64,000 nt of DNA from the NCBI GenBank assembly GCA_019359445.1, contig JAHHHJ010000004.1:1-64000 (forward strand). Reading direction: 5' to 3'. The translations under genes were made by a program, and so were the position numbers. This document shows positions 1 through 64,000 of this stretch, in pieces. Source of the stretch: Kastovskya adunca ATA6-11-RM4. GTDB lineage: Bacteria > Cyanobacteriota > Cyanobacteriia > Cyanobacteriales > Coleofasciculaceae. Each line of letters starts with the position of its first letter. The stretch's first letter is position 1. The notes beneath the pieces are model-generated. The model was not told the origin of the DNA. It saw only the letters and a program-made list of their open reading frames with translations, and did no database searches.

Positions 1-415
1 TTCCACTTTCTTTGGGTCCTTTGTCTGCGACTACAACTGTGACTTTCTTCAACTCCGCTTGATTGTAAAAAACCTACACCTGTGAGAGGGTTGGGGAGGG
101 GTCTGGTACATTTTTGCAAGAGGTCTAATAAATCCAATTACCTAAAGCAGTGTAGAACTTTTTAAACGGGTTTGTAGTAAGAGATAGGGTCGAATTTTGA
201 AAAATTTAGCCCTGACTACGAACCAATAATATTTACTTTGTCCTACTTAAGTTTAATTAGAAATTAAATATCGAATCCACTTGTCTAGTTTCTCATGAAA
301 AGTTTAACCACCAATTCTAGATTATTCTTTTTTGTAAGATTAAGCAGAACGATAATTTTAAGAAATTTGGCAGCAATGTAGGTAAAATCTTGGTTGAAGT
401 TGTTTAATAAAAGTT
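1..415. other. Left-edge stretch without a clear gene
   Basis: No convincing gene lies here. On the minus strand, bases 52 to 1 read from a TTG codon as a short open frame (KKVTVVVADKGPKESG), which has a protein-like composition and runs off the window. It could be the start of a gene transcribed leftward. Its TTG start has a GGAG placed too close to be a good ribosome site, so this is only a possibility. The rest is AT-rich and probably carries the promoter of the rightward gene that starts at 416. Confidence 0.3.
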
Positions 416-772
416 ATGCCTTCTTTCTTATTGACTTGGCTACTGACGGCTGTGGCACTAATAATTACAGGTTATATAGTACCGGGGTTTGCTATTCAAT
501 CACTTTTTGCCGCCATCGTGGCAGCGGTGGTGTTGGGATTAATCAATGCCGTTGTCAAGCCGATTTTGGTAGTGTTGACACTGCCGCTTACCATTGTCAC
601 CTTGGGTTTGTTTCTGTTTGTGATTAATGCGATCGCCATTTGGCTCGCGGGTGCCATAACCCCTGGATTTACCGTAGCTGGTTTTTTGCCTGCTTTGCTC
701 GGTTCAATTGTGCTAACGGTTGTGGCAAGTGGGTTAGAGTTTCTATTCGGTGGAGCGGCAAGATCAAGATAA
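416..772 (+). CDS. Phage holin family 4 / YvlD-like small membrane protein
   Basis: This 118-residue protein is almost entirely hydrophobic, with about four predicted membrane segments (near residues 3-22, 27-47, 53-80 and 88-112). The pattern LINAVVKPILVVLTLPLTIV followed by a glycine-rich helix is typical of the family annotated as phage holin family 4 or YvlD (DUF360). These are chromosomal integral membrane proteins of unknown role, and the holin label comes from the domain name, not from demonstrated lysis. It stands alone, convergent with the cobalamin gene whose stop lies just downstream at 774. Family assignment is fairly secure; function is not known. Confidence 0.8.
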   Translation: MPSFLLTWLLTAVALIITGYIVPGFAIQSLFAAIVAAVVLGLINAVVKPILVVLTLPLTIVTLGLFLFVINAIAIWLAGAITPGFTVAGFLPALLGSIVLTVVASGLEFLFGGAARSR

Positions 773-773
773 A

Positions 774-2633
774 TCAACGAATTTCGGTATCAAAACCCAA
801 GTAGCCTCGAGGAGCGATCATCCATTGGGCATAATTGCGAGTGCTTTGATTCCCAATTAGCACGGTGGTAAGCATATCAATCGGCGTGTTGAGCAATTCA
901 TCTAAGGTTGTGAGGGTAACTTCCTCGTCCTCTCGGTAAGCTGAACGCACAACCGCAACGGGGGTATCGGGGTGGCGGTGTTTCAAGAAGATCTCTCTGG
1001 CGGTGACAATTTGTTCGGTTCGAGTCCGCGATCGCGGATTATATAAAGCGGTCACAAAATCTGCCTGGGCGGCTGCTGTTAACCGCTTTTCGATCACTTC
1101 CCAAGGCGTCAACAAGTCACTCAAGCTAATCGCACAGAAGTCATGCATTAAGGGCGCACCGACGCGGGAAGCCGCAGATTGCAAGGCTGAGATGCCTGGA
1201 AACACTTGCACATCAGGAGTTTTTCCATCCCAACCTTGGGCGCGAAGTTCTTCTAGTACCAACCCCGCCATGCCATAAATGCCGCAGTCTCCAGAAGAGA
1301 CAACCGCCACAGTCAAGCCCCAATTTGCTAACTCAATCGCTCGTTCTGCCCGTTGGCGTTCCTGGGTAATCGGTAAGGCTTCGATAATCTGCCCAGGACG
1401 TAGCAGGAGCTTAATCAAGTCGATGTAGAGGGAGTAGCCAATGAGTACATCTGCCGATGATACAGCCGTCTGTGCGGCGGGCGTCATCTGATCTAATCGT
1501 CCTGGCCCTGTACCGATCAGCAACAGTTGCCCAGTGCGTCCAGTATATTCCTGTTGGGATTGGGCGATCGCTACCGTCACTGCCCCACCTTTAGCCGAGG
1601 GAGAGTCAGCCCGGATGATTTGTTTTGTCACCAGTAGGGGGGCATGATTCGCTGCAACTAAAGCGGCTGCCTCAGCTACGCTAGGAGTTCCTACCTCTTG
1701 ATCGACAACGGCTGAGGGCGTTGGGACATCCATCCCCCGCAGCACTTGCGCCGAAAAAGTTCGCAAGGGCAAATTCCGCTCCTGGCAAAGTTCCAGGATT
1801 CCCACCTCATCGGCTTTGATGTCGATAGTTGCAATTCCGGCGATCGCGTCCTCTGCCAGATCGTTTGCCCGAAAAACCTGCTCAATTGCTGTGGCAATTA
1901 GCTGCTTTGATACCCCGCGTTCGCAACCAATTCCTACCCATAATACCCGTGGATGCCAATGAACGACCGGGAGTTCAGAGGCAGTTGAGAGGGGTGGGGT
2001 TTTGTGGCTGATCCAGATTTTGGCGTTTGCAGGGACGGCTGATTGCTCAAAACAAAAAGTATGTCCTTCCGGCAAATGGTCTTGCCAGAGGGTGGAACCT
2101 GCTTCTTGAATAACTTGAACGGCTTCCCCTCTTGCTACCGCCGCACTCACGGCTGTCCAATCACCCCCGCCTCGCCGCCAGCCGAAGGGCACTCCCAGTA
2201 TATCGACACCAGGTAAGCCTAAATTAGTTGCAGCCCCAGTTAATACAGGTGTTGCCCCCAGTTGTAGAGCGATCGCTTGGGCTAATCGATCCGCCCCTCC
2301 CTGATGCCCGCTACACAAGCTGATCGCAAACTGACCCGAATCATCTACCACGACGACAGCGGGATCAAGGGACTTGTGCTGCAACAATGGCGCAATCAAC
2401 CGCACCACTGCCCCCGTTGCCAAGCCAAAAATAAATCCCTGGTACTGATGCCAGATCTTTGCTAAGTGTTCTTTGAGGGAACCGCTGTAGATTTGGGTTC
2501 CTTCGATATGACTCAAGGACTCCGGCACCCAAAGCATTACCCCGGCTGATTGAAGTAGAGGCTGTAATTTTTGGGCCGCAGCGGGAGTAGTGGCGATCGC
2601 CGCTAGGGGCTGAAACTCTTTAAATTGACTCAT
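774..2633 (-). CDS. cobJ: CbiG-CobJ fusion: cobalt-precorrin-5A hydrolase / precorrin-3B C17-methyltransferase
   Basis: This 619-residue protein joins two steps of the corrin ring pathway. The first half (about residues 1-340) is CbiG-like: it has the central GHQGGADRLA stretch near residue 110, the GIGCERG motif near 235 that opens the CbiG C-terminal domain, and the PTPSAVV motif near 305. The second half (about 370-610) is a tetrapyrrole methylase: LLLIGTGPG starts the SAM-binding region, followed by SSGDCGIYGMA and the LYNPRSRTR motif. CbiG opens the delta-lactone and releases a two-carbon unit; CobJ methylates C17 and contracts the ring. Such fusions are known in cyanobacteria. A separate cbiT lies at about 36 kb. 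The start at MSQFKEFQPL is supported by CbiG length. Confidence 0.93.
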   Translation of the reverse strand: MSQFKEFQPLAAIATTPAAAQKLQPLLQSAGVMLWVPESLSHIEGTQIYSGSLKEHLAKIWHQYQGFIFGLATGAVVRLIAPLLQHKSLDPAVVVVDDSGQFAISLCSGHQGGADRLAQAIALQLGATPVLTGAATNLGLPGVDILGVPFGWRRGGGDWTAVSAAVARGEAVQVIQEAGSTLWQDHLPEGHTFCFEQSAVPANAKIWISHKTPPLSTASELPVVHWHPRVLWVGIGCERGVSKQLIATAIEQVFRANDLAEDAIAGIATIDIKADEVGILELCQERNLPLRTFSAQVLRGMDVPTPSAVVDQEVGTPSVAEAAALVAANHAPLLVTKQIIRADSPSAKGGAVTVAIAQSQQEYTGRTGQLLLIGTGPGRLDQMTPAAQTAVSSADVLIGYSLYIDLIKLLLRPGQIIEALPITQERQRAERAIELANWGLTVAVVSSGDCGIYGMAGLVLEELRAQGWDGKTPDVQVFPGISALQSAASRVGAPLMHDFCAISLSDLLTPWEVIEKRLTAAAQADFVTALYNPRSRTRTEQIVTAREIFLKHRHPDTPVAVVRSAYREDEEVTLTTLDELLNTPIDMLTTVLIGNQSTRNYAQWMIAPRGYLGFDTEIR

Positions 2634-2872
2634 AAATAAGTAGGCAAAAAGAAATTAAACCTTTGGCAATGTAATTTTTTGGGGAGTGAGTTTGACGTAA
2701 TTTCTAAATTATTGACTTCGTCCTACTTATTGCATTGAAGGCATCCGAGGGAGAAAAGCGATCGCGACCCTTCTAAAAATAAAAACGTAGGGCGAGGCAT
2801 TGCCCACCCTACCGCTTAAATTGTCTTTCTTGGCGCTCTTGCCATTAGCAAGCCGAGTCACGCATTACAAGT
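2634..2872. repeat. Intergenic hairpin repeat (GTAGGG...CCCTAC)
   Basis: Between cobJ and ndhB an imperfect inverted repeat at about 2788-2812 pairs GTAGGGCGAGGCA with TGCCCACCCTAC. It resembles the perfect hairpin found after malQ at 31732-31760, which shares the GGGTGGGCAA / TTGCCCACCC core. It is probably a dispersed cyanobacterial intergenic repeat. It could also act as a transcription end signal for ndhB, but it lacks a strong T run. Confidence 0.5.
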
Positions 2873-4450
2873 TCAATTCTTTCTCAAAAAATTGCCTAGT
2901 ATTGATACCTGAGCGCTCCTTTCCGGCAATTGGGCACTTACTACAGGCTTTTGTAGCATGGGAGTGCGGGTGACAGAGTCATTTGCCAGGGTGAATAAAG
3001 GATTTGACAAAATCCCTGCCAAAGAAGTGGCAATCACCGACACAATTAACCCCACCTGCAAGGGACGCATCCCCGGCAAATTCCAGCGAATTTCTGGGTA
3101 ATTCTTCACCGAATCCGACATCTCTTGGGGTTCTTTTACTACCATCATTCTGACGACACGGATGTAGTAGTAAATCGAAATCACCGTCGTCAGCAGTCCC
3201 AGCAAGACCAAGCCATAAGTCCCAGCTTGCCAACCTGCCCAGAAGAGATAGATTTTGCCGAAGAAACCAGCCAGTGGCGGAATTCCACCTAAGGAAAGCA
3301 AGCAAATGCTCAAACCCAGGGTTAACAGAGGGTCTTTTTGATAAAGACCAGCGTATTCGCTGATTTGGTCGGTTCCAGTACGCAGAGAGAACAAAATCAC
3401 GCAGGTAAAGCCGCCCAGGTTCATGAACAGGTAGACCATTAGGTAGAACACCATACTGGCGTACCCGGCATCAGTACCCGCTACCAAACCGATCATCACA
3501 AAACCAGCTTGAGCGATGGAGGAGTAAGCCAGTAGACGCTTCATACTGGTTTGGGTGAGGGCAACCACGTTACCCAAGACCATACTGAGGACGGCAAGGG
3601 CAGTGAAGACAAAATGCCACTCCTGGCTTACCAAGGGGAAAGCCGTAACGAGTAACCGGATAGCTAGAGCAAAGCCCGCCGCTTTAGAACCAACGGAGAG
3701 GAAAGCCACAACCGGAGTTGGTGAACCTTCATAAACGTCCGGTGTCCACTGGTGGAAGGGAACAGCAGAGATTTTGAAGGCAATTCCAGCGATCGCAAAT
3801 ACCAACGCCACCACTAAAGCTAGGGGCTGACCGATATTTGCCGTCGCAATCCCAGTCGCGATCGCTGTGAGTCTTGTCTCTCCTCCCGATAAGCCATAAA
3901 GCAAAGACATGCCATAGAGAAATACGGCGGAACTCGACGCCCCAATCAGCAGGTATTTCAATGCTGCCTCATTGGAACGGGGGTCACGCTTTGTATAGCC
4001 TGTCATCAAGTAAGAGGCGATACTGAGGGTTTCCAGGGAGAGATAAATCGTCACGAGTTCACCAGCTCCGGAGAGGAACATGCCCCCCACCGTAGCGGTA
4101 AGCAAAATGCTGATAAACTCGGCTAACGACGTGCCTGATTGCTGCACATAGCGGATGGACATCAAAATCGTCACCGCCGCAGAGAGGGCAATAATGCCGC
4201 GAAACACTACGCTCAAGGCATCGCTATTAAAGCCACCAAAAAAAGAGATGGGGTTAGCGACATCCCACTGATAAACCAGTGCCACTTCGGCACCCAAAAT
4301 ACCAGCGATCGCCACATAGGGAAGAATCGACGCCGAACGTCGTCCTGAAATCAAATCAATCACTAAAACCAGGAGGAGAGTAAAGATCACAATCCCTTCT
4401 GGTAAGATTGTCCCAGCATTTAACTGGGCTGCAAGTTCCGCAAAACTCAT
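2873..4450 (-). CDS. ndhB: NAD(P)H-quinone oxidoreductase subunit 2 (NdhB)
   Basis: This is a 525-residue, roughly 14-helix membrane subunit of the NDH-1 complex, the thylakoid enzyme for respiration, cyclic electron flow and CO2 uptake. The antiporter-like core is visible: [15 protein letters not shown] near residue 120 carries the conserved glutamate, [17 protein letters not shown] near 227 carries the lysine and the [10 protein letters not shown] signature, and a further conserved stretch [20 protein letters not shown] lies near 390. Length matches cyanobacterial NdhB (about 520). The start at [20 protein letters not shown] is the usual cyanobacterial one. It appears to be a single-gene unit, as is common for ndhB. 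Base composition looks like that of its neighbours. Confidence 0.97.
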
Positions 4451-4728
4451 AAGCTTACTTTGGCAGATTCAATACGACTGCTGTCTAACGACGAGGTGAG
4501 GTTTAACCTTAAAATTCCTTTACAAGGGATTGTACCGCGTTCATCTTCCCTATCGATAGTTCTAAGGCGCTTCGTCCGCAGGGGAGTTCTTCTCAGATTT
4601 GCACGCCTTCACCGACAGACGCTCCCGATCGCGGCTAAATACTTTTACTTGTCTCTACTGCTGAGAACTCACCACCTCAACACTCCAGACTCCTTACAGG
4701 CACAGTACTACCACTTCCGACTCAAAAC

Positions 4729-5883
4729 CTAGGTTTGAGTTGAGAACTCCTCTGAATCAGTTCCCCAATTTACCCACTTTATTGCCTCTCTTGCTGAGTT
4801 GATGTCCGGTGGCACTCGTACAACGTGAATATCTTCAGTACTAGGACAAACCATCTTTAACAAGTGAACTAGCTCAACATCAACAGATTGCTTGATTTTC
4901 AAAAGCGTATATTCTTCCCAGGAATCTAATTCTTTTACTGGCAACTCCTGGCACAGTCGCGTGTAGCCAATGCCCTGAATCAGCGCTTGCCGCAGTCCGG
5001 GATTTTTTTCTTGTAAAAGCCACTGAACTTGCCACTGGTGCGGGGAGAGTTTCCCATACTTTTCTGGTAAGGTCACTCCTTGATAAGCATAGAGACTATA
5101 GCCATCGGCAAACTCAATCGCGGGTTCGCCTTCAGCATGGAGGCGTTTTTGCTCGTCAAAGGAAAGCTTTGTGGGGCGATCGCAGACAATCGCCACCTCT
5201 TCCAAGGGAAAAATCCAGCCACAGTAGCGCGTTAATGACTGAAAAGTTTCCCATTGGCTAGAGTCATGCTCTAAACCTAAAACAGAAATACCAAAGTCAA
5301 ACCAACTACTCGTACAAGCCCACAACTCGCTTTGAATGCCTGCAGCCAACAAGCTTTTTAGCTGCTCAATTTGACAATTGAGTTCGCGTCCTGACTGCCT
5401 TTGAAAAATCAAATTTACTACTTGCTGCCAGCGCTGGTTTCCCAGTCTTGCTTCAGTGAGTCGCTCTACAAATTGCTGATTTAACTGGTTTTCTAGATGC
5501 CGTTGGAATTGCAGGCAAAGCTGGCTTGACAACTGACTTTCTAGTTGGCTTACCAACTGACTTTTTAGCTGACTAGATAATTGGCTGGCTAATTGCGTCC
5601 ATAATTGCTGCCCTAATTGAAGCCATAGCTGATACCCTAGTGGCTTCTCGACCGGAATATTACTTTCAGTAAAAATATTAGTTAAAGCTTGATCGGGACT
5701 TGCGAAAAAAAGAATGTACGGTGCTGGCTTATTAATGGCAGCGTAGGCAGATTTAATTGCACTTGTAGCTGAAGGGCGGTCGATTGGCTGGGGATCAAGG
5801 GCAATACCTCTCCATTTTTCCCGAGTTTCCAGAAGCAGAGCCTCTTGCTCGGAAGTCAGCACTTCATTTTTCCTCTGGGACAT
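4729..5883 (-). CDS. DUF6745-type cyanobacterial protein with an SQL tetrapeptide repeat
   Basis: This 384-residue protein has no recognised catalytic motif. Its C-terminal half (about 210-375) looks like the DUF6745 family: FPLEEVAIVCDRP, then a RLHAEGEPAIEFADGYSLYA motif and later LLKMVCPST. The central part (about 88-140) is built of QL-spaced four-residue repeats such as SSQLKSQLVSQL, which predict a long, very regular helix and may vary in copy number. The N-terminus contains a LETREKW helix typical of the same family. The 108-residue gene at 6218 on the same strand could be a transcriptional partner, 334 bases upstream. Function is unknown, and no signal peptide or membrane segment is present. 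Confidence 0.7.
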   Translation of the reverse strand: MSQRKNEVLTSEQEALLLETREKWRGIALDPQPIDRPSATSAIKSAYAAINKPAPYILFFASPDQALTNIFTESNIPVEKPLGYQLWLQLGQQLWTQLASQLSSQLKSQLVSQLESQLSSQLCLQFQRHLENQLNQQFVERLTEARLGNQRWQQVVNLIFQRQSGRELNCQIEQLKSLLAAGIQSELWACTSSWFDFGISVLGLEHDSSQWETFQSLTRYCGWIFPLEEVAIVCDRPTKLSFDEQKRLHAEGEPAIEFADGYSLYAYQGVTLPEKYGKLSPHQWQVQWLLQEKNPGLRQALIQGIGYTRLCQELPVKELDSWEEYTLLKIKQSVDVELVHLLKMVCPSTEDIHVVRVPPDINSAREAIKWVNWGTDSEEFSTQT

Positions 5884-6217
5884 ACATGGCTACTCCTCGT
5901 CTTTTGAACAAGAATAGTTTCAGAGTGACAGTGAAATAAATGTTCACACTTACTCGTTTATCCTACTCCGCTGCCAGTTTCTGACAAATATGGGACAAAC
6001 TCACCTGAATTTAACATCTAGGTGCTCCTTTACCAACAGTAAGCTTGATGTATCGACACTACACTAACGTGGAGAGTCCATACACCAAGCACTAATATGA
6101 AAACGTCTCTGTAAATCGTCAAAATTTTGTTTACAGATTATTAGTTCCTGTTAGCCTCTGTTCCCAGAACGGCAAGTATTACGCTTATGGCTATTGGTTC
6201 AGACTTTTAGACGCTGT
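5884..6217. other. Gene-free interval between two minus-strand genes
   Basis: No open frame with protein-like composition was seen on either strand. The stretch is AT-rich and probably holds the promoter of the DUF6745-type gene. No clear terminator hairpin was recognised after the small gene that ends at 6218. Confidence 0.4.
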
Positions 6218-6544
6218 TCAGTCTGCCACGTTCCGCCATCCTTGAGGTTCGTATTCCCGTTGAATCTTGCTCGCCCAGTTACCTTGGGGAATTGTAATTG
6301 CCTGATGCTCCTCATGAGTTAAGGTGGCAGTATCAGACAAGACCCGGAGATAGAGGGTACCCTCTCGTTCATACAACTCGGCTTTTCCCTGACTGATGCG
6401 GTGTGCATGCCCTGTCACCTCACCTTCTGCGAGGATCAGATGAGATAGCTTTTGTCCCTCTATTTGCTGTACAGGTAGTAAAATTACATCGCCTTGTCGA
6501 ATCGGTTGCATGGGTTTTGCTCCAAAGGCTTGCCTTGATGTCAA
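6218..6544 (-). CDS. Small conserved cyanobacterial protein, unknown function
   Basis: The frame encodes 108 residues; a start at the internal ATG at 6511 (MQPIRQGDVILLPV) would give 97 and fits the compact fold better. Notable motifs are RQGDVILLPV at the start, LILAEGEVTGHAHRI in the middle and LTHEEHQAITIPQGN toward the end, suggesting a small all-beta protein. The GHAHRI histidines and the HEEH cluster could bind a metal, but that is inference. From memory, proteins of this type occur beside DUF6745 proteins in other cyanobacteria, which agrees with the neighbour at 4729. No function is known to me. Confidence 0.65.
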   Translation of the reverse strand: MTSRQAFGAKPMQPIRQGDVILLPVQQIEGQKLSHLILAEGEVTGHAHRISQGKAELYEREGTLYLRVLSDTATLTHEEHQAITIPQGNWASKIQREYEPQGWRNVAD

Positions 6545-6781
6545 GGCATCAAGGCTTAGCTATATTTTTGCATATCCTTAGGCTGATGTCAGGTGTATCG
6601 ATATCAGATCAGCTATAAGTAGATATCGAGCTACATTGAGCATTAAGGAAGCAGCAGTCAACAATGTGTTAATCTGCCGATTGCTCCTACCCAGTTTGAT
6701 TTCAGGCTTTTGAGTTTAACCTCTCTTATCCTTACTTTAAATTCAAGTATTTAGCCGAGCTACTATCATTCTTAAGTTTCC

Positions 6782-9448
6782 ATGCCAACTCTTGTCATTG
6801 TTGAATCTCCTACTAAAGCACGTACAATTCGGAACTACCTGCCTGCTGACTATCGGGTTGAGGCATCTATGGGTCATGTACGTGACCTTCCCCCTAGTGC
6901 TGATGAAATTCCTGAAGCGGTGAAAGGGGAAAGCTGGGCGCAACTTGGGGTAAATGTCCACGCCGATTTTGATCCGCTATACGTTGTTCCCAAAGACAAA
7001 AAGAAAGTTGTCAAACAGCTTAAAGATGCCCTCAAAGACGCAAGTGAGCTGATTCTGGCCACTGACGAAGACCGAGAAGGGGAAAGCATCAGTTGGCATC
7101 TATTGCAACTCCTCAAGCCGAAAGTGCCCACCAAGCGGATGGTGTTTCATGAAATCACCAAAGAAGCTATCCGTGAGGCGTTGAACAACTGCCGAAATAT
7201 TGACGAACAGTTAGTCCATGCTCAGGAAACGCGCCGGATTTTAGACCGTTTGGTGGGTTACACCCTTTCGCCCCTGCTGTGGAAGAAAATCGCCTACGGC
7301 TTATCCGCCGGACGGGTGCAGTCTGTCGCTGTGCGGCTGTTGGTCAGTCGAGAGCGTCAGCGTCGGGCATTCCGCCAAGGTAGTTACTGGGACTTGAAAG
7401 CTAGGCTGGAGAAAGACAAAGCCTCTTTTGAGTCGCGATTGGTGACGCTGGCGGGCACAAAAATTGCCATCGGCAGCGATTTTGACCCCAATACGGGGCA
7501 AATTATTGCCGGACGGAACGTGCGGCTGCTCAGCGAAGCCGAAGCCAGAGAACTGCAAAAGCGGTTGAGGGATAAATCCTGGACGGTGACGGAGTTAGAC
7601 GAACGCCCGGTTACCCGGAAACCCGCCGCTCCGTTTACAACGTCCACCCTGCAACAGGAAGCGAACCGGAAACTGCGGCTGTCAGCACGGGAGACGATGC
7701 GAACGGCTCAAAGCCTGTACGAGCAGGGGTATATCACCTACATGCGGACAGATTCGGTGCATTTGTCAAAACAAGCGATCGCGGCGGCTCGTAGCTGTGT
7801 TGAGCAAATGTATGGTAAGCCCTATCTCAGCCCACAAGTCCGTCAGTACACCACAAAAAGCAAAGGCGCTCAAGAAGCCCACGAAGCGATTCGTCCGGCT
7901 GGTAGCAGCTTCCGCACCCCCCAGCAAACGGGCTTAAGCGGTCGAGACCTTGCCCTGTATGACTTAATCTGGAAGCGCACCGTTGCCTGTCAAATGGCAG
8001 ATTCGCGCCAAACCCACATGACCGTCGAGATACAGGTCGAAGATGCCGGGTTTCGTTCTACAGGTAAGCGCATCGACTTCCCAGGCTTTCTCCGGGCGTA
8101 TGTCGAAGGGTCTGATGATCCCGACGCGGCTCTCGAAGATCAAGAAGTGATTTTGCCGCCGTTGCACAAAGGCGACCATCCCAACTGCAAAGAATTAGAC
8201 GCGATCGCTCACGAAACCCAACCCCCCGCCCGTTACACCGAAGCTTCCTTGGTGAAAACCTTAGAAAGCGAAGGCATTGGGCGTCCTAGTACCTACGCCA
8301 GCATCATCGGTACGATCATTGACCGGGGCTACGCTCAGATGCAGAAAAACGCCCTAATTCCCACCTTCACCGCCTTTGCTGTCACCAGTCTCCTAGAAAA
8401 ACACTTTCCTGATTTAGTCGATAACAGCTTCACGGCGCGGATGGAACAAACCCTCGATGAGATCTCTACTGGAGAAGCCGATTGGCTCCCTTACCTGCAA
8501 AAGTTTTATCTGTCAGAAAAGGGACTGGAAAACCAAGTCAAAGAGCGCGAAAGCCAAATTGATCCCACCGAAGCCCGCACTGTCGATCTGGAAAACTTAG
8601 CGGCGAAAGTTCGTATCGGTCGGTATGGCCCTTACATTGAAACGGAAAGTGACGATGGGCGCATCTCTGCCTCGATTCCTAAAGATCTGACCCCTGCTGA
8701 CCTTGATCCTGAGCGGGTCGAGACACTGCTGCGGCAGAAAACCGAAGGGCCAGAAAAAGTCGGTCTACATCCAGAAACAAGCGAACCCATTTATCTGTTG
8801 GTTGGCACTTACGGCCCCTACGTGCAGTTAGGCGAAGCTACCGAAGAGAATAAAAAACCCAAGCGCGTCTCCCTTCCCAAAGGCGTCAACATCGAAGATG
8901 TCACCCTAGACATGGCACTCGGTCTGCTGTCACTTCCTCGTACCTTAGGGGTTCATCCAGAAACAGGCTGTAAAATCAAAGCCAGCTTGGGACGCTTTGG
9001 CCCTTATGTGGTACATGACCAGGGTAAGGAAGGGAAAGACTATCGCTCCCTGAAAGCTAGTGATAATGTATTGACAATTGAGCTAGACCGTGGATTAGAG
9101 CTGCTGGCGGAACCGAAGAAGGGACGGGGCGGCAGTACACGGAAGTCAAAGGCACCGCTACGAGAACTGGGCGCTCATCCGGAAGATGGCGAACCCGTGA
9201 ATATCTACGATGGGCCCTATGGCCCCTACGTGAAGCATGGTAAAACTAATGCTTCTATCCCTGAAGAGGAATCTGTAGAGGAGATAACTTTGGAGAAGTC
9301 GCTGGAATTGTTAGCAGCAAAGGCTTCTACAAAGAAATCTACTCGCTCTAGTAAGTCAACAAGTTCCACTAAGAGTAAGACAACTACAGCCAAAAAGACA
9401 ACTCGGAAGAAGACAACGAAAGAGACAAGTACGAGTAAGAAAGCCTGA
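6782..9448 (+). CDS. topA: DNA topoisomerase I (type IA)
   Basis: This 888-residue enzyme relaxes negative supercoils by cutting one DNA strand. The Toprim domain opens with [10 protein letters not shown] and has the metal-binding motif ATDEDREGE near residues 92-100. The catalytic tyrosine is Tyr320 in ITYMRTDS, matching Tyr319 of the E. coli enzyme. [11 protein letters not shown] and [10 protein letters not shown] are further family motifs. The C-terminal third lacks zinc fingers and instead has four repeats containing GPYV or GPYI (for example [10 protein letters not shown] and [11 protein letters not shown]), followed by a Lys/Thr/Ser tail of about 45 residues, as in other cyanobacteria. 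The start is [11 protein letters not shown] rho-independent terminator follows. Confidence 0.97.
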
Positions 9449-9522
9449 TTTTGGAGGGTAAAAAAGTTTTTTGACCTTTTGCTACCGTTTCTAATCTTGG
9501 CTCTGCTCGATGAGTTTAACCA

Positions 9523-9554
9523 AACCGTCTCCCAACAGTAGGAGGCGGTTTTTT
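9523..9554 (+). terminator. Rho-independent terminator after topA
   Basis: AACCGTCTCC pairs with GGAGGCGGTT (one G-T pair) around an eight-base loop, and the stem runs into six T residues. It lies 75 bases after the topA stop codon on the same strand. Confidence 0.85.
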
Positions 9555-9640
9555 CGGGCTTGATTAGAACCTAAAGCGTCAGCAACAATAAGAAGCTGTA
9601 GGTGAGTTTTCTTACTGTTCACTTGGGATCTTTGACTTTA

Positions 9641-10243
9641 ATGGAACGTTTCTCACAACTGAATCAATTGCTGGCTCATATCTGGTCTGAAGTAGAGCAA
9701 GGGGGAAGGGAACCTGGTCATCCTTACAATACTCCTACTTTTGGAACGGTCAGTAGTCGGGGTGCATCTTTACGCACGGTGGTACTGCGCCGAGTTGATG
9801 CCAAAGCGCGATCGCTACTCTTTCATTCAGACTGTCGGGCACAAAAGATTAAAGAAATCCAGCACCAAAACCGGGTAACGTGGCATTTCTGGGACTCTAA
9901 TAGCAAGCAGCAGTTGCGCTTGATGGGGGAAGCGGATCTTCACTTTGATGACGAGTTAGCCAATGAAGTTTGGCAAAGCAGTCATCCAAAAAGTCTCAAG
10001 ATTTACGTCAAGCCGACTGCGCCAAATACAAAAGTTGATCAACCGCGATCTGGGCTTTCAGAGCAAGTAGAGTCCGTCCGACTTTCTGAATTGGCACAGG
10101 TTGCTTCGGGGCGGGAGAATTTCGCCGTTGTGCGTACCCTAATTGACGAAATTGACTTTCTGCATCTTCACCCCGAAGGCAATTATCGAGCAAGTTTTGT
10201 GTGGACTCCTCAGGGAGTAGAGAGTAGTTGGATGATTCCCTAA
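9641..10243 (+). CDS. FMN-binding PPOX-type flavoprotein (Alr4036-like pyridoxamine 5'-phosphate oxidase family)
   Basis: The protein has about 200 residues from the ATG at 9641 (MERFSQLNQL). A GTG at 9602 would add 13 residues, but the later start fits the family. It looks like a split-barrel flavin protein: FGTVSSRGASLRTVVLRRVD gives the N-terminal strands with the substrate loop, LLFHSDCRAQKIKEI is the typical FMN phosphate-binding segment, and VTWHFWDSNSKQQLRLMGEA follows. This subgroup resembles pyridoxamine phosphate oxidase but is not shown to make PLP. It is common in cyanobacteria and is annotated as an Npun_F5749-type FMN protein. It stands alone after topA. Confidence 0.85.
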   Translation: MERFSQLNQLLAHIWSEVEQGGREPGHPYNTPTFGTVSSRGASLRTVVLRRVDAKARSLLFHSDCRAQKIKEIQHQNRVTWHFWDSNSKQQLRLMGEADLHFDDELANEVWQSSHPKSLKIYVKPTAPNTKVDQPRSGLSEQVESVRLSELAQVASGRENFAVVRTLIDEIDFLHLHPEGNYRASFVWTPQGVESSWMIP

Positions 10244-10331
10244 GGTTGACGCTGTTCTGGAGTCTAATCTTTCTACATGACAAAATTTGACGGGAGAAAT
10301 AGAAGTGCAGCGATCGCGGAGGTCGTTTTCA

Positions 10332-10538
10332 CTATCGAAAATAGGGATAGCGACGGTAGTACCGCTTGAACTGCTCAATGTATTGGTCAGCATTGAGAAG
10401 GGTATCGGCAACCGCAACTGTCAGCACGGTGTCATCAGTGAAGCGACATTTAGGGTGGAATAGGGGAAACTCTTTGGTTTTGATGTTGTTTCCCTCGTAA
10501 ACTGAACCGATAATGTCGCCCGCGATCGCTCCTAGCAT
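10332..10538 (-). pseudogene. N-terminal fragment of an ADP-ribosylglycohydrolase family protein
   Basis: Only 68 residues remain. The sequence LGAIAGDIIGSVYEGNNIKT followed by FTDDTVLTVAVAD is the N-terminal metal-binding signature of DraG-type ADP-ribosylglycohydrolases, which normally have 250-300 residues. The frame stops after YRRYPYFR, where the intact family would continue with a glycine-rich loop and the rest of the helical domain. No continuation is found downstream in the other minus frames. This is a truncated remnant and lacks the second pair of metal-binding aspartates. It is probably not functional. Confidence 0.8.
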
Positions 10539-10765
10539 GATTGTCTCCTTTACCTCAGACAGTAAGCTTTCCTGGTGCGATGAGAGCCGTGCAGGGATGG
10601 TGAGCGATCGCCAAATTGATGCTGTGTGAATAAAAGCTTGCGATTAGTCGTCATTTATCAAGAGATTCGATATCTAAATAAAGTTAAAAATTTCTTATTA
10701 AATCAATTATATTGCCAATAAATCCTATCTTTATATCAGTCGCTTTTTGGATGGCTTAATTCTTT

Positions 10766-11341
10766 ATGATTAACTACATCACATTGATGTTGATTAATAT
10801 GGTAGCGGGGCTAGTTCTATTAGCTTTATTTGTCTATAAAGGGTTAGATGACTCTTACCAAAAACGTTGGATTCCCGGTTTTGGCATGACTGGCGCGATC
10901 GCGTTTGTAACAGGCTTACATATGATCTTTACCTGGCCCATAACAGGCAGCTTCAATATTGCTTTCGGCGAGACTTCCGTGTTGTTTGGCACCTTATTCC
11001 TCGGTGCATCTGTATCTCTAGCATTGGGTTGGGATTTAATCACTGTCGCCATTTATGCCTTCTTTGCAGGGACAGCAGCAATTGTAATTGGGTTACGAAT
11101 CATCAATCTAGGGCTAACACGACAGCCTCTAATCTCAGGTATTGGTTTTATCCTCTCTGGTTTAGCTGGCGTTTGTGCTGCCCCCGCACTGTATTGGAAA
11201 ACCAATCGCGCTTTTCGCTTAATTGGTGTCGCTGTCTTGGTTATTGCTGCCTTAATTTGGGCAATCACGGGATTTCGAGCCTATTGGGGACACTTGGCTG
11301 ACTACACCGACTGGAAGCCGCTTCCGATGCAGTCGCCATAG
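10766..11341 (+). CDS. DUF981 family membrane protein
   Basis: This 191-residue protein has about six hydrophobic segments, starting with MINYITLMLINMVAGLVLLA. The order of motifs (WIPGFGMTGAIAFVTGLHM, then TWPITGSFNIAFGE, then LFLGASVSLALGWDL) matches the DUF981 / COG3374 family of predicted membrane proteins. Their function is unknown. The C-terminus ends with HLADYTDWKPLP, which is probably outside the membrane. The gene stands alone and points toward the copper block, which is on the opposite strand. The family call is fairly secure. Confidence 0.8.
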   Translation: MINYITLMLINMVAGLVLLALFVYKGLDDSYQKRWIPGFGMTGAIAFVTGLHMIFTWPITGSFNIAFGETSVLFGTLFLGASVSLALGWDLITVAIYAFFAGTAAIVIGLRIINLGLTRQPLISGIGFILSGLAGVCAAPALYWKTNRAFRLIGVAVLVIAALIWAITGFRAYWGHLADYTDWKPLPMQSP

Positions 11342-11458
11342 TTGTAGCAAGTCCTAAAGTAGGGGCACGGGAAGCCACATGGATGTCAACTTAAGGTAGA
11401 AATGCCTTCTGTATCAGGCTTTTGGCGCTCTCCCACCCTACGGGAAGCAGGCACTCGT

Positions 11459-11493
11459 CCCCTAACCCCTTCTCCCCGCTCACGGGGAGGGGC
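11459..11493. repeat. Dispersed repeat with CCCCTAACCCCTTCTCCC and a hairpin
   Basis: This is the cyanobacterial-type intergenic repeat with CTCCCCG paired to CGGGGAG around a four-base loop. A related copy with the same CCCCTAACCCCTTCTCCC lead is at about 40588-40625. It lies just after the stop codons of two convergent genes and may end transcription there. Confidence 0.6.
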
Positions 11494-11537
11494 GATTATG
11501 AAGCGCAATATTATAGAGAAGTGGTACAACTCATAAC

Positions 11538-12466
11538 TCACTTCACCTCTACCCAAAAATCTGTGGTTACAATTTTGCCCCCACGGTTGAATTGTCCCCA
11601 AAGTTTATATTTTCCAGGCTGAGGAAAGCTGGTATGAAAACTTACTTCTCCAACGCGACTCTTGCCTAGGGCATGGGCGTGAATGTAGTTTTCTTGGATG
11701 ATTGGTGAGGATTGGCGAAGGATGACGAGATGCCCTTTTTCTCCTAAGTAAGGCTGCAAGTTTGTCAGCGGTTGATTAGTTTTCGCATCTTGCAAGTTGA
11801 ATTGCAAGGTCACTTCTTCACCTGCTTTGATTGTCGGGTTAGAAAGGCTAAGTGTGGCTTTTGTATCGCTAAAGGTTTTGGTGCGATTTAAATCGGTAGG
11901 AAAGGGAGTTGAAAGTTTTCCTGGAACTGTTGCTTTTAGCAGCGAAACTTGTTCCTTTTGTCCCGCAGGTTTGTAGTCAGCGAACAGGTTGTAATTTCCA
12001 GGTTGAGGAAAATCGGCATTAATTTCAAAGCGTCCGTTGCCTTTGAATTCGGGATGAAGATGGCTGAAATGTTGCAGGTCGTCGCTCACTACGATTAAGT
12101 GCATGAGCTGTTCTTGAAAGGTATCGAAATTCGCGATCGCCTTCCCGTTTGAGCCTTGAACATCAATAACCAGGGGAACTGATTGATTCGGGGCAATTGT
12201 TTGAGGAAGCGTCAGTTTTGCTTGTGCGGTTTCTGTCTTGTGAGGAGTGGCGGCGTTGTCCATCTGATGCCCTGCATGAGAGTCATGGTTTGGCATTGAA
12301 TGCCCTGCATGGGGTCAGTGGCAGGGTTGGAATGTGTCGCGTCGTGCATCATGCCTTGATGATTCATTTTGCTGAGGGAGTGGATTGCCACTGTTGCAAC
12401 CGTTCCCCCAGCTAGCAAAGCAGCGATCGCGTAAATCAATGAGGATTTTTTGATGGTTCTACGCAT
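11538..12466 (-). CDS. Secreted His/Met-rich protein, probably copper-related, with a one-base frameshift
   Basis: The gene appears to start at 12466 (MRRTIKKSSLIYAI), giving a signal peptide and a Met/His segment (MNHQGMMHDATH). The reading frame is lost at a run of four G (plus strand 12311-12314). One extra base there would join the N-terminus to the downstream frame (from 12296, MPNHDSHAGHQMDN), which encodes the remaining 252 residues. The body has two similar beta-sandwich-like stretches with FPQPGNYNLFADY and FPQPGKYKLWGQF, and an HFSHLHPEF motif, as in FixH/YtkA-like secreted domains. The start overlaps the stop of the cupredoxin gene by eight bases, so the two genes are probably translated together from the MerR-type promoter at about 13.07 kb. 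The break may be real or a sequencing error. Confidence 0.7.
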
Positions 12467-13007
12467 GGGTATTTCTTTGAGAATTAGACGCTGATTCTTG
12501 AACTTCGACGACACCCCGGAACATATTCATGCCACAGGTAAATTGATACTGTCCTGGCGTTTCTGGCGTAAATTCTACAGGTGTCACCTGATTCAAATCC
12601 AGATCGGCTGCAATGTGGAAATCTGGTAGTAATACTTGCTCCAAGCAGCTACTGGGATCTTTTCGCACAAAATTCAACCGCACGGGTTGCCCCGCTTGCA
12701 CAACAACGCGGTCTGGATCGTAACCGCCATCGACCGCGATCGCTATTTCCTGCACTCCTTCACCCGCCTCAGCTTGCTTTGCAGAACTTTTGCTAAAGAG
12801 AAACCACCACAACTCTGCACCGATCAATGCCAAGCCACCGAAGGTTACAGCAAGTTTCAATGGCAACGGTTGCTCAATGGGTTGAAATTCGCCAGTTGTC
12901 TCCACCCCAGTTTCAATTGGTCTAGCTGTAGCAGGAGTACCGGAGGCAATTGAGAGCAAAAGCCCCAATCCTACGAGGCGTCCGTAAATCTTTGTTTTAG
13001 TTAGCAT
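12459..13007 (-). CDS. Membrane-anchored cupredoxin-domain protein
   Basis: The protein has 182 residues. A signal-like segment (about 1-28) and a membrane helix (about 50-66, LAVTFGGLALIGAELWWFLF) are followed by a cupredoxin domain (about 85-170). Copper-site motifs are visible: FHIAADL carries a possible ligand histidine and YQFTCGMNMFRG carries Cys and Met. This arrangement matches Cupredoxin_1 proteins found beside copper ATPases. Likely roles are copper binding or transfer at the outer face of the membrane. The gene is first in a two-gene unit with the secreted His/Met-rich protein and has a MerR-type promoter 37-68 bases upstream of its start. Confidence 0.8.
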   Translation of the reverse strand: MLTKTKIYGRLVGLGLLLSIASGTPATARPIETGVETTGEFQPIEQPLPLKLAVTFGGLALIGAELWWFLFSKSSAKQAEAGEGVQEIAIAVDGGYDPDRVVVQAGQPVRLNFVRKDPSSCLEQVLLPDFHIAADLDLNQVTPVEFTPETPGQYQFTCGMNMFRGVVEVQESASNSQRNTHA

Positions 13008-13043
13008 GGCTCAAAGGCTCTTTCCTTAATGCTCCACCTTTCT

Positions 13044-13075
13044 ATTATGAAGTCTCCACTGTAGTGGAGAGTCAA
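13044..13075 (-). promoter_or_regulatory. MerR-type metal-responsive promoter of the cupredoxin gene
   Basis: On the minus strand TTGACT (-35) and CATAAT (-10) are separated by 20 bases. The spacer holds the dyad CTCCACTACAGTGGAG. An overlong spacer centred on a dyad is the hallmark of promoters activated by MerR-family regulators such as CueR, ZntR and CoaR. The copA promoter at 18702-18734 has the same design and flanks. No MerR gene was seen in the window. Confidence 0.8.
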
Positions 13076-13094
13076 GAAAAACAGGGTGAAGAAA

Positions 13095-13397
13095 TTAACC
13101 TCCATCCAGCTTCTGAGCCACCAGATATTGCCGCTCCTCACAATCTGTCCCTTCAGACTGCAAGGTTTCGCAATCCATAAAATAGGTTGGGTCTTCTCCT
13201 ACAACTGCCGGGTTTCTTTCCACTATCGTTCCATCAAGTCGGCACCAGTAATCGCGCTGTTTTTGAAAGGGCATCAGCAGCACATTCCATAGCTTGTTGT
13301 CATCGGGGTTGGAGTACGCTGGAACGCCGATGTCGATTTCTGACTGGGGGACGTTTAGCCGCAGGGTGCGATGGAGTCCCACCAAGGAAATAAGCAA
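13095..13397 (-). CDS. Hypothetical protein, possibly a gene remnant
   Basis: This open frame of 100 residues has a protein-like composition (NPDDNKLWNVLLMPFQKQRDYW, two short acidic stretches, and cysteines in CETLQSEGTDCEERQY). I do not recognise a family. The first residues, MLISLVGLHRTLRLNVPQ, are not a clear signal peptide, and the true start may be lower. It lies just upstream of the MerR-type promoter on the same strand. It could be a small soluble cyanobacterial protein or the end of a decayed gene. Confidence 0.4.
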   Translation of the reverse strand: MLISLVGLHRTLRLNVPQSEIDIGVPAYSNPDDNKLWNVLLMPFQKQRDYWCRLDGTIVERNPAVVGEDPTYFMDCETLQSEGTDCEERQYLVAQKLDGG

Positions 13398-13722
13398 CTA
13401 TAAGTCATCCTCAATGAGCGGGACTTCTAAAAGAGGGCAGCGATCGCGTCGCTCTTTTTTCTTTATTTCCACTTCAAAGAAGCGGTTACTGATATTTTTG
13501 CGTCTGTTGATTGAATAGATTAGAAAAATTGTTAAGCGCCTATTTTGCAGAAGACAATTCTTCAGATGGTGACATTAGTGAAGATTTTGGAAGAGCCGTT
13601 CTTCAAACAAAGTTCTTTATCTAAGATTGAGGTTACTTAGACGGCTAGGGTGGCAAAAGTTACAATATAGGCTTGTTGCAACTCAGCGATCTACCTGAGC
13701 AATTTCTTCACGAGAAATCACG
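13398..13722. other. Gene-free interval upstream of the MetOD1 gene
   Basis: No supported gene was seen. The stretch is AT-rich in its second half and should contain the promoter for the two-gene signalling unit that starts at 13723. A single HIP1-like octamer overlaps 13440. Confidence 0.4.
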
Positions 13723-14268
13723 ATGAATAGTTCTTCTAAAACTGATTCGATAAGCGATCGCAGCATCCCTTTAGAACGCGATGTATTTTTACGCACCTTA
13801 ATTCGAGAATTGGCTGGCACCCTTCAAGATGTAGTTGGTACAGAGGAAGCCTCAGGGTTTATTAGCGTAGTTGGTCAAAACATGGGTAGGCAGATAGACC
13901 GAGACTACAAATCGGCTCTCAAGGTTTCTAATCTGACGCGGGAGCAAGTAGCCGATGTCTTAGTAGACTTAAAGCGGCGAATTCAGGGCGACTTTTTTAT
14001 CATTGAGCAAACAGATGAAAAGATTGTTTTGGGGAATCGTGCTTGTCCGTTTGCCGACAAAGTCATCGATCGCCCTGCCATGTGTATGATGACCTCAAAT
14101 GTCTTTGGTTCGATAGCCGCCGATAACCTAGGGTATGCCAAGGTGGAACTGCAAGAGACGATTGCCATGGGCGATGCTGGATGCAGAGTGGTTGTTTACT
14201 TAAAACCCACTCCAGAGGCAGAAGAAAGTCAAGGAAGAGAATACTTTAAGGGAGAGGATGAGGGTTGA
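13723..14268 (+). CDS. Methanogen output domain 1 (MetOD1) protein
   Basis: This 181-residue protein carries a MetOD1-type domain over about residues 25-165: [32 protein letters not shown], then a cysteine-containing [23 protein letters not shown] and [19 protein letters not shown]. The CPF...MC...GC cysteines are typical, and the domain is thought to be an output or sensor module. It overlaps the next gene, a hybrid histidine kinase, by four bases (GTTGA, where the kinase starts at TTG), so the two are almost certainly co-translated. They probably form one signalling pair, but the signal is unknown. Confidence 0.75.
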
Positions 14269-15911
14269 CGCCCGAACAGTTTCTTGAACTCGCCAAAGTA
14301 TTACCGGAACCCTCGCTCCTGATTACTGGAGACGGACAGATTCTAGCTGCCAATCCACCAGTTACTAAGACACTGGGGCTACGCCGTCAGGAGCTGGAGG
14401 GAAAAATGCTTGTTGAGTTGGTAACAAATCCTCCTGAGAAAGTTAAACAATATCTAGGTGCTTGCTCCAGAAGCCGGGAAATGGTGCTTAGCTCGTTAAC
14501 GTTTCGTAATACTGAGGGACAACCTTGCTTGTATCGCTGCGAAGGGGCAGTGCTGCAACCGCGATCGCCGGAATCTCCTTCACTGATTTTCTTGCGTTTA
14601 AAAAACATGGACTCCGCTAGCAGCAGATTCGTCCTCCTGAACAAAAAAATAGATGAATTGGCAAAAGAAATCCGGGAGCGTCAACGAGTAGAAGCAGAAC
14701 GGGCGCAACTGTTGGTGCGGGAGCAGTTGGCACGAGCGGAGGCTGAGAAGCTGAATCGATTGAAGGATGAATTTCTCTCCACCCTTTCCCACGAGTTGCG
14801 GACTCCCCTCAATTCTATCCTCGGCTGGTCTCAAATCCTTCGCACCCGCAAATCGAACGAAGCAACGACAATTCGTGCCTTAGAAACAATCGAGCGCAAT
14901 GCTAGGTCTCAGGCGCAGCTAGTTGAGGATCTCCTCAATGTTTCACGCATCATTACGGGCAAGATTCGTTTGCATGTTCAAGCAGTTGAGCTAATATCAG
15001 TCATTGAAGCCGCAATGGATACCGTGCGACCTGCCGCTGAGGCGAAAAACATTCGACTGCAATCAGTCCTCGATCCAGCAGCAGGGCCGATTTTAGGAGA
15101 CTTTGAGCGGTTACAGCAGATCGCCTGGAATCTCCTCAGCAATGCAATTAAGTTCACGCCAAAAGGCGGGCGCGTTCAGGTGGGGCTGAAACGAATTAAT
15201 TCTCATGTTGAGATTATTGTGACGGATACAGGGCAAGGCATTAGCGCGGAGTTCCTTCCCTACGTCTTCGATCGCTTTCGCCAAGCCGATAATTCCATCA
15301 CCCGAACCTTTGGTGGGTTGGGGCTAGGGTTAGCGATTGTGCGTCAGCTAGTTGAGCTACATGGCGGAACAGTGCATGTGGAGAGTCCAGGTGAAGGACA
15401 AGGAGCGATGTTTACTGTAAATTTACCGCTGATGGCAGTTAGCCCGAAGGCTATTGAACCAGAATGGGTACATCCAACAGTGGGAGGTAGCGTTCCGTTT
15501 GACTACTCACCTCGGCTAGATGGATTAAGGATACTTGTCGTGGATGATGAGGCGGATGTCCGCGAGCTAATTACCTACATACTAGAAGCCTGTGGGACTG
15601 AAGTCCTAGCGGCGGCTTCGGCAGATGAAGCGATCGCAGCACTGACTCGCTCTTCTACAGCAATAGATGTGTTAATCAGCGATATTGGGATGCCGGATGA
15701 AGATGGTTATACGCTGCTGCGTAGAGTGAGAGCGCTAAAGCCAGAAAACGGCGGAAAAATTCCCGCTATAGCCCTGACAGCCTATGCCAGAACGGAGGAT
15801 CGTAGGACTGCTCTTTTAGCAGGCTTCCAGTGCCATATTGCCAAACCCGTTGAACCTGCCGAATTAGTTGCAGTAGTTGCAAATTTAGCCGGACGCACTC
15901 AATATCTCTAA
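14265..15911 (+). CDS. PAS-containing hybrid histidine kinase with receiver domain
   Basis: This 548-residue protein starts at a TTG that overlaps the stop of the MetOD1 gene. Order of domains: PAS (about 5-115, [21 protein letters not shown]), a short coiled coil (about 120-165), HisKA with phospho-acceptor His176 in [10 protein letters not shown], HATPase (about 270-390, with [21 protein letters not shown] and [13 protein letters not shown]), and a receiver domain (about 420-545) with phospho-acceptor Asp473 in [13 protein letters not shown]. There is no membrane segment, so it is a cytoplasmic sensor. All key residues are present. The partner output protein or downstream response regulator is not next to it. 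Confidence 0.9.
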
Positions 15912-15961
15912 ATTTTTGTCAGTCAATTAGGGCAGCGATCGCCTAAATGCAACGGAGCTAC

Positions 15962-16294
15962 CTACCCAGTAGCACCACTTGAGGTAGTAGTGTAAGTGGC
16001 GCACTGTGCAACACTATCCAGAAGGTTAACGGTGATTGAATCTGCTATGCACCTCTGCCCTTCGTTATAGGTGCAGTCAATTACGTCGCACTGGGACACA
16101 TCGCCCGCTCCTCTGGCAACCTGCACTGAAGACGATGGCTCTTCTGTTGTGTAGGTGTAACACTGGGCCAGATCATCTAAAAAGGTAACGTCAATTGCGC
16201 CTGCTATGCACCTCTGCCCTTCGTTGTAAGTGCAATTCATTACGTCGCATTGAGACACAATACCTAAGTCGATAGGCTCGCCTGTTTGAACCAT
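15962..16294 (-). CDS. Tandem DUF1540 cysteine-rich protein
   Basis: The protein has 110 residues made of two near-copies of one domain. Each contains the pattern SQCDV-(M/I)-(N/D)-CTYNEGQRCIA, a short strand, and a final AQC with YTYTT or ATYTT. This is the DUF1540 pattern of four conserved cysteines, thought to bind a metal, with no known enzyme role. It is preceded by a good ribosome site (AGGAG) before MVQTGEPIDLG. It lies between a histidine kinase and a copper ATPase, on the strand of the ATPase, so a metal-related role is possible but not shown. Confidence 0.8.
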   Translation of the reverse strand: MVQTGEPIDLGIVSQCDVMNCTYNEGQRCIAGAIDVTFLDDLAQCYTYTTEEPSSSVQVARGAGDVSQCDVIDCTYNEGQRCIADSITVNLLDSVAQCATYTTTSSGATG

Positions 16295-16408
16295 AGCTTC
16301 TCCTGCCGCAAGCTGTTTGCTTAGAGCACTTTAATCACAATAGTTCGCGAAAATCGTATCGTAGGCAACATGGGATGCGATCACAGGTGAGGCTTAAATA
16401 ATCCTGTT

Positions 16409-18670
16409 TTATTCATTACTTTTGGGTTGAAAATTCCGCAAGCGCAAGGCATTAGTTACGACGGAGACAGAACTAAACGCCATCGCCGCCCCGGCAATAA
16501 TCGGGTTCAGCAACCAGCCTGTAAAGGGATAGAGAATTCCGGCAGCAATGGGAATTCCTAAGGTGTTGTAGATAAAGGCAAAAAAGAGATTTTGGCGAAT
16601 ATTGCGAATCGTCGCGCGAGAAAGCTGAATTGCCGTCACGATTCCGGTTAAGTCGCCAGAAATTAAGGTAATATCGCTGGCGGCGATCGCCACATCTGTT
16701 CCCGTACCGATCGCTATCCCGATATTTGCCTGAGCAAGGGCGGGAGCATCGTTGATTCCATCCCCTACCATCGCCACAATTTTGCCTTCTTGTTGCAGTT
16801 GCTTGATTTTTTCTGCCTTTTGATCGGGACGAACTTCGGCAAAAACCCGCTGAATGCCAACTTCGCGGGCGATCGCTTCTGCGGTTTGGCGATTATCGCC
16901 CGTAAGCATCACCACCTCTAAACCCATCTTGCGTAGCGCTTTTACGGCACTGGCTGAAGAGGATTTCAGGGTATCGGCAATGCCAACAGCCGCTTCAACT
17001 TGCCCATCCACCGCAATTAAAGCCGTGCTTTTGCTAGAGGCTGCCCATTGTTCGAGAGAATCTAAGAGCGATCGCGCCTCAATTCCCAACTCCGCCATCC
17101 ATCTAGACGTGCCGATTTGTACTAAGCGATCGTTAACTGTTCCCTGAACTCCTTTCCCAGGAACCGCTTCAAAGTTGCTGACATCGGGTAAAGGTTGTTC
17201 CGCCCCTTGAGATTTTGCGTATTCAACAATTGCCGCTGCTAAGGGATGCTCGGAATTGCGTTCAACAGCAGCAGCAAGCCGCAATAGCTTAATTTCGTTG
17301 TGGTGGGCAGTTCCGCGAACGGTGATGTAATTCGTTACTACAGGCTTACCTTCTGTGAGCGTTCCGGTTTTATCGAGAACAAGAGATTGAATTTCGTGGG
17401 CAGTTTCCAAGCTTTCCGCCCCTTGAATTAAAATGCCGTTTTCCGCCCCTTTACCCGTACCTACCATTACCGAAGTTGGGGTGGCTAAACCCAAAGCACA
17501 GGGACAGGCAATAATTAGCACTCCCACTGTTGTAATCATTGCTAGGGTGAGATTGCCCATCAAATTGAACCAGATCACGAAAGTAGCGATCGCGATCGCC
17601 ATGACGACAGGGACAAACAACCCCGTCACCCGATCCGCCAAGCGCTGAATGGGGGCTTTTGAGCCTTGCGCCTGCTGCACTAACCGCACGATTTGCGCCA
17701 GTACCGTATCCTTCCCAATCCGCGAGGCTTGGAACTTGAAGCTACCTGACTTATTAATTGTTGCGCCAATTACTTCATCACCCGGTTGCTTTTTCACAGG
17801 CAAACTTTCGCCCGTCACCATCGCTTCATCAACCGTCGAAGTGCCATCCACCACTTCCCCATCCACCGGGATTTTTTCCCCCGGACGCACTAAGATGACA
17901 TCGCCAACCTGCACTTCCTCAATGGGGATATCGACTTCCTCCCCTTGGCGAATTACCCGTGCTGTCTTCGCTTGCAAGCCCATGAGTTCGCGAATCGCTG
18001 CTGAGGTTTGCCCTCGCGCCCGATTTTCAAAAAATCGCCCCAAGAGGATTAAGGTAATCACAATGGCGGCAGTTTCGTAATAGACGGCTGGCTCTAACCC
18101 TTGCGCGATAAAAAATCCGGGGAAAATCGTGGCAAATAGAGAATAAAAATACGCCGCACTCGTCCCTAAGGCAATTAGGGTATTCATATCAGCCGAGCGG
18201 CGTTTAAATGCCTTCCACGCACCGCGATAAAACGACAACCCGCACCAAAACTGTACGGGTGTCGTCAACACGAGTTGCAACCAAAAATTGTGCAGCCATC
18301 CGGGAATCAGGGGGATATGCACTCCTGTCATCATCGGTAGCCCTCCAATCAGCAGCACGACACTGATCGCACCACCCACGATGAGTTTGCGGATTAAGTC
18401 TCGCTTTTGGGCTTTGCGAATCTCTTGCTCGGTATCGTCTTCCACCGCCCCCATTTCCTGAAGCGGCGAAGCACCGTACCCGGCATCCGTAACGGCTTGC
18501 TGAATGGCTTCTAAGTTGGTTTTTTGGGGATTGTACTGAACTGTTGCTTGTTCGGCTCCAAAGTTGACGCTGCACTCAACCACGCCAGGGGCGGCTTGAA
18601 TGGCTTGCTCGATATTGGCAGCACAACCTGCACAACTCATACCCCGCAGTTTTAATGTGAGGGTTTCCAT
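16409..18670 (-). CDS. copA: Copper-translocating P-type ATPase (CopA type)
   Basis: This P1B-type ATPase has about 753 residues from the ATG at 18670. The longer open frame up to 18733 runs through the promoter and is not the start. One N-terminal HMA domain carries [10 protein letters not shown]. The membrane CPC motif [10 protein letters not shown], the TGES motif [10 protein letters not shown], the phosphorylation motif [10 protein letters not shown], the HP motif SEHPLAAAI and the hinge motif [13 protein letters not shown] are all present. It exports or moves copper across the membrane, and its closest cyanobacterial relatives are PacS or CtaA. Direction cannot be read from the sequence. 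A MerR-type promoter lies 32-64 bases upstream. The copper chaperone gene is next on the same strand. Confidence 0.95.
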
Positions 18671-18701
18671 GACTAGCTTTTGCTCTTGGTTACTTTCCCT
18701 C

Positions 18702-18734
18702 AGGATAAAGTCTCCAGTCAAAGGGAGAGTCAAG
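18702..18734 (-). promoter_or_regulatory. MerR-type metal-responsive promoter of copA
   Basis: On the minus strand TTGACT (-35) and TATCCT (-10) are 20 bases apart. The spacer contains CTCCCTTTGACTGGAG, a dyad with the same outer bases as the operator of the cupredoxin gene (TTGACTCTCC...GGAGACTT). This placement also shows that translation starts at 18670 and not at 18733. Confidence 0.8.
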
Positions 18735-18755
18735 TCCCGCCGCCGTTAATATTAT

Positions 18756-18950
18756 TTAGACCACAGGATATCCGGCTGAGGCGATCGCTTCTCGCACGGC
18801 AGTTTCTGGCTTTTGCGTTTCGACGTTGACTATCTTGTTTTTTATGTCAACATCTATACGGGCATTAGGATCGAGAGAATGAACGGCTTTGGTGACTGTT
18901 TCTACGCAGCTAGCACAAGCTATTTTGGGAACCTGGAGTTGCATGGGCAT
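18756..18950 (-). CDS. Copper chaperone (HMA domain)
   Basis: This 64-residue protein is a single heavy-metal-associated domain: LQVPKIACASCVETVTKAVH carries the CASC copper-binding motif, and the end is IASAGYPVV. It resembles cyanobacterial Atx1, which passes Cu(I) to the N-terminal HMA domain of copper ATPases. It sits upstream of copA on the same strand, 86 bases before the copA start, but copA has its own MerR-type promoter in between. The start is at MPMQLQ; the second ATG two codons later would be equally good. Confidence 0.88.
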   Translation of the reverse strand: MPMQLQVPKIACASCVETVTKAVHSLDPNARIDVDIKNKIVNVETQKPETAVREAIASAGYPVV

Positions 18951-19147
18951 AAAATCCTCACTGTTAAGAAATTTGAAGACGAATTGCGATCGCCTTACTC
19001 AAAACTACCGAACTTTTCTCTTCCCTATTGGGAGGCTTGTAAATCGGCTTTCCCTCAACCATAAGAAAGATTTGCTGTCCTATTCATCCCAACGGTTAAT
19101 TTCTAAAACAATCAGACATCAGTTAATAGATGTAAAATTAATTCACT

Positions 19148-19534
19148 ATGTTTGACTCCAATTCTCTCTTTGAGTTTTCCCGGCAGTACTGCATCGCCAT
19201 CTGTGCGTTCCTCGTCCCCCTCAACTTGCTGCTAGCGGGGCTGACAATGACGTTTGCCGGACTGAATCGTTCGCGAAGACAGATTTCTCGGACGGCGGCG
19301 ATCGCCTGTATCCCGGCGTTAGTGATGATATTTCATGTATACACGTGGCTGGCGATCGGGGTGGTGATGGCACCCACCTACATCCTGCTGTGGCTGGGGA
19401 GTACCTGTCTTTGTCTAAATCTCTGGGCAATAATTCATCCCCAAAGCATGAGGATCTTGTTGAATTTGGTTGTTAGTCGCCTAAAAGCACTGAAACGGCG
19501 GCAAAACAGCATCGGTGCTAAAAACTTTCACTAA
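19148..19534 (+). CDS. Hypothetical small membrane protein
   Basis: The protein has 128 residues with three hydrophobic helices (about 15-37, 50-72 and 78-100) and a basic C-terminal tail (VSRLKALKRRQNS). SRRQISRTAAIACIPALVMIFHVYTWL is characteristic of a cyanobacterial family of unknown function that I cannot name. It lies divergent from the copper chaperone gene, with no visible link to copper. Coding potential is good and the start at MFDSNSLFEF is plausible. Confidence 0.6.
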   Translation: MFDSNSLFEFSRQYCIAICAFLVPLNLLLAGLTMTFAGLNRSRRQISRTAAIACIPALVMIFHVYTWLAIGVVMAPTYILLWLGSTCLCLNLWAIIHPQSMRILLNLVVSRLKALKRRQNSIGAKNFH

Positions 19535-20075
19535 GAAACTGGCAACAGACCCCTCTTAGACTCTCTTCTCTATGAAAGCGATCGCTACCTCACCGTCAGG
19601 AAGGGAGTAGGCGTCAGTTGGGCAATGTCCATCTGACGTTTAATGCGATCGCTCTACTTAAATAAATTTAACTTGCGGAAAATACACAACTTTGATTACA
19701 GCGCAACAGACGCTTACGTAAAATTCCCATGTAATTCTTTTAACAAAACGTATATGATATTCCCTTGACAAAATAAAAAACTACTGCTCATCTCTGGCTT
19801 GCTCCTAAGTGCACTGTATAGCCTACGCATTCTACAGAGCCACCCCTTCAATATTGCTCTCACCCACCTTTTTAAAGAATCAAAAGACCGTGAGTAACGT
19901 TTATTTTAAAAGGGAATAGGGGGAGGCTTTGTCATGATTGAATTACGTGAGTTTAGTTCTCAGGACTTATGCAACTATTTATCAGCAACACGATAAATAA
20001 CATCTGCTCAAAAAAGCCTGATTTTGTCAAAGATACATAACGGCTACTATCAATAAATCTAGGAAAACTTCAGGT
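19535..20075. other. Gene-free interval upstream of the large kinase
   Basis: No normal-sized gene is seen. One 20-codon frame at 19934-19996 (MIELREFSSQDLCNYLSATR) follows a strong Shine-Dalgarno-like sequence (GGGGGAGG, seven bases before the ATG). It contains the CTCAGGACTTA motif that recurs in other gaps of this window, so it is more likely part of a dispersed repeat than a gene. The rest is AT-rich and probably regulatory for the kinase gene. Confidence 0.35.
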
Positions 20076-23000
20076 ATGATAACGCTTCCTGGCTACCAGA
20101 TTCACGATTTGATCTATGAAGGTACTAAGTCTCTGGTGTATCGGGGTATCCGTAGACAGGATGAGCAAAGTGTTATTCTCAAAGTTTTAAGAGTTGACTA
20201 TCTAACACCAGAAGAACTTAACAGACATAAGCAGGAATATAAAATTACCCGTTCTTTGAACCTAAAGAGCGTTGTGAGAGCCTATGAGCTGCAAAAATAT
20301 CAAAACACTCTAGTTATGATACTGGAAGACTTTGAGGGAGAATCTTTAAAGAAGTTAATGGCTTGTAGAGAGTTAACACTTTTAGAGTTTCTCCTACTCG
20401 CTCTAAAGATTGTTGAAAGTTTGAGCCAACTTCATCAACAGAATATTATCCACAAAGATATTAATCCATCCAATATTGTATTTAACCCCGAAACGGGGCA
20501 ACTCAAACTAATCGACCTTGGCATCTCCACCGTCTTGACGCGGGAAAATCCTACCTTAAAAAATCCCAATGTCTTAGAAGGTACCCTTACCTATATATCG
20601 CCCGAACAGACAGGTAGGATGAATCGTTCGCTAGATTATCGAACAGACTTTTACTCTCTCGGTGTTACTTTCTACGAACTACTAACCCAGCAGTTGCCCT
20701 TTACATCATTAGATGCAATGGAGTTACTGCATTGTCACATTGCTAAACAGCCAGTTCCGCCTCATGAACTTAATAAACAGGTTCCTCATGCTGTTTCAGA
20801 TATTGTCATGAAACTGTTAGCAAAAACTGCCGAAGATAGATATCAAAGCGCCTATGGAATTAAAGCGGATTTAGAAAATTGTCTAACTCAACTACAGACA
20901 AATGGACAAATTATAGACTTTCCTATCGGTCATCAAGATATTTCTAACAAGTTCCAAATACCCCAAAAACTATATGGTCGAGAACTCAACACTAATGCCC
21001 TCCTAGCCGCCTTTGAACAGGTTAGTCAAGGTAGCACTGTGATGATGTTGGTGTCGGGTTATTCGGGTATAGGCAAGTCATCCTTGGTACGAGAGATTTA
21101 TAAACCCATAACCCAACAACAGGCTTATTTCATTTCTGGAAAATTCGATCAATTTCAGCAAAATATTCCCTATTCTGCTATAGCCAGTGCCTTCTCAGAA
21201 TTAGTTCAACAACTTTTAACCGAAAGTGAAGCCCAGCTCAATCAGTGGAAAGAAAAACTTCAACAAGTCTTTGGCCCTAATGGAAAACTTATTACTGATG
21301 TAATTCCGGAATTAGAACTGATTGTAGGGCCTCAGCCCATTGTTCAAGAACTAGGGCCAGCGGAGTCACAAAATCGCTTTAACTTAGTTTTTCAAAACTT
21401 TGTTCGAGTATTTGGCCAGCCGTCACATCCCTTAGTTATTTTCCTGGATGATTTGCAGTGGGCTGACTCCGCAACACTTAATCTTGTGGAATTCATCCTG
21501 ACAAATTCGGATGTGCAATATCTACTTCTGATTGGAGCTTATCGAAGTAATGAAATCAGCCCCACTCATCCTTTGATGATGACTCTTTCTGAGGTACGCA
21601 ATGCTGGAGCCTTTATCAGCCACATTACTCTAGAACCCTTAGAACTTGAGCATATTACTGATTTGATTGCAGATACCTTGCATAGCGATAGGGAATCAGT
21701 CGTATCCTTGGCATCGCTTGTACTGCGTAAAACTATCGGAAACCCATTTTTTATTAATGAATTTCTAAAATTTCTTCATCAGGAAAAGTTGCTCACATTC
21801 AATTTTGAAAAATTGATTTGGGAATGGGATATAGTAACAATTGAAGCAACAGACATCACTGACAATGTCGTGGAATTAGTAATAGGAAAGCTAAAAAGGC
21901 TTCCTAAGTCAACACAGGAAGTTTTACGTTTAGCTGCCTGTGTTGGCAACAAATTTAATTTGGTTAATATCTCTATTGTTTATAAAAAATCAATATCAGA
22001 AACATTTAAAGATATTGTCCCCGCTCTCACTGAAGAGTTAATTGCCTCCACTTCTGACTTGGAATTATCAGAAAATGAATTAAATGATTCTCAATTAATA
22101 ATTTCCAACTATAAATTCCTGCACGACCGCGTACAGCAAGCAGCTTATGCCTTAAGTGACGGAGAAGAACGAAAAGCTATTCATCTTCAAATAGGTCGGT
22201 TACTACTAAGGAATACACCGTCTGAACAATATTTAGAAAGAATTTTTGAGCTAGTCGATCATCTTAATATTGGACAGGAATTACTGACGGATGAACCAGA
22301 GAAAATTAAACTCGCCGCGCTGAACCTGGAAGCGGGGAAAAGAGCTAAAGACGCAATGGCTTATGCTTCAGCCCTGCAATATTTAACGGCTGGTATGGAG
22401 ATTTTACCGAATAGTAGCTGGAATCAGCACTACGAGCTGGCTTTCTCACTACAGAAGAGACGAGCTGAGGCGGAATATTTAAATGGTAACTTTGAGCAAT
22501 CCGAAGCTTTGATTGAACAGATATTGCCTCATACAAAATCCATCTTGGAGAAGGCTGAAATTTATAGTTTGCTGATTGTACAGTATACCTTATTAGCGAA
22601 ATATCAAGAGGCAATTCAGGCAGGACGGAAAGCTCTAATTTTGTTAGGGATAGACTTACCTAGAGAAAATTTGCAAGCCGCGATCGCTATTGAACTTGCT
22701 GAGGCAAAAATAAATTTAGCTAATCAAGAAATTGCTTCTTTGATTGATGTAAAAGAGATTACATCTCCAGAGAAAAAAGTCGCTGTAAAATTGTTATCCC
22801 ATATCGGGCCATTGGCTTACTTTTTTGATTTTGAACTATGGCAATTAATTACTATCAAAACGACTAATCTCTGTCTCAGGTATGGTTACACTTCAGGAAC
22901 AGTTTACTGCTATTCTTGTTATGGAATGATACTTAGTCAAATCTTAGGAGATTATCAATCAGGTTATGAGTTTGGTTTATTAGCAAAAAAATTAAGCAAT

Positions 23001-25469
23001 AAATTTAATAATTTAGAACAAAAATGTACAGGGCTTGTACTTTTTGCTAACTACTTAAGTAACTGGGTAAAACCAATCAAACTTAGTCATTCAATTAACA
23101 ACGAAGCTTATCAAGTTGGTTTAGATTCTGGGGAATTGCAATGGGCTGGATACAGTCGCCTTCACAAAGCCATTTCTCGATTTTATCAGTGTCACAATCT
23201 TGAGCAGATGTTAGAAGAGATACAGCCTTTTTTGCTGTTTTGCCAAAAAACAAGAAATCAATGGGCAACTGATATCATCCTGGCATATAAACTGACAACT
23301 ATGAATTTGCTGGGATTGACTAAAAATCAATTTGACTTTGATTCAGAAGATTTTAGTGAAGCCCAGTATTTAGAAAAATGCCAGCAACATAAAAGTTTGG
23401 CAGCAATCTGCGAATTTTATATCTTAAAATCTCAAGTTTTTTATCTATATGAAAATCCCCAGGAGGCTTTGCATTTTGCTGTATCTGCATCAAAGCTGAT
23501 TAATTCTATTCTGGGTCATATATCAGTTGCCAAACATAATTTTTATTATTCACTCATTTTACTAGCACTCTACCCAGAAGCCTCAGAAGAGGTACAAAAA
23601 GAGTATTGGCAGCAGTTGGAGACTAATCAACAGCAACTAAAAGTTTGGACAAAAAACTGTCCAGATAATTTTCTCCATAAGTATCTGTTAGTTGAAGCAG
23701 AAATAGCTCGGGTTACTGGTAAAACTTTAGAAGCCTTTAACTTATATCACGACACTATTGAATCAACGAAAGAAAAGGAATTTGTTCAAAATGAAGCATT
23801 AGCTAATGAACTAGCGGCAAAATTTTGGTTGAGCCAAGACAAAGAAAAGTATGCCAAAGTTCACCTCAATGAAGCCTATTACGCTTATCAACGTTGTGGA
23901 GCCAAGCGGAAGGCAGAAGATTTAGAGAAAAAATATCCGCATTTGCTTGCCAGAATGTCAGCAGCTGGTAGTAAAGACACTTTAAATTCTAGTAGTAGTT
24001 CTTCTACTAGCAGTAGTTCGGGAATGCTGGACTTAGCGACAGTTATGAAAGCTTCGCAAGCTATAGCTGGTGAAATTGTGTTGGATAAGTTGCTGGCTTC
24101 TTTGATGAAGATATTAATCGAGAATGCTGGTGCAGAAAAAGGCGTGCTGCTTTTATTAAGAGAGGAAAAACTTCTAATAGAAGCTTCCTTATCAGTTGAG
24201 TTAAAAGAGATAGTTTTACAGCAGTCTATTCCGCTCAACATCTATCAAAACTTGCCTGCTACCGTGATTCATTACGTACAGAGAACTGGCTCTGATGTGG
24301 TTTTAAATAATGCAGCTTGTGAGGGGAAGTTTGCCAATGACCCTTATGTTGTTTCCAACCGTTTGAAATCTATTTTATGTACCCCTATCTTTAGTCAAGG
24401 TCAGCTAGTGGCTGTTCTCTATCTGGAAAATAATTTAACTGTTGGGGCATTTACTCCTGAACGTCTAGAAATTCTCAGATTACTTTCTGCTCAGGCAGCT
24501 ATTTCTCTGGAGAATGCTTTGCTGTATGCCTCATTAGAACAGAAAGTGCAAGAAAGAACGCAAGAGTTAAATAAGAAAAATGTGCGTTTATCTCAAACTC
24601 TGCACGAACTTCAAGACACTCAGCTGCAATTGATTCAGAGCGAAAAAATGTCTAGTCTTGGTCAGTTAGTTGCTGGTGTTGCCCACGAAATTAATAATCC
24701 TGTTAACTTTATTTATGGTAATGTTATTCACGCTAATCAGTATACGAAAGACCTACTAAGCTTAATCGAGTTATATACTGAACATTATCCTGATCCGGTT
24801 TCGGAAATTCAAGATTTAAAGTATGAAATTGATATAGATTATTTGGTTGAAGATTTGCCCAACATGCTGTCATCTATGAAGATTGGGGCGGATAGAATTC
24901 GTCAAATTGTCTTATCACTGCGGAACTTCTCACGACTGGATGAGGCGGATAAGAAAGCAGTTGATATTCATGAAGGGATAGATAGCACCTTACTGATTCT
25001 GCAAAACCGCACTAAAGCTAAACCCGACCGTCCGGCAATTGAAGTGATTAAAGAGTATGGTCAATTGCCGAATGTAGAATGCTATGCGGGTCAGCTTAAT
25101 CAAGTATTTATGAATCTGCTCACTAATGCTTGCGATGCTTTGGAGGAGAAGATGAAGTCTGAAGTTCAAACTTCGCACTTGACGTTTGAGCCTTTGATTC
25201 AGATTTGTACTAAGGTCGTAAATGGTAGTCAGATTGCCATTAGCATTGCAGACAATGGTCTGGGGATGACGGAACAGGTGAAGAAACGATTATTTAATCC
25301 TTTCTTTACAACTAAAGCTGTTGGTAAAGGGATGGGGCTGGGTTTGGCAATTAGCTACCAAATTGTTGTGGAAAAACATGGTGGTCAGTTGCAGTGTATG
25401 TCAGTACCCGGAGAGGGCACGAAATTTGTCGTGGAGATTCCAATAACAACTCATTTTTGTCAAGGGTGA
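20076..25469 (+). CDS. Serine/threonine kinase - AAA ATPase - GAF - histidine kinase fusion
   Basis: This protein has 1797 residues. A Hanks-type kinase domain (about 1-270) has VILKVLR, HKDINPSNIVF (HRD replaced by HKD), LIDLGIS and a GTLTYISPEQ activation segment. An AAA/NTPase domain (about 300-620) has the P-loop SGYSGIGKSSLV and Walker B VIFLDDLQWAD. A helical repeat region (about 700-1290) follows, with a short poly-Ser linker near 1310. A GAF domain covers about 1330-1490. The transmitter carries the phosphorylatable His1537 in GVAHEINNPVNF, then NLLTNACDAL, DNGLGM and GKGMGLGLAIS. It has no receiver. Fusions of this kind (HstK-like) are known from cyanobacteria; substrates are mostly unknown. 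Confidence 0.92.
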   Translation: MITLPGYQIHDLIYEGTKSLVYRGIRRQDEQSVILKVLRVDYLTPEELNRHKQEYKITRSLNLKSVVRAYELQKYQNTLVMILEDFEGESLKKLMACRELTLLEFLLLALKIVESLSQLHQQNIIHKDINPSNIVFNPETGQLKLIDLGISTVLTRENPTLKNPNVLEGTLTYISPEQTGRMNRSLDYRTDFYSLGVTFYELLTQQLPFTSLDAMELLHCHIAKQPVPPHELNKQVPHAVSDIVMKLLAKTAEDRYQSAYGIKADLENCLTQLQTNGQIIDFPIGHQDISNKFQIPQKLYGRELNTNALLAAFEQVSQGSTVMMLVSGYSGIGKSSLVREIYKPITQQQAYFISGKFDQFQQNIPYSAIASAFSELVQQLLTESEAQLNQWKEKLQQVFGPNGKLITDVIPELELIVGPQPIVQELGPAESQNRFNLVFQNFVRVFGQPSHPLVIFLDDLQWADSATLNLVEFILTNSDVQYLLLIGAYRSNEISPTHPLMMTLSEVRNAGAFISHITLEPLELEHITDLIADTLHSDRESVVSLASLVLRKTIGNPFFINEFLKFLHQEKLLTFNFEKLIWEWDIVTIEATDITDNVVELVIGKLKRLPKSTQEVLRLAACVGNKFNLVNISIVYKKSISETFKDIVPALTEELIASTSDLELSENELNDSQLIISNYKFLHDRVQQAAYALSDGEERKAIHLQIGRLLLRNTPSEQYLERIFELVDHLNIGQELLTDEPEKIKLAALNLEAGKRAKDAMAYASALQYLTAGMEILPNSSWNQHYELAFSLQKRRAEAEYLNGNFEQSEALIEQILPHTKSILEKAEIYSLLIVQYTLLAKYQEAIQAGRKALILLGIDLPRENLQAAIAIELAEAKINLANQEIASLIDVKEITSPEKKVAVKLLSHIGPLAYFFDFELWQLITIKTTNLCLRYGYTSGTVYCYSCYGMILSQILGDYQSGYEFGLLAKKLSNKFNNLEQKCTGLVLFANYLSNWVKPIKLSHSINNEAYQVGLDSGELQWAGYSRLHKAISRFYQCHNLEQMLEEIQPFLLFCQKTRNQWATDIILAYKLTTMNLLGLTKNQFDFDSEDFSEAQYLEKCQQHKSLAAICEFYILKSQVFYLYENPQEALHFAVSASKLINSILGHISVAKHNFYYSLILLALYPEASEEVQKEYWQQLETNQQQLKVWTKNCPDNFLHKYLLVEAEIARVTGKTLEAFNLYHDTIESTKEKEFVQNEALANELAAKFWLSQDKEKYAKVHLNEAYYAYQRCGAKRKAEDLEKKYPHLLARMSAAGSKDTLNSSSSSSTSSSSGMLDLATVMKASQAIAGEIVLDKLLASLMKILIENAGAEKGVLLLLREEKLLIEASLSVELKEIVLQQSIPLNIYQNLPATVIHYVQRTGSDVVLNNAACEGKFANDPYVVSNRLKSILCTPIFSQGQLVAVLYLENNLTVGAFTPERLEILRLLSAQAAISLENALLYASLEQKVQERTQELNKKNVRLSQTLHELQDTQLQLIQSEKMSSLGQLVAGVAHEINNPVNFIYGNVIHANQYTKDLLSLIELYTEHYPDPVSEIQDLKYEIDIDYLVEDLPNMLSSMKIGADRIRQIVLSLRNFSRLDEADKKAVDIHEGIDSTLLILQNRTKAKPDRPAIEVIKEYGQLPNVECYAGQLNQVFMNLLTNACDALEEKMKSEVQTSHLTFEPLIQICTKVVNGSQIAISIADNGLGMTEQVKKRLFNPFFTTKAVGKGMGLGLAISYQIVVEKHGGQLQCMSVPGEGTKFVVEIPITTHFCQG

Positions 25470-25616
25470 TAGCACTGTTCTCGGAATATGTTTTTTTGAT
25501 GAAGTTCTAGGTAGAGATATTGAATAAGCTTTAAAAATCGCGTAGTTTCACGGTGTGCGTTTCAGCAATAGACTTCTTACCTTGTACTCATGAAGTTTTC
25601 TGGGAAGAGGTGAGCC

Positions 25617-26354
25617 ATGATGCTATTAAAAACTGAGTCTGTCACTGCCGAGAAAAAGTTAGTTACTTCCAAATTGTCTGTAGAAGATGTTGTCAGAAGT
25701 GCCACGTTTGAAGAAGCAGTGCTGAAAGTCAGTCAAGCTTATGATTTTCACCATCATCCCTACCTGCTTTGGATGCAGTTAGGCTCTACGTCACGCTCGG
25801 AGTTTCTTCACACACAAATACCAGTTATCTTTGCCATTGAGTCGTTTTCCCAGGCGTTAGCTGCAGTGTTGGCTCGCACTCCTGTGTTGGAACAACGACT
25901 ATCTTTGTTTGAGAACGTGGCGGAAGAACATGGTCAAGGGCAAGTGCAGCACTCTCATAAGCACACCTTCCGGCAATTCTTATGTGCTCTCGGTGCGACC
26001 CCAGAAGACCTGAGTGCATCTTACCCTGCATTCGTACTGGCTTTCAATCATTCGCTTCTCAACTATTGTCTGACCCAACCTGGGGAAGCGGGTGCAGCCG
26101 CATTAGGGATACTTGAGCATCTGTATGTAAATGTTAGTGCAGCGATCGCGCATACTGTAACTCACAGAGGTTGGACGGCACCAGGTAGCCAGACACACTA
26201 TACCGTCCATGAAGAACTGGACGTAGAACATGCGCGAGAGCTGCTGATTTTGGCAGAACCCGTTTGGAATGAACCACGCAGCCGCCCTCTTGTGGCTCAG
26301 GGATTGATGCTGGGTGCCCACTATTTATGGAATTTGTACCTTGACCTGCTCTAG
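25617..26354 (+). CDS. Iron-containing redox enzyme family protein (haem-oxygenase-like diiron fold)
   Basis: This 245-residue protein has the TENA/PqqC-like haem-oxygenase fold. Metal-binding patterns typical of the haem-oxygenase-like diiron oxidases (PF14518) are present: ENVAEEHGQG near residue 102, a second glutamate in ILEHLYVNVS near 165, and HEELDVEHARELL near 200. The DFHHHPYLLWMQLG near residue 43 and HSHKHTFRQFL near 113 complete the picture. Such enzymes act on varied substrates (amino acids, fatty acids, peptides); the substrate here is unknown. A good ribosome site (AGAGGTGAG) precedes ATGATG. A 23-codon open frame follows before a strong terminator. Confidence 0.8.
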   Translation: MMLLKTESVTAEKKLVTSKLSVEDVVRSATFEEAVLKVSQAYDFHHHPYLLWMQLGSTSRSEFLHTQIPVIFAIESFSQALAAVLARTPVLEQRLSLFENVAEEHGQGQVQHSHKHTFRQFLCALGATPEDLSASYPAFVLAFNHSLLNYCLTQPGEAGAAALGILEHLYVNVSAAIAHTVTHRGWTAPGSQTHYTVHEELDVEHARELLILAEPVWNEPRSRPLVAQGLMLGAHYLWNLYLDLL

Positions 26355-26367
26355 TCTTGGCAAAGAA

Positions 26368-26439
26368 GTGAGCGTCTTAGTACATCAGGGATTCAATTAT
26401 CGGGTAGATGGACGAGGAGTTTGGGTTCGCAAACGGTAG
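26368..26439 (+). CDS. Very short candidate gene (23 codons) behind the diiron enzyme
   Basis: A GTG-started frame of 23 codons (MSVLVHQGFNYRVDGRGVW then VRKR) lies between the diiron enzyme and a terminator. It is rich in aromatic and charged residues and seems protein-like, but it has only a weak ribosome site (AAAGAA) and no known match. The frame stays open upstream, overlapping the end of the enzyme gene. It could be a remnant of another gene or chance. Confidence 0.25.
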   Translation: MSVLVHQGFNYRVDGRGVWVRKR

Positions 26440-26450
26440 ATTTTTGGTAT

Positions 26451-26482
26451 AAAAAAGGGGAGCAATCTCTGCTCCCTTTTTT
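26451..26482. terminator. Bidirectional rho-independent terminator
   Basis: AAAAAAGGGGAGCA pairs with TGCTCCCTTTTTT around a five-base loop. It ends the plus-strand unit of the diiron enzyme and, read on the minus strand, would serve the lipoprotein gene whose stop is at 26498. Confidence 0.9.
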
Positions 26483-26497
26483 GCTGTACCGCTTTAC

Positions 26498-27310
26498 TTA
26501 TAGAGCGTCCTCAACAGCTGAGGGATAAACATCATCTGCAATCAGCACAGGTCTGTCTTTGTATTCAACTTCAAGCTGTCTTTGCAAGTCCAAATCCCAA
26601 GTTAAATCGTAATCTCTTTCGATTTCAGCGATGACAAATGGGCGTAGTTGACCTGTAGCGACAACAGCCTCGCCATCTGCAATGGTTCGCTCTGGATTTG
26701 CAACTAAGACTAGCAAATCTCCACCGCTAGTTAACTGGTCTTCGTCAATTGTAAATGCTGTCGGGCCGACAATATCTTCAACTTCACCCTTGACAGCAAG
26801 TGTCTTGCCGTAGAACAGGTTAGGGTTCTCTGTGACTTCGCCGGGTTCAGGAGCTAAGGCGATTGACTGGGCAACAATTGCTGGTCTGTTTTCGTATTCT
26901 ACATACAATTCCCGTTCCAAGCCTAAATTAAACTCTCGTTCTACATCAGCAATTACGAACTGACGAACTTCTCCGGTTACTTGAAGTTCTGTATCGTCGT
27001 CAGAAACAACTGGGAGAGGTTGACCTGTGGCGTTGACAACTAAGATATCTTCACCATTGAAAAACTGATCGTCTTCAATTTTGAAGGCATTGGTGCCGAT
27101 TGCTTCTTCGATTTCGCTTCTGACAGTGACGGTCTGACCAACTAGTGCTGCGGTATTATCAGCAACGTCCTCAGCCGTGACGTTTTCTTGCGTATCGGGG
27201 ACAGTTGCTGTGTCGGTTCGATTAGCACTGCAGGCGGGAAGTAAAAACGCTGAGAGTGCTAAAGCGATCGCACCTGTACGAAAATTTCCCTCCAGTGGTT
27301 TGTTAAACAT
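26498..27310 (-). CDS. Predicted lipoprotein with a duplicated OB-like domain
   Basis: The protein has 270 residues. A signal peptide ends in the lipobox LLPAC (Cys27), so it is probably membrane-attached. The rest is two copies of one unit: first LVGQTVTVRSEIEEAIGTNAF with DILVVNA, LQVTGEVRQFVIADVEREF and ENRPAIVAQSI; second FYGKTLAVKGEVEDIVGPTAF with DLLVLVANP, VVATGQLRPFVIAEIERDY and KDRPVLIADDV. The pattern (strand, VTGxVR, then RPxIxA) suggests small beta-barrel OB-like folds. No enzyme motif is seen. It is highly acidic. Function is unknown. It shares a terminator with the convergent gene. Confidence 0.7.
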   Translation of the reverse strand: MFNKPLEGNFRTGAIALALSAFLLPACSANRTDTATVPDTQENVTAEDVADNTAALVGQTVTVRSEIEEAIGTNAFKIEDDQFFNGEDILVVNATGQPLPVVSDDDTELQVTGEVRQFVIADVEREFNLGLERELYVEYENRPAIVAQSIALAPEPGEVTENPNLFYGKTLAVKGEVEDIVGPTAFTIDEDQLTSGGDLLVLVANPERTIADGEAVVATGQLRPFVIAEIERDYDLTWDLDLQRQLEVEYKDRPVLIADDVYPSAVEDAL

Positions 27311-27668
27311 TTTTGATTTACCTCTTCATTCTAAAATTTAGGACGTCGCGATAGCGCTAGCTGCCATTGCTGGTAGCTCACTTGTCCAATTCTTGACATC
27401 CCAAATTGTGATTATCTAATAACTATATTTAGGGTAATGTTATTCATTTTGCCTCTCTCTATTGGAGTAGCGCTCTTGCTTTTATACCTAAGGATAGATT
27501 TTTTTTAGAAATTTTACTTACTTTTTGTCCCAAAGTTGCATTACTTTGGAAGTTTTGAGTTCTAGCTGAGAATAGGCTTTCATCCACTCTCTGTAAGTGA
27601 AAGCTTGGGGAAGCGAAACTTTGTAGAGACAGTCCCAGCAGTCTCTACGACTATACAAATAGCTAGTT
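27311..27668. other. Gene-free interval between the lipoprotein gene and ureC
   Basis: No supported gene was found. Bases 27518-27718 on the minus strand are open for 66 codons but overlap the end of ureC and have no family resemblance. The region just 5' of the lipoprotein gene (about 27311-27420) should hold its promoter. No strong terminator hairpin for ureC was recognised. Confidence 0.4.
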
Positions 27669-29402
27669 TTAGAACAAGAAGTAACGCTGTGCCATAGGAA
27701 GAACAGTGGCAGGTTCACAGGTTAGTAATTCACCATCTGCCCTGACTTCATAGGTTTCAGAATTGACCTCAATCTTTGGTAAAGCGGCGTTGAGTTTCAT
27801 GTCTTGCTTGCTAAGTTGCCGCGTATTGGAAACCGCAACGGCGGGTTTTTGTAAGCCGAGTTGGGCAGGAGTTCCGTTTTCTAACGCCGCTTGCGAGACA
27901 AAGGTAAGAGAAGTTGCCGCGATCGCGCCCCCAAAACTGCCAAACATCGGACGCATATGCACAGGTTGCGGGGTAGGGATACTAGCATTAGCATCCCCCA
28001 TCTGCGCTGCTGCGATCGCCCCACCTTTAATTACCATCTCCGGTTTCACCCCAAAAAATGCCGGACGCCAGAGGCACAAATCCGCCAACTTACCTTCTTC
28101 AACGGAACCGACATAATCCGCAATTCCATGGGCGATCGCCGGATTAATCGTGTATTTAGCTATGTACCGCTTTGCCCGGAAGTTGTCGTTCCGTTCTAAT
28201 CTCTCCACGTCTCCCCCATTTTCCAGGGGAGGGAGAAAGCCGCGTTGTACCTTCATTTTGTGGGCAGTCTGCCAGGTACGAATAATCACTTCTCCCACGC
28301 GTCCCATCGCTTGCGAGTCAGACGCAATCATGCTGAATGCGCCTAAGTCGTGGAGGATATCTTCAGCGGCGATCGTTTCCCGACGAATCCGAGACTCAGC
28401 AAAGGCGACATCTTCAGGAATTCCTCGGTCTAGGTGATGGCATACCATCAGCATGTCGAGGTGTTCTTCTAAGGTATTGCTAGTGTAAGGGCGAGTGGGA
28501 TTTGTGGAAGATGGCAAAACATTCGCTTCCCCGCACACTTTGATAATATCCGGGGCATGTCCGCCGCCTGCCCCTTCGGTGTGGTAGGTGTGGATGACGC
28601 GATTTTTAAAAGCCGCGATCGTGGTTTCGACGAATCCAGCTTCGTTAAGGGTGTCGGTGTGGATGGCTACCTGAACGTCATACTCATCGGCAATACTGAG
28701 GCAAGTATCAATAGTGGCGGGAGTTGTCCCCCAGTCTTCGTGCAGCTTTAACCCCATCGCCCCAGCGATAACTTGTTCTCGTAATCCTTCCGGTTGGGTG
28801 CTGTTTCCTTTTCCTAAAAATCCCAAATTCATTGGGAAGGCGTCAGCGGCTTGTAGCATCCGGTAGATATTCCAAGGCCCAGGAGTGCAGGTGGTGGCGT
28901 TGGTTCCAGTGGCTGGGCCCGTACCGCCGCCTAACATCGTGGTGATGCCAGAGGCGATCGCTGTTTCGATTTGCTGCGGACAAATAAAGTGAATGTGGCT
29001 ATCAATTCCGCCTGCGGTAAGTATCATCCCTTCCCCCGCCACCACCTCAGTACCGGGGCCAATAATAATATCAACGTTGTCCTGAATATAAGGATTTCCC
29101 GCTTTACCGATTTTGAAAATCTTGCCGTTTTTAATTCCAATATCAGCTTTCACCACCCCCCACCAATCGAGAATCAGAGCGTTGGTAATCACCGTATCCA
29201 CCGCTCCATCAGCATTAGAGATGGGAGATTGCCCCATACCGTCACGAATCACCTTGCCGCCACCGAACTTCACCTCGTCGCCGTAGGTGGTGTAGTCGCG
29301 TTCGACTTCGATCACGAGTTCTGTGTCTGCAAGTCGGACGCGATCGCCTACAGTTGGCCCAAACGTCTCCGCGTAAGCGCGGCGATTCATACGGTAACTC
29401 AT
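27669..29402 (-). CDS. ureC: Urease subunit alpha (catalytic subunit)
   Basis: This 577-residue subunit hydrolyses urea to ammonia and carbamate at a two-nickel centre. Active-site landmarks are present: [10 protein letters not shown] (metal-binding histidines), [16 protein letters not shown] (the carbamylated lysine and a histidine), [29 protein letters not shown], and the flap motif [20 protein letters not shown] with its catalytic histidine. Length is slightly above the common 568. No ureA, ureB or accessory gene is in the window. The start is at [21 protein letters not shown] 39-codon gene overlaps the ATG by four bases (ATGA). Confidence 0.97.
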
Positions 29403-29518
29403 ACGCTTAACTTTCCCTTGAGGTGAAAAATATAGGCAAACTCCCGCTTTTGTTCGGGAAAAATTTGCTTGATAACTCGCTCAACTTCCGCCTTAGTTTT
29501 GCCGTTAGCAATTGGCAT
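29399..29518 (-). CDS. 39-codon small protein directly upstream of ureC (ATGA overlap)
   Basis: The frame starts at ATG 29518 and reads [20 protein letters not shown], then [19 protein letters not shown]. Its stop TGA overlaps the ureC start codon (ATGA), which is the classic sign of translational coupling. The composition (helix with [14 protein letters not shown], then strands REFAYIFHL and KGKLSV) is compact and protein-like. The frame is also open 12 codons further upstream (ADVSIALLKE) without a start codon, so it may be the remainder of a slightly longer protein. No family is known to me. It may be a conserved small protein of the urease operon. Confidence 0.6.
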
Positions 29519-29659
29519 TTCTTTAAGTAGCGCTATCGAGACATCAGCCTTTTACAAAGTTTTTCCATTCCTTGACAATTGCAGAGAATTTGGCTGTTTG
29601 TCTTCACTCACTACTAATAGAGGTCAACTATAGCCAAGGAGAGACTCTTAAGTATCAAA

Positions 29660-30112
29660 TTACGCCTGTCCTGCTGACGACAAGCGAGGACGCCAGCCGT
29701 AGTGCCGATAGTGCCAGTAATCCTTGAGAATGCGATCGTGGTCAAAACACAGCCCCTCAGGAATCTCCCAGCTATTAAAAATCCCCAAACTTTTGGCATC
29801 ATCTGCCGCTTTTGGTTCTCCCTTACCCGTAGCGATAAACACAACACTTAAAGTGTGCTTGCGAGGGTCACGTTTGGGATCAGAATACACCTGAAACTGC
29901 TCTAGTAATTCCACCTGCAAACCAATTTCCTCTTTTGCTTCTCGTTGTGCTGCGGCTTCTACCAACTCGCCATAATCAACAAACCCTCCCGGAAGTGCCC
30001 AACCCAAAGGAGAGTTTTTGCGCTCAATGAGAATGATCGGTCGATGGGGTCGATCAACTAACTCAATGATGATATCGACCGTAGGAATCGGATTTCTATA
30101 AGTCATATTCAA
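29660..30112 (-). CDS. Nudix hydrolase
   Basis: The protein has 150 residues (about 148 from the second [14 protein letters not shown]). The Nudix box [20 protein letters not shown] with EIGL following is complete (GX5EX7REUXEEXGU), so the protein should bind divalent metal and cleave a nucleoside diphosphate derivative. The N-terminal part ([22 protein letters not shown]) and the [14 protein letters not shown] segment resemble the ADP-ribose pyrophosphatase-like or YjhB-like members that occur in cyanobacteria; substrate is uncertain. The gene is separate from ureC and divergent from malQ. No regulatory site was recognised. Confidence 0.88.
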
Positions 30113-30217
30113 ACATCTTGCAGTACTAGTCCACCAAATCCTACCTGGGAGCGAGGTTGAAACCCTTCCTTGCCGTGATAGATTCGTGAAGTTTGGAACA
30201 CATCTCCCACGTCATTT

Positions 30218-31729
30218 ATGCCGTTTCCCAGATCGAGTGGCGTTTTGCTACATCCTACTTCTTTGCCCAGCCAATTTGGCATTGGTGACTTGGGCTTAGA
30301 AGCGTTCCGCTTCGTTGACTTTTTGGCAGAGGGTGGTCAAACACTTTGGCAGGTTTTGCCCCTAGGGCCAACGGGGTATGGTCATTCTCCCTACATGTCT
30401 TACTCCGCCATGGCTGGCAATCCGTTGCTAATTAGCCCAGACAAGTTACGGGATCAAGGGTTACTTTCCGATGATGATTTTCAGAATTTACCAGAGTTTC
30501 CTCTGGAGAAGGTAGATTACGATCGCGTAATTCAAACCAAGATGCCCTTGCTCCGAAAAGCTGGCGAAAATTTCAAAGCTCAGGCAACACCGTTGCTACA
30601 AACGGAATTTGCTGGCTTTTGTGATAGCAAAGCGTCTTGGCTTGATGACTATGCCTTATTTATGGCACTCCGGGAGGTTCACGAAGGGCAAAGCTGGCAT
30701 ACCTGGGAGCCGGAACTTGCCCACCGTCAACCCGAGGCTCTTGAGGAGTGGCGTCAACGTCTCGATGCAGAGATTCAGTATCACAAATACTTGCAGTTTC
30801 AGTTTTTCCGCCAGTGGTCGGAGCTGAAGCTTTATGCCAATATGCGCGGCATTCAAATCATTGGCGATATTCCGATTTATGTTGCTCACGATAGTGCGGA
30901 AGTCTGGGCGCATCGGGACATGTTTTGTTTGGATGAAAAAACTGGCGAACCGTCACTGATGGCGGGGGTGCCGCCAGACTATTTCAGCGCCACAGGTCAG
31001 CTATGGGGCAACCCGGTTTATAACTGGGATCATTTACAGGAGACTCACTTCCAGTGGTGGGTGCAGCGCTTCGAGATGCTACTAGACTATGTAGACATTA
31101 TCCGCATCGATCATTTTCGAGGTTTTGAGGCGTACTGGGCAGTTAAGCGGGGGGAATCAACAGCCCTGAATGGGGAGTGGATGAAGGCACCTGGCGAAAC
31201 TTTTTTTGAGGTACTCAAAGGAAAACTCGGTCAGTTGCCGATTGTGGCTGAGGATTTGGGCACGATTACCCCAGAGGTACACGCACTACGCGAACAGTTT
31301 GAGTTTCCTGGTATGAAGATTTTGCAGTTTGCCTTTGGTGAGGGGCCAGATAATCCCTATTTGCCCTTCAGCTACGAGCGCAACTGTATGGTTTACACGG
31401 GAACCCACGATAACGATACGATTGCAGGCTGGTATAGCGAGTTTCCAGAAGAGAAAAAGGAAAGTCTTGTGCGCTACTTAGGTTGTACGAGTCCTGATGG
31501 CATTCACTGGGATTTCATTCGGCTCGCTATGGCTTCTGTAGGCAATCAGGTGATTATTCCTCTCCAGGACATCTTGGGATTAGGCACCGAAGCGCGGATG
31601 AATTTTCCGAGCAAAGCTGAGGGGAACTGGGAATGGCGCTATCAACCGGGTACTTTGACGAAAGAGTTAAGCGATCGCGTACATACCCTAACCTACACCT
31701 ATGGTCGCCTCAGAGGTGCCGCTAGCTAA
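30218..31729 (+). CDS. malQ: 4-alpha-glucanotransferase (amylomaltase)
   Basis: This 503-residue GH77 enzyme transfers alpha-1,4-glucan segments between maltodextrins during glycogen breakdown. Family motifs are in order: RSSGVLLHPTSLPSQFGIGD at the start, YGHSPYMSYSAMAGNP, VPPDYFSATGQLWGNPVYNW near 250, catalytic aspartate in IRIDHFRGFEAYW near 295, acid/base glutamate in IVAEDLGTITP near 340, and the third carboxylate in YTGTHDNDT near 390. Length is normal. The gene is monocistronic and followed by a perfect hairpin. The start at MPFPRSSGVL is as expected. Confidence 0.97.
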   Translation: MPFPRSSGVLLHPTSLPSQFGIGDLGLEAFRFVDFLAEGGQTLWQVLPLGPTGYGHSPYMSYSAMAGNPLLISPDKLRDQGLLSDDDFQNLPEFPLEKVDYDRVIQTKMPLLRKAGENFKAQATPLLQTEFAGFCDSKASWLDDYALFMALREVHEGQSWHTWEPELAHRQPEALEEWRQRLDAEIQYHKYLQFQFFRQWSELKLYANMRGIQIIGDIPIYVAHDSAEVWAHRDMFCLDEKTGEPSLMAGVPPDYFSATGQLWGNPVYNWDHLQETHFQWWVQRFEMLLDYVDIIRIDHFRGFEAYWAVKRGESTALNGEWMKAPGETFFEVLKGKLGQLPIVAEDLGTITPEVHALREQFEFPGMKILQFAFGEGPDNPYLPFSYERNCMVYTGTHDNDTIAGWYSEFPEEKKESLVRYLGCTSPDGIHWDFIRLAMASVGNQVIIPLQDILGLGTEARMNFPSKAEGNWEWRYQPGTLTKELSDRVHTLTYTYGRLRGAAS

Positions 31730-31731
31730 CA

Positions 31732-31760
31732 AAGAGGGTGGGCAAGTTGCCCACCCTCTT
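31732..31760. terminator. Perfect 14-bp hairpin after malQ
   Basis: AAGAGGGTGGGCAA and its exact complement TTGCCCACCCTCTT flank a single base. It lies just after the malQ stop codon. It has no long T run, so it may be a hairpin repeat that also ends transcription. The same core occurs in the interval at about 2.8 kb. Confidence 0.7.
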
Positions 31761-31842
31761 CGCTAATTGCCCTGATCAAAACCTTTTCGCCTTTTATTTA
31801 TCAGTCGTCATTACACAAAGGCAACTCAACTTAAGTTCAGCC

Positions 31843-32640
31843 TTAAGATTCTCGTTGGGCAGCAAAGGTCACTTCCTGCACTTCACCAGGAGCGCCCATT
31901 TGTTTGGCTTGCTCATCATTAAACTCCACCAAAACTCCTCCAGCATTACCCGCTCTGACAATCACTTGTTGATTGCCAGCCCAGGTACGTTGGGTTCCTT
32001 CCGGCAAGACGCCCTCAAATTCTGTCTTGCCATCAGCAACTACCCGCAACCAGGATTGAGATTTGAGAATCACACCGACCTGAACAGGCTTTCCCCCAGC
32101 ACCATTTACATTGGCAGCGTTTAGGTTAACTGTTGCTCCTTGCTGTTGAGGGGCAGTTGGGGCGGAGTTTGCGGCTATAGGAGCAGGGCCTGCGGGGGGT
32201 TGGGGAGTAGAAACAGGAGCAACCTGTATCGCTGATCGGTTCACTAGGTAAGACAGACCGCTAACTGAACCAATCACGAGTAAGACATAAAGCCCATAAA
32301 GATGAATTGGCCGCAGTTGGGCGGAGGGTAAGTGCCGCCAGGTGGGTCTGATCAACTGTAAACCTGGCCCCGTCGTCGGAAAGGCACTAGCAAACTCTGT
32401 GCCATTTAAACCTAAAACGTCGGCGAAACGCTTGATAAAGCCTTGAATGTAAACGGGTTCTGGCAGTTCTTCAAGCTGACCTTGTTCAATAGCGTTTAGT
32501 AAACGTGCCTGAATTCGAGTCCGAGCGGCGACCTCTTCCAAGGAGATACACTGTTCAGTGCGGAACTGGTGCAGGTAAGCCCCCAGTTCTTGTAGCTGCT
32601 CAATTTGTTCTTGCTGAAAATGCAGCTTATTCTCCTTCAT
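31843..32640 (-). CDS. RodZ-like helix-turn-helix membrane protein with DUF4115 domain
   Basis: This 265-residue protein has a Cro/C1-type HTH domain at about 25-85 ([51 protein letters not shown]), a membrane helix at about 158-175 after a stretch rich in His and Leu, a Pro/Ala-rich linker (about 185-220), and a C-terminal DUF4115 beta domain ([21 protein letters not shown]). This is the layout of RodZ, which links MreB to the cell wall machinery. In E. coli the HTH domain binds MreB instead of DNA. Its ATG overlaps the stop of the upstream pseudouridine synthase gene (ATGA), so the two genes are coupled. Confidence 0.85.
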
Positions 32641-33425
32641 ACACGCTCCTCCTTACTCTGGACTGGCACTTTTTCTGATACTAAGTTGACTTGGTCTTGG
32701 AGAAAATGAACTTCAAAATCTTGCAGGTGACGATAACGACCAGGAAACAGGGGTTCCCCTGCTGCTTGTAATTGAATCGAACCGATCGCGCTGCGGTGGA
32801 GATGAATCACAGGATACCCTAATAGCTCTGCAATACGACGAATTTGGCGATTTCTTCCTTCTGTCAAGACAATTTCTAAAAGTGTTTTTGAGGCTTGACG
32901 CTCGATCGGGTTCACGCTTGCAGGTAGGGTCTTTTTTCCCGACAAAATCATACCCTGACGCCAAGATTCTAAGATTGAATCAGGAGGATGTCCTTGTACC
33001 CAAACTTGATAAGTTTTGGGGAAGTGGTGGCGAGGGTGGGTAAGGTGAAATGTTAGTGCGCCGTCATTAGTCAGAATTAGTGCCCCTGTAGATTCAGCAT
33101 CCAATCGTCCGACGGGATGGATTCCTTGGTCGTGACGTAGTTGGGGGGGGAGTAAGTCAAGAACGGTAGTGCGCTTTTGAGCATCACGGCAGGTGGAAAC
33201 GACTCCGGCAGGTTTGTGTAATAGCAGGTAAAGCAACTGGGGACGGTTGTCTGCTTTTATAGGCTTACCATCGACTTCTAGGTAGTCTGTTTCTGGATTG
33301 GCTTTTTGCCCCAAATGCACTACGGCACCGTTAACCCGAACGCGCCCTGCTAAGATGATTTTCTCAGCTTCGCGTCTTGAGGCGATTCCCCACTGGGAAA
33401 GAATTTTTTGTACTCTTTCTTCCAT
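32637..33425 (-). CDS. rRNA pseudouridine synthase (RsuA/RluB family)
   Basis: The protein has about 262 residues from [12 protein letters not shown] at 33425; the earlier ATG at 33440 adds five residues. An S4 RNA-binding domain (about 1-65, [20 protein letters not shown]) is followed by the catalytic domain with [17 protein letters not shown], containing the catalytic aspartate. [16 protein letters not shown] near 205 is the second family motif. It isomerises a uridine in 16S or 23S rRNA (RsuA, RluB, RluE and RluF cannot be told apart here). It is coupled to the RodZ-like gene by a four-base overlap. Confidence 0.92.
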
Positions 33426-33647
33426 GAACAGACTAATCAATATGTAAACTTTTCCATTGCAAAAGGGCTGATTGATTCACGGCGTATTGCCAATTGGCTG
33501 ACTACGTGACATTGACCTAGATAGACTATGTACAAATATTACAAGAAGTCAGATCCGTATCAATACCCAGTTTTGCAAAAAACAATAAAAAACTGGATAA
33601 TTAGCCCCCTGGCTCCTTTTTAGGTGTAGTTACGTCGCAAGAGAAGA

Positions 33648-34397
33648 ATGTCGTCAGTTATGAATATGGAAGCTGTGGAGCCAGTGAAGCCGCATCGGAG
33701 CCGAATTATTAGCCGGGTGTTGTCACCCGCATTGCGGTTATGGCTGCGATCGCAAGTCGAACAAGTAGAAGCACTAGAGTTTACCGTTGAAGGAGGCGAT
33801 CGCCAAATTCTCAGTGGTCATATTCCTAAAGTCTTCGTTGCCGCCCGCTACGCCGTTTATCGTGGCTTGCACCTGAGCCAAATTCAACTTACTGGTAGCG
33901 AAATTCATATTAACCTAGGTCAAGTCATCAAGGGCAAACCGTTGCGCCTCTTAGAACCCATCCCCGTTGTCGCTCAGTTACGACTAGAAGCCGCCGACTT
34001 GATGGCATCTCTGGACGCCCCTCTGCTCTCCAATGCCCTGACCGATTTGTTGGGAATTCTCTTGACCTCTGGCGGCAGTTCCAGCTCGGCTGAGTCCTTG
34101 AAAGACAGGCAAATTAGCTGGGACAAGGTTGTCTTTGACGACGGGCAATTAACCTTAAGTGGCACAATTACTGATGCAAATCATCAGATAACTCCTGTAG
34201 AAATTTGTGCCGGACTTCAGCTCGCCAGTAACCATACCCTACAACTGTATCCTCTCAAGATTAGCGCAGCTCCTGAACTATCGGTAGGCAGTTGGGAAAG
34301 CTATGAGATTGACTTAGGTTCAGACGTTGATGTTCAGGAACTAACCCTCACCCCCGGTCAGTTAGTTTGCCAAGGACGCCTGATGGTCAGACCTTGA
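33648..34397 (+). CDS. DUF2993 (LmeA family) lipid-binding-type protein
   Basis: This 249-residue protein has no signal peptide but a beta-rich body: VEALEFTVEGGDRQILSGHIPKVFVAARYAVYRGLHLSQIQLTG is the typical DUF2993 start, followed by HINLGQVIKGKPLRLLEPIPV. LmeA of actinobacteria binds phospholipid, and the cyanobacterial members are thought to be membrane-associated, but this is inference. The gene lies between the RluB/RodZ unit and cdsA, which is on the other strand. The family call is fairly secure; the function is not. Confidence 0.85.
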   Translation: MSSVMNMEAVEPVKPHRSRIISRVLSPALRLWLRSQVEQVEALEFTVEGGDRQILSGHIPKVFVAARYAVYRGLHLSQIQLTGSEIHINLGQVIKGKPLRLLEPIPVVAQLRLEAADLMASLDAPLLSNALTDLLGILLTSGGSSSSAESLKDRQISWDKVVFDDGQLTLSGTITDANHQITPVEICAGLQLASNHTLQLYPLKISAAPELSVGSWESYEIDLGSDVDVQELTLTPGQLVCQGRLMVRP

Positions 34398-34400
34398 GCA

Positions 34401-34627
34401 GAGTGCTGAGTCCTGAGTGCTGAGTCCTGAGTCCTGAGTAGGGGAAAAAGTATGAAGGATGAAGGATGAAGGGTGAAGGATGAAGTATGAAGGGTGAAGT
34501 ATGAAGTATGAAATAGGCGATTGGAGTGATGGCTAATCGTCGTCAATTTTTCTCTACCCCGCTCCCCTGCGCCCCTGCGCCCCTGCTTCCCCTGCGCCCC
34601 CGCTCCCCTACTCCCCTGCTCCCTCAA
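34401..34627. repeat. Intergenic tandem heptamer and octamer repeats
   Basis: Three low-complexity blocks lie between the DUF2993 gene and cdsA: units of GTCCTGA or GTGCTGA (34401-34439), units of TGAAGGG, TGAAGGA or TGAAGTA (34451-34512), and a C-rich block built on CCCCTGCG/CCCCTGCTC (34557-34624). The same words recur at 45.7-45.9 kb and 54.2-54.3 kb, in both orientations. They are cyanobacterial short tandemly repeated repetitive (STRR-like) sequences. Confidence 0.85.
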
Positions 34628-34631
34628 GCCC

Positions 34632-35534
34632 TTACAGAGTGGAAGGTAGCAACGGTAACAGGAGGGTGATGAAATAGTAGACCAGGGGAGCGGTGAAAAC
34701 GTAGCTGTCGGTACGGTCTAGTATGCCGCCGTGACCGGGGATTAATTGTCCGGAATCCTTGACACCCGCATCTCGCTTCATCATCGACTCGGTCAAGTCT
34801 CCCAAGAGGCTGGCGATCCCTACTAGTAAGCCGAGAGCGAGTCCACTGAGTTGCCAACTGGGCCAGTGGAGGTACCAAGCACCAGCCGAGGCGATCGCCA
34901 TACTACCTGTGAAGCCGAAGACAGCACCTTCGACGGTTTTTTTCGGGCTGATATCAGAAAGGCGGGTGCGACCCCACAACCGACCGAAAATGTAAGCTCC
35001 AATATCTGCTGCCCAGATGCAAGCAAAGGCTAAAAGCGTCACGGTCAGTCCTTGGGGAAAGTGGCCAAAATCGAGCCAGGAATTGGGCCAGTAGCCATTT
35101 AAGGGTAAATTGGAGGCGATCGCATCAGAAGGTAAGGAGGAGACTTGTGCTAAGTCTATTTGTCGCAGCCGCAGCCAATAGCTGGGCAAATAACCACCGT
35201 AAAACAATCCTAAAATCGAGGTAGAAATATCGGCGATCGTTGCCAATTTGGGCTGGAATAGCAGGTAAAAACAGATAAATGCTCCAGCTAAGGGAAACAA
35301 GGCATCTGTCAGAGTCGGTGAAAAGGTGGTGCTTACCAGCAGCAGTAGCGAAACAATCAGAGTAGTTTTGGCAGCCGGGGCAATTCCTTTGGCTTTGACC
35401 AGTTCAAAATATTCCAGTTCACCGAGATAGACGATTATGGCAAAGCCAAGGGTGAAGTACCATCCCCCAAGGATAATCATCCCCAAGGCGATCGCGATCG
35501 CTACAATTGCACTAAAAATCCGAGACCAAGGCAT
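34632..35534 (-). CDS. cdsA: Phosphatidate cytidylyltransferase
   Basis: This 300-residue integral membrane enzyme makes CDP-diacylglycerol from phosphatidate and CTP, the branch point to phosphatidylglycerol. The C-terminal CDS signature is clear: SLLGDLTESMMKRDAGVKDS followed by GQLIPGHGGILDRTDS. About eight hydrophobic helices precede it, and FGRLWGRTRLSDISPKKTVEG (about residues 190-210) is the conserved cytoplasmic loop. Length fits the family. The gene has its own promoter region upstream with TTTTGAG-type repeats. The start at MPWSRIFSAIVAIA is plausible. Confidence 0.95.
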   Translation of the reverse strand: MPWSRIFSAIVAIAIALGMIILGGWYFTLGFAIIVYLGELEYFELVKAKGIAPAAKTTLIVSLLLLVSTTFSPTLTDALFPLAGAFICFYLLFQPKLATIADISTSILGLFYGGYLPSYWLRLRQIDLAQVSSLPSDAIASNLPLNGYWPNSWLDFGHFPQGLTVTLLAFACIWAADIGAYIFGRLWGRTRLSDISPKKTVEGAVFGFTGSMAIASAGAWYLHWPSWQLSGLALGLLVGIASLLGDLTESMMKRDAGVKDSGQLIPGHGGILDRTDSYVFTAPLVYYFITLLLPLLPSTL

Positions 35535-35547
35535 AGTAGGTTTTAAG

Positions 35548-35582
35548 TTTTGAGTTTTGAGTTTTGGGTTTTGGGTTTTGAA
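35548..35582. repeat. TTTTGAG / TTTTGGG heptamer repeat
   Basis: Five near-tandem units of TTTTGAG changing to TTTTGGG lie upstream of cdsA. They belong to the same class of intergenic heptamer repeats as those at 34.4, 45.8 and 54.2 kb, but use different words. Confidence 0.75.
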
Positions 35583-35678
35583 GATTCAGGGCAGGTTTAC
35601 TAAATAGATTTTGCTTTTTTCTCTCTACCCCCTACTGCCTACTCCCCACTCCTACTTCCGTCCCCCTGAGGCGGCGCT

Positions 35679-36281
35679 TCAATCTAGCTTCTCACCACTG
35701 AGTACAAAAATGGGATTAACCGCTGCAAAGGTTTGATGAATGCCTCGTTTCTCCAAGCGATTGACGGCTGACTGCACTACTTCAATATTACGAGCTTGTA
35801 ACTCTGCAAATCCTTCAGATAAGGCATAAAGATTTTCTAAATTAGCAGCAGTCGCGACTACTCGACCCGATGGTTGTAGGTATTGCCAGACTTCCTTGAG
35901 GAGTCCCTTGATAGGGCGTCCTCCCTCAATGCAGATGCGTTGCGGCATTACGGTTAATTCCCGAAGACATTCTGGAGCGCTCCCTTCAATGACCTGGACA
36001 TTGCGAACGCCGAAGCGATCGCAGTTGCGGCGAATTAAATTGGCGACATCTTCATCCCGTTCGACAGCGATTACTTGCCCCTGAGGACACAGTAACCCAG
36101 TTTCTACGGGAATTGTTCCAGTTCCCGCCCCGACATCCCACAAAACTGAGTCGGCTTGCAACCGCAACGCCGAAATGATCAGCAACCGCACTTCTCGCTT
36201 GCTCAGAGGAATCCCCGGTAAGCGCTCAAATAGCTCATCAGGAATACCGGGGGTCACGTATGGCCAGAAAGAGGAATGCAT
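35679..36281 (-). CDS. cbiT: Precorrin-6Y C5,15-methyltransferase subunit CbiT
   Basis: This 200-residue SAM-dependent methyltransferase (CbiT/CobL-C) decarboxylates the C12 acetate side chain and methylates C15 in the corrin pathway. The GIPDELFERLPGIPLSKREVR start and the SAM motif WDVGAGTGTIPVETG near residue 49 are the family signature. ERDEDVANLIRRNCDRFGV gives the acidic ribose-binding loop. Length is normal for the stand-alone subunit. Another pathway gene, the cbiG-cobJ fusion, lies at 774 in this window. The gene appears monocistronic, with a short spacer to cdsA. Confidence 0.93.
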   Translation of the reverse strand: MHSSFWPYVTPGIPDELFERLPGIPLSKREVRLLIISALRLQADSVLWDVGAGTGTIPVETGLLCPQGQVIAVERDEDVANLIRRNCDRFGVRNVQVIEGSAPECLRELTVMPQRICIEGGRPIKGLLKEVWQYLQPSGRVVATAANLENLYALSEGFAELQARNIEVVQSAVNRLEKRGIHQTFAAVNPIFVLSGEKLD

Positions 36282-36929
36282 AAAAAGTGCAAAAGAATTG
36301 AGCTGATACCCTTACCGTTTTACAACGCGTGATGCTAAAGATCGCCCTGCAATGGGAACGAGAACGAAGGCTTAGGAGCGTACACCTGCCAATTGTCTGC
36401 TTCCCCCTAGGTGGCACATCAGCGTAGACACCTCAGGACTTACGCCAGTTATTAAGCCAGATCCAATCAGTAGGAGCGATCGCCACGGATACCTATCTCC
36501 AAAAGCCTAGGGAAATTTTTTTAATCTCTCTCTGGGTAGAATAGCCGCTTTAGTTTTTGCTTTATTCTGAGCCTAATCAAAATTATTGGGATAAATTTAA
36601 CGAAAAATTTATTCTTTATAGACAAACTTATCCCTTTCTCATCCTGAGAAGAACTCAGAAAATTACCAAGCACAAACAGACACTGCCACAACAGTAAACA
36701 CGGAAAGTCTCCTTGATTGCTCCAGAGCTAGTTAACATTAGCCGTCGCCGGATGTTAACTAGCTTTTTTAGGGAACAACCCTTGATAACTTAATCCTCAT
36801 CGCCTACTTCTTAGCAATGAGTTCTCTGGGACAAATTTTCGTCAAAATTCCTCCTACATAAAACTGTCTGCATTCATTAGGCAATCGGTTCCGGCTCAGT
36901 GACTTAGACCCTATTTTTTATCACGCGCC
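36282..36929. other. Gene-free interval with an orphan terminator
   Basis: No open frame of protein character was seen. The interval contains a small hairpin (36644-36658) and a strong terminator (36726-36769) on the plus strand without a plus-strand gene upstream. This suggests a short non-coding RNA. A CCTCAGGACTTACGCC motif at about 36430 recurs in other gaps. The 3' end should hold the promoter of the DUF2079 gene. Confidence 0.4.
36620..36769 (+). ncRNA. Candidate small non-coding RNA ending in a terminator
   Basis: A 13-bp perfect stem (AGCTAGTTAACAT with ATGTTAACTAGCT) with a 13-base loop and a run of T (36726-36769) follows a hairpin CTGAG-AAGAA-CTCAG (36644-36658). Nothing upstream on this strand encodes protein. 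The 5' end is uncertain; a TTTATA-like element lies at about 36615. No known cyanobacterial RNA (Yfr1, 6S, tmRNA) matches by eye. This is a candidate only. Confidence 0.35.
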
Positions 36930-38375
36930 ATGCAAAACTCTTCTCCTGTAAATGCCAGACTTGTAGATCAATCTCTCAGCAGAACTCAATCGCAATCGCA
37001 ATTCCCAATTCTTACGGGGATGATTGTCGTCAGTGCCTTGATTTTATTTGCTGCAAGTAGCCTCCGACATGCACTGATTCAGTCCAATGCTTGGGATTTA
37101 GGAATTTTTGATCAAGCCGTTTATCTAATTAGTCAGGGGCAAACCCCCTTCTCCTCTTTTCTGGGTTTTCATATCATTGGCGATCATGCGGCGTGGCTTT
37201 TCTATCCCTTAGCGTTGCTGTATAAGATTTCTCCAAACGTCCATTGGTTACTAGGGGTACAAGCGATCGCCTTAGCTGGGGGGGCAATTCCCACCTGGTA
37301 TCTGGCAAGGTTAGGAGGACTCGAACCAGAGCAATCGGTGGCAGTAGTTGCCACCTATTTGCTATTTCCAGTTGTTTTTAATACAAATTTGTTTGACTTC
37401 CACCCGGAAGTATTTGCCCTTCCTGCCCTTCTGACGGCAATTTTGGCAGCACGCTTGGGTAGGGTGATTTGGTTTGTTTTGGCGATTATTGTGATCTTGG
37501 GATGCAAGTCGATCATGGCGCTAACCGTAGCGTCTCTCGGCTTTTGGCTCTTGGTATTTGATCAACGCCGCTTGTGTGGAGCGATCGCCTTAGTGGCGGG
37601 TATTGCCTGGTTTCTCTTGGCAACAGAAGCCATTATTCCGTCCTTTGGCGGGGGTCAAGAAGTCTCACTAGCGCGTTATGCCTATCTAGGCGGCTCGGCT
37701 TTAGAAATTGCCAAAAATGTATTTCTTAAGCCGGGAGCAGTCATCTCTGTTGTCTTTTCCTGGCTGAATCTGAAGTACTTGGTTCTACTATTTTTGCCCG
37801 TAATTTGGGGGCTATCTCCAGCTCATCTGACGCCGCTAGTCGGAGCATTTCCAGCCTTAGCGCTAAATCTCTTAGCGGACTACGAACCCCAAAAAAGCTT
37901 GGTTTACCAATACTCCCTTCCCATTTTGCCCTTTATCTTAGTTGCCATCATCTCCACCCTGGCAGCGGGTAAGGGATTTTTACGCAGTAAACGGGCGATC
38001 GTTCTCTGGTCGCTATTTTTCTTCTTTGCTCTAGCGCGGTGGAGCTATTTTTTCACCAAGTATATGCCAACGCTCGATACTTGGCAGGCAAGCCGAGAAG
38101 CGATCGCTTTAGTCCAAACCCAAGGCGGTGTTTTGACAAGCGAGCAACTGGCTCCCCAAGTATCTCAAAGACCCTTGGTGAAGCTAGCTCTTCCTTATCA
38201 AGAACTCCCTGAGTTTGAGAGCTTCCAGTATGTTTTGTTAAATACTCGTCATCCGGGTGTGAATATCGACCCCAGTTTTGCCAAGGGTGTAGCCGAAAAA
38301 GTTAAGCGCAGAGGAGAATTTCAACTGCGCTACCAACGCGATGATGTATTTTTGTTTGAGAAAATTATCAACTAG
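36930..38375 (+). CDS. DUF2079 multi-pass membrane protein
   Basis: This 481-residue protein has about ten hydrophobic helices. LRHALIQSNAWDLGIFDQAVYL near residue 48 is the hallmark of DUF2079, and NVHWLLGVQAIALAGGAIPTWYLA follows. The fold resembles the GT-C glycosyltransferases, with a periplasmic loop holding acidic residues (DLGIFD), so a lipid-linked sugar or other transferase activity is plausible but not shown. The C-terminal soluble part (FMPTLDTWQASREAIALVQ onwards) is typical. The gene stands alone. Confidence 0.88.
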   Translation: MQNSSPVNARLVDQSLSRTQSQSQFPILTGMIVVSALILFAASSLRHALIQSNAWDLGIFDQAVYLISQGQTPFSSFLGFHIIGDHAAWLFYPLALLYKISPNVHWLLGVQAIALAGGAIPTWYLARLGGLEPEQSVAVVATYLLFPVVFNTNLFDFHPEVFALPALLTAILAARLGRVIWFVLAIIVILGCKSIMALTVASLGFWLLVFDQRRLCGAIALVAGIAWFLLATEAIIPSFGGGQEVSLARYAYLGGSALEIAKNVFLKPGAVISVVFSWLNLKYLVLLFLPVIWGLSPAHLTPLVGAFPALALNLLADYEPQKSLVYQYSLPILPFILVAIISTLAAGKGFLRSKRAIVLWSLFFFFALARWSYFFTKYMPTLDTWQASREAIALVQTQGGVLTSEQLAPQVSQRPLVKLALPYQELPEFESFQYVLLNTRHPGVNIDPSFAKGVAEKVKRRGEFQLRYQRDDVFLFEKIIN

Positions 38376-38991
38376 TGCTCGTAATGCCATCTCTCAGCAA
38401 CTAGAACTGATGTGATGCGTAAACAAGAGTGAGTTTTAACCTTAGGGATATAAGCTGGTAGCTAAATTGCTCCAGCTAAGAGTAGTAAAATGCTTATAGG
38501 TTTGGGTGACTGCTACAAGAGCTGGATGTTGAAGTTCATCGGAACTCCCCTGCAACGAGAAAAGAAAATTAAAATTTGTATCTGTGTAGAGCACTGCTCG
38601 CTGCTAGATACATCGGGAAATATCAGGGTGCATCACTGAGGTAAGACACACCTGGGATGCTTGGTGAGAGGCTCGGGAAGGAGTTAAACTTTGGCTCCTC
38701 AATAACCCCAGAATCAGCGCCTATTTATAGCACTGAATGTCAGAACCCATCAAACAGTATCAATATGATATAGGGTACTATTCTCTCTAAAGAGGCGTGA
38801 ACGAGCAGCGTCACATCTTTTTCAACTGGCTCTTCCGCCGCTTAGTAAAAGTTTTGCGGTGCATTCTACTTTTTCAGCCACAACTTTAGCCAGTGTGTAG
38901 CCTGGCTCCCCAATCGACAGTCGTTGTCTGGGGAAGCTGCGCTCACCCATAATTCCTGACCTGTCTTTAATATCTATAGATATTTGGTTCT
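38376..38991. other. Gene-free interval before the first PEP-CTERM gene
   Basis: No gene was supported on either strand. An imperfect hairpin at 38907-38934 (TCCCC with GGGGA, then GACA with TGTC) lies about 60 bases before the start codon at 38992 and could be a regulatory element or the end of a leader transcript. The rest shows no clear promoter. Confidence 0.4.
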
Positions 38992-40563
38992 ATGAATCGT
39001 CCTCTTATCAAAATCCTTGCCACCAGCTTTACGGGGGCAACTCTGCTTGCCTTAGGCTCTACAACCACCCCGGCGATCGCTACCACTCTCACAGGCTTCT
39101 CCACCTTCGGGGATATGATGGGCGGTATGCAGGTGACAGTCGGTTTCTCAGACGGCACCTTGAGTCAAGGAACCTGGAGAGCCACAGCCAGAGGAGCAGG
39201 GGCAGCATCTGGGGCTAATTGGCTATTAAAGCAATCCGGTGATACCTTCAATAATCTTTGGACATTTACCAACAGGGGTCAAGCCGTTAAGTCTTTGGTG
39301 ATTAACGCTATTCCCGGAAATACGGTTTTTGACATTCTGCCGGATCTGGGGCTTCCCAGGAGTACACCCAAGTCTGCTGATGGCTGGGCATTTCAGGTCT
39401 ATAGCGGGCCTAGACCAGACACCTACGTCTACTCAGACCCCATCGACATCTCGGTAGGCGACCTCTTTGGCTCCCTCTCTATGTATTGGAGCAATGGCTT
39501 TCGAGATACAATCACCTTCGGAGCCGATACTGACAGCGGTGCTCCTGACGATCCTGTCCAACCACAAGCTCCCGTCGTAACTCCTGTCCCGCCACCACCT
39601 CCCCCCGTAGTCAGTCCTGTCCCGCCGCCACCACCTCCTGTAGTCATCAACACCCCTCCTGCAATTACAGCCTTTTCTCTACCGCAGGTGATCAACGAAG
39701 GGCAATCCGCCGCTGCTGTCTTATTTGCTGAAGACCCAGACGATGATGCCGTCACGTTCTTCCTAAATGGCGAGAGTTTGGGTACAGATGAGCGCCTTAG
39801 TGAAACTCGTTCTGCTAGCAAAGACCTGGGTGTCTTTGTCAATCAAGGAGTGTTTACTTATACAGGGCTAGCGAGAGACGACGAGGGCAATTTTAGTAAC
39901 TCAGTAACGTCATCGATTACGGTCTTAAACGTTGCACCCACCATCACCCAACTGACGAATGATTTAGTGATCAATGAAGGGGATGCCTTTACCTTTGGCG
40001 CTACAGCGACCGATCCAGGAATTCAGGACATCCTAGCGTTTGATTGGGATTTGAATAATAACAGCGTTTTTGACTACTCTACAAGTAGTAGCGATCGCGC
40101 CAGCACGGGACAGTATTCCTTTGCGGATGAAGGTGACAATCCGATTAATCTCCGCGTCTCTGATGGGGATGGCGGCTTTGATTACGGTTCGTTTAGAGTC
40201 AAAGTGCAAAATATCGCCCCAACCATTACCTCTGTCACCTCTAACCTGTTGTTGAGATCCGGTGAATGGTTCGATTTTGCGGCGGCTGCCACTGATCCCG
40301 GTGTTTTTGACCTCCTCACCTTTGACTGGGACTTAGATGGCAATGGCGAATACGATAACTTTACAGGCGATCGCGGCGGTTATGCCTTCGATGAAAAAGG
40401 CGTCTACACCGTTGGGCTAAGAGTATCCGATGGAGACGGCGGCTTCGCGTATAGTTCCTTCACAGTGGAAACTGTCCCCGAACCTGCTTCAGTTCTTGGT
40501 CTTTTAACCTTAGGAGCCTTGGGTGCTGGGGGAGTTTTGAAGCGAAAACAGCTAAAACACTGA
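38992..40563 (+). CDS. PEP-CTERM protein with two PKD-like repeats
   Basis: This 523-residue secreted protein starts with a signal peptide (KILATSFTGATLLALG, cut near ATPAIA). The N-terminal domain (about 30-180) contains FGDMMGGMQVTVGFSDGTLSQ and is followed by a proline-rich linker (about 187-220). Two PKD-like repeats (about 310-410 and 405-500) share APTIT, DWDLNNN or DWDLDGNG, and RVSDGDGGFDYGSF or FAYSSF. The C-terminus VPEPASVLGLLTLGALGAGG and basic KRKQLKH is a PEP-CTERM sorting signal, implying processing by an exosortase not in this window. The partner at 41178 is another PEP-CTERM-like protein. The gene may take part in cell-surface or matrix structure. Confidence 0.88.
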   Translation: MNRPLIKILATSFTGATLLALGSTTTPAIATTLTGFSTFGDMMGGMQVTVGFSDGTLSQGTWRATARGAGAASGANWLLKQSGDTFNNLWTFTNRGQAVKSLVINAIPGNTVFDILPDLGLPRSTPKSADGWAFQVYSGPRPDTYVYSDPIDISVGDLFGSLSMYWSNGFRDTITFGADTDSGAPDDPVQPQAPVVTPVPPPPPPVVSPVPPPPPPVVINTPPAITAFSLPQVINEGQSAAAVLFAEDPDDDAVTFFLNGESLGTDERLSETRSASKDLGVFVNQGVFTYTGLARDDEGNFSNSVTSSITVLNVAPTITQLTNDLVINEGDAFTFGATATDPGIQDILAFDWDLNNNSVFDYSTSSSDRASTGQYSFADEGDNPINLRVSDGDGGFDYGSFRVKVQNIAPTITSVTSNLLLRSGEWFDFAAAATDPGVFDLLTFDWDLDGNGEYDNFTGDRGGYAFDEKGVYTVGLRVSDGDGGFAYSSFTVETVPEPASVLGLLTLGALGAGGVLKRKQLKH

Positions 40564-40580
40564 TTCACTGAGAAATCTTT

Positions 40581-40625
40581 CCCCCTCATCCCCTAACCCC
40601 TTCTCCCTTGGTGGGAGAGGGGGAG
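40581..40625. repeat. Dispersed repeat with CCCCTAACCCCTTCTCCC
   Basis: The CTCCC arm pairs with GGGAG around a short loop, continued by C and G runs. A related copy with the same lead is at 11459-11493. It follows the stop codon of the first PEP-CTERM gene and may end its transcript. Confidence 0.65.
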
Positions 40626-40915
40626 TAAGCTCTCACTTACTCACCCACCCAGAGTTAAAACTTTGGGCTAATAGCTTAAGTACACGCTTTGTGGACTAAA
40701 ACTGAATTGCACTGACCTAACATAGGTTGCACGTTAGCACTGAAGTGCTGGCGGAGTTAAAACGCTGACTACAAACCTTTAAGTCAGTGCCATTTAACGC
40801 AGATGTTGCTTCCACCGGAGGCAAATCTTTATTAGCTTTTAACTTAATCAAAACTTCATATAAATATGTTTTTTTGGTAAAGACATTGACAAAAACTCTT
40901 AAAAAAGAAGAAATC

Positions 40916-41008
40916 ATGTCAGTATTTACACAGAAATTTAAGCAAATCCGGCTAAACGCTTACTACCTGTACGGGCGTTTAGGTGGAGAATTTTGCTGTC
41001 ATCAATAA
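40916..41008 (+). CDS. Candidate 30-codon peptide
   Basis: The frame reads MSVFTQKFKQIRLNAYYLYG followed by RLGGEFCCHQ. It has a fair ribosome site (AAAGAAG, six bases before the ATG). The basic amphipathic start, a double glycine, and a C-terminal EFCCHQ give a leader-core appearance seen in some bacteriocin-like peptides. No maturation or export gene is next to it, so this is only a possibility. Confidence 0.25.
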   Translation: MSVFTQKFKQIRLNAYYLYGRLGGEFCCHQ

Positions 41009-41177
41009 ACTAGTAACGCGCACTCGCTCTACCAGCCAACACCAGGTTAGCCCCATTTTATGTTATTTACAATCCTTTACTTATTTTAACAGTTTAAGTA
41101 CTTTCACTAACAAGCAATAACCGATGCGATCGCACTTTTAAATAAGCTCATTTATGTAAGATACAGGAGCAATATAT

Positions 41178-42239
41178 ATGAAGCGGATTTTTAACACGGT
41201 TAGCTCAATTGCTATTGCGACAACGGCTACCTTTAGCATTTCCACTGTGCCAGCAATGGCAGCTATCCTAAGTAACCAACCTGGTGCTGGTACGGTGACA
41301 GTAGGCGTCGATGCGTTTGGCTCTTTTGGGGCATTTTTGGGTGGCGACGGCACTAGCGATGCATTTTATACAACAGTGGATGGAGATACCGCCAGAACAG
41401 TTGCCCAATCTGGCATAATCGTCCGCCGACAAGGTGAAGACCCAATCTTTCTGACGAGTGGTTCCTTCTTCGATATTCAAGGAGGAGAAAATCCTTTATT
41501 CTTGGATACTGCATCAGATGATGCGACAAGTACGTTCCGCCTTGGTGACTTGTCGTTCAACTTAAGGCAGGAGCTTACAGCGCAGTTAGATGACGGCAAC
41601 AACCAGATCGGCTCGGTGCTGACACAGACTTATCTAATTACAAATACCTCAACAACAGCGATTGACTTCGACTTATTTCGTGTCCTAGATGCCAATGTGT
41701 TATTTTCAGGCAGATTTAATGACGATGGTGGCGGTCGAGTCAGCGTTCCTAAATTAGGCGATTTAGTTTTTGCCACCGATACAATTTCAGAAGACGGGAC
41801 TATCGATCCAATTAAGTTTGTTGGCATCACAGCCACAGGCGGTACAATACCCGCAACGGGCCGCTTTGAAGTCGATTTCGTTAATAACATACTGCTTGGC
41901 TCGATTCAGCCCATTGGTGGCAGGCTTAGAGATGGAGTGGTCTATGATGCTGGTTTCTCTGGCAACAATAATGACATTCTGGAACTCTCTGATCTTCCTG
42001 TTCCAGACATAGATACTAACCTCTCGTCAGTTTTGGACAATGTGTTCTCTCTTAATGTTGGCGAGACAAATACTTACACCACTCGAACATTCTTTGGCAG
42101 ACCCCTCAAAAAAGTAGAGCCAGAACCCGAACCGATCCCAGAACCGACCCTGGCATTAAGCTTATTAGCCTTGGGTGGTTTAGGTGTAGCCTTGCAGTCA
42201 AGTCGCAAACAGCAAAAGAAAGTGAAAACCAAAGTCTAG
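41178..42239 (+). CDS. PEP-CTERM-type secreted protein
   Basis: This 353-residue protein begins with a signal peptide (IFNTVSSIAIATTATFSIST, cut after PAMA). The body (about 40-310) is a beta-rich domain with VDGDTARTVAQSGIIV and an NTSTTAIDFDLFRVLDANVL stretch. The C-terminus EPIPEPTLALSLLALGGLGV with a basic tail (SSRKQQKKVKTKV) is a PEP-CTERM-like sorting signal in which the usual PEP is IPEP. It is 615 bases downstream of another such gene, on the same strand. Function is unknown; a role at the cell surface is likely. Confidence 0.8.
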   Translation: MKRIFNTVSSIAIATTATFSISTVPAMAAILSNQPGAGTVTVGVDAFGSFGAFLGGDGTSDAFYTTVDGDTARTVAQSGIIVRRQGEDPIFLTSGSFFDIQGGENPLFLDTASDDATSTFRLGDLSFNLRQELTAQLDDGNNQIGSVLTQTYLITNTSTTAIDFDLFRVLDANVLFSGRFNDDGGGRVSVPKLGDLVFATDTISEDGTIDPIKFVGITATGGTIPATGRFEVDFVNNILLGSIQPIGGRLRDGVVYDAGFSGNNNDILELSDLPVPDIDTNLSSVLDNVFSLNVGETNTYTTRTFFGRPLKKVEPEPEPIPEPTLALSLLALGGLGVALQSSRKQQKKVKTKV

Positions 42240-42275
42240 ATCAACAAACTCAACCAGGTGTAAATCCCCTTTTGT

Positions 42276-42314
42276 AACTGCCGTTTCTTTTAGCAAGAAG
42301 GAGGGCAGTTTTTT
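42276..42314 (+). terminator. Rho-independent terminator after the second PEP-CTERM gene
   Basis: AACTGCC pairs with GGCAGTT around an A/T-rich loop that itself contains TTTCTT and AAGAA, and six T residues follow. It lies 36 bases after the stop codon. Confidence 0.8.
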
Positions 42315-42464
42315 ACATTGAACCTACGCAGGCAGAGCGATCGCTCCTATCCCCTTGAAACCGTTGCCTCGATAGTGAGAGCGTCCTTTCGGTGGTACTC
42401 TGGAAAGGGACATTTTTAATTGTTAAGACTGTTTTTTAGCATCAACAGTCAATAGCTTCTCTAA

Positions 42465-43928
<1,464 letters not shown>

Positions 43929-43941
43929 TCCCTAGTGATTA

Positions 43942-43972
43942 GCTATTAGCCATTAGTCGTTAGCTAATGGCT
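43942..43972. repeat. Stem-loop between atpD and atpC
   Basis: TTAGCCATTAG and CTAATGGCTAA form an 11-bp stem around TCGTTAG. It lies in the 87-base gap between the two genes and is followed by TGACAACTGACAAC repeats. It may modulate the beta:epsilon ratio through partial termination or RNA stability; that is inference. Confidence 0.6.
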
Positions 43973-44015
43973 AATGGCAAAGGACACTGACAACTGACAA
44001 CAAACAACTGAACAA

Positions 44016-44426
44016 ATGGCATTAAATGTTCGTGTAATTGCGCCAGATAAAACAGTCTGGGACTCACAAGCTGAGGAAGTTATTCTACCCAGTACTACTG
44101 GTCAATTGGGAATCTTGAGCGGTCACGCTCCTTTATTAAGCGCCTTGGATATCGGTGTGATGCGGGTTCGTCCTGGCAAAGACTGGGTGGCGATCGCGCT
44201 AATGGGTGGCTTTGCCGAAGTTGAAAACGATCAAGTCACCATCTTGGTCAACGGTGCCGATCGTGGTGACAACATTGATACAGAATCGGCGCGGACGGCT
44301 TTTACAGAAGCTGAAGCCCGTTTCAATCAGCTACAAGGTACTGACAATCGTCAAGAAAAAATGCAGGCGACTCAAGCCCTAAAACGTGCCCGCGCTCGCT
44401 TTCAAGCGGCTGGTGGCATGGTGTAG
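44016..44426 (+). CDS. atpC: ATP synthase F1 subunit epsilon
   Basis: The protein has 136 residues. The N-terminal beta sandwich (LNVRVIAPDKTVWDSQAEEVILPSTTG, GILSGHAPLLSAL) and the C-terminal two-helix part (TAFTEAEARFNQLQG, QALKRARARFQAAGG) are both present, so the regulatory helices are intact. It is the rotor subunit that couples and inhibits F1. It is co-transcribed with the beta subunit and followed by a very long terminator hairpin shared with the convergent PSRP-3 gene. Confidence 0.97.
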   Translation: MALNVRVIAPDKTVWDSQAEEVILPSTTGQLGILSGHAPLLSALDIGVMRVRPGKDWVAIALMGGFAEVENDQVTILVNGADRGDNIDTESARTAFTEAEARFNQLQGTDNRQEKMQATQALKRARARFQAAGGMV

Positions 44427-44437
44427 AGGGAAAATTT

Positions 44438-44495
44438 AAAAAGATAAAAGGCAAAAGAAGGAGGAGTTCTCATTTCTTTTGCCTTTTATCTTTTT
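44438..44495. terminator. Bidirectional terminator with a 22-bp perfect stem
   Basis: A 22-base A-rich arm (44438-44459, with GATAAAAGGCAAAAG inside) is exactly repeated in inverse at 44474-44495 around a 14-base loop. A and T runs on both sides make it a terminator for both atpC and the convergent PSRP-3 gene. Confidence 0.9.
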
Positions 44496-44509
44496 ACCGC
44501 TACTTGCGA

Positions 44510-44827
44510 TCAGGCGCTGCCAGTAAAACTTACTTCCGGAAACTTAGATTGAGCTTCTGACATTGGACGCCTCCGTCCTTCCTCTTGCCAGTAATTAATT
44601 ACTTCTGTGGCTTTGTTAAGTAATTCGACGCGATCTACCTCACTGATCCAGTGTTTGGCTTCCAACTCCTTTTTTAGTTGTTCCCAAGCATCGTTCCGGG
44701 GCCAAAAGAAGTAAGAAGTTAGCGGGCTTGTACCTTTACCCACCACCTGATCGACGGCAAGTGCCACATTCTCTTCTAGCCAGAGAACTTTTAAAATAAA
44801 CTTCGACAATTCCACGTCCGAGGACAT
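44510..44827 (-). CDS. 30S ribosomal protein PSRP-3 (Ycf65)
   Basis: This 105-residue protein has the PSRP-3/Ycf65 signature: [40 protein letters not shown], and [19 protein letters not shown]. It is a component of the small ribosomal subunit found in cyanobacteria and plastids. Length fits cyanobacterial members. The gene is convergent with atpC and shares its terminator. A start further downstream is unlikely because [10 protein letters not shown] begins the conserved part. Confidence 0.93.
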
Positions 44828-44937
44828 CCCAGACTACTCCCATCGCTTTACAATCCTTAATTGTACCCCACTGTTACCCCTGTAGCGCAAATGATTCGAG
44901 GTTGGGGATGAGCAATAAATCCTAAAATCATCAACTA

Positions 44938-45729
44938 ATGACTAATACAAAAGCGGTTGTTGTTTACGATATTGACGGTGTAGTGCGTGATGTTAGTGGG
45001 TCTTACCGACGAGCACTGGCTGATACTGTGGAGCATTTTACTAATGGCGCTTATCGCCCTTCATCGATAGATATTGACCGACTCAAGTCAGAAGGCATTT
45101 GGAATAATGATTGGGAAGGTTCGCAGGAACTGTTGGCTCGCTACTTCGAGACACAAGGACAAACGCGATCGCAAATCAATCTTGACTACGATACAATTGT
45201 TGCCTTTTTCCAGTCGCGTTATCGCGGCACCAATCCCCACAACTGGGACGGCTACATTGCAAATGAACCTCTGCTCTTACAAGCTAGCTACCTAGAACAG
45301 CTAACCGCCACAGGGATTCCCTGGGGCTTTTTTAGTGGTGCGACTAGGGGTTCAGCCGAATACATTCTGCAAAAACGCCTAGGGCTGCAAACACCCGTGT
45401 TGATAGCAATGGAGGATGCACCAGGGAAGCCTGACCCTACAGGATTATTTGCCACAGTGCGCCTGATGGAGGAACGCTTTGCGGTAGAAGCGACAACCCC
45501 CGTATTCTATGCAGGAGATACGGTGGCTGATATGTACACGATCCAGAAGGCAAAAACCCTCCAGCCAGAACGATCCTGGATTGGTGTGGGAATTTTGCCA
45601 CCTCACGTACAGGAGATCGCCGAACGTCGTGATGCCTATGCTGCTACGCTTAAAGAAGCGGGCGCGGCAGTAGTTTTCAGTAATATTGAGCAGTTAACAG
45701 CAGAAGCTATTCAGCAACTGCTGGAGTGA
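44938..45729 (+). CDS. TIGR01548 family HAD-type hydrolase
   Basis: The protein has 263 residues. HAD motif I is VVYDIDGVVRDVSGSYRRAL (nucleophile and acid aspartates). Motif II is FSGATRGSAEYILQ, the lysine is in AMEDAPGKPDPTGL, and motif IV is FYAGDTVADMYTI. This matches the HAD subfamily TIGR01548, associated by name with imidazoleglycerol-phosphate dehydratase-like phosphatase proteins. The substrate is not established. The gene lies next to intergenic repeats and appears to be a single unit. Confidence 0.88.
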   Translation: MTNTKAVVVYDIDGVVRDVSGSYRRALADTVEHFTNGAYRPSSIDIDRLKSEGIWNNDWEGSQELLARYFETQGQTRSQINLDYDTIVAFFQSRYRGTNPHNWDGYIANEPLLLQASYLEQLTATGIPWGFFSGATRGSAEYILQKRLGLQTPVLIAMEDAPGKPDPTGLFATVRLMEERFAVEATTPVFYAGDTVADMYTIQKAKTLQPERSWIGVGILPPHVQEIAERRDAYAATLKEAGAAVVFSNIEQLTAEAIQQLLE

Positions 45730-45737
45730 TGGGGAGC

Positions 45738-45850
45738 AGGGGTGCAGGGGAGCAGGGGAGCAGGGGAGCAGGGGAGCAGGGGAGCGGCGGAGAAAATAAC
45801 CAACCCTATTCACCCTTCACCCTTCACCCTTCACCCTTCATACTTCATAT
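45738..45850. repeat. GGAGCAGG octamer and CACCCTT heptamer repeats
   Basis: About six tandem GGAGCAGG units (45738-45785) and five CACCCTT-type units followed by CATACTTCATATTTTC (45809-45850) lie between the HAD gene and the CcmS-like gene. They are inverse-orientation relatives of the blocks at 34.4-34.6 kb and 54.2-54.3 kb. Confidence 0.85.
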
Positions 45851-45973
45851 TTTCTCACCGACTCAGGACTCTCTTCGCCTGATCAAGTGAGGAATTAACC
45901 ATTTTCAACCTGAGTTGGGAAATAGACAAGTTAAATTCACATCAACTTTAGTCAGTTTTTAGTCGTAATCGTC

Positions 45974-46408
45974 ATGATTCAATTTGGTAAAAACCCTTCA
46001 GAACCTGGACAAAAGAGTTGGCGTCGCCAGCTCGATCAGTTTGTGAAGGAAAATCAGCAAGACTTAGCCGCACTATCCTGGGGGCTATGGCTAGAAAATG
46101 GCGATTCTCAGGGCAGTATAGGTATCGATATCGAACCCACGCCACGTTTTATCTATTGCCCAAAAGCAGCGATTGAGAAACTAAATCATCAAGCAGAGGA
46201 CACGCTGCGGGAGATGTTAGGTGTCATTGATGCTCATAATCCAGAGTTAGAAGTTCTCTTGATCGGGATTAGCAGTGGACAGATTAATCTGGTGCAGTTT
46301 AAACCAGAACCCGCTCCTCCTGTTTGTTTTGAGGAAGTGGGAAGGGATGTCGATACATTGCTGACTCAGTTAGAGGAATCCCTCAGCAAGCATCTCACAA
46401 GCGTTTAG
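45974..46408 (+). CDS. CcmS-like beta-carboxysome assembly protein
   Basis: This 144-residue cyanobacterial protein has a conserved start (KSWRRQLDQFVKENQQDLAALSWGLWLEN), the core GSIGIDIEPTPRFIYCPKAAIEKL, and a C-terminal helix (RDVDTLLTQLEESL). From memory this is the family recently called CcmS, a beta-carboxysome assembly chaperone in Nostoc; I give that assignment with caution. The protein has no membrane segment or catalytic motif. No ccm genes are in the window. If the name is right, it would act on the shell or the CcmM/CcmN scaffold. Confidence 0.55.
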   Translation: MIQFGKNPSEPGQKSWRRQLDQFVKENQQDLAALSWGLWLENGDSQGSIGIDIEPTPRFIYCPKAAIEKLNHQAEDTLREMLGVIDAHNPELEVLLIGISSGQINLVQFKPEPAPPVCFEEVGRDVDTLLTQLEESLSKHLTSV

Positions 46409-46448
46409 CCGATGATGGTGAGTAAGAGTATCTCTTCTAGGGAGCAGC

Positions 46449-46628
46449 ATGAATGATCATGAGTCAGATGAGCAAAGAAATTGGCATCAAAAACCTGTGG
46501 TTAGAGTGGTGCTGCTCTTGCTGCTTCCACTGATTGTTGGGGGCTTGTATCTGATTTCTACTTACATCACTCTCACAAAACCGCCATCTGTACCAGCGAC
46601 TCCTGAGCCTTCAGTTCCAGAACGTTAG
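46449..46628 (+). CDS. Small single-pass membrane protein (59 residues)
   Basis: The frame starts at ATG 46449 (MNDHESDEQRNWHQKPVVRV) and has one hydrophobic helix (VVLLLLLPLIVGGLYLISTY), followed by a proline-rich tail (TKPPSVPATPEPSVPER). Type is N-in or N-out membrane protein. It follows the CcmS-like gene by 40 bases and ends four bases inside the convergent PAP2 gene. From its composition it looks real, and it may be co-transcribed with the CcmS-like gene. I do not recognise a family. Confidence 0.65.
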   Translation: MNDHESDEQRNWHQKPVVRVVLLLLLPLIVGGLYLISTYITLTKPPSVPATPEPSVPER

Positions 46629-47335
46629 GTAAGATGATGGCTCTTCTTGTGAGGTCTAATGAGCAGAGCAACTCCTACTGTCCAGCCAACAGATGCCGTC
46701 CAACCTGCAATAATATCGCTGGGATAGTGAACGCCTAAATACAATCGCGTCCAGCCAATCGCCAATACAAACACGCTGCCAATAATCAGCAGAGGAACGC
46801 GCCAGCGAGTATCCCAAGTCAAAATAACTAATACAGCAACCAGCGTCATACTCGACATAGCATGTCCACTGGGAAACCCGTAGTCAAATTCAGGAGCGGG
46901 TGACTCCCAAAGTTGGGGACGAGCACGATGCAGTAATACTTTGGCGGTGCGGTTAAGAACAATACTACCTAAGAGAGTCGTGAACAAAAATGTCAGCGAT
47001 CGCCACCGATGTTTCTGGAACAACACCAACGCCGTCAGCACAGCCGCCGGAAATACTCCCCAAAATACCCCAAATTTAGTCAGCGTCGTGGCAAAAGCGT
47101 CTAACTGAGGGGACGCCATACTGTGAATAGCAAGCAAAATGGGTCGATCCCAGGGGAAGCCGCCTTCATTTTCCCAGACTTCCTCCGCCAATTCTCCAAA
47201 AATCTGCAACGGTAAAAAGACGCCGATGAGCAGCAAAAGAAGCGATCGCCAATGAGATATAAGCGATCGCTTCAAAAAACTTAGAAAAGACTGGCCGAAC
47301 TGCCAAACGCGAGACTTGAACATTCGTCTACCCAA
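46625..47335 (-). CDS. PAP2 family phosphatase
   Basis: This 236-residue membrane protein has the three phosphatase motifs: KVLLHRARPQLW (KX6RP), PSGHAMSSMTL (PSGH), and TRLYLGVHYPSDIIAG (SRX5HX3D variant). They should form the acid phosphatase site. Six membrane helices are predicted. It probably removes phosphate from a lipid pyrophosphate (undecaprenyl or diacylglycerol). The gene is convergent with the small membrane protein and stands alone on its strand. Confidence 0.92.
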   Translation of the reverse strand: MGRRMFKSRVWQFGQSFLSFLKRSLISHWRSLLLLLIGVFLPLQIFGELAEEVWENEGGFPWDRPILLAIHSMASPQLDAFATTLTKFGVFWGVFPAAVLTALVLFQKHRWRSLTFLFTTLLGSIVLNRTAKVLLHRARPQLWESPAPEFDYGFPSGHAMSSMTLVAVLVILTWDTRWRVPLLIIGSVFVLAIGWTRLYLGVHYPSDIIAGWTASVGWTVGVALLIRPHKKSHHLT

Positions 47336-47508
47336 CTATCTATGAGTGCTTGTGTTTTAGAACACTTTGCTTATTGTCTAAGATGGGCGGCGATCGCTTC
47401 TAAAAGCTTGGCAGTTGTCCTTATAGATATTCTGGCTAGACTCAGCAGTGAGAAAGACAAAGGAAGTATTAATCGTTGAAATGTTGCTTAGACGTTTGAT
47501 ACAGTTAA

Positions 47509-47772
47509 TTACTTCGTTTCTGGTGGCAGATCAGAGCCAATCTGCATCGCCTTCTTACTCTGCTTCAACTCCTTCCACAAACCTTTGACCTTGTCATAGG
47601 CTTGGATGGGAGAAAGCTTACCACCCGTTTCCAATGCAGAGATGTAGGAAACTCTCTGAGCAAATTCTTGTAAATTCGCGTTAAACGCTAACTGCTCAGG
47701 TGTAAATGTTCCGTAGTAGCGGCTACGGGGATAGAGAAAGTTGGTTTTGCTAATTTCGTCAGAATCGTTCAT
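47509..47772 (-). CDS. DUF7219 family protein
   Basis: The protein has 87 residues: NFLYPRSRYYGTFTPEQLAF, NANLQEFAQRVSYISALETG, GKLSPIQAYDKVKGLWKELK. This is a conserved small soluble cyanobacterial family (DUF7219) without a known role. The ribosome site (AGGAGG) before MNDSDEISKTN is good. The upstream interval has a nested hairpin but no other gene. The family assignment relies on the FLYPRSRYYG...FAQRVSYI motif. Confidence 0.75.
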   Translation of the reverse strand: MNDSDEISKTNFLYPRSRYYGTFTPEQLAFNANLQEFAQRVSYISALETGGKLSPIQAYDKVKGLWKELKQSKKAMQIGSDLPPETK

Positions 47773-48686
47773 TGCTGCCTCCTATTAAATGTCTGTTCTT
47801 AAGTAGTTATTGGCTCCGGATTGCTATCTTAACCTTTGCTTCAAGTCATTTTAACCAACCCTTAACCAAACTTCCCCTATTTCCTAGGGAAGATATTTTG
47901 GGTTGGTCAGTGAATACGAATATACTTCACGCCAGGGGAGAGGCAATCAGTGAAAATAAGCATCCCTGGCGTAGGGTTTGCGAAAACTTTTGCGTGAAGT
48001 CTATGCCTAACGCACTTCCGTGAAGGCGCGTCTACGTAGCTTATGTAGCTAATGACTACGAATGCGTTTTACTCAAAGAGCATTGGCAAGTTCCGTCCCC
48101 CTACGCACCCCCTTACTTTCTACGGTAAGCGATCGCTCAACTTCCCGATGTGGTTTTAGTACAAAGGGTAGGAATGGTGCCAAAAACCCTGCACCTCGTC
48201 CGTTAATCTTTCACAGAAGGAGCAAGATTCGAGACCCTGAGGTGTAAGTCCCTCCTTGCCACAGAACAGAAACAAGAAATTTTGCCGCTTTTCTACACTA
48301 GCGGCGGTAACAAATTATCCTCAACATTTGGCTCTCCCGTACAGATACCTATAGTGCAGCATAGGGAAGCCGAACTAACTGGCACTTCACCAATGTCAAC
48401 TAAAGGCACCAAGTGTGAAGGATGAAGTATGAAATTTCAGCCCCATAAATCAATTCTGGGGTTTGAAGTCAGGACGCTAGTAATGATTCGACGCCTAAAC
48501 GGCTGACTCCCATCAGATGTTTTTCTGCTCTTTGGATTTAAACCAAGGGGAGAGAGACTATTGATGGTTTTCACTCATACTTCATCCTCCATCCTTTTTA
48601 GTCATTTTGAACAGAACGCCATGGAGAGCTTGGGTGTGTTTGGTATGACCTGGTGAGGTTTGGGGGATGTCGCTGACGGCTTAGGC
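47773..48686. other. Long interval with no recognised protein gene
   Basis: Over 900 bases lack a convincing coding sequence; two open frames (47772-48023 and 48062-48247, plus strand) have no protein-like composition. There is a strong nested inverted repeat at 47924-48000 and a short heptamer repeat at 48414-48434 (TGAAGGATGAAGTATGAA). The region may hold non-coding RNA or be the relic of a lost gene. Confidence 0.4.
47924..48000. ncRNA. Candidate structured RNA with two nested, overlapping stems
   Basis: ACTTCACGC (47924-47932) is exactly complementary to GCGTGAAGT (47992-48000). CGCCAGGG (47930-47937) is exactly complementary to CCCTGGCG (47964-47971). The first three bases of the second stem overlap the last three of the first, so the two compete at that point. 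This could be a switch-like or processed RNA. It matches no known riboswitch by eye. Confidence 0.35.
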
Positions 48687-48785
48687 TTAAATTAGCTTAA
48701 TAGCTTTTAGACCAAAGAACAGGGCAAGAGCCGTACCTGTGGCACCTGCCAGAATCAAGAAATAAGCAATAACGGCGGAAACCAT
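48687..48785 (-). CDS. petL: Cytochrome b6f complex small subunit (PetL-like)
   Basis: A 32-residue single-helix membrane protein: MVSAVIAYFLILAGATGTAL then ALFFGLKAIKLI. The pattern (short N-terminus, one helix, GLKAIKLI or GLRAxKLI end) is that of PetL, a small subunit that stabilises the cytochrome b6f complex. It has a good ribosome site (AGGAGA, five to six bases before ATG). It is a stand-alone gene in a gap. Homology is judged from memory and could be confused with other one-helix photosynthetic subunits. Confidence 0.6.
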   Translation of the reverse strand: MVSAVIAYFLILAGATGTALALFFGLKAIKLI

Positions 48786-48983
48786 AAATCTCCTTTGAAT
48801 CTACTAAATATATTGAAACATCTAGCGAGATAGAATTATCGAGGAATTGGAGCTAGAAGCTCCCTCTTCTAGGGGATTCTGAGCAGTAACCGTTACAGAA
48901 CCAGTACCGACGGATGTGATTTGGAACGTTCTTCAGCAAATGCAGCCTTAGTGATTGGAAGGTGAGAGCTAATTATTTTGCGC

Positions 48984-51029
48984 TCAATGAGCCGAATTTA
49001 ACAGCACTTGCTCATCCCCAGCGCAGCGGTAAAAGCTGTAATCATCGCGGAAGGGATAGTCCCCCCAAACGTGATGAATAATGCCTCGCTCGATTAACAA
49101 CTGCCCTAACTGAATTGCTTGTTGGCGCGTACAGTTTTGTTGTTGTACCAGCCATTCTACGGCTTCTGCACCGATAAAGCAGGCGGGATAGAGGTTGAAG
49201 CGATAGCGGCGGTCTTTGATTTCCAGTTCTCCCGATTCTCGCATGGCTGTGGCTAGGGCATTGAGATCAACAGCGACCAATTTCTCGTCGGTAAGAACAG
49301 CAGCTACGGCTTGTTCGGGTAGCGGTTCTAAGGAAGAATCGGGGAAGCGATCGCTGCGGTTGTTTCCATTGGTACTAGGCGTATCGGTTGCCATCGGTGC
49401 TTGGTGCTCAAACCAGGTATGGAAGAACTTTTCTAGTTCTGGCGATCGCACATGCAGATCCCGTTGGGGGAACGGCACTTCTATACCAGATTGCCTGAGG
49501 CTTGCCTCAATGCGGTAGTAGAGGTCACTTCTGACCCGAAACTGCTTTTTGGGTTCCCCAGTCCAAACCATCAGCTCGAAGTTCAGCGAATTGTCCCCAA
49601 ACCCCTGAAACCAAACTTGGGGTTGAGGTTTGACCAGCACATCGGGGTGAGTTCTTGCTGCCTCTAGCAGCGCCGCCTGTACCTGCTCTACCGATGAGCT
49701 ATACGCCACCCCCACGGGAATCTTGAGGCGGGATACAGGGTCGCCATGACTCCAGTTAATCACCTCAGTTTCCAAAAAGCGGGAGTTGGGCACAATAATT
49801 GTCACCTGATCGAGGGTGCGAATTTCTGTACTCCGCGCCCCAATACGCTCAACTGTCCCCACCAATTCACTTACTTTGACAAAATCTCCCACTTGAATGG
49901 GTCGCTCTAGGGTGATGATCAAGCCACTGATGAAGTTGTTGGTGATGTTCTGGACGCCAAAACCAATCCCCACACCGAGGACACTAGCGAGAATTGCCAG
50001 AGAACCGACATCTAGCCCCCAGATTTGCAGCAATACAATCAGCCCTAGGAAGGTGAGGATGTATTGCGCCAAAATGGCAATAACTTCCTGCATCCCCGGA
50101 TCGGCACCTGTTCTCACCAGAACATAGAATCGGAAAACTTTGGTGAGGGCGCTAACTGCAAACCATAACCCGATGGTAAAGGCGAAGAGCAGCAGTAGTT
50201 GCAGGGCAGAATAATTGGTTGTTCCTAGTCCAATGATCGGGGAATTGATGAAGTTAAATAGCTGGTAGCGCCAGTGGCGGGCGACGGGAAAAAGATCGCT
50301 AATGTAGAAGGCAACGGCGATCCATAATCCGGTCTGCAAACCGATGAGGGCGAGTTGCAGGAATAACTTGAGCGGTGATTCTCTCAAGTGTAGGGGAGAG
50401 GGGATCGCGCCGAACCAGCGTAGGATTTGGTGGGAGAGCAGCTTACCGAGGACGTGCAGACAAAGATGGATGGCGATCGCTCCTAGTAGCACCCCCATAC
50501 TGAAAATTAGCGCCTGACGCTCATAACTGGAAGTGCGTTCGAGTCGGCTTTGTTGTAAGGAATTTACAATGGAGCGCCGCCAGATAACTCCTTGACTGAA
50601 GGGACTAATGCCAGGAATGACATCTTCCTTCGTTACCGTAACGAGATTGCGATCGGTAGGTATACCATCGGGGTTATTGGCGGTGCGACTGCGAATAGTC
50701 GTTAGCTGGTTGTCCTGAACTACATCAATTTCAACAGGAGCGAGCGATCGCGCTTCTTGGGCTAAGGCTGTATTGATAATTGCCGCTCGTTCAGCCGCCG
50801 TGAAGTTGCCAGAGTTTCTGACCTTAAACAACACTCGACCATCGACGACAACAGGAGCCTCGGCGGTACGCTCAGGAATAGGAGCCTGCGCCGTGCTAGA
50901 AACGGGGGTTAAGACAAGTAGTAGGGTTAAGATGCCCAGCAAAATTGTTGCCAAGTGCCGTGGCGATCGCCTCCTCCGACCAAATTGAATGAACCCGTCG
51001 CGAGTCGTGGTGTGCTGGGAGAAGGGCAT
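48984..51029 (-). CDS. MscS-type mechanosensitive channel with C-terminal DEP domain
   Basis: This 681-residue protein starts with a signal-like helix (about 25-45). It has several membrane helices (about 170-340), then an MscS pore helix and beta domain: SLAILASVLGVGIGFGVQNI, NNFISGLIITLERPIQVGDF, VPNSRFLETEVINWS, and a C-terminal alpha/beta part ending near 520. It then continues to a C-terminal DEP-like domain (about 590-670) with RYRFNLYPACFIGAEAVEWL and IIHHVWGDYPFRDDYSFYRC. DEP domains bind membranes and are rare in channels. The protein probably responds to membrane tension, with the DEP domain as a regulator. Confidence 0.88.
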   Translation of the reverse strand: MPFSQHTTTRDGFIQFGRRRRSPRHLATILLGILTLLLVLTPVSSTAQAPIPERTAEAPVVVDGRVLFKVRNSGNFTAAERAAIINTALAQEARSLAPVEIDVVQDNQLTTIRSRTANNPDGIPTDRNLVTVTKEDVIPGISPFSQGVIWRRSIVNSLQQSRLERTSSYERQALIFSMGVLLGAIAIHLCLHVLGKLLSHQILRWFGAIPSPLHLRESPLKLFLQLALIGLQTGLWIAVAFYISDLFPVARHWRYQLFNFINSPIIGLGTTNYSALQLLLLFAFTIGLWFAVSALTKVFRFYVLVRTGADPGMQEVIAILAQYILTFLGLIVLLQIWGLDVGSLAILASVLGVGIGFGVQNITNNFISGLIITLERPIQVGDFVKVSELVGTVERIGARSTEIRTLDQVTIIVPNSRFLETEVINWSHGDPVSRLKIPVGVAYSSSVEQVQAALLEAARTHPDVLVKPQPQVWFQGFGDNSLNFELMVWTGEPKKQFRVRSDLYYRIEASLRQSGIEVPFPQRDLHVRSPELEKFFHTWFEHQAPMATDTPSTNGNNRSDRFPDSSLEPLPEQAVAAVLTDEKLVAVDLNALATAMRESGELEIKDRRYRFNLYPACFIGAEAVEWLVQQQNCTRQQAIQLGQLLIERGIIHHVWGDYPFRDDYSFYRCAGDEQVLLNSAH

Positions 51030-51197
51030 GAGGGGAATGGGGAGCAGGGGAGCAACAGAGGAATGGGGGCAGAGGGGAGAATCTTACTAGCCCACTTTTT
51101 TAAACGGGGTTGGGGGAGCAGATTTTTTATAAATTAACTTTTAGGCATCGATATATCTACTCAGTTTTAGCACCCGATAAATTCTCTTTCTACTTCG

Positions 51198-51773
51198 TCA
51201 ACTAATCGGGGAGCGTTGCAAAGGTACGCTACTGACAGGGGTGGGAGCTTCGGGAACGCGGGGACGCGATCGCTCGAGCAGGTTGCTGACTAAAAACCAA
51301 GCCCCAATACCCATCAGCACCAACACCAGCCCACCTACTAACCAAATAACTAAAGCGTTACTGGGTAGGCTACTACCTTTTTGAAAATGGGTATGCTCCC
51401 GGTTGATTTCCGTGGAATCGAGGTCGTTGTCCCGCACTAAGCTCGCGATAATTTTGTAAGAACCAATGCGGAGGGTGTCTTTGCTAGAAAAAGGGTGATT
51501 ACCGGGGCGAAGGGGTTGCCCATTGAGAAAGGTGCCGTTGGCGCTGCGATCGGTGACGTAGAGCTGATGATTCACCACCGTAATTAAGCAGTGAAATCGG
51601 GAGACTTGCTTGTTGGCTAACTCCAGGCGAGAGACAGCTTGTTCGCCTAAGTTTTCTGGCATTTGGTCTAGCTCTCGACCCATAGCGATCGGTGGTGCCA
51701 AAATGGGCTGCTGGGATTCACCAGTCTCGGTGTCTTCCCAGATCAATTGAACGTAAAGAGGTTCAGCAGACAT
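51198..51773 (-). CDS. FHA domain membrane protein
   Basis: This 191-residue protein has an N-terminal FHA domain (about 20-115): GRELDQMPEN, then VSRFHCLITVVN with the SR and H that bind phosphothreonine, and DRSANGTFLNGQPL. One membrane helix (about 145-165, LVIWLVGGLVLVLMGIGAWF) is followed by a short proline-rich end. It should bind phosphorylated threonine on a partner. The kinase gene at 52189 is divergent, so it may be a partner, but that is inference. Confidence 0.88.
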   Translation of the reverse strand: MSAEPLYVQLIWEDTETGESQQPILAPPIAMGRELDQMPENLGEQAVSRLELANKQVSRFHCLITVVNHQLYVTDRSANGTFLNGQPLRPGNHPFSSKDTLRIGSYKIIASLVRDNDLDSTEINREHTHFQKGSSLPSNALVIWLVGGLVLVLMGIGAWFLVSNLLERSRPRVPEAPTPVSSVPLQRSPIS

Positions 51774-52188
51774 AACACGCCTTTGAAATTCAAAAATCGG
51801 GAGTTCGGAACTGGAGAGAGATTGCCGCTTCTAAGCTGTGTCGGTCTTAGGTCAGTTTTGTTCTCTAACATAACCTGGTAGCGGCAACAATAACGGTGGA
51901 TTTTACGTCATTAGTGTACTTGAGGCTTGCCGTGTCTGGTCAAACCTATTGGGTTGTATATGGTGTTATAACCCAGTCAGGATCATAAAAGAATTTAGCA
52001 GATGGCGCTTGGCTTTCCGGTTGTCCGGAAAATGGTTGGGGATACTATCTCACCGATCATTTAGCCTTAGCTTCACTGGGTCTTCAGGAAATTTTGAGAT
52101 ATTTACTCAAAGTCGATCCAAATAATCGCTTCTGAAGTGGGTATTTATAAATAAAGAACAGCAATCGCTCACAAGTAAAGGGCACGGT
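51774..52188. other. Interval between FHA and kinase genes with a decayed small gene
   Basis: The plus strand of this stretch contains one interrupted small reading frame (51932-52135), listed separately. The first 150 bases carry the FHA gene promoter region and show nothing else clear. Confidence 0.4.
51932..52135 (+). pseudogene. Small gene with an in-frame stop codon
   Basis: From GTG 51932 the frame reads MSGQTYWVVYGVITQSGS, a TAA at 51986, then KNLADGAWLSGCPENG and WGYYLTDHLALASLGLQEIL, RYLLKVDPNNRF, and stops at 52133. Both halves have protein-like composition and are in the same frame, so the simplest reading is one point mutation in a gene of about 67 codons, or suppression. The protein is unknown to me. 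The first half has only a GTG start and no clear ribosome site. Confidence 0.4.
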
Positions 52189-54189
52189 ATGGCACTCAAC
52201 CTTTTAAATCTATTTCAACCAGCTAATTCTGAGAAGCCTCTAGGCGGACGCTACATAGTCATTAGTGAGCTGGGAGCGGGGGGATTTGGTCAAACCTTTC
52301 TGGCAGAGGATTTGCACTTGCCAGGACAGCCCCGTTGCGTGGTGAAACAATTCAAGCCTCAGGTGAGCGATGCTGAAAGTTTACAAACGGCAAGCCGACT
52401 GTTTGAGACAGAAGCGAGAGTGCTTTATCAATTGGGTATTCACGACCAGATTCCTCGCTTACTTGCCCACTTTGAGGATAATCAGGAGTTTTACCTGGCT
52501 CAGGAGTTGGTTGAAGGGGAACCTCTGACGCAAGAGCTGATTTTAGGGCAACCTTGGTCAGAAGCTAAGGTGGTGGCGCTATTACAAGATATTTTGTATG
52601 TACTAGCGTTTGTGCATCAGCAGAATGTGATCCACCGCGATATTAAGCCTTCTAATCTGATGCGCCGCCGCGAAGATTATAAAATTGTGCTGATTGACTT
52701 TGGTGCGGTGAAGCAAGTTAGCTCCCAGCTTGTTAATACTAAAACTGGACAAACGAATTTAACTATTTCTATTGGTACGCAGGGCTATATGCCTAGCGAA
52801 CAACTTAGTGGAAATCCCCGCTTTAGCAGCGATCTCTATGCAGTGGGGATGATTGGAATTCAAGCCTTAACAGGAGTTCATCCCAAAAACCTCAGCCAAG
52901 ATCCACAAACGGGCGAAGTGAGTTGGCGCGATCGCACTCGGCAGGTTAGCCCAGAACTGGCGGCAATCCTTGATTGTATGGTGCGTTACGACTTCCGCGC
53001 CCGTTACCGGAGTGCTGTAGAGGCAATGGATGCCTTAAGCCATCTTCCTGCCAATCTTGCCGAATCTTTACCCCCACAACCGTTAGTCTCAGAACCGACA
53101 GAAGTTGTAAGGCCTCAGGAATTTCCTTCACCTACCCTGACTGGATTAACGGCACCAGGAATGAGGCAACCGCAACCGAGCACCCGCCCGCAATCTAGGA
53201 GAATAGTAGTTCCAACTACCGTTAACCAAACGCGATCGCTCAAGCCTGGGACTGCACTAGCCGTTTTGTTGGCTGTGGGAGCCAGCTTTTTTGCCACAAA
53301 AACGCTCCTCTCTTCCCAATTTGCTAACTCCCAGTCTCCTATCCCTAGGGTGTTGGCAAAAAAAACAACGGCAGAGGTAGAGGCGGAGCCGAACGCGGTC
53401 TCTATTGAGGAGTCTACCCAGACTTCTGAGGGTGAGACAGCCGCCCCTAAGGAAACGGCTAATGAACCTGAAGAATCTACCCCATCTGTTCCTACTAGTG
53501 CTACGGGTAGACCTGAAGTCGAAGCCTCACCAGAAATTAAACAATCGGCAGCAGTCGTTACTCCGCCCAGACCAGTACAAGCGGCTGCCCCTGTCGCTCC
53601 TGCCGCTCCTGCTCCTTCAGAGCCGAAGGTGGCAGACGTGCTCGCTCAGGCAGAACGCCTGCGACAAGGCGGACAGTACCAAAAAGCGATCCAATTTTAT
53701 GACCAAGCCCTGAGCCGCAAGTCAGATATTTCTGAAGCTCACTGGGGACGCTGCTATAGTCTGAACTCTTTGCAGCAAATCAATGAGGCGATCGCGGCTT
53801 GTAATGAAGCCTTGGCAATCAACCCCAACTATCCAGAAGCCCTAACTAGCAAAGGCTATGCATTAGAACAGCAACAGCGCCATTTAGAAGCCTTAAAACT
53901 CTACGAGCAAGCCACCGAGGTCAGACCCAATTTTGCCGATGCTTGGAATAATCGGGGATCGGCTCTTCTGGTCTTAGGTCGTAGCTCAGAAGCAGTTGAC
54001 GCCTTTGATAAAGCAACGTCCCTCAAGCCCGATTTTGCTGATGCTTGGGCAAATCGAGGGGCGGCTCTTTGGGACTTAGGACAATTGGACTTGGCGATCG
54101 CGTCTATGGACAAAGCCCTCCAAATCCAACCCAACAACTCCAGCGCCGTTCACCTCCGTCAGTTAGCACGGCAAAAGTTAGGACGATAG
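52189..54189 (+). CDS. Serine/threonine protein kinase with TPR domain
   Basis: This 666-residue protein has an N-terminal Hanks kinase domain (about 20-285): GAGGFGQTFLAED, VVKQFKP with the lysine, HRDIKPSNLM, IDFGAVKQ and GTQGYMPSEQ. A membrane helix (about 352-372, TALAVLLAVGASFFATKTLL) follows a basic linker. A Pro/Ala/Glu-rich stretch (about 385-480) and about five TPR repeats (about 480-660, for example EAHWGRCYSLNSLQQINEAI and PNFADAWNNRGSALLVLG) come next. The kinase lies inside and the TPRs are probably outside the membrane. It is complete. Target unknown; the FHA gene is next to it. Confidence 0.92.
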   Translation: MALNLLNLFQPANSEKPLGGRYIVISELGAGGFGQTFLAEDLHLPGQPRCVVKQFKPQVSDAESLQTASRLFETEARVLYQLGIHDQIPRLLAHFEDNQEFYLAQELVEGEPLTQELILGQPWSEAKVVALLQDILYVLAFVHQQNVIHRDIKPSNLMRRREDYKIVLIDFGAVKQVSSQLVNTKTGQTNLTISIGTQGYMPSEQLSGNPRFSSDLYAVGMIGIQALTGVHPKNLSQDPQTGEVSWRDRTRQVSPELAAILDCMVRYDFRARYRSAVEAMDALSHLPANLAESLPPQPLVSEPTEVVRPQEFPSPTLTGLTAPGMRQPQPSTRPQSRRIVVPTTVNQTRSLKPGTALAVLLAVGASFFATKTLLSSQFANSQSPIPRVLAKKTTAEVEAEPNAVSIEESTQTSEGETAAPKETANEPEESTPSVPTSATGRPEVEASPEIKQSAAVVTPPRPVQAAAPVAPAAPAPSEPKVADVLAQAERLRQGGQYQKAIQFYDQALSRKSDISEAHWGRCYSLNSLQQINEAIAACNEALAINPNYPEALTSKGYALEQQQRHLEALKLYEQATEVRPNFADAWNNRGSALLVLGRSSEAVDAFDKATSLKPDFADAWANRGAALWDLGQLDLAIASMDKALQIQPNNSSAVHLRQLARQKLGR

Positions 54190-54197
54190 TTAGTTAG

Positions 54198-54340
54198 TCC
54201 TGAGTGCTGAGTCCTGAGTGCTGTAGGGAAGAAAGGATGAAGGGTGAAGTATGAAGGGTGAAGTATGAAGTATGAAGGGTGAAGTATGAAGGGTGAAGTA
54301 TGAAGGGTGAAGTATGAAGGGTGAAGTATGAAATTATTAG
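54198..54340. repeat. TGAAGGG/TGAAGTA heptamer repeat block
   Basis: Two blocks: GTCCTGA and GTGCTGA units (54198-54225) and about thirteen TGAAGGG or TGAAGTA heptamers (54236-54331). They recur at 34.4-34.5 kb in the same words and are typical of cyanobacterial short tandemly repeated repetitive sequences. Confidence 0.85.
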
Positions 54341-54486
54341 GGGATTGAAGTAATGGCTAATCGTCATCAATTTTTCTCTCCTCATCTCCCTCGTTCCCAT
54401 ACTCAGGACTTACCGGATCAGGATTCTTTTCATACTTCATATTTCACCCTAGCCTCCGGCAACGGCTTCGCCGAACATACTTTTTT

Positions 54487-55461
54487 TTACTCTTCGACCC
54501 TATAACCCAACTCAGCTAATTGCAAGCGAGATTGACGCCATTTGGGTTGCACTTTTACAAATAACTCTAGATAAATCTGACCCGCAATTAATTTCTGGAT
54601 TTGTTGGCGGGCATCACTGCCGATCGTCTTGAGCATGCTGCCTTTTTTGCCAATAATGATGCCTTTTTGCGAATCACGTTCAATGTGAATCGTTGCTAGC
54701 ACCCGCGTAATCGTTGGTTCTTCCTCGACGACATCAATGGTAATTGCCACGGAGTGGGGAATTTCCTCGCGGGTATGGAGTAAGATTTGCTCTCGAATCA
54801 GTTCGCCCATGATGAAGCGTTCTGGCTGATCCGTCACTAAGTCAGGGGGATAGTAGTAAGGGCCAGGTTCTAGTTGCTCAATTAACAAGTGCAGTAAGGT
54901 ATCTAGTCCCTCGCCTGTAAGGGCAGAGAATTTTGCCATCTGCCAGTTGTAGGTTTTAGCAAATTCAGCGTAACTATCATCGAGTTGCTGCGAATCCGCT
55001 GGCTGTTGGTCGGATTTGTTAATTCCTAAAATCACTGGGGTTTCGGTGTTTTCCAGGAGTTCGGCAATAAAGCGATCGCCTCTTCCGGCTGCTACCGCTC
55101 CATCCACCACAAACAGCACCACATCCACTGAGTGAATCGCAATCTGGGCATTTTTCACCAGCACTTTCCCCAATTGGTGATGGGGTTTGTGGATTCCTGG
55201 CGTATCGACGCAAATCAGCTGGGCTTCTGGTGTGGTCAAAATCCCTCGTAAGCGATTGCGGGTTGTTTGCGCTACGGGTGAAGTAATGGCAATCTTTTGC
55301 CCTACCAGTTGATTCATCAACGTAGACTTCCCCACATTCGGGCGTCCCACAATGCCCACAAATCCAGATTTAAATCCCTCTGGGGCTTGAGGAATACTCA
55401 GCTCAAAGATGTCTCCTCGATCGCTGTCTAGGGCGAAGTTTACTGGGTTGCCGTCTTCCAT
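54487..55461 (-). CDS. era: GTPase Era
   Basis: This 324-residue GTPase helps assemble the 30S ribosomal subunit. The G domain has GRPNVGKSTLMNQLVG, the switch TTRNRLRGI, DTPGIHKPHHQLGK, the NKSD specificity motif and SALTGEG. A KH domain closes the protein (GIIIGKKGSMLKTIGSDARQ followed by IQKLIAGQIYLELFVKVQ). The start gives an unusually long N-terminus (about 30 residues, MEDGNPVNFALD), normal for cyanobacteria. Upstream, on the same strand, is the PfkB kinase gene 150 bases away. Confidence 0.96.
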   Translation of the reverse strand: MEDGNPVNFALDSDRGDIFELSIPQAPEGFKSGFVGIVGRPNVGKSTLMNQLVGQKIAITSPVAQTTRNRLRGILTTPEAQLICVDTPGIHKPHHQLGKVLVKNAQIAIHSVDVVLFVVDGAVAAGRGDRFIAELLENTETPVILGINKSDQQPADSQQLDDSYAEFAKTYNWQMAKFSALTGEGLDTLLHLLIEQLEPGPYYYPPDLVTDQPERFIMGELIREQILLHTREEIPHSVAITIDVVEEEPTITRVLATIHIERDSQKGIIIGKKGSMLKTIGSDARQQIQKLIAGQIYLELFVKVQPKWRQSRLQLAELGYRVEE

Positions 55462-55612
55462 GCTCTATCAGGGGGTGCAAATTTTCTACTTTCTTCAATT
55501 TATACGAAGGAGGAAGGATGAAATTGATGATCTAGATTGGTGAGCCGCCATGATTCCAGACTGGCGTAGCCGAAAGGGAGCGCCAACGATCAACAGATCC
55601 CAACATTACCGC

Positions 55613-56494
55613 TCAAATCTCAGGACTCTCTTCTCCTTCCACCTCCATCCAACGTCGTGTGCCGAAAAATTGACAGGAATGGGAGGCAATTTTTGCGGCG
55701 GAGGCTAAAGCGTGGGGAAAGCTTTGCCAAAGGATGTAGTGGCAGAAAGCACCGTGAAAGATATCGCCTGCGGCTACTGTATCGACGGCGTTGATTTGCG
55801 GTACGACAAGTTGAGCAGTTTCCCCGGTGTTGACGTACTGAATCGGTTTTTCGCCGTTAGTAATGGCAATGTGAGGAATACCAATGGCTTGCAGGTAGGT
55901 GATCGCTTCCTCTGCATTTCCACAACCAGGGGGATAGAAGTTAGCAGAACAAAGAGCATAATCCACAAATGGCAGTACGGTTTCAAACCCAGGCTTCCAA
56001 CTGCCGCCATCAATGACGACGGGGATATTGCGGGCTTTGGCAAGGGAGGCGATCGCTCGTCCGGCTACCATTTGATGACCGTCAATTAAAACCACATCAA
56101 TATTGGAGATAAGATCGGCAGTCAAACGATCGCTAGAGAAATCAGTTTTGGGGGCTGGGAGAGAAACGACGGCGCGATCGCCTGTGGCTTGGGTAATGAT
56201 GATGGAAGCTAGGGGAGGAGGTTGGGATTGGGTGGAATTTAAGTCAGCGATCGCTACGTTATAAGTTTCCAAATCCGCTTTAATTAGATGACTGAGGGGA
56301 TGATTGCCCAAAACTCCCACAATTGTGGATTGATTTTTCAGATAACTAAAGGTGACGGCGGCATTTGTGGCTGGCCCTCCCGCCGCCATCGCGTAGTCAG
56401 ATGCGGCAATTTTTTGGTTACTACTCGGAGGCCCATCGGTAAGATAAATCAAGTCCCAAGTAACCATCCCGACAAACAGCCCTCGTTTAGCCAT
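55613..56494 (-). CDS. PfkB family sugar kinase
   Basis: This 293-residue carbohydrate kinase has the N-terminal substrate motif AAGGPATNAAVTFSYLKNQS and the C-terminal ATP-binding motif AVDTVAAGDIFHGAFCHYIL with its catalytic aspartate. It should phosphorylate a sugar or nucleoside; the exact substrate is not given by the motifs. The start at MAKRGLFVGMVTWDLIYL is well placed, since FVGMVTWDL is the usual N-terminal strand. It probably shares a transcript with era. Confidence 0.88.
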   Translation of the reverse strand: MAKRGLFVGMVTWDLIYLTDGPPSSNQKIAASDYAMAAGGPATNAAVTFSYLKNQSTIVGVLGNHPLSHLIKADLETYNVAIADLNSTQSQPPPLASIIITQATGDRAVVSLPAPKTDFSSDRLTADLISNIDVVLIDGHQMVAGRAIASLAKARNIPVVIDGGSWKPGFETVLPFVDYALCSANFYPPGCGNAEEAITYLQAIGIPHIAITNGEKPIQYVNTGETAQLVVPQINAVDTVAAGDIFHGAFCHYILWQSFPHALASAAKIASHSCQFFGTRRWMEVEGEESPEI

Positions 56495-56656
56495 CTTTTC
56501 TCTTCCAGCTCAAATACATCCACACTCTCCCATGGTGGAGCTAAAAAACTAGCGTTGTAGAGACTTGCATACCACTTCTCTACTCAAGCTTTAGCCTGAT
56601 GACCGCTATGATTAAGGGTGATTAACGGCAAATCTTGTTGGTGTGGTGGCAGTTTA

Positions 56657-57538
56657 GTGACTACAGGTATTCTTTATCTTGTCGGAACACCGATTGGCAA
56701 CCTGGAAGATATGACCTTCCGGGCGGTACGAACTTTGCAGTCTGTGGATGCGATCGCGGCTGAAGATACTCGCCACACGGGAAAACTCTTACAGCACTTT
56801 CAAATTACAACGCCGCAACTGAGTTACCACGAACACAATCACGCCCAGCGATTGCCGGAGTTGCTGGGACGGTTGAGCCAGGGGGAAGCGATCGCCTTAG
56901 TGACGGATGCGGGAATGCCAGGAATTTCCGATCCCGGTTATGAATTGGTCAAGGCTTGCGTTGAAGCCGAAATTACAGTTGTGCCGATTCCTGGCGTGAC
57001 GGCTGTAATCACAGCGTTGACGGCTTCCGGCTTACCCACGGCTCAGTTTCTCTTTGAAGGTTTTCTGCCAGCAAAACCAAAAGAACGCTCTTTGCACCTA
57101 GAATTGCTCTCTACGGAAATGAGAACGTTAATTTTTTACGAGTCTCCCCATCGGTTGCGGCAGACGTTGCAAGACATTGCCCAGATGCTGGGAGCAACTC
57201 GTCAGATTGTCTTGGCGCGGGAACTGACGAAGCTGCACGAAGAGTTTTGGCGCGGGAGTGTTGAGGAGGCGATCGCTTATTACACCCAACACGATCCCAA
57301 AGGAGAATTCACATTGGTGTTAGCAGGGGCAGAACAAACTACGCCTGTCCTTTCAGAATCTGCCCTGATCGCGGAATTGAAGCAGCTATTGAGATCCGGC
57401 ATATCGCGATCGCAAGCCAGCCGTCAGCTAGCCAAAGCCACTTCTCTTCCCCGCCGCCAAATTTACCAACTCGCGTTAGAAATTCCAGAATCTCCCAATT
57501 CCGAGCTGGATACTTCATCAGTAGCAGAAAAAAGTTAA
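56657..57538 (+). CDS. rsmI: 16S rRNA (cytidine(1402)-2'-O)-methyltransferase
   Basis: The protein has about 293 residues if it starts at GTG 56657 (TTGILYLVGTPIGNLEDMTF), the usual beginning of RsmI; an upstream GTG at 56618 adds 13 residues without family resemblance. It uses SAM to methylate C1402 of 16S rRNA. Motifs: GTPIGNLEDMTFRA, AEDTRHTGKLL, and GMPGISDPGYELV, LVTDAG. The C-terminal RSQASRQLAKATSLPRRQIYQ forms the usual helix. It is complete and transcribed alone. Confidence 0.94.
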   Translation: MTTGILYLVGTPIGNLEDMTFRAVRTLQSVDAIAAEDTRHTGKLLQHFQITTPQLSYHEHNHAQRLPELLGRLSQGEAIALVTDAGMPGISDPGYELVKACVEAEITVVPIPGVTAVITALTASGLPTAQFLFEGFLPAKPKERSLHLELLSTEMRTLIFYESPHRLRQTLQDIAQMLGATRQIVLARELTKLHEEFWRGSVEEAIAYYTQHDPKGEFTLVLAGAEQTTPVLSESALIAELKQLLRSGISRSQASRQLAKATSLPRRQIYQLALEIPESPNSELDTSSVAEKS

Positions 57539-57675
57539 CTGAAATTTCCACTCAAAAGCGAGTTTACCTGCCTTTCATCTGAGTTCAAAGCAGTGAATTC
57601 CCGAACATCCTTTCCGACGCAGAGTATGGGTAATCCTCTCAAGCAAATCTCATCCCTTCGCCACCGGAAACAACA

Positions 57676-58755
57676 TTATCTGCCTTGAAACACCTCATCA
57701 GAAAACATCTCAGTCATCGTCCGCAGATAGGGCATGAACGTTGCCATATCTTCAGGAGTCAAGGTGTTGAACATCTCCCAGCCCACAATCTTAAGCATGT
57801 CTTGCACTAACTTCCAGCTCACCCCCAAGCGAGGATATAGCATTACGCAGAGCGGGAAGAGTTCTCGCTGTACTGAGCGGATGTCATCTTCCAAGACACA
57901 CAAGCATAAATACACCTGAAACATCTCTGCATCACGAATACTCGCCGTTTTGACCACCGACTCAGTGAGAGAACCGCTGTAGGTACGATGCGCGGGGTGC
58001 AGGCGGCAGATTTGATCGCACACTAGGTGAGCAATCTTGGTGCTGACTGGCAGTAGATGCTGTACAGCTTTAATGGCAGGAGAGTTGTATTCATGATTTC
58101 CGGCGGCGTCGTAGGCAGCCCGAAGCGGCATGTACATATGGTCGTCCATCACCTTTAAGTAGGGCTTCCATAATGCTTGTTCTACTGGCGATAGCCACTC
58201 TAATAAAAGCTGCCCTGTATAGTGAAACTGCATACTGACAAAGCCAATAGCACGGGGGTCTTCAGAGGTATATTTCTGTCGAACTTTCCCAAAGTCCTGC
58301 CCTAAGACAACAGACAACCGTCTAGGAGTTGCCCGCTCACCGTAGGCAGCCAGTGCTTTTTCAAACAGATGGCGAGTATCGGCGGCAATCTGCAATGGAT
58401 TGAGCAACTCGGGGTTGATGCCGTGGCGTTGAACTTCTTTTGACAGCAGCGTTTCTGTTAAAGACCAGGCGCGGGCACTACCCAAACTTAGGTTGCTCAA
58501 AAGCTTTTCAGCCGTATAGTCGCGACCTTCTTTCGAGGTGACTTCCCTTAAGCTCTCACTCTTACGTAGCTGCTCTGCGTCGTAATCCTTGGTAACAGCA
58601 CTGAAGTATTTCCTCGCCCAGAGTGCCGCGAGGGAATGAACATTTGACTTAGAAGAGTTACTGCTAGATTCCCGTGAAGAATTTGTCACAAGTTGAGGCT
58701 TGGGAATCGTAGCGTTAGGAGTATGAGATTGAGATGATGCGAGATAAGAAGTCAT
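57676..58755 (-). CDS. Hypothetical cyanobacterial protein (359 residues)
   Basis: I do not recognise the family. The protein has a Ser/Asn-rich disordered N-terminus (about 1-40) and a mostly helical body: RKYFSAVTKDYDAEQLRKSE, NLSLGSARAWSLTETLLSKE, KVMDDHMYMPLRAAYDAAGN, PLCVMLYPRLGVSWKLVQDM. No catalytic motif, signal peptide or membrane segment is visible. It has an aromatic, acidic C-terminus. The conserved feel suggests a cyanobacterial protein of unknown function. Upstream DNA (58756-59100) is gene-free. Confidence 0.7.
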   Translation of the reverse strand: MTSYLASSQSHTPNATIPKPQLVTNSSRESSSNSSKSNVHSLAALWARKYFSAVTKDYDAEQLRKSESLREVTSKEGRDYTAEKLLSNLSLGSARAWSLTETLLSKEVQRHGINPELLNPLQIAADTRHLFEKALAAYGERATPRRLSVVLGQDFGKVRQKYTSEDPRAIGFVSMQFHYTGQLLLEWLSPVEQALWKPYLKVMDDHMYMPLRAAYDAAGNHEYNSPAIKAVQHLLPVSTKIAHLVCDQICRLHPAHRTYSGSLTESVVKTASIRDAEMFQVYLCLCVLEDDIRSVQRELFPLCVMLYPRLGVSWKLVQDMLKIVGWEMFNTLTPEDMATFMPYLRTMTEMFSDEVFQGR

Positions 58756-59233
58756 ACCAAATCCAAATGTAAAATAATGGAAAATTAAAATTCAGGCGTC
58801 CCCAAGCCACCAAAAGTGAGAAGCCGGAAGCCAAGAATAACATAGTCAATCAATAGCAAAGCTAGCCAAAGCGACCGCTCCAACCCTTGGGCTAGTCTCA
58901 CTTTAGACAGAAGCGCTCTGCTCCTTAATAAACTTAGATTATTCCGTAGTTTCACTGGTTTCTGATAATAAAACAGACATTTATTTACGAAGGTTAATTT
59001 AAATTAATACTTTCTCATTATTTTACGTAGCACGGGAACGAGGCTTGGGTTAGAACTAGATTTGTGTAGGCAAAGAAGCGCTCACAAAGGATTTCAGGGG
59101 AAATAGGGAGACGATCGCCCCAGTGCCGCGATTATCTAGCCTACAAATCGATAAACCTCAGGTCAACCAAAAAGCGATCGCTCCAAAGGGGTGCCAGCTT
59201 AAGTCCTTACAGCTAGAGACAACAGCAAAAATC
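58756..59233. other. Gene-free interval between two divergent genes
   Basis: No gene was supported. It is AT-rich at about 58930-59040 and should contain promoters for the unknown protein (minus strand) and the small membrane protein (plus strand). An in-frame N-terminal extension of the latter (59123-59233) is open but has no family resemblance. Confidence 0.4.
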
Positions 59234-59578
59234 ATGAACACGTTTTTGTTCAAACTCATTGGATTGATTCTCCTTCTCGTTGGCGTTTACTTTCTAGGAC
59301 AAAACATCATCTTCACCACTCAGTACTCCCCTTACTTTTGGCGAGACATTCCTGCTGCTGCCTCTGTTTTGGCACTTATAGGCGGCATGATTAGCCTGCT
59401 CCTGTTTCCCAGAGAAACGGGCAGCTTAGGATGGATTTTATTAATTATTGGTTGTGTGCTCGTATTTTTGAGCGGTGGCGTAGTTTTAAGACCCACCAGT
59501 TTGTGGACGTTCTTCGTTGCCTTTGCCGCATTGATTGGTGGATTTAAGTTATTAACCGAGGGGAGAGTTCGGTTTTAA
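59234..59578 (+). CDS. Small membrane protein, unknown function
   Basis: The protein has 114 residues from the ATG at 59234 (MNTFLFKLIGLILLLVGVYF); a longer frame from 59123 adds residues without a signal. Four hydrophobic helices are predicted (about 5-22, 38-60, 66-85, 90-108). FWRDIPAAASVLALIGGMIS is a notable motif. I cannot name the family. It ends 46 bases before the 3' remnant of the nucleoside hydrolase gene on the opposite strand. Confidence 0.65.
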   Translation: MNTFLFKLIGLILLLVGVYFLGQNIIFTTQYSPYFWRDIPAAASVLALIGGMISLLLFPRETGSLGWILLIIGCVLVFLSGGVVLRPTSLWTFFVAFAALIGGFKLLTEGRVRF

Positions 59579-59623
59579 ATTCCTCAACTACTTACAACCC
59601 TTCAGAGCCGAAAATAGCCAACT

Positions 59624-59773
59624 TCACCGCGCCCATTGTTGTAAAAGATAGTCGTAATACTTAGACTTATTCACCTGCTCCATCGCCTGAATCTTTCTGC
59701 CACCACCTTCTATCTTTGTCCGTCCCTGACTCTCTCCCGTCGTCACAATTACAGTTTCCCATTCTCGCAATTG
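59624..59773 (-). pseudogene. 3' fragment of the split nucleoside hydrolase gene
   Basis: The 49 codons read QLREWETVIVTTGESQGRTK, then IEGGGRKIQAMEQVNKSK and YYDYLLQQWAR, followed by TGA. This matches the C-terminal end of the nucleoside hydrolase family, in frame with what the gene would be if the IS element were removed. It lies directly against the left end of the element, at CAATTG after TCAA. It cannot be translated on its own. Confidence 0.85.
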
Positions 59774-59781
59774 TTGACACT

Positions 59782-59802
59782 CCCCCGGCTAAAGCACGGG
59801 GG
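59782..59802. repeat. Right-end hairpin (RE) of the element
   Basis: CCCCCG and CGGGGG form the stem around GCTAAAGCA. It is identical to the copy at 61282-61302 and lies 8 bases from the inferred left genome boundary (59774), where the tnpB-strand sequence reads AGTGTCAA. Confidence 0.8.
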
Positions 59803-61019
59803 ATTCTAAGTTCATCGTCAGAACTTGCTCTACCAGGTTTGCACCAAGTAGCGTAGAGATTCCAACTCCCTTAGCGTTACTTCGGGACTGTCCATCCCTA
59901 GATTTTGCTTTGAGCAAAATATTTATTGCCGCGTTCCAATCCCTTTGCAGAATCAATCCACACGAGCAAACGTGAGATAAGAGTACTGAGGGATTTTTTG
60001 ACTATCGCCTTACACTGGCTGCATTCTTGTGAGGTGTACTGAGGTGGAACAGCAACAGCTAATCTGCCAAACTTAGTAGCAAAATACTCTATCCACTGCC
60101 TGAACTGATACCAGCTAACATCAGCAATTGACTTAGCTAAACAGTGGTTTTTGAGTAAATTGCTAACCCTTAAGTCTTCATAGGCTACTAGGTCGTTAAA
60201 CCTGCAAACGTGACGCGCTAGCTTCTTAGCGTGTTCGGTACGTTGCCTACTTACTCTTAAGTGTTTTCGGGAATATTTAGCTCTTGCCTTACGGCGTCCA
60301 GTTGAACCTTTGACCTTTTTGTAAATGGCTTTTTGACTGTGTTTGATAGCCACCTCAGCTTTCCGCAAAAACTTAGGATTTGGCTCTTGATGTCCGTTTG
60401 AATCGGTGTAGAACGACTCTAGGCCAACATCTAAGCCAATCTCCTGACCTGTAGGCGGCTGAATATCAATACACTCGACATCAACAGCAAACTGGCAGTA
60501 ATACCCATCGGCACGTCGCACTAAACGTACTCTCTTGATGGACTTTACAGGATATTGATGAATATCCCACTTACCTAGAAGCTTAAGTTCACCAATTCTT
60601 TTTTTATCGGTGATGTTGATACGTCTTTTGGTTTTGTGAAGCGACCACGCTTCGAGAGGCCTCAGCGACCATCCAGAGGTTTTGTACTCTACTGAACGGT
60701 TGTCTTTCTGGAAGCGAGGGAACCCCTTTTTACCAGACTTCTTAGACTTGCAATTATCGTAAAACCGAGAGATTGCCAGCCACCCACGTTCAGCAGCAGC
60801 CTGTACTGCCATCGAGTTAAGGTCTTTGACAAAGGAGAATTCATGGCGGAGTTCTGTTGAATACTTATTCAAAGCAAACCGATTGATTTTGGTATCTTTG
60901 GGTGCATCCATCCAATAGCGAATCGTTTTATTTCGGATGAACTGCACTGTCCTGATAGCTTCATCAATAGCCTTGTATTGCTGCGGTTTGGCTTTGATTT
61001 TGTACTCTAAGACTCGCAT
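59789..61019 (-). pseudogene. tnpB: TnpB RNA-guided nuclease gene with a late frameshift
   Basis: The first 350 residues are intact: an N-terminal helical region (FIRNKTIRYWMDAPKD), RuvC-I with IGLDVGLESFYTDSNG, RuvC-II with LVAYEDLRVSNLL, and the first zinc half CSQC. A frameshift at about 59975-59985 then changes the frame (stop at 59898). In the next frame the missing end can be read: SHVCSCGLILQRDWNAAINI, with the second zinc half and the RuvC-III aspartate (DWNAA), to a stop at 59789. The gene is therefore probably inactive, unless ribosomal frameshifting occurs. It would produce the RNA-guided nuclease that protects the element's donor site. Confidence 0.88.
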
Positions 61020-61081
61020 TGATTCGACCTCTCAACGTGCTTTTTTGATTATAGTATATGTGTAGCCAAATGTGTGTACAA

Positions 61082-61216
61082 ATGAAGACAGAGAGATTAG
61101 ATATTAGGCTGACCAAATATGAGATGCGACAACTACAGGAAGAGGCGGTTAGACGAGGGATGAGTAAGTCTGAATTGATTAGGAGCTTGATAGCTTGTTT
61201 CCCCACTCCTTTGTAG
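61082..61216 (+). CDS. Small ribbon-helix-helix (CopG-like) protein, divergent from tnpB
   Basis: The 44-residue frame starts at ATG 61082 (MKTERLDIRLTKYEMRQLQE) and contains a strand, LDIRLT, and the helices MRQLQEEAVRRGMS and KSELIRSLIACF. This is the ribbon-helix-helix pattern. Such short genes are often found divergent from tnpB in cyanobacterial elements and may repress the element. The shared upstream region with TATAGTATATG and the tnpB start lies between. Confidence 0.75.
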   Translation: MKTERLDIRLTKYEMRQLQEEAVRRGMSKSELIRSLIACFPTPL

Positions 61217-61281
61217 TTTAGTCATCTCCGTACCGTTCGGCTGAGCGCTCACGTCGAAGCCTCCGATGACCCGCCTTATAT

Positions 61282-61302
61282 CCCCCGGCTAAAGCACGGG
61301 GG
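61282..61302. repeat. Left-end hairpin (LE) of the element
   Basis: The 21-base hairpin CCCCCGGCTAAAGCACGGGGG is identical to the one at the other end. Sixteen bases separate it from the inferred boundary at 61318, similar to the distance in IS608-type ends. Confidence 0.8.
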
Positions 61303-61318
61303 TTTTACGGCGTTTCCG

Positions 61319-62017
61319 ATAACATTGTCCAGCAAAATCAGAAAGGGGATACTGACGTTGTTTACCTAACCTATAGACAAACTCTGAAGTTACAGGCACC
61401 GTATTGGTAATATCCAACGGACACATCACAATCGGAATTGCGGTTTGCCAGACGCGATGGGCAGCGATAGAGTCCCAGTAAACATTCCATTCTGCCGAAC
61501 CATCCTGTCCCGCCTCTAAGCTTTTTTCAACATTGCCAGGAACATTAAGCGCTCCTCCCATCCAGACAATTTGCTGAATTTTGGCTTCAATTTCTGGTGC
61601 TATATCTAGCGCCGTAGCAACGGTTGTCAATGGCCCCGTTACCAGCAGCGTTACGGGTTCCGGCGCGTCTTGCAGCACCTTCACCATAAATTCTTGCCCT
61701 GATTTTTTCACCAATGGCGTCTCTATTGTCTCTTGCTCGTTGAGGATGGGGAGATGGTCAACGATAAATGAATCGCGGCGATAGAGTCGGGGAAAGGGAT
61801 TAATTCCGCGCACCGTACTTTCTGCCACTGGAATATCAGAACGTCCCAGCAAATCCAAAATCTTGCGCGTCGCAGCAACGGCGGGTTGAATATAGCAATC
61901 GGCGGGAGTGACGATAACGCCAAGAGGTTGGACGCCATCCATCGTCATCAGCAGTAAAGTGGCGAGGTAGTCATCCACACCGCCATCGTGATCCATTAGC
62001 ACCAGTTGTTTGGGCAT
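61319..62017 (-). pseudogene. Nucleoside hydrolase, 5' part interrupted by the element
   Basis: The N-terminal 233 residues are intact: MDHDGGVDDYLATLLLM is the calcium-binding DXDXXXDD motif, and MGGALNVPGN and LLVTGPLTTVATAL follow. The protein runs to SDFAGQCY and then enters the IS element, where translation ends at RKRRKTPVL. The intact enzyme splits the N-glycosidic bond of nucleosides. The 3' half is at 59624-59773, and about 25 codons that join GQCY to QLREW in relatives are absent, so a small deletion accompanied the insertion. It is divergent from the deaminase gene. Confidence 0.9.
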
Positions 62018-62078
62018 AGATATCTAGTGGAGTTGGGGTAAAAATTAGGAAGACCGTCTACCGGAGAATAAACGCGCC

Positions 62079-62510
62079 ATGAACGAATTTATGCAAGCAG
62101 CTATTGAGGAAGCCAAAGCGGGACTCAGTGAGGGAGGAATTCCTATTGGTTCGGTGCTGGTGAAGGAGGGAAAAGTGGTTGGTAGAGGGCACAATCAGCG
62201 CGTCCAAAACAACGACCCCGTTACCCATGCTGAAATTGACTGTCTGCGAAATGCGGGGAGAATTGGTAACTACACAGGAACAACCCTGTATTCAACTTTA
62301 ATGCCTTGCTACCTCTGCTCTGGTGCGGTGGTGCAATTTGGGATTAAAAAAGTGATTGCTGGGGAATCAGCCACGTTTCCTGGTGCTAGGGAGTTTATGG
62401 AGTCTCATGGCGTTGAGGTAATTGATCTGGATTTGGAGGAGTGCAAACAGTTGATGAGTGACTTTATCCACAGCAATCCGGACTTGTGGAATGAAGACAT
62501 TGGCAACTAA
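62079..62510 (+). CDS. Nucleoside/cytosine deaminase family protein
   Basis: This 143-residue enzyme has the zinc-binding motifs THAEIDCLRNAGRI (HAE) and TLMPCYLCSGAVVQFGIKKV (PCxxC), typical of the fungal-type cytosine deaminase. The end (FMESHGVEVIDLDLEECKQL, DLWNEDIGN) also fits that subgroup. It should deaminate cytosine or a related base. It is divergent from the interrupted nucleoside hydrolase gene with a short shared promoter, which suggests a nucleobase salvage unit. The start at MNEFMQAAIEEA is plausible. Confidence 0.88.
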   Translation: MNEFMQAAIEEAKAGLSEGGIPIGSVLVKEGKVVGRGHNQRVQNNDPVTHAEIDCLRNAGRIGNYTGTTLYSTLMPCYLCSGAVVQFGIKKVIAGESATFPGAREFMESHGVEVIDLDLEECKQLMSDFIHSNPDLWNEDIGN

Positions 62511-62522
62511 AGGGCGCTGAGT

Positions 62523-63899
62523 TTATTTAGGCAATGTGTTGGCATTTTGAGCCTCGGCTGTTTTCACCCGCTCTATGACAACCATCTGCATCTTGCTAGG
62601 AGGAGCCACGGTTAAGCCACGGCGTACAGGCTTGGCGGGACGCTGATCAACCAGAGCTAGGTGAAAGCGGGACAGAATCGTCGCCAGTACTAGTTTCATT
62701 TCCATCTGTGCTAGTGCCATGCCAATACAGAGGCGATCGCTTCCACCAAAGGGGAAATACTCGTAGGGTGAAAATTGCCGTTCTAGAAAGCGCTCTGGCT
62801 GGAAGCGCTTAGGTTCTGGGTAGATATCCTCCCGCTGATGCACTAAATAAATGCTAGGCAACAGTACCGTACCTGCTTTAAAGTCATGCCCCATTAGCTC
62901 TAGCGGTGATTTGAGAATTCTAGGGAAGGTTGTTATGGCAATGGGATAAATCCGCAGGGTTTCCTGGCAGACTGCCGTGAGGTAGGGAAGCCGGGAAATT
63001 TTGCCCTTGTCGGCGTCATCGCTGAGGGTTCCTAGCTCACAACGCAGCTTTTCCTCGACTTCGGGGAGGTGATGAGTCCAGTACAATGCCCAGGTGAGAG
63101 CGGATGCGGTGGTTTCATGCCCCGCAACTAGCAGTGTCATCAACTCGTCGTGTAACTCTTGGTCTGTCATGGGCTGACCCGCTTGATCGCGAGCTGACAT
63201 CAGTAACGTGAGGATATCAGTGCCAGAGAAGTCACCTTGCTCTCGGCGATCGCGAATCTCATCATAGATTAGCTGCTGAATTTTCTGCTTTTGACGCAAA
63301 AAGCGCCCCCACGGGCTAAGTGACCCCCAATCCTTTTGGAGTGAAGGAAAAAATAGCAAGGCGGAACTCAAGGGAGAACCGATCGCCTCTAGCAGCGAAC
63401 TGAGCAGTTGCCTGAGTTGCTCGTAACGATCTCCTTGATGCAGCCCGAACACGGCTTGGAGAATCACTCGTAGGGTGATTTCTTGCATCGATAAACGGAT
63501 CGGGAAAGGCTTGCCAACTTCCCACTGTGCCGTCACCTGTGCGGTAATATCGCAGATTAGCTGGTTGTAGGTACGCAAGCGATCGCCATGAAAAGGTGGC
63601 ATCAACAGCCGTCGCTGGCGCTGATGTTGAGGTCCATCCATCAATAGCAGGGATTTGTCCCCCAGCAAAAATCGTAGAATTCTATTTCCCTTACCAATTT
63701 CAAACCGCTCTGAATCGGCGGTAAAAAGCTCCTGGATTGCCTTGGGGTTGCTACAGTACACGACGGGAGAATTCTGGCTACCCACCGTGAAGAAATCCCC
63801 ATAGCGTTGAGCATAGTCATCCATGTACTCTAAGGGACGAGCCACCAGCTTCAGCGTCCGGAGAAGTTGAGGAGTTTTCGGGCCGTTGGGCAGTTTCAT
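62523..63899 (-). CDS. Cytochrome P450
   Basis: The protein has 458 residues and is soluble. The I-helix motif AGHETTASALTWALYW, the ExxR motif ETLRIYP, the PERF motif FQPERFL, and the haem loop FGGSDRLCIGMALAQMEMKL with the cysteine ligand are all present. It resembles the cyanobacterial CYP110/CYP120-like group, but the substrate cannot be read. The start at MKLPNGPKTPQLL is the usual one (proline-rich hinge). It is convergent with the deaminase gene, 12 bases apart. Electron partner is not in the window. Confidence 0.93.
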   Translation of the reverse strand: MKLPNGPKTPQLLRTLKLVARPLEYMDDYAQRYGDFFTVGSQNSPVVYCSNPKAIQELFTADSERFEIGKGNRILRFLLGDKSLLLMDGPQHQRQRRLLMPPFHGDRLRTYNQLICDITAQVTAQWEVGKPFPIRLSMQEITLRVILQAVFGLHQGDRYEQLRQLLSSLLEAIGSPLSSALLFFPSLQKDWGSLSPWGRFLRQKQKIQQLIYDEIRDRREQGDFSGTDILTLLMSARDQAGQPMTDQELHDELMTLLVAGHETTASALTWALYWTHHLPEVEEKLRCELGTLSDDADKGKISRLPYLTAVCQETLRIYPIAITTFPRILKSPLELMGHDFKAGTVLLPSIYLVHQREDIYPEPKRFQPERFLERQFSPYEYFPFGGSDRLCIGMALAQMEMKLVLATILSRFHLALVDQRPAKPVRRGLTVAPPSKMQMVVIERVKTAEAQNANTLPK

Positions 63900-64000
63900 A
63901 GAATTAATCGCCAGTGCTTTTCTTTTATTGTGACTTGGCGATCGCGGCTACTGCTTCCCGTCGTTTCTCACCAGAAACGCCTCAAGAGTTTCTCGCTCAG

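Follow-up and report, generated by a model that had tools for sequence, protein, structure and literature searches.

The promoters of a cupredoxin-like gene and of a copA gene look alike in the window considered here, the whole stretch of 64,000 nucleotides from Kastovskya adunca ATA6-11-RM4, and this raises the question of whether one regulator acts on both, which protein it may be, and to which metal it would respond. The features concerned are as follows.

11538 to 12296, minus strand: gene for a 252-aa protein, situated downstream of the cupredoxin gene and without a match in Pfam or NCBIfam (called "FixH-like" here as a working label only)
12459 to 13007, minus strand: cupredoxin-like gene, 182 aa (PF13473, 77.0 bits, cut-off 27)
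13044 to 13075, minus strand: cupredoxin promoter, with a TTGACT -35 box, a 20-bp spacer, and a CATAAT -10 box
16409 to 18670, minus strand: copA, encoding a Cu-translocating P1B ATPase of 753 aa (TIGR01511, 667.8 bits, cut-off 397) with an N-terminal HMA domain
18702 to 18733, minus strand: copA promoter, with a TTGACT -35 box, a 20-bp spacer containing CTCC-N8-GGAGACTT, and a TATCCT -10 box
18756 to 18950, minus strand: gene for a 64-aa HMA (CopZ-like) protein; 22 bases separate its end from the copA promoter

Each of the two promoters has the form TTGACT-CTCC-N8-GGAG-ACTT, with 20 bp of spacer followed by a -10 box, so that the anatomy given in an earlier note on this DNA (TTGACT, 20-bp spacer, CTCC...GGAG dyad, -10 box) is borne out by the sequence. 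Both lie on the minus strand. The cupredoxin promoter runs from TTGACT (13070 to 13075) through CTCCACTACAGTGGAGACTT to CATAAT (13044 to 13049), and its dyad, CTCCACT-AC-AGTGGAG, is a perfect 7+7; the copA promoter runs from TTGACT (18728 to 18733) through CTCCCTTTGACTGGAGACTT to TATCCT (18702 to 18707), with pairing of the dyad in the outer arms only. The frame common to the two is TTGACTCTCC-N8-GGAGACTT, and the central gap is N8; the N10 search pattern put forward earlier has no match in the window at up to three mismatches. The ATG start codons, at 13007 (cupredoxin) and 18670 (copA), lie 40 and 35 bases, respectively, past the end of the 28-base consensus.

Searching the host genome (G000) for the refined consensus TTGACTCTCCN8GGAGAGTTTA at up to three mismatches gave five sites, located 35 to 49 bases ahead of start codons (reversed control, 0). 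The search for further sites that the earlier note had proposed yields five in all with the N8 consensus, one of them ahead of a merR gene, the other targets being copA, the cupredoxin gene, a CopM-family gene, and a thioredoxin-like gene. An exact search with GGAGACTT returns only the two window sites because the right arm of the consensus is GGAGAGT. A first search with GGAGACTT at up to three mismatches had given 11 matches (reversed control, 4); six were dropped, five as lying inside longer ORFs and one as having no correctly oriented gene behind it, and the remaining five are the sites of the refined consensus. No operator was seen in this genome upstream of the 64-aa HMA gene, homologs of which have their own operator in relatives. 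Homologs of the 252-aa protein also have an operator in front in some relatives; in the host, this gene is probably cotranscribed with the cupredoxin gene.

The genome encodes three MerR-type (PF13411) proteins, none of them in the window, as predicted earlier for the regulator. One of the three genes stands out:

G000:C23:147651-148061: candidate merR gene, 137 aa (PF13411, PF00376, and PF09278 all above cut-off)

This gene has the same operator 42 bases upstream of its own start. It is the ortholog of the merR gene that follows copA and cupredoxin in many relatives, where, among the 70 loci that extend more than 3 kb upstream, 46 have the order copA-cupredoxin-merR; the window cupredoxin is a homolog of the one standing between copA and merR. 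Of 75 relative loci, 65 have an operator (no more than 3 of 14 mismatches) within 300 bp ahead of merR. The earlier proposal of a single regulon under a MerR-type regulator gains support from the operator of the C23 gene and the position of its ortholog beside copA-cupredoxin, and, judged from sequence, the C23 MerR protein is the best candidate for the regulator of both window promoters. That the promoters might instead answer to one of the other two MerR-type proteins, on contigs C16 and C34, or to a protein missing from the 37-contig assembly is hardly probable at all. The C16 gene is a MerR-CbiC fusion with the architecture of CoaR, which is known in cyanobacteria to activate the gene of a metal P-type ATPase (PMC4284471), and the presence of three MerR-type genes leaves room for such a choice. 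Against this, only the C23 gene among the three has the operator in its own promoter, the fusion gene being absent from the own-genome matches; the C34 protein is small, has no cysteine, and is preceded by a different repeat; the C23 ortholog stands beside copA-cupredoxin in relatives; and genome completeness is estimated at 99.99%. The cobalt regulator CoaR of Synechocystis is likewise of MerR type and activates a P1B ATPase gene, as C23 MerR is proposed to do, but is a long protein with a precorrin-isomerase-like (CbiC-like) domain, whereas C23 MerR is only 137 aa long and has no CbiC domain.

Could two such promoters resemble each other by accident? In the window, the N8 pattern occurs at exactly two sites, both exact matches, while 100 shuffles gave a mean of 0.03 sites at up to three mismatches and none of them reached two. 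With a wider consensus that includes the last -10 base, the cupredoxin and copA sites have one and two mismatches; in 20 first-order Markov replicas of the window, the best site had between 5 and 7 each time. Across the 75 relative loci (1.40 Mb), the consensus has 39, 37, 45, 55, and 91 matches at 0, 1, 2, 3, and 4 mismatches; reversed, complemented, and N7 controls gave none, and an N9 control gave six, all at 4 mismatches. At up to two mismatches, the promoter was found in 111 of 195 genomes of the host's order and the reversed pattern in none. The likeness of the two promoters thus has practically no chance of being fortuitous: nothing speaks for accident beyond the small number of sites in a single window, and it is refuted by the shuffles (2 sites observed against 0.03 expected), by the 75-locus and 195-genome controls, and by the conservation of the promoter within the order.

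In the loci examined, the promoter lies mostly ahead of copA, small HMA protein, CopM-family, DUF411, or merR genes. Taking copper genes or merR as the reference set, a reference gene follows the site (up to two mismatches) in 27/34, 39/45, and 25/31 cases in three slightly overlapping sets and in 114/121 cases in the 75 loci, the sites with no such gene behind them amounting to 7/34, 6/45, 6/31, and 7/121. The last -10 base, which was left out of the search pattern, is T at 34/34, 44/45, 29/31, and 121/121 sites. The copA sites in the 75 loci are mostly degenerate (35 of 39 at 3 or 4 mismatches). Presence of the promoter also follows the strength of the MerR match, with 98 of 127 genomes for a strong match, 9 of 27 for a weaker one, and 4 of 41 for none, counts in which shared ancestry is ignored; two of the four genomes with sites but no detected MerR are 75 to 77% complete. 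Of the close-clade genomes, 3 of 25 have no site at up to two mismatches.

MerR proteins 50 to 60% identical were initially taken for a separate paralog with another operator, an assignment dropped after the order-wide scan. In 20 regions of 6.5 kb around their genes, clear sites of the present type were seen in one only (L135). In the order-wide scan, genomes with only this MerR type still have the operator ahead of copper genes, and in five of them (G057, G093, G110, G112, and G141) no more than 100 bases separate a site from the MerR gene, the better-matching strand pointing away from that gene in three. Because the scan places the operator both at copper genes and near MerR, the two MerR types likely use the same operator.

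What can be read directly from the sequences is where the sites lie and how well they are conserved, which genes follow them, the copA-cupredoxin-merR linkage in relatives, and the two conserved cysteines described below. Binding at these promoters is what we infer, as is activation by DNA distortion, the latter from known MerR proteins, and Cu(I) is put forward as the inducer because of the target genes. On balance, we consider it probable that the two window promoters, both of MerR type, belong to a single copper-efflux regulon run by C23 MerR with Cu(I) as inducer. In the proposed mechanism, homodimeric C23 MerR would sit on the 22-bp palindrome ACTCTCC-N8-GGAGAGT between the -35 and -10 boxes (20 bp), holding the promoter unproductive without metal and, with metal, underwinding and bending the DNA, such that a sigma-70-type RNA polymerase would see the two boxes in register. 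Cytosolic Cu(I) is the most likely inducer and would be coordinated jointly by Cys84 from one subunit and Cys131 from its partner. Switched on would be the CopA exporter, the cupredoxin and the gene after it, the CopM-family protein with the rppA- and rppB-type genes behind it, the thioredoxin-like protein, and merR itself.

Such a regulon works like CueR but is not CueR. CueR and HmrR of gamma- and betaproteobacteria are MerR-family proteins that act on a palindrome in an over-spaced promoter with a 19-bp spacer and control a Cu transporter, a multicopper oxidase, and copper chaperones (PMC1526738). The present system shares with them the MerR-family protein, the palindromic operator within an over-spaced promoter, and copper-efflux targets (copA, cupredoxin, and the CopM family in its own genome; copper genes in relatives). 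It differs in the spacer (20 bp versus the 19 bp reported there), in the operator (ACTCTCC-N8-GGAGAGT versus the published ACCTTCCC-(5)-TGGAAGGT), in extra targets such as the cupredoxin, CopM-family, and thioredoxin-like genes, and in the sensor protein, which has no Cys112 and has Cys84 in place of Ser77 of CueR. With the CueR NCBIfam model, C23 MerR scores 88.6 bits, below the cut-off of 147.4. A match in site geometry is offered by the cyanobacterial HMRTR-type MerR regulators, for which 22-bp sites centered 8 bp from the -35 box and 19- to 20-bp spacers are described, as here; the whole set included 22 regulators from cyanobacteria, and for the cyanobacterial HMRTR members protein-DNA pairs are mentioned, while the portion of text used names neither metal nor target genes for them (PMC5045206).

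The cysteines of the candidate sensor bear on which metal it would bind. C23 MerR has exactly two, as have 69 of the 76 aligned rows in all. Cys84 is a cysteine in 75/76 rows, with one gap; Cys131, the equivalent of CueR Cys120, is present in 75/76, and a CPII motif places this last metal cysteine in alignment with Cys120. CueR Cys112 has no counterpart, and a cysteine between 112 and 130 occurs in 1/76 rows. ZntR promoters have a 20-bp spacer, as here, and the operators and targets of ZntR, CadR, PbrR, and mercury MerR differ from those described here. The best PDB match of C23 MerR is 4ua1, entered as "Regulatory protein," a mercury MerR. Cys84 of C23 MerR aligns with a dimer-helix cysteine of the ZntR, CadR, PbrR, and mercury MerR sensors (4ua1; for CadR, PMC11591864); CadR has three metal cysteines versus two here (PMC11591864).

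These features make it conceivable, if unlikely, that the same MerR controls both promoters in response to a divalent thiophilic metal (Hg, Cd, or Zn), with the copper genes induced as a by-product or in a broad thiol-metal response. The Cys84 position is described as cysteine in divalent-ion sensors and serine in monovalent-ion sensors (PMC11591864), and the top NCBIfam score of C23 MerR is for mercury MerR (91.5 bits, cut-off 150.85), although, as for ZntR (80.2/167.95) and CadR-PbrR (80.3/151.45), it falls below the cut-off. The targets speak against a divalent inducer: those that can be named are copA, HMA protein, CopM-family, DUF411, multicopper oxidase, and DUF1326 genes, joined by cupredoxin in this genome and at one other locus, and no mercuric reductase or Zn/Cd exporter is among the named targets, some sites having no named target. 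The 4ua1 protein has three cysteines, one of which also lacks a counterpart in C23 MerR.

In favor of the divalent reading, a mercury response is reported for a cyanobacterial MerR, Slr0701 of Synechocystis PCC 6803 (PMC6741143). As compared by published description, Slr0701 resembles C23 MerR in length (a 1340-bp amplicon minus flanks, 413 bp), in acting on its own promoter, in a conserved inverted repeat upstream, and in a second target far off in the genome; it differs in its Hg response, its merA target, and its lack of binding upstream of sll1920 (PMC6741143), which is pacS (PMC4284471). None of the four Synechocystis genomes in our sample, the genus being taken from an exact primer match, has a site at up to two mismatches. 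The published primer next to slr0701 found one genome with both flanks and no merR between them, and in the remaining genomes of the genus there are distant MerR proteins only, or none.

Very unlikely, too, is a scheme in which copA and the cupredoxin gene are mainly under a CsoR-type repressor or a two-component system, the MerR site being of minor importance. The genome has two CsoR-family genes, and CopRS controls copMRS and copBAC in Synechocystis, though not ctaA, pacS, or atx1 (PMC4182526, PMC4284471). However, the 20-bp spacer, the dyad, and the T as last -10 base are the anatomy of MerR activation, in many genomes of the host's order the MerR-type promoter is again found at copA, and no copper gene is evident in the 3.2 kb around each CsoR-family gene.

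Copper is central to plastocyanin and oxidase supply. In the model cyanobacterium, CopRS does not explain how copper regulates the Cu-ATPase genes (PMC4182526, PMC4284471). A search of titles and abstract openings, with subscription journals mostly and preprints wholly outside its scope, found no copper-responsive MerR regulon in cyanobacteria. The promoter and regulator described here form a pair that can be picked out by sequence across much of the order, and beyond it in other orders of the class, and the question of Cu-ATPase regulation thereby becomes testable. That one MerR sensor controls copper export, chaperones, CopM, DUF411, and multicopper oxidase in many cyanobacteria, binding Cu(I) across the dimer through Cys84 and Cys131, is a wider proposition to which we would give about an even chance. 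If the sensor is truly one for Cu(I), its cysteine pattern would contradict the serine/cysteine dimer-helix rule for monovalent versus divalent ions, a cross-subunit site standing in place of the two cysteines of one loop plus a serine that CueR uses, and a regulator of cyanobacterial copA-type genes, not accounted for by CopRS, would have been identified.

Two minus-strand promoters in the window share the frame TTGACTCTCC-N8-GGAGACTT, which, at up to 3 mismatches, has exactly 2 matches there against 0.03 expected. The features concerned are as follows.

Copper-related features of the window
12459–13007, minus: cupredoxin-like ORF, 182 aa (PF13473)
13044–13075, minus: cupredoxin promoter, TTGACT-20 bp-CATAAT (from the sequence)
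16409–18670, minus: copA, copper-type P1B ATPase with HMA domain (TIGR01511, 667.8 bits; cutoff, 397)
18702–18733, minus: copA promoter, TTGACT-20 bp-TATCCT (from the sequence)
Upstream of the copA promoter, 22-base gap: neighboring ORF for a 64-aa HMA protein

The observation in the window was correct: both promoters, which share their outer bases and have an overlong spacer, lie where the earlier note had put them. The N10 search pattern it proposed gives zero matches, the central gap being N8.

Several neighboring genes were also recorded. The gene after cupredoxin (11538–12514, minus) is read as two overlapping frames, one of 100 aa with a signal-like start and one of 252 aa, the latter (labeled FixH-like here) having no Pfam or NCBIfam match; its typical homolog is a single protein of 293 aa, and the split is apparently a frameshift or assembly error. 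A 110-aa protein encoded directly 3′ of copA in the same orientation (15962–16294, minus; PF07561) contains two DUF1540 stretches and may be another metal-binding component of the copA unit. The interval separating cupredoxin from copA holds, on the other strand, a gene for a MetOD1-domain protein followed by one for a PAS-histidine kinase-response regulator hybrid (13723–15911, plus), and a DUF981 protein (10766–11341, plus; PF06168) adjoins the cupredoxin unit.

Across the whole genome (5.09 Mb, 37 contigs), the pattern TTGACTCTCC-N8-GGAGAGTTTA, with as many as 3 mismatches allowed, gave five matches and its reversed form none. Three precede copA (−10 box TATCCT), the cupredoxin gene (CATAAT), and a merR gene on contig C23 (TAAAAT); the others, with TATCAT and AACAAT among them, precede a CopM-family gene on contig C3 (NF049983, 120.2 bits; cutoff, 90) and a gene for an 82-aa thioredoxin-like protein on contig C7 (PF13192). 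In all five, 35 to 49 bases separate the end of the site from the start codon, and two of the five −10 boxes deviate from TAnnnT. As the earlier note had anticipated, the putative regulator gene lies outside the window: the genome has three MerR-type genes, on C16, C23, and C34, and the window none. The C16 product is a MerR-CbiC fusion, the architecture of CoaR; the C34 protein has no cysteine, and its gene, which precedes one read as an aldo/keto reductase gene, has an upstream repeat that differs from the operator. In C23 merR the operator TTGTGTCTCCAGTGCGCTGGAGAGTTTA ends 42 bases before the start, with TAAAAT at the 20-bp spacing. The note's proposal that the two window promoters form one MerR regulon is supported, the C23 merR promoter carrying the same operator.

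Behind the C3 CopM-family gene stand rppA- and then rppB-type two-component genes (L018:2629–5688, minus, CopM-family gene included), and divergent from it is a Csp-like gene (family score 24 against a cutoff of 100), from which the MerR-type promoter points away. Whereas copM of Synechocystis sits with copRS, the CopM-family gene here sits with rppA/rppB-type genes under a MerR-type promoter, an arrangement that may connect a sensor in the cytosol with one in the envelope.

Orthologs of the C23 MerR at ∼70 to 80% identity were found in 25 of the 195 genomes of the order, this one included, by our reading of the match list. In 17 of the 30 loci returned, merR immediately follows copA and cupredoxin genes in the same orientation; many of the 30 have an operator on either side of merR. 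Named genomes, searched as well, gave 299 stretches encoding a relative, of which the best 80 were kept, yielding 75 loci. Cupredoxin and copA genes stand upstream of merR in 46 of the 70 with more than 3 kb of upstream sequence. An operator with up to 3 of 14 mismatches lies within 300 bp before merR in 65 of the 75 loci, in 63 of them 30 to 49 bp before the start codon as chosen by us. At up to 4 mismatches, the 75 loci hold 267 sites, which precede merR (76), copA (39, mostly degenerate, with 3 or 4 mismatches in 35), and genes for the 64-aa HMA protein (37), FixH-like (13), CopM-family (10), thioredoxin-like (7), Cys/Met-rich (6), and other (32) proteins; we take some of the 47 without an assigned gene to be palindromes already counted from the other strand. 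Control patterns on these 1.40 Mb gave no match when reversed, complemented, or set to N7, and six with N9. Scytonema sp. NIES-4073 and Nostoc carneum NIES-2107 have plasmid-borne MerR relatives (78 and 80% identity), so the regulator moves with plasmids as well. At L118 and one further locus, operator-like sites (2 and 3 mismatches) precede a gene read as flavodoxin, a target that departs from the usual copper genes.

At up to 2 mismatches, the promoter occurs in 111 of the 195 genomes of the order and its reversed form in none. Of the genomes with a strong MerR match (E up to 1e-30), 98 of 127 carry it; the figures are 9 of 27 where the match is weaker and 4 of 41 where there is none, 21 of the latter being genomes absent from the match listing (Fisher P = 7.8e-15 for strong versus none, shared ancestry not corrected for). 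Within the strong group, it was found in 22 of 25 genomes with the close type and 76 of the remaining 102. A class-wide sample had it in 42 of 145 genomes, of which we count 35 as belonging to orders other than that of the window, with 3 reversed matches in 2 genomes. Several MerR matches (7 and 4) and operator sites (six and eight) occur in genomes G055 and G124; some of these sites precede a secreted-looking protein of 121 to 126 aa, without a Pfam match in the one examined.

With as many as 3 mismatches allowed, 88 sites from 73 loci (mostly of the order-wide scan, 40 hand-picked regions included), some sites being doubled in overlapping loci, stood before copA (27), MerR (9), CopM-family (9), HMA (8), and cupredoxin (2) genes, unmatched genes (22), or no ORF (11). 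Unmatched targets included DUF411 (two examined), multicopper oxidase, and DUF1326 proteins; two others had no Pfam match. The reference set was enlarged by these three families for sites at up to 2 mismatches, a few of which are common to several sets.

Reference genes behind sites at up to 2 mismatches, and sites with T as last −10 base
Order scan, auto-chosen loci: 27/34 (copA 8, HMA 6, MerR 6, CopM family 5, DUF1326 1, Csp 1, none 7); T, 34/34
Hand-picked regions (40): 39/45 (copA 21, HMA 8, DUF411 4, CopM family 3, MerR 2, multicopper oxidase 1, none 6); T, 44/45
Class scan, auto-chosen loci: 25/31 (HMA 11, MerR 6, copA 3, DUF411 2, CopM family 2, FixH-like 1, none 6); T, 29/31
merR loci (75): 114/121; T, 121/121

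The search pattern stops four bases before the last −10 base, which is hence an independent check; its near-constant T indicates promoters with a fixed 20-bp spacer rather than mere palindromes.

The C23 MerR (137 aa) was aligned with solved relatives, residue correspondences being read by eye. Its Cys84 aligns with Ser77 of CueR and with a cysteine of entry 4ua1, which we take to be a mercury MerR. Cys131, within a CPII motif, aligns with CueR Cys120, and a noncysteine residue stands opposite CueR Cys112 (CueR numbering as in passages of PMC6899792 and PMC11591864). Both cysteines are kept in 75 of 76 rows (the 75 loci plus the C23 MerR), the remaining row having a gap; one row has a cysteine between 112 and 130, and the proteins have two cysteines in total in 69 rows and three in 6. 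Among 20 hand-picked proteins of a more distant MerR type, all have both, two with one extra cysteine in between. Of the three cysteines that sensors of divalent metals have, the family thus retains two, and its named targets are copper genes. On the simplest reading, Cu(I) would sit in a two-thiolate site spanning the MerR dimer interface.

CueR/HmrR promoters differ in operator and have a 19-bp spacer, according to part of PMC1526738, rather than the 20 bp found here. A computational study of MerR regulators (PMC5045206) covers a class of 22-bp sites and, among its proteins, 22 from cyanobacteria, so this site type may already be cataloged. Passages on Synechocystis describe Slr0701 as a mercury regulator without binding upstream of sll1920 (PMC6741143), which is pacS (PMC4284471), and ctaA, pacS, and atx1 as not under CopRS control, with pacS about threefold up in high copper (PMC4182526). 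Four sampled genomes of that genus, as inferred from an exact primer match, have no promoter site at up to 2 mismatches. In one genome of the genus (L145, G289), the slr0701-flanking primer sites (one exact, one with 1 mismatch) lie 1056 bp from each other rather than 1340, and the stretch they enclose lacks a merR gene; slr0701 presence seems variable in the genus. Two genomes of the genus (L146 and L147) encode a distant MerR (36 to 38% identity) with two operator-like repeats upstream on opposite strands, which suggests a divergent pair.

Overall, these comparisons support and sharpen the interpretation in the earlier note, pointing to a copper-efflux regulon under the predicted control of a non-CueR MerR protein. 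From sequence, such a regulon would be widespread among cyanobacteria, its putative regulator having an unusual arrangement of cysteines.
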